Source: an uncultured Eubacteriales bacterium
GTDB lineage: Bacteria; Bacillota_A; Clostridia; Christensenellales; Aristaeellaceae
DNA: 10,954 nt
NCBI GenBank assembly: GCA_900553645.1
Contig: USEE01000023.1
Location: 1-10,954, forward strand
Reading direction: 5' to 3'
Below are positions 1 to 10,954 of the stretch, one piece after another. Positions within the stretch are counted from its first letter, which is position 1. The number at the start of each line of letters is the position of its first letter. Under the pieces are notes generated by a model, which was not told the origin of the DNA, did no database searches, and saw only the letters and a program-made list of their open reading frames with translations. The position numbers were made by a program, and so were the translations under genes.

Positions 1-50
1 TGGCGCAAAAGACGCCGAAATTGCGGATTAAGGAATTTTTGAGACACACT

Positions 51-1403
51 CTAGTTGCGCAGGCTGTGGATAGGCGCGGGGATGCGGCCGCCGCGCGCTA
101 TGAACGCCTCGGACGACTCCGAATGCACCGGGATGACCGGCGCCCAGCCCAGCAGACCGCCGAACTCCACGCGGTCGCCCACCTTCTTGCCCGGCGCGGG
201 GATTACGCGCACGGCGGTGGTCTTGTTGTTTATCATGCCGATGGCGGCCTCGTCGGCGATTATCGCCGATATGGTCGAGGCGGGGGTATCGCCCGGTATC
301 GCGATCATGTCCAGACCCACAGAGCAAACGCAGGTCATGGCCTCCAGCTTCTCCAGCGTCAGAGTGCCGCACGCCGCCGCGTCGATCATGCCGATGTCCT
401 CGGACACGGGTATGAACGCGCCCGACAGGCCGCCGACATGCGAGGACGCCATTATGCCGCCCTTCTTAACCGCGTCGTTAAGCATGGCCAGCGCCGCAGT
501 GGTGCCGTGAGTGCCGCAGCGCTCCAGACCCATCTCCTCCAGAATATGCGCGACCGAGTCGCCCACAGACGGAGTGGGAGCCAGCGACAGATCGACTATG
601 CCGAACGGCACGCCCAGACGGCTGGCGGCTTCCTGCGCGACCAGCTGACCCACGCGGGTTATCTGGAACGCGGTGCGCTTGATGGTCTCGGCCACCACGT
701 CAAAGGACTGGCCCTTGACCTGCTCCAGCGCGCGCTTCACCACGCCGGGGCCGCTTACGCCCACGTTGATTACGCAATCGCCCTCGCCCGGGCCGTGGAA
801 CGCGCCCGCCATGAAGGGGTTGTCCTCAACGGCGTTGGCGAAGATTACCAGCTTGGCGCACGCCAGACCGCCCTGATCGGCGCTGCGCTCGGCGGCAAGC
901 TTTACCGCCTGACCGCACAGCGCAACCGCGTCCATATCGATACCCGCCTTGGTGGAGGCGACGTTGATGCTGGAGCATACATAGTCGGTGGTGGACAGCG
1001 CCTCGGGTATGGACTCGATCAGGCGGCGGTCAGCCGCGGTCATGCCCTTCTGCACCAGCGCGGAGTAGCCGCCGATGAAGTTTACGCCGATTTCCTTGGC
1101 GGCCTTATCCATCGCGCGGATGATCGGCAGCGGATCGCCGCAGGACGCGCTGACCATCGAAATGGGGGTCACGGAGACGCGCTTGTTGACTATCGGGATG
1201 CCGAGTTCGGCTTCGATCTGCTGGCCCACGCCTACCAGCTTGCCCGCGCGCTGGCAGATGCGGTCATATACGCGCTCGGCCATGCGATTTGGATCGTCGC
1301 AGATCAGATCGTACAGCGATATGCCCATAGTTATCGTGCGGATATCCAGCTTCTGTTCGCGTATCATGGATACCGTGGAAAGAATTTCACCAGTATTAAG
1401 CAT
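51..1403 (-). CDS. DUF711/UPF0210 'PFL-family' protein
   Basis: A 450-residue soluble protein with no signal peptide or membrane segment. It matches the UPF0210/DUF711 family, a conserved bacterial and archaeal family with a pyruvate-formate-lyase-like fold and no agreed function. Recognisable family blocks are the N-terminal [10 protein letters not shown] (residues 21-30), [10 protein letters not shown] (73-82), a glycine-rich VGVSGPGVV (214-222) and the C-terminal [14 protein letters not shown] tail (437-450). Length is normal and the frame is intact. The ATG at 1403 follows an AAGGAG site (1411-1416) with 7-nt spacing. That site overlaps the TAA of the upstream ACT gene, which suggests translational coupling. 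An ACT gene directly before a DUF711 gene is a widely conserved arrangement, so the ACT protein probably regulates or senses a ligand for this one. No clear terminator lies in the 50 bases after the stop. Family call confident; biochemical role unknown. Confidence 0.95.
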
Positions 1404-1414
1404 GTCGCATCTCC

Positions 1415-1699
1415 TTAAATTCTGTGCATGGCGTCAAAAATCGTCTTGCGCTGCATACGTATTTCAACGCCCAGCTGCTCGCTGAGCTTGTCCAGATTGT
1501 CCTTCATGGCGCTGAACTCGATCTTCATGGCCGAGTAGTCCACCAGCATTACCATGGTGAACGTGTCGCCCAGAATGGTCTGGGTGATGTCCAGTATGTT
1601 CACGTCGCCCTTGGCCAGTTCCGCGCTCACCGCCGCGATTATGCCCACGCGATCGCGCCCCAGCACGGTGATTATCGCCTGCTTTTCCATGTTATCCAT
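1415..1699 (-). CDS. ACT-domain regulatory protein (UPF0237 family)
   Basis: A 94-residue protein made of a single ACT domain. Residues 7-53 give the typical beta-alpha-beta start: [21 protein letters not shown], then [11 protein letters not shown]. The G-x-D-x-x-G-I loop (14-20) is where ACT domains bind small ligands, usually amino acids. It belongs to the stand-alone UPF0237 group found beside DUF711 genes, not to a fused enzyme. The ATG at 1699 is preferred because GGGGGAAGG (1705-1713) lies 5 nt upstream; the in-frame ATG at 1690 is too far from it. It sits 29 nt after the membrane-protein gene, and its stop overlaps the next gene's ribosome binding site. This implies one transcript and near-stoichiometric production with the DUF711 protein. 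Likely an allosteric subunit or sensor; the ligand cannot be read from the sequence. Confidence 0.95.
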
Positions 1700-1728
1700 A
1701 AATGCCTTCCCCCTACAAATTAATCCCG

Positions 1729-2697
1729 TCAGTTATGCTGCGTATAGATGTACGTGCGCCCGCCGTTGCGCTCGTGCTCGTTCATATAAAGTACCGTGAT
1801 GAACGCGCAGGCCAGCGGTATTGCCGCGCACGCAAACAGCGCAAGCATGACAAGTATTACAATAAGCGCGCTTGTCGCGCCCATTATAGCGTAGAAAATG
1901 CCATACAGCGCCGCGCATACCGCCAGCGCCGCCACGGCCATCAGCATAAGAAAACCCAGACCCGGCCCCACGTCGCGCCGACCGCCCCACATAAAGCGCA
2001 GGGTGCTCATTATCAGCTGGCTGTAACCGTTATCCTCGTCCGCCATGTTGAGCATAGCAAACATGAGCGCCGTGAGGCTGATGAGCGCAATCGCGATTAC
2101 GATAAGCAGCGATGCGATATACGCAAGCGCGTATACGATGCTGCCCACAACCGGGATAAAGCCCAGTAACCCAGCGACCATGCTGATAAGGCCGTTGGCA
2201 AGACTGCCCACCATCTGGACAAGGTTGCTGATGAACATGACCATCAGGCCGGTAATGACTATGCGGCCCACGCGCGGCTTAACGCGCGCCCACACGTCCT
2301 TTACATCCAGCGAAAGTCCCTGCCAACGCATCCAGTACAAAAACGCAAACGCCGCGCACGCACACGGCAGCAGGAACAGATCAGTCGCGTAAGACAAGAG
2401 CGAGCTTAGCGAGGATATGGCCTGAAGCCTGCCCATTATTGCGCGCGACCAGTCGCCCATATAGCCCACGCCCGTCAGCATACTTATGCCCGCGCCCACG
2501 TCAAACGACACCGCGCGCATCGTAAGCATTATCAGCACCGCGTAAGGCAGAACCAGCAGCACGCCCGCGAACACAGCCGTGCGCCCCGCAACTGCCCGGT
2601 ACAGCGACCACGCGCTGCGCATGGTGGTCATGTTGCCGCCGAACCAGCGCTTGAAGCCGCCGATCGCGCTGCCCGCGTTGAAGTTAGCCTTTTTCAT
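1729..2697 (-). CDS. polytopic membrane protein of unknown function
   Basis: A 322-residue integral membrane protein that I do not recognise as a named family. Hydrophobic segments lie near residues 40-60, 100-122, 146-166, 168-215 (long enough for two helices), 248-272 and 275-304, giving about six to seven helices. The N-terminus is cytoplasmic-looking (RWFGGN, then a basic stretch), and the C-terminus is short and hydrophilic (NEHERNGGRTYIYTQHN). Glycine-rich turns such as GLLGFIPVVGSIVYA (176-190) resemble DUF-type small-molecule permeases or membrane-remodelling proteins, but no transport motif is visible. An in-frame upstream ATG exists at 2778. I start at 2697 because AAGGAGG (2704-2710) sits 6 nt before it. 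The gene is first in an apparent operon with the ACT and DUF711 genes, 29 nt apart. That linkage is suggestive only, since the latter pair occurs without it elsewhere. Confidence 0.85.
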   Translation of the reverse strand: MKKANFNAGSAIGGFKRWFGGNMTTMRSAWSLYRAVAGRTAVFAGVLLVLPYAVLIMLTMRAVSFDVGAGISMLTGVGYMGDWSRAIMGRLQAISSLSSLLSYATDLFLLPCACAAFAFLYWMRWQGLSLDVKDVWARVKPRVGRIVITGLMVMFISNLVQMVGSLANGLISMVAGLLGFIPVVGSIVYALAYIASLLIVIAIALISLTALMFAMLNMADEDNGYSQLIMSTLRFMWGGRRDVGPGLGFLMLMAVAALAVCAALYGIFYAIMGATSALIVILVMLALFACAAIPLACAFITVLYMNEHERNGGRTYIYTQHN

Positions 2698-2725
2698 ATC
2701 AAACCTCCTTAAACGGAAGCACTCG

Positions 2726-2746
2726 GTTGGCGCAGATTGCGCCGAC
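2726..2746 (-). promoter_or_regulatory. stable 9-bp hairpin at the 5' end of the operon leader
   Basis: GTTGGCGCA and TGCGCCGAC form a 9-bp stem with one G-T pair around a GAT loop. It lies between the predicted promoter and the ribosome binding site at 2704-2710, so it would cap the minus-strand leader. It could also act as a weak plus-strand terminator (AT-rich TTACTATATTTTAT follows), but no plus-strand gene ends here. mRNA stabilisation or regulation are both open. Confidence 0.4.
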
Positions 2747-2753
2747 TTACTAT

Positions 2754-2782
2754 ATTTTATCGCGTATCGGACACGCACGCAA
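2754..2782 (-). promoter_or_regulatory. probable sigma-70-type promoter for the membrane protein/ACT/DUF711 operon
   Basis: Reading the minus strand, TTGCGT (2777-2782) and TAAAAT (2754-2759) are separated by 17 nt. The -10 matches five of six consensus bases and the -35 three of six. Transcription would start near 2747, about 50 nt before the ATG at 2697. A TATAGT shifted a few bases downstream could serve as an alternative -10. Confidence 0.5.
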
Positions 2783-2867
2783 GTAAAAGCCGGTTATCAA
2801 AATGGACATTTACGCGACTTTTCACGATACTATGCGTGCGCGCGGGTACATTTTTGACATATGTGCG

Positions 2868-3770
2868 TCAATTTGCACCCGCGCCGTCTGAAAGCAGCAG
2901 CATCTTCTCCAGTTCGCGCGCCGCTATGCTGAGTGTGCGGGACGCGTCCTTTATAAGGCAGATCGCGCGCGCAGGCGGTTCGTCCGCGAGTACAACGCGT
3001 TTTACGCGGCCCTCGCTTATCGCCTGAGCGCACAATTCCTCCGGGTAAAAACCTATGCCCAGGCCGCGCTCTATCATCGGAAGCACCTGGTCCATGGTCG
3101 CGGCCTCCATGTCCACGCGCAGTCTAAGCCCACGGCGTGCGAAATAATCGCTGTAAAACTCGCGCGTGCTGGTGCCCTGACCCAGACTTATCATGGGCAC
3201 GTCGTCGAGGTCGCGCAGCGTGTGCGGCGCGCGCGCCTCGTCATAGTCCGCGCCGCATATCAGCGCCTCGCTGAAGCGCCTCAGTTCCACGCTCTTCAGC
3301 GGCTTATGCACATCGAACGGCGTGGTCACTACCGCCATATCTACAAGTGCGCTTTTAAGCGCCGCGATTGCCTGCGGCGTGGTGCCGTTGGTTATGCGCA
3401 GGCGTATGCCCGGATAGCGCTTATGGAACTTTTCCAATATATTTAGCAGATTTGCGTGCAGCGCGGTTTCACTCGCGCCTATCGATATAAGGCCGCTTTC
3501 CAGCGTGCGCTGGCTGGCCAGCTCCTCCTCGCCCGCGCGTATCTGTTCGCACGCCACGGCGACGTGCGCGTACAGACGCGCGCCTTCGGGCGTAAGCGTC
3601 ACGCCCTTGTTAGTGCGCTTAAACAGCGTACAGCCCAATTGCCTTTCGAGGGTGTTAATGCAGCGGGTTATGTTAGGCTGATTGCCGTGCAGCGCTTCCG
3701 CCGCGCGCGTGAAGCTGCGGCACTGTGCCACGCAGTAAAACACGCGGTAGTAGTCGTAGGAAATATCCAT
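2868..3770 (-). CDS. LysR-family transcriptional regulator
   Basis: A 300-residue LysR-type DNA-binding protein of normal length. Residues 1-60 are the winged helix-turn-helix: FYCVAQCRSFTRAAEALHGN, then QPNITRCINTLERQLG, then LFKRTNKGVTLTPEG. The effector-binding domain runs from about residue 92 (GLISIGASETALHANLL) to 280 in the periplasmic-binding-protein-like fold, with the usual GLGIGFYPEEL turn at 237-246. The ATG at 3770 is chosen over the upstream ATG at 3791 because GGAGGG (3776-3781) is 5 nt before it and the family begins with this helix. It is transcribed away from the 74-aa/DUF1275 pair, and the shared intergenic region holds dyads of LysR geometry, so it probably autoregulates and controls its divergent neighbours. 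The effector is unknown. It could also influence the downstream minus-strand operon, 170 bp away. Confidence 0.95.
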   Translation of the reverse strand: MDISYDYYRVFYCVAQCRSFTRAAEALHGNQPNITRCINTLERQLGCTLFKRTNKGVTLTPEGARLYAHVAVACEQIRAGEEELASQRTLESGLISIGASETALHANLLNILEKFHKRYPGIRLRITNGTTPQAIAALKSALVDMAVVTTPFDVHKPLKSVELRRFSEALICGADYDEARAPHTLRDLDDVPMISLGQGTSTREFYSDYFARRGLRLRVDMEAATMDQVLPMIERGLGIGFYPEELCAQAISEGRVKRVVLADEPPARAICLIKDASRTLSIAARELEKMLLLSDGAGAN

Positions 3771-3784
3771 GCGCGCCCTCCATA

Positions 3785-3812
3785 ATATCAAAATGATATA
3801 TATGCCATATCA
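3785..3812. promoter_or_regulatory. candidate LysR recognition site: ATATCA / TGATAT / ATATCA half-sites
   Basis: TGATAT (3794-3799) and ATATCA (3807-3812) form a perfect dyad with a 7-nt centre, fitting the LysR T-N11-A rule. A third half-site ATATCA (3785-3790) makes a second, tighter dyad. The cluster starts 15 bp upstream of the LysR start codon, where autoregulatory binding would be expected. Assignment to this regulator is inferred. Confidence 0.5.
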
Positions 3813-3821
3813 AATATACTT

Positions 3822-3850
3822 TTTACTGTATGCCCAATATACAGTATAAT
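3822..3850 (+). promoter_or_regulatory. promoter of the 74-aa protein/DUF1275 operon
   Basis: TTTACT (3822-3827) and a perfect TATAAT (3845-3850) are 17 bp apart, giving a predicted start near 3857 and a leader of about 40 nt. This is the best sigma-70-type promoter in the window. It is interleaved with a dyad at 3824-3846, so occupancy would directly affect polymerase. Confidence 0.7.
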
Positions 3851-3855
3851 ACAGT
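3824..3855. promoter_or_regulatory. operator dyad TACTGTAT-N7-ATACAGTA plus a third half-site
   Basis: TACTGTAT (3824-3831) and ATACAGTA (3839-3846) are perfect 8-bp inverted arms around a 7-nt centre. A further ATACAGT (3849-3855) repeats the right arm exactly 10 bp on. The dyad spans from the -35 to the -10 of the rightward promoter. Its centre is 32 bp, about three helical turns, from that of the ATATCA dyad, as in LysR recognition/activation site pairs. A different repressor could also bind it. Confidence 0.55.
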
Positions 3856-3895
3856 TCGGCTGAGGAAACAAGGCTTATCGAGAGGAAGGATTAGT

Positions 3896-4120
3896 GTGAA
3901 ACTCCTAGAGCTTGGGAAAGCAGAGCACCTGTACATGTTTATAACGACCGCGATGCTGATAATCGGCGTGCTTGCCGACAGCCTTTGGGCGCAATCTGTG
4001 CCCCTGTGTATGGGGTGCATTGTGGTTGGACTGGCGGTTGATTACCTGGTTACAGGGCTGATCTCACGCTTACTGTGCGCGAATATCGATTTGGATAAGG
4101 TGGATTACATATATGAATGA
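3896..4120 (+). CDS. small two-helix membrane protein (74 aa), unknown function
   Basis: A GTG-initiated 74-residue peptide. An ATG at 3830 is in frame, but it lies inside the promoter. The GTG at 3896 has AGGAAGGA (3883-3890) 5 nt upstream, so it is the likely start. Residues 11-31 and 34-59 are hydrophobic and would form two membrane helices with a short loop (WAQSVPLC). The tail (NIDLDKVDYIYE) is acidic. The last 8 nt (ATGAATGA) overlap the start of the DUF1275 gene, indicating translational coupling and co-membership of a complex or pathway. I recognise no family. Evidence that it is real: start site, promoter, coupling and membrane-like composition. It may be a small partner or assembly factor of the DUF1275 protein. 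Confidence 0.75.
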   Translation: MKLLELGKAEHLYMFITTAMLIIGVLADSLWAQSVPLCMGCIVVGLAVDYLVTGLISRLLCANIDLDKVDYIYE

Positions 4121-4829
4121 GGCAGTAAACGTAAACCGACGCATTGCCAAAGCCGCCGAAAAGGCGCGGGAGCGGGCGCGGCAGCGCTCGGACGGGCTGG
4201 CAGTGGGCGTATTGCTTACGCTGGCGGGCGGATTTCTGGAATCGTATTCGTTCATTACGCGCAACGAGGTATTGGCTAACTGTCAGAGCGGCAACCTTGT
4301 TTTGACGGCGATGTTCGCCGTGCAGGGCAAGTGGGCGCTGGCACTGAGGTGGTTTGCGCCGGTGGTTGCGTTTGTGATAGGCGTACTGCTGACCGAGTTC
4401 GTGCGCGACCGCATGAAGGCGCATGGGCGCGTGCACTGGCGGCAGGCGGCGCTGCTGGTCGAGATTGCATTGATATTTGCGACCGGGTTTATGCCGGAGG
4501 GCGATCTTAACGTAACGGCGACTGTACTTATCGCGCTGGCGTGCGCGATACAGGCCGACGCGTTTAAGAAGCTGCACGGCAGTCCCTATGCCACGATAAT
4601 GTGCACGGCCAATCTGCGCAGCGGACTGATTCACCTGTACGACTGGCGCGGGCACGGCAACGACGACGCGGCGATCAAGGCGCGCGATTACTTCCTGATA
4701 ATCCTGTGCTTCATGGCGGGCGCCATACTGGGCACATGGAGCGTATGGCTGCTGGGCGTGCGCGCGGCATGGGTTTGCTGTGTGCTGATGCTGGGTGCGT
4801 TCATTATAATGCTGGACGACCGCGGTTAA
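4113..4829 (+). CDS. YoaK/DUF1275-family integral membrane protein
   Basis: A 238-residue membrane protein of the YoaK/DUF1275 family, which is widespread and lacks an established biochemical role. Family marks are GGFLESYSFITRNEVLANCQ-SGNLV (residues 39-63), the AIQADAFKK helix (145-153) and the second conserved TANLRSG motif (165-171). Helices lie near 29-48, 80-97, 112-127, 134-150, 192-212 and 215-234. The N-terminal 28 residues are strongly basic and cytoplasmic-looking (RRIAKAAEKARERARQR). The ATG overlaps the stop of the 74-aa gene by 8 nt. A weak AAGGTGG (4097-4103) lies 9 nt before, so translation likely depends on the upstream gene. A strong terminator follows only 180 nt downstream. 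It is presumably controlled by the divergent LysR protein and may be an exporter or small-molecule permease, but the substrate is unknown. Confidence 0.92.
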   Translation: MNEAVNVNRRIAKAAEKARERARQRSDGLAVGVLLTLAGGFLESYSFITRNEVLANCQSGNLVLTAMFAVQGKWALALRWFAPVVAFVIGVLLTEFVRDRMKAHGRVHWRQAALLVEIALIFATGFMPEGDLNVTATVLIALACAIQADAFKKLHGSPYATIMCTANLRSGLIHLYDWRGHGNDDAAIKARDYFLIILCFMAGAILGTWSVWLLGVRAAWVCCVLMLGAFIIMLDDRG

Positions 4830-5008
4830 AATTCGCCGGCATGTTTAGGCTGCGCGGTATATCCCCTGCCCCACCAGCACCGGGTGCGAGGCTTGCCGAG
4901 CCGCCTGAACCCCGCCGCTTGATATAGATTTTCATTTTCCCTCTAGTGTGCTTTTCCCCCTTATTTACATATTTTGTCCCGCGTGCCAACTGTGCCGGCG
5001 CGCGGACG

Positions 5009-5051
5009 CACAGCGCAGACCGATTGGACACGGTCTGCGCTGTGTTTTTTT
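5009..5051 (+). terminator. strong intrinsic terminator after the DUF1275 gene
   Basis: A perfect 14-bp stem pairs CACAGCGCAGACCG (5009-5022) with CGGTCTGCGCTGTG (5031-5044) around an 8-nt loop, followed by seven T (5045-5051), G and four more T. The orientation suits transcripts coming from the DUF1275 operon, leaving a 3' untranslated region of about 180 nt. There is no matching A-tract on the left side, so it is not bidirectional. Confidence 0.9.
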
Positions 5052-5099
5052 GTTTTCAGGCAGGTAGGCGCGGACTGCATTACTCGCATATGCCTTAAC

Positions 5100-5315
5100 C
5101 TGAGCGATGCCTGCGCTTGTCTTTCGCAAGGCAGGATAGTTTAAGGCGGTTGGTGCACAACATTTTGTGTACCAACGGTTTTGAGGCAGTTGTGCACAGT
5201 CTGCGCTTCATACATCCGCCTTAGCCAAGGGCAATATTTGCGCGGATGACCCGCATATCTTTTTCGCAAGGCAGAATATGCCAATGCTGTTGGTATAAAA
5301 AGTTTTATGCGCTTG
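5100..5315. repeat. diverged direct duplication, about 140-bp period
   Basis: TTTCGCAAGGCAG occurs at 5122-5134 and 5262-5274, exactly 140 bp apart. After it the two copies stay in register without gaps: GTTGGT (5149, 5289) and TTTTGAG (5179, 5319) are both spaced identically. Upstream, GATGxCxGC also matches in register. The left copy carries a 12-bp hairpin, GTTGGTGCACAA / TTGTGTACCAAC (5149-5176, one G-T pair). The right copy has ATAAAA-AG-TTTTAT at the same place. Outer arms TAAGGCGG (5142) and CCGCCTTA (5216) could enclose the left hairpin. The repeat is much decayed, and its nature is unknown. Confidence 0.55.
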
Positions 5316-5477
5316 TGATTTTGAGAATTGCGCTGCACTCAAATAGCACGTTCTAAGCAGCACACATGAAGTTTTGCCTTAGCAACTTACAATGGCCTAT
5401 GCCCTGCCCTATGCCTTATAAAAAATCATTTAAGGCGCACAGCGCGCCGCCGCCTTAACCGCCTTTCAGGGCATAAC

Positions 5478-5507
5478 AAAATCCCCGACGAACATATTCG
5501 CCGGGGA
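5478..5507 (-). terminator. intrinsic terminator of the PTE-rich protein gene
   Basis: On the minus strand, TCCCCG, one mismatch and CGAA pair with TTCG and CGGGGA around a 4-nt loop (5482-5507), followed by TTTTGTT (from 5481 leftward). It lies 20 nt after the stop at 5528. Confidence 0.8.
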
Positions 5508-5527
5508 CATTGCGTTTGGTTTGCTTA

Positions 5528-7579
5528 TCAGCTCTTACGCTTCTTGCTCCACATGTAGAGCACTATGCCTATTACTATCAGCACGATCGCTATTACGAAG
5601 TACCAGCCGCTGTTGAAGCTGCTCTGCGCGGGTTCGGCGGTAGGCGCTTCGGTCGGAGCTTCAGTCGGCGCTTCCGTGGGGGCCTCGGTAGGCGCCTCGG
5701 TCGGAATCAGCGTCGGCTCCTCGGTGGGCGCTTCCGTGGGCACATCGGTGGGAATCGCGGTGGGTTCCGCGGTCGGCTCGTCGGTGGGAACCTCGGTGGG
5801 TTCTTCGGTCGGGGCTTCGGTGGGTTCTTCAGTGGCCGCGGTCGTGGGGGCCGGGGTCATGTATACCACGTCGCCCGCCACAACGCCCTGTACGCCCGCC
5901 TGAGCCAGCGCCATCTCGTCCTGAGCGCTTACCACATACTGACCGTCCGCAGTGGGAGTATACGGTACGAAGGCCACGGCGGCCGCGTCGGTCGAGGCCT
6001 GCTCGACCACCTGAGCGGCTTCCTCGTCGGTATAGCCGTTTTCCTTCAGGAAGTCGCCCAGCTCATCAATGCTGTAAGCGTCCTCAACCTGCTCGGGCAG
6101 CAGCAGCACGCCGAACGTTGCGCCGTCGGCCAGCGCGGGCTGAACGTCCATCTCGGGCGCTGCGGTCGCTTCCTCGGTGGGAGCTTCGGTCGCAGAGTCG
6201 GCTGCATTGGCGCTGGGTTCTTCCGTCGGGATTATCGTGGGCGCGGCGGTGGGTTCGTCGGTCGCAGTTTCGGTCGGAGCTTCGGTCACGGCCTCAGTCG
6301 GAGCTTCGGTCACTACCTCGGTGGGCGCGTTGCTGGGCGCGAGCGTGGGCAGTATCGCCTCAATGTCGCTGCCTGCCACTACGCCGCCCTCCAGACCTGC
6401 GGCGGCGATAACGTCGTATGCGGCCGGTTCGACGCTCAGCGTGCCGTCGCTTTCGGCCACGGCGGGCGCGTACATAGCCCAGTTATAGTCGGTCACGCCC
6501 TCGGGCAGCAGCGCGATGAGCGCCGCGTCGATCTGATTGAGCGTGTAACCGGCGTTTTGCAGCATCTGGCTAAGGTCGTCGGCGGTAAATACGCCGTCTG
6601 CCTGTGCGTCGGATTCCGTCGCGGGCACTGCGATTATCGTCAGGCCGTTTTCAGTGCTCAGCAGGTAACTGGCTGGCTTCTGCGGCGCGGCGGTGGGTTC
6701 TTCAGTGGGTTCTGCCGTGGGCTTTTCGGTAGGCTCGGCAGTAGGTTCGACGGTCGGTTCCTCAGTCGGCTCTGCGGTAGGTTCCTCAGTCGGCTCAACA
6801 GTAGGCTCCTCAGTAGGCTCAGCAGTAGGCTCCTCGGTAGGTTCGGCTGTCGGTTCAGCAGTAGGCTCCTCGGTCGGTTCGGCCGTGGGTTCTGCCGTCG
6901 GCTCCGCGGTAGGTTCGGGAGTCGGCTCCGCAGTCGGTTCGGGAGTCGGCTCTACATACTCGTACACATGCACGGGCGCAGCGCCGTCCTTGCGCACGAT
7001 CTCCAGCATGGTGTCGGCGTTCTTCACGTCCGAGGTGAGCAGCGTCGTCAGCTCGAATGCGTCGGCGGCGTACATATCAACATGCTGTGCGGCCACGTCA
7101 AACGCGATCACGCCGTCAACCGCGCCCTCGGGCACGTCGATGTGCTTTGCGCTCACGTAAAAGGGCGGCTGGAATTCGCTTTCGTCGGCGGTATCAGCCG
7201 CTTCGGAAGGCTCGGCATCCGTCGTTTCGGCGGGCGCGGAGGTATCGCCTACAATCACGGTATTTGCATCGTAGGTCATGAACATGTAGCTTTGAGTAGT
7301 GCCGGGCACGGCGGCGGTAATGGCCGCGATCATGTCGGCGGTCAGGCCACAGGCGGTCAGAGTATCTTCCATAGTATTGAGCGCTTCCGCGTCGTCCAGC
7401 CACTGGTTGAGCAGCAGCAGCGCGCCGTACTGAACATCGGCGTATTCGTTTTCGCCGGGCAGTTCGGTTTCGGCCTTGTCCTTTTGCTGAACCGCATACG
7501 CTGACATGGGCGCAAGCAGGCATATCATGAGCGCCACAAGCACGGCGGCGGCTCTTGCAAACGTACTATCCCTGCGCAT
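5528..7579 (-). CDS. secreted, C-terminally anchored Pro-Thr-Glu-rich protein with three related modules
   Basis: A 683-residue surface protein of no family I can name. It has a signal peptide (residues 1-29; basic MRRDSTFAR, hydrophobic core, SAYA cleavage site) and a C-terminal membrane helix (about 658-676) followed by WSKKRKS. There is no LPXTG, so it is probably membrane-tethered with its body outside. Three globular modules (about 48-115, 308-408, 488-575) are separated by spacers of PTEP/EPTA/APTE repeats at 210-299, 416-475 and 576-650. The modules share a pattern: a hydrophobic strand (LLLL/IIAVP/VLLLP), an acidic helix ending in (G)YT or GLT, then a SYMFMTY, YNWAMY or AFVPY strand. 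The second and third also share AGLEGGVVAGSD / AGVQGVVAGD. Start: ATG at 7579, because AAGGAG (7588-7593) is 8 nt upstream; the GTG at 7588 overlaps that site. Monocistronic. Function unknown; adhesion or envelope-stress sensing are guesses. Confidence 0.88.
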   Translation of the reverse strand: MRRDSTFARAAAVLVALMICLLAPMSAYAVQQKDKAETELPGENEYADVQYGALLLLNQWLDDAEALNTMEDTLTACGLTADMIAAITAAVPGTTQSYMFMTYDANTVIVGDTSAPAETTDAEPSEAADTADESEFQPPFYVSAKHIDVPEGAVDGVIAFDVAAQHVDMYAADAFELTTLLTSDVKNADTMLEIVRKDGAAPVHVYEYVEPTPEPTAEPTPEPTAEPTAEPTAEPTEEPTAEPTAEPTEEPTAEPTEEPTVEPTEEPTAEPTEEPTVEPTAEPTEKPTAEPTEEPTAAPQKPASYLLSTENGLTIIAVPATESDAQADGVFTADDLSQMLQNAGYTLNQIDAALIALLPEGVTDYNWAMYAPAVAESDGTLSVEPAAYDVIAAAGLEGGVVAGSDIEAILPTLAPSNAPTEVVTEAPTEAVTEAPTETATDEPTAAPTIIPTEEPSANAADSATEAPTEEATAAPEMDVQPALADGATFGVLLLPEQVEDAYSIDELGDFLKENGYTDEEAAQVVEQASTDAAAVAFVPYTPTADGQYVVSAQDEMALAQAGVQGVVAGDVVYMTPAPTTAATEEPTEAPTEEPTEVPTDEPTAEPTAIPTDVPTEAPTEEPTLIPTEAPTEAPTEAPTEAPTEAPTAEPAQSSFNSGWYFVIAIVLIVIGIVLYMWSKKRKS
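5630..5854 (-). repeat. third PTE-rich repeat spacer (codons about 576-650)
   Basis: Degenerate tandem codons for TEAP/TEEP/TDEP units, 12 bp per unit, ending in five near-identical PTEA units just before the membrane helix. Such a juxtamembrane stalk would lift the modules off the membrane. Codon variation between units argues against a recent expansion, except in the last PTEAPTEAP run. Confidence 0.85.
6155..6334 (-). repeat. second PTE-rich repeat spacer (codons about 416-475)
   Basis: An irregular spacer (APTEVVTEAPTEAVTEAPTE, then DEPTAAPTIIPTEEP) linking the second and third modules. It is less regular than the other two tracts, mixing valine and alanine, which suggests older, more drifted units. 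Confidence 0.8.
6683..6952 (-). repeat. first and longest PTE-rich repeat spacer (codons about 210-299)
   Basis: About 22 tandem four-residue units of the form (A/E/P/V)EPT, 12 bp each. Serial CGGTnGGnTC-like motifs appear on the plus strand. The tract is highly regular, in frame and prone to slippage by 12 bp, which would change stalk length without a frameshift. Confidence 0.9.
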
Positions 7580-7633
7580 CGTTATCACTCCTTCAAATAC
7601 TACCCGCCGCGCTGGATAATTGCGGCAGGTTCC

Positions 7634-7651
7634 GATATATACAGTATATCA
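7634..7651 (-). promoter_or_regulatory. probable extended -10 promoter of the PTE-rich protein gene, overlapped by a dyad
   Basis: On the minus strand TGATATACT gives TG-N-TATACT (-10 at 7643-7648), an extended -10. No good -35 is present at 17 nt. GATATA (7634-7639) and TATATC (7645-7650) form a 6-bp dyad over the same place, so a regulator could block it. The start of transcription would be near 7636. Confidence 0.45.
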
Positions 7652-7677
7652 CATAATCCAGCGATTTACACGGGATT

Positions 7678-7700
7678 TTATTACAATTTTTTTGTAATAA
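7678..7700. promoter_or_regulatory. perfect palindrome TTATTACAA-N5-TTGTAATAA
   Basis: Nine-base arms (7678-7686 and 7692-7700) are perfectly complementary around TTTTT. It contains no GC stem and so is a poor terminator. It lies about 50 bp upstream of the predicted start of the PTE-rich gene, a typical place for an operator or AT-rich UP element. Which protein binds is unknown. Confidence 0.4.
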
Positions 7701-7815
7701 TCGGAGCAAGGGCGCATATGCAGCGCGGCGCGGGATTATGCGGCGGCTGTGCGGCGGTCGGCTCAGGCGGTTTACGCGTTGAGCGCTGACTTAACGCGCG
7801 CCTGCCTCAAAATCC

Positions 7816-8427
7816 TTACTCAACCGGGAAATCGAAGTAGGTATTGGAGTAAGGCTCGTTAGCGAGATTATAGTGCCACCACTCGCAGGAGTATGGCTTA
7901 AACCCGGCGCGGCCCATTATGTCGCGCAGGAGGTTGCGGCGCGCGGTCGCTTCAGGAGGCACCAGCAGGCTATCGTGGTGGGACGCGTCATCCATGAAGT
8001 CAAAGCAGGTGCCCATATCGAGCGGCTGGCCATCCATATCTGTAAGCGTGAGATCGACGGACGAGCCGCGGCTATGGCCGGACGAGTGGGCTATATAGCC
8101 CAGTTCGAACAATTGAGACTTATCCACGTTAGGGTAATGGCGGGCTTTGGTGCGGCCGTCCTCGGGACGACTGGCCCAGTCGGCGAAGCAATTGACCGCG
8201 CGCACGGGGCGGTACGCGTCCCAGACGAGCAGGCCGTAACCCTGTTCGTTTGCGATTTTAAGTGCGCGTTCGAGGCCGTCGGCCATTTCGAGCGTACCCA
8301 CGGCGGTATTGCGCAGGTAGCCCGTCACATTTTTGCCGGTGAAATTCTCGGAAAAATAATAGGCCGAACACACCTTTAGACCAACTACGCGCGATTCAAG
8401 ATTGCAAAAACCCTCAGGCAATGGCAT
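7816..8427 (-). CDS. D-alanyl-D-alanine dipeptidase (VanX/DdpX-type, M15D)
   Basis: A 203-residue zinc peptidase of the VanX/DdpX family, which cleaves D-Ala-D-Ala into D-alanine. Catalytic features are all present: the substrate-binding arginine in DAYRPVRA (R73), zinc ligands H118 and D125 in SGHSRGSSVDLTL, and E182 with H185 in CEWWHYN (general base and third zinc ligand). There is no signal peptide, so it is cytoplasmic as in VanX. Length is normal. The ATG at 8427 is preferred: AGGA lies 10 nt upstream, whereas the GTG at 8436 touches that site. No vanH/vanA ligase or VanRS genes lie nearby, so housekeeping turnover of D-Ala-D-Ala (peptidoglycan recycling, or D-alanine as nutrient) is more likely than glycopeptide resistance. 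It diverges from the HD hydrolase gene across 39 bp. Confidence 0.95.
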   Translation of the reverse strand: MPLPEGFCNLESRVVGLKVCSAYYFSENFTGKNVTGYLRNTAVGTLEMADGLERALKIANEQGYGLLVWDAYRPVRAVNCFADWASRPEDGRTKARHYPNVDKSQLFELGYIAHSSGHSRGSSVDLTLTDMDGQPLDMGTCFDFMDDASHHDSLLVPPEATARRNLLRDIMGRAGFKPYSCEWWHYNLANEPYSNTYFDFPVE

Positions 8428-8430
8428 AAT
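8402..8430 (+). promoter_or_regulatory. promoter of the HD hydrolase gene, inside the start of the VanX gene
   Basis: TTGCAA (8402-8407) and CATAAT (8425-8430) are 17 bp apart, with transcription starting near 8437. The -35 and spacer lie within the first codons of the divergent VanX-type gene and the -10 covers its start codon. The 39-bp gap leaves no other room. Confidence 0.5.
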
Positions 8431-8466
8431 AGACACATCCTTTTCATATTGGGAGAGTAATTAATC

Positions 8467-9054
8467 ATGAGCGACATGACCAAGGAAATCGAATTTTTAG
8501 CGGAAATAGACCGCATGAAGTTTATAATGCGTCAGACGCCCCTACACGACGGTTCGCGGTTTGAGAACGACGCGGAGCATTCGTGGCACATGGCGATGTG
8601 CGCGATGGTGCTGAGGCAGTACGCGCCGGAGGGCTGCGACTGCGACCGGGCGGCGCGCATGGCGCTAGTACACGACCTAGTCGAGATATACGCGGGCGAC
8701 ACGTATGCCTACGACGACGCGGCGCACTCCGACAAGTCGGAGCGCGAGACGAATGCCGCGGACAAACTATTCGGCGGTCTGCCGGAGGATTTGGGCGCAG
8801 ACCTACGCGGGCTATGGGAAGAATTCGAGGCGTGCGAGACTCCCACGGCAAAATACGCCTGTGCGTGCGACCGCATCCAGCCGCTGCTGCTCAACTACCA
8901 GTCGGGCGGCCTCTCATGGACGCAGCACGGCGTACACATATCGCAGGTATTAAAGCGCAACGCCGTAACCTTCGAGGCCCTACCGGGCTTGGAACCCTTC
9001 ATTCGCGCGCTACTGAACGACGCGGTAAAGCGCGGCTGGCTCTTACCGGACTGA
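8467..9054 (+). CDS. HD-domain hydrolase (HDDC2/YfbR-like, probable nucleotide phosphohydrolase)
   Basis: A 195-residue metal-dependent phosphohydrolase of the HD superfamily, nearest in pattern to the HDDC2/YfbR 5'-deoxynucleotidase group. Motifs in order are R31 in SRFENDAEHSWHMA with metal-binding H38, the H69-D70 doublet in ALVHDLVEIYAGDT with E73 and D78 close by, and D135 in ACDRIQPLLLN. These include the metal ligands that define HD enzymes, so it should be active. Expected activity is removal of phosphate from nucleoside monophosphates or a related cytoplasmic substrate. The exact substrate is not readable. Length is typical. The ATG at 8467 follows GGGAGAG (8451-8457) with 9-nt spacing. 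Its promoter lies in the divergent VanX-like gene. A homopolymer palindrome begins 55 nt after the stop. Confidence 0.93.
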   Translation: MSDMTKEIEFLAEIDRMKFIMRQTPLHDGSRFENDAEHSWHMAMCAMVLRQYAPEGCDCDRAARMALVHDLVEIYAGDTYAYDDAAHSDKSERETNAADKLFGGLPEDLGADLRGLWEEFEACETPTAKYACACDRIQPLLLNYQSGGLSWTQHGVHISQVLKRNAVTFEALPGLEPFIRALLNDAVKRGWLLPD

Positions 9055-9108
9055 TATTATTATCGTACTTTTCGGATGGGATTGCAAGGGGGACGTGGGG
9101 GAACGTGG

Positions 9109-9148
9109 TTTTTTTTTTTTTTATAAAAAAAAAAAAAAAAAAAAAAAA
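9109..9148. repeat. T14-AT-A24 homopolymer palindrome
   Basis: Fourteen T (9109-9122), then A, T, then twenty-four A (9125-9148). The arms can fold into a 14-bp A-T hairpin, and the longer A run is unpaired. Nothing like it occurs elsewhere in this GC-rich window. It could be natural slippage, a weak terminator, or an assembly or library artefact. Confidence 0.85.
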
Positions 9149-9229
9149 GTCGGTTTTGTCTTTCTCCCGCGAGGGTTACTTAATTCAGGCGTTTTAGGAA
9201 ATTATATAGGAAGATGCTCTTATATTCTT

Positions 9230-9272
9230 TCGCCGCTGATTCGCTCTAAGAGTCAGCGGCGATTTCTGTTTT
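9230..9272 (+). terminator. terminator-like hairpin downstream of the HD hydrolase gene
   Basis: TCGCCGCTGA (9230-9239) pairs perfectly with TCAGCGGCGA (9253-9262), a 10-bp stem, followed by TTTCTGTTTT. The orientation suits the HD gene, 175 nt downstream of its stop. The T-tract is interrupted, so strength is uncertain. Confidence 0.55.
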
Positions 9273-9453
9273 AGGTAGTTAGTACAGGCCGCGTTCCGTT
9301 ATCTGTGTTAGTTTCGGGATTCCGCGAATGGACTATTTCTGTTTAGGCAGTTTTCCCCCGCGCCATGTTCGCCACCCCTCGGCGGCTCAGGTGCAGGTTC
9401 GGCGGTGAGGTTCACGGCCGCCGTAAAGTATGGCGGCCGCGAAAACTGGCCGT

Positions 9454-9568
9454 CCGGACGCGAAACTAGATGTATGAGCGGCCATCCATGCCTCGCCCAC
9501 CATAAATTAAAGTGGGCGAGGAAGGAGTAATCAGTCATCGGGGTTCTGTATGAGCATCTTTCACGCTC
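9454..9568 (-). repeat. dispersed structured repeat, copy 1
   Basis: Read on the minus strand, these 115 bp match 10838-10954 on the plus strand at roughly 86% by eye, so the copies are inverted. It includes a perfect 10-bp stem, CCTCGCCCAC / GTGGGCGAGG (9491-9521) with an 11-nt loop, and the conserved end GAGCGTGAAAGATGCTCATA. In one minus-strand frame both copies stay open, reading FLAHFNLWWAR, but the changes are not confined to third positions. The boundary to the left of 9454 is unknown, because copy 2 runs off the window. Confidence 0.8.
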
Positions 9569-9744
9569 AGAGAGCAACAATGCTATAAACGTGCAAGGCT
9601 ACACCGTAACCAAGCCCAAAAGCCTCTCCTGAGAGGACGGGCCACCGCACTACTGTGTTTAACCGCATCTCTCAATTAAAAATCTAATCCATCCCATGCA
9701 ATTTCTGATAAAAAATCGGGCATACTCATATCGAGGTGAACTCG

Positions 9745-10644
9745 ATGAAACGAATATGGTTCAAAACGCCTTCGTTCAGGCAATTCTCCATGTACGACGA
9801 CGGCATGGACGGTGAGGGCGCGGAAAGTCCCAGGCGCTCATCCTCCCCGCCTGAACATATGGCTAAACGCGCTACGGACAATCCCAGCCCATCCATACCG
9901 CACCTTATGTTCAGGCGCGCGTCGAAAGTCAACTGGCATGTCGCCGCTGGAAAAGGGAAGCGCCGCAGCTGCGAGGACGTTATTCGCGCGTTCATGCGCG
10001 GCTTTGACAGGTACGGCTACTACTTTGCGGCAGGCATATGCGCGCTGATGGTATTTGCGGGCGCGCTGGCCGGTTTACGCGGCTATGGCGAGATGAACAT
10101 CGCGGCCGCGCCCACGCCCTCGATACAGGCTGAGACAGTGACCAGCGACGTGCGCGCACAGCAGGCCTCGGCGGGTCTGGAGCCGCTCGCAAGCGCCGCG
10201 CCAGACGCCACGCAGGCCGCGCCGCAGTTGCCGCAGCTTGACATGTGGCCTATCGAGGGCGAGATACTGACCGCGCACGCAACAGATCGACTGGTATATC
10301 TGGAAACGCTGAACCAGTACGGCACGCACACCGGCATAGACATAGCAGCCACGCGCGGGCAGGTAGTTGTCGCGTGCTTTGACGGCCAGGTCGCGCGATG
10401 CTGGCGCGAGTCCATGCTGGGCAACGTAATCGAGATACGCTCAGCCGATGGCCTGACCGCGCGATACGCCAACCTGCAATCGCTTGGTCTGGTTAAGGAG
10501 GGCGCGAGCGTCAAGGCGGGCGACGCGATAGGCGCGGTAGGCGCAAGCGCGATGAGCGAATCGCTGATGAAACCGCACCTGCATTTTGAAGTGCTGATGG
10601 ACGGCGAAAGCGTGCCGCCGCAGGACGTTCTGCCGACTGAATAG
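9745..10644 (+). CDS. membrane-anchored M23 metallopeptidase (LytM domain, SpoIIQ-like)
   Basis: A 299-residue protein with a cytoplasmic, basic, serine/proline-rich N-terminus (1-90), one membrane helix (about 93-112), an Ala/Pro linker (115-165) and a C-terminal M23/LytM domain (168-295). The domain keeps the zinc ligands H195 and D199 in THTGIDIAA and H278-x-H280 in PHLHFEV. It should therefore be able to cut peptidoglycan cross-bridges or stem peptides, unlike some degenerate family members. The WPIEGEI start, LETLNQYGTHTGID block and YANL motif resemble SpoIIQ, the forespore partner of SpoIIIAH in engulfment, as in Clostridia where catalytic histidines are kept. Assignment to SpoIIQ is not certain: the 90-residue cytoplasmic part is long for it, and no sporulation gene is adjacent. 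The ATG at 9745 has GAGGTGA 5 nt upstream; the GTG at 9736 overlaps that site. Confidence 0.9.
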   Translation: MKRIWFKTPSFRQFSMYDDGMDGEGAESPRRSSSPPEHMAKRATDNPSPSIPHLMFRRASKVNWHVAAGKGKRRSCEDVIRAFMRGFDRYGYYFAAGICALMVFAGALAGLRGYGEMNIAAAPTPSIQAETVTSDVRAQQASAGLEPLASAAPDATQAAPQLPQLDMWPIEGEILTAHATDRLVYLETLNQYGTHTGIDIAATRGQVVVACFDGQVARCWRESMLGNVIEIRSADGLTARYANLQSLGLVKEGASVKAGDAIGAVGASAMSESLMKPHLHFEVLMDGESVPPQDVLPTE

Positions 10645-10719
10645 CAATTGGGCAGGGGGATTAGTCCACAAAACCGCACCGAAGCTGTTGATAACTTTAG
10701 ATTCAACGCGAAAATCAAT

Positions 10720-10774
10720 TCATAAATAAAGGCGCAGAGTATGCCGACTGTTCACTGTCGGAATGCTTTGCGCC
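10720..10774 (-). terminator. leftward terminator-like hairpin after the M23 gene
   Basis: A 17-bp stem with one mismatch: GGCGCA-G-AGTAT (10731-10742) and CCGAC (10744-10748) pair with GTCGG (10757-10761) and ATGCT-T-TGCGCC (10763-10774). On the minus strand it is followed by TTTATTTATG; on the plus strand no T-tract follows. It would stop a leftward transcript entering from beyond the right edge, convergent with the M23 gene, though it may also trim M23 mRNA. Confidence 0.6.
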
Positions 10775-10837
10775 GCTGTAAGCCAATAATGTATTCTCCC
10801 AGAATCACCTTGCCTGATACCCTTCCCGCTCCTCTTA

Positions 10838-10954
10838 GAGCGTGAAAGATGCTCATACAGAACCTTGAGGACTGATTGCCCCTTCCTCGCCCACTTCAAT
10901 TTATGGTGGGCGAGGTATGGATGGCTGCTCGTACATCTAGCAGCACGTCTGGAT
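10838..10954 (+). repeat. dispersed structured repeat, copy 2 (inverted, cut by window end)
   Basis: The inverted partner of 9454-9568, running from GAGCGTGAAAG to the end of the window. The 10-bp stem CCTCGCCCAC / GTGGGCGAGG is perfectly kept (10885-10915), although its loop and flanks carry changes. The same reading frame is open (FLAHFNLWWAR). The two copies enclose the M23 gene. No transposase is seen. Confidence 0.8.

Follow-up and report, generated by a model that had tools for sequence, protein, structure and literature searches.

Within the window, by which we mean the whole stretch of 10,954 nucleotides that was analysed, which comes from a Clostridia bacterium that is probably a member of the Christensenellales, a gene on the minus strand encodes a predicted membrane-anchored surface protein. 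In it one small domain, whose terminal part bears a G-V-x-A-x-D motif, is present in three homologous copies that appear to be carried on stiff stalks rich in proline and threonine. A first-pass annotation of the same DNA had proposed three related modules on PT stalks, with a signal peptide at one end and a membrane helix at the other, and this layout is supported by the tests described here. Surface proteins that bear modules on a stalk are well known as a kind; the carried domain is, as far as the sequence comparisons reach, unnamed in the libraries searched (Pfam and NCBIfam) and seldom met in the genomes and databases sampled. The gene and its product have the following parts.

7588..7593, minus strand: ribosome-binding site AAGGAG, 8 bases 5' of the ATG
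5528..7579, minus strand: whole gene, 683 amino acids, ATG start, stop codon at 5528-5530
7490..7579, minus strand: signal peptide predicted from hydropathy, residues 1 to about 30
7265..7438, minus strand: first part of module 1, residues about 48-105 (strand-helix-helix-strand)
7169..7264, minus strand: acidic insert within module 1, residues about 106-137, with little predicted structure
7064..7168, minus strand: second part of module 1, residues about 138-172, containing VDGVIAFDV
6953..7063, minus strand: strand/helix region, residues 173-209, present only after module 1 and loosely alignable to the relative L081
6671..6952, minus strand: stalk 1, residues 210-303, PTxE repeats
6350..6670, minus strand: module 2, residues 304-410
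6131..6349, minus strand: linker 2, residues 411-483, PT/EA repeats of lower regularity
5849..6130, minus strand: module 3, residues 484-577
5624..5848, minus strand: stalk 3, residues 578-652, every fourth residue a proline in 581-652
5531..5617, minus strand: predicted membrane helix followed by the short basic tail SKKRKS, residues 655-683
5481..5508, minus strand: terminator-like hairpin directly past the stop, 12 pairs then a T-rich tail

The 683-residue open reading frame annotated at 5528-7579 is present and lies on the minus strand. An in-frame GTG at 7588 overlaps the AAGGAG site, and the ATG at 7579 is preferred as the start codon because AAGGAG lies 8 bases before it. The surface-protein gene is probably its own transcription unit, since the M15 dipeptidase gene that lies upstream on the same strand ends 236 bases ahead of the start codon. 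Terminator-like sites are not in excess in the region (four, against a mean of 4.6 after shuffling), and the position of the hairpin at 5481-5508 is therefore the sole argument for it.

Hydropathy analysis showed that residues 4-32 and 653-681 form two long hydrophobic stretches, which bears out the signal peptide and C-terminal membrane helix of the first-pass annotation; AYA-V resembles a signal-peptide cleavage site as judged by eye. An export signal and a C-terminal membrane helix, the features by which a membrane-anchored surface protein is recognised, are thus both found in the sequence, and a surface location with membrane anchoring is predicted. The C-terminal hydrophobic helix and short basic tail are also seen in sortase-anchored (LPxTG) wall proteins. 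However, there is no LPxT[GAN] motif in the protein, the residues preceding the helix being AEPAQSSFNSGW, and NCBIfam sorting-signal models stay under their cut-off (E 0.03-0.12), so that anchoring by the membrane helix alone is the simpler interpretation. A match of residues 618-672 to the C-terminal part of the haloarchaeal S-layer glycoprotein model NF041335, a threonine-rich stretch followed by a membrane helix (family E-value 3.5e-7), is explained by composition because it scores 28.7 bits where the cut-off is 1100 and covers stalk and helix only.

Of the 622 residues of the ectodomain, about 240 belong to stalks and linkers. The PT repeat, PF04886, matches the whole protein in five stretches (E 5e-36, 122.4 bits, cut-off 26.2) and is the sole Pfam family above cut-off. 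The spacers had been described as regular PTE repeats, and this holds for stalks 1 and 3, where 20/24 and 16/16 proline spacings respectively are of four residues, but not for linker 2, where the spacing is exactly four in 5/11 cases and a multiple of four in 10/11. PF04886 stalked surface proteins share the signal peptide, the Pro-Thr-rich stalk and the proline step of four, and exported proteins with similar stalks and other domains occur in the family of genome G402; the protein described here differs in that its domains reach the cut-off of no Pfam or NCBIfam family, are mutually homologous and are nearly free of Lys and Arg. The stalks themselves say nothing specific, since PT/EA stalks are common in unrelated exported proteins of that family.

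The alignment of modules 2 and 3 proposed in the first-pass annotation is borne out by a local score of 75 against a shuffled mean of 32.5, reached in none of 2000 shuffles. A single-sequence HMM built from module 3 finds module 2 with 16.2 bits (reached by 0/2000 shuffles and 0/4454 natural segments, the latter being taken from all long open frames, spurious ones included), and the reciprocal search from module 2 gives 13.6 bits (2/2000 and 0/4454). Module 1 had been considered shorter than the others, which is incorrect: its second half (residues about 138-172) follows the acidic insert, beyond the previously assigned end at residue 115, and the VDGVIAFDV it contains matches VQGVVAGDV. The one diverged relative that we found, L081 (34% identity), has an insert rich in Ala, Glu, Pro and Thr at the equivalent position. 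Excising the insert from module 1 raises its alignment with module 3 from z 2.2 to z 7.1, a value that is inflated because the excision was chosen after the match had been seen. A profile of module 1 and L081 with inserts kept finds module 3 with 21.3 bits (0/2000 shuffles, 0/4454 natural segments), and with inserts cut hhalign aligns the same pair to module 3 at E 1.9e-6. Module 3 alone finds uncut module 1 with 9.3 bits (3/2000 and 6/4454) and L081 module 1 with 12.8 bits (0/2000 and 0/4454); in the opposite direction, L081 module 1 alone finds module 3 with 16.6 bits, reached by 0/2000 shuffles and 8/4454 natural segments, and its Ala/Glu-rich insert may attract biased segments.

Direct comparison of modules 1 and 2 was not significant in a first alignment test (p 0.28), in a second (p 0.08 uncut, 0.13 cut) or in an HMM test, where the score was reached by 601/2000 shuffles. 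Nor does a profile of modules 2 and 3 match module 1 (330/2000 shuffles and 160/4454 segments reach the score), and its match to L081 module 1 is weak (70/2000 and 50/4454). The profile of module 1 and L081 matches module 2 weakly, with 9.7 bits (2/2000 shuffles, 7/4454 natural segments) or, by hhalign, E 0.0057 at a probability of 6%. Profile self-alignment, which had been suggested as a check on the triplication, is thus significant for the 2-3 and 1-3 pairs but not for 1-2 directly, and because of this pattern it is module 3 that forms the link holding the proposed triplication together. That the domain could not be named still stands: no Pfam or NCBIfam family matches a module above its curated cut-off. 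The best Pfam match is DUF5961 on module 3 (16.6 bits, cut-off 25), and NCBIfam, searched with the whole protein and modules 1-3 but not L081, gave nothing above cut-off.

Two of 2503 candidates in the protein database match residues 36-212, and both, P0002 and P0003, are near-identical to the window protein (99% identity over the query). P0003 comes from a metagenome-assembled genome of the Christensenellales, an order of the class Clostridia, and the two are taken here as the same species as the window protein. They differ from it by one and two changes over residues 31-209, none of them inside 48-172, and by six and seven over residues 300-410; faster evolution of module 2 cannot be claimed from these counts because two sequences are too few. 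Stalk 1 is 90, 94 or 98 residues long across the three proteins. Over its last 37 residues P0002 agrees at 35/37 positions with a different frame of the window gene; translation of that record leaves the original frame within linker 2, and module 3 and the anchor are therefore lost, which is either a real strain difference or an assembly error in the repeat.

Related genomes were reached through the neighbouring DUF711 gene, for which at least 592 of 597 stretches were confirmed and the best 80 kept; G001 is the genome with the closest DUF711 gene among those 80 (78%). L081 comes from a single genome out of the 396 that were sampled in the order of G001. It keeps the patterns GLT.D and VDGVIA.DV, and shows only module 1 and a stalk because the gene runs off the contig end. 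A short segment after its first stalk was not significant when tested as a remnant of module 2, and the genes beside L081 on its contig match no neighbour of the surface-protein gene in the window.

Further searches of the protein database returned no match at E <= 1 among 598 candidates for module 3 (residues 486-580) and none among 3549 for the L081 protein; these empty results are of limited reach, since proteins escape the tool if their length falls outside 0.55-1.75 times that of the query or if they have no five-residue word in common with it. Nucleotide scans for module 1 gave two pattern matches in viral contigs and 18 in genome contigs, none of which was confirmed, and the module 1 region had no match in 12 whole genomes. 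Of three matches at E <= 0.01 in the 396 genomes of the order of G001, only L081 is real, the others (L082 and L083) being by eye one unrelated surface protein. In 308 genomes of the family of G402, module 1 of the window gave three matches, among them L085 and L086, which by eye resemble a glycoside hydrolase and ClpB respectively. Across 300 genomes from the family of G001 the module profile A3 gave 46 matches at E <= 0.05, only L081 being strong; 29 of the other places were fetched (12.6-15.6 bits), and about ten appear by eye to be ParB-like, the rest being unassigned except for L127, considered below. The same profile found L081 and L148, which by eye resembles a chain-length regulator, at E <= 0.003 in the 396 genomes of the order, and L081 only in 245 genomes of the class. 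No other convincing relative was recovered from these overlapping family, order and class samples (308, 300, 396 and 245 genomes), and a thin literature search returned nothing on the surface protein or on Lys/Arg-free surface proteins.

Module 1 of L081, used as query against the same 308 genomes, matched 17 places in 16 genomes. Of the 16 places other than L081, 13 hold a stalk-like frame and were set aside as apparently unrelated exported proteins with PT/EA stalks; the frames were picked by composition, 11/13 are as long as the frame that was matched, and L093, L097 and L099 gave none. The PT/EA-rich stalks in these 13 of 16 loci (L088-L103), which were fetched by a stalk-biased search, are attached, as judged by eye, to domains of peptidoglycan-binding, L,D-transpeptidase-like, amidase-like and foldase-like types.

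The ectodomain (residues 31-652) contains nine Lys and Arg, the positively charged residues that are cut by trypsin, against 129 Asp and Glu, and the 329-residue ectodomain of L081 contains one against 93. By module, Lys and Arg number 1/129 in module 1, 0/111 in module 2, 1/97 in module 3 and 0/148 in L081 module 1. Among 81 other exported-looking proteins, 4/484 windows of 100 residues have one or none (mean 8.6); this set was drawn from fetched loci by a rough signal-peptide rule, with copies of L081 removed and proline-rich windows excluded. Of the 4454 natural segments, 67 hold at most one in their first 100 residues, and the exported protein L089, which has a PT-type stalk, is also low in Lys and Arg (2.6%). 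From these comparisons and the L081 counts, Lys/Arg depletion is unusual and common to two diverged members. Its cause may be trypsin resistance; a general acidic bias of the protein, stalks included, could explain it equally well. We think it improbable that this is a new extracellular domain family, seen to date in just two species, whose copies were selected to lose nearly all Lys and Arg, giving a trypsin-proof, folded and repeated binding domain in the intestine. Were it so, gut commensals would have in trypsin-site-free ectodomains a general, overlooked means of protecting their surface proteins. That Lys and Arg are almost absent also from a relative that is only 34% identical offers a simple, testable idea on how exposed surface proteins might survive host trypsin.

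The reading that we favour over a passive brush, although we hold it no more firmly than we doubt it, is that the protein spans the membrane once and crosses the wall to display three related, folded, trypsin-poor domains at the cell surface. The signal peptide would export the protein, and the C-terminal helix and basic tail would hold it in the membrane. Stalk 3, of about 75 residues, would carry it through the wall, with linker 2 and stalk 1 spacing the modules outward. Given the order of parts along the protein, distance from the membrane would grow from module 3, nearest the cell, to module 1, the farthest. A polyproline helix rises about 0.3 nm per residue; if extended at this rate stalk 3 would span about 20 nm, which is about the thickness of a wall, and linker 2 and stalk 1 would each add about as much again. 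The modules most likely engage one type of partner repeatedly, as multivalent binding or as a shield, and three copies at different heights would suit either multivalent binding or a layered acidic coat. If the organism is gut-dwelling, as its relatives suggest, the likeliest benefit would be that the exposed protein gives trypsin almost no site and repels other acidic surfaces. In multi-module stalked adhesins of Gram-positive bacteria several related domains are likewise held on a long stalk across the wall; in contrast to these, no known adhesin domain was detected here by Pfam or NCBIfam.

A passive role for the modules is possible but somewhat unlikely. They would then merely stiffen or thicken an acidic brush that serves as a spacer, a shield, or a sponge for cations or cationic peptides, as might be expected from the excess of acidic residues in the ectodomain, the share of it made up by stalks and linkers, and the finding of a single diverged relative, as if the sequence were little constrained. 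However, residues 48-172 of module 1 are without change among the three near-identical proteins, and the retention of GLT.D and VDGVIA.DV in L081 suggests a folded, constrained domain. The protein provides an orphan domain that is well delimited and suited to expression, in a lineage that has received little study; were the modules only spacers, it would be one more lineage-specific surface protein.

Structure prediction for the full-length protein was of very low confidence (mean pLDDT 39.9, with 569/683 residues below 50), although a strand-helix-helix-strand order was predicted at all three module places. Module 3 modelled as a separate piece, with the other modules supplied as alignment rows, reached middling confidence (pLDDT 66.9) with the same order; block means were 73-86 over its residues 11-60, and the last 17 residues are unreliable. 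The structural check on the three modules is thus favourable in the agreement of all three places, but not in the confidence of the full-length model, and a piece model exists for module 3 only. ClpS came first in a weak list when this model was compared with known structures. The ClpS adaptor and the C-terminal domain of ribosomal protein L7/L12 have a strand and helix order like that of the model, and the module could be a distant exported member of this fold (beta-alpha-alpha-beta-alpha-beta) reused for peptide binding, a proposal that concerns the fold, is compatible with the other explanations and seems to us unlikely. ClpS and L7/L12 are cytosolic proteins. The modules have no significant sequence relation to either and are, by contrast, predicted to be exported, acidic and repeated. 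Neither ClpS (PF02617) nor Ribosomal_L12 (PF00542) is listed for the whole protein to E 1 or for the modules to E 10, HMMER filters removing most module matches above about 0.1, and hhalign to three L7/L12 domains gave E 0.06. A viral fold library gave 0/251 matches at E <= 0.001. A PDB sequence search with profile A3 returned 16 sequences to E 10, the best being designed helical repeats, which match the helix pair of the profile in several weak copies. One place matched by profile A3, L127:1360-1947 (G473:C62), encodes a protein that begins with a zinc-ribbon-like region and contains, in addition, a weak L7/L12-like domain (PF00542 at E 0.07, short of its cut-off).

Finally, it is very unlikely that biased acidic sequence merely resembles itself and that modules 2 and 3 are the sole real duplication: the lack of a direct match between modules 1 and 2, the eight natural segments that equal L081 module 1 on module 3, the overall bias and the low full-length pLDDT speak for this, but no shuffle equals the score of the profile of module 1 and L081 against module 3, or those of module 3 against module 2 and against L081 module 1, L081 keeps the motifs across 34% identity, and the module 3 model reaches the block means of 73-86 given above for its residues 11-60.

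Elsewhere in the window, the M15 peptidase (7819-8436, minus strand) is closely similar to D-Ala-D-Ala dipeptidases of the VanX type (251.5 bits to NF033115, whose cut-off is 320), and no other van gene was recognised by Pfam or NCBIfam among the window genes scanned. In a 349-residue protein encoded at 1732-2778 on the minus strand several hydrophobic stretches are apparent by eye, and neither Pfam nor NCBIfam gave a match above cut-off. Rfam at gathering thresholds and a tRNA scan of the window gave nothing. The sequence TTTCGCAAGGCAG occurs at 5122-5134 and 5262-5274, the sole two copies on either strand of the window, within a non-coding-looking stretch from about 5046 to 5480. At 54-1699 on the minus strand an ACT-domain gene is followed directly by the DUF711 gene, and an ACT match lies just before DUF711 in all 15 of the loci listed when these were sorted by shared neighbours, indicating a widely kept pair.
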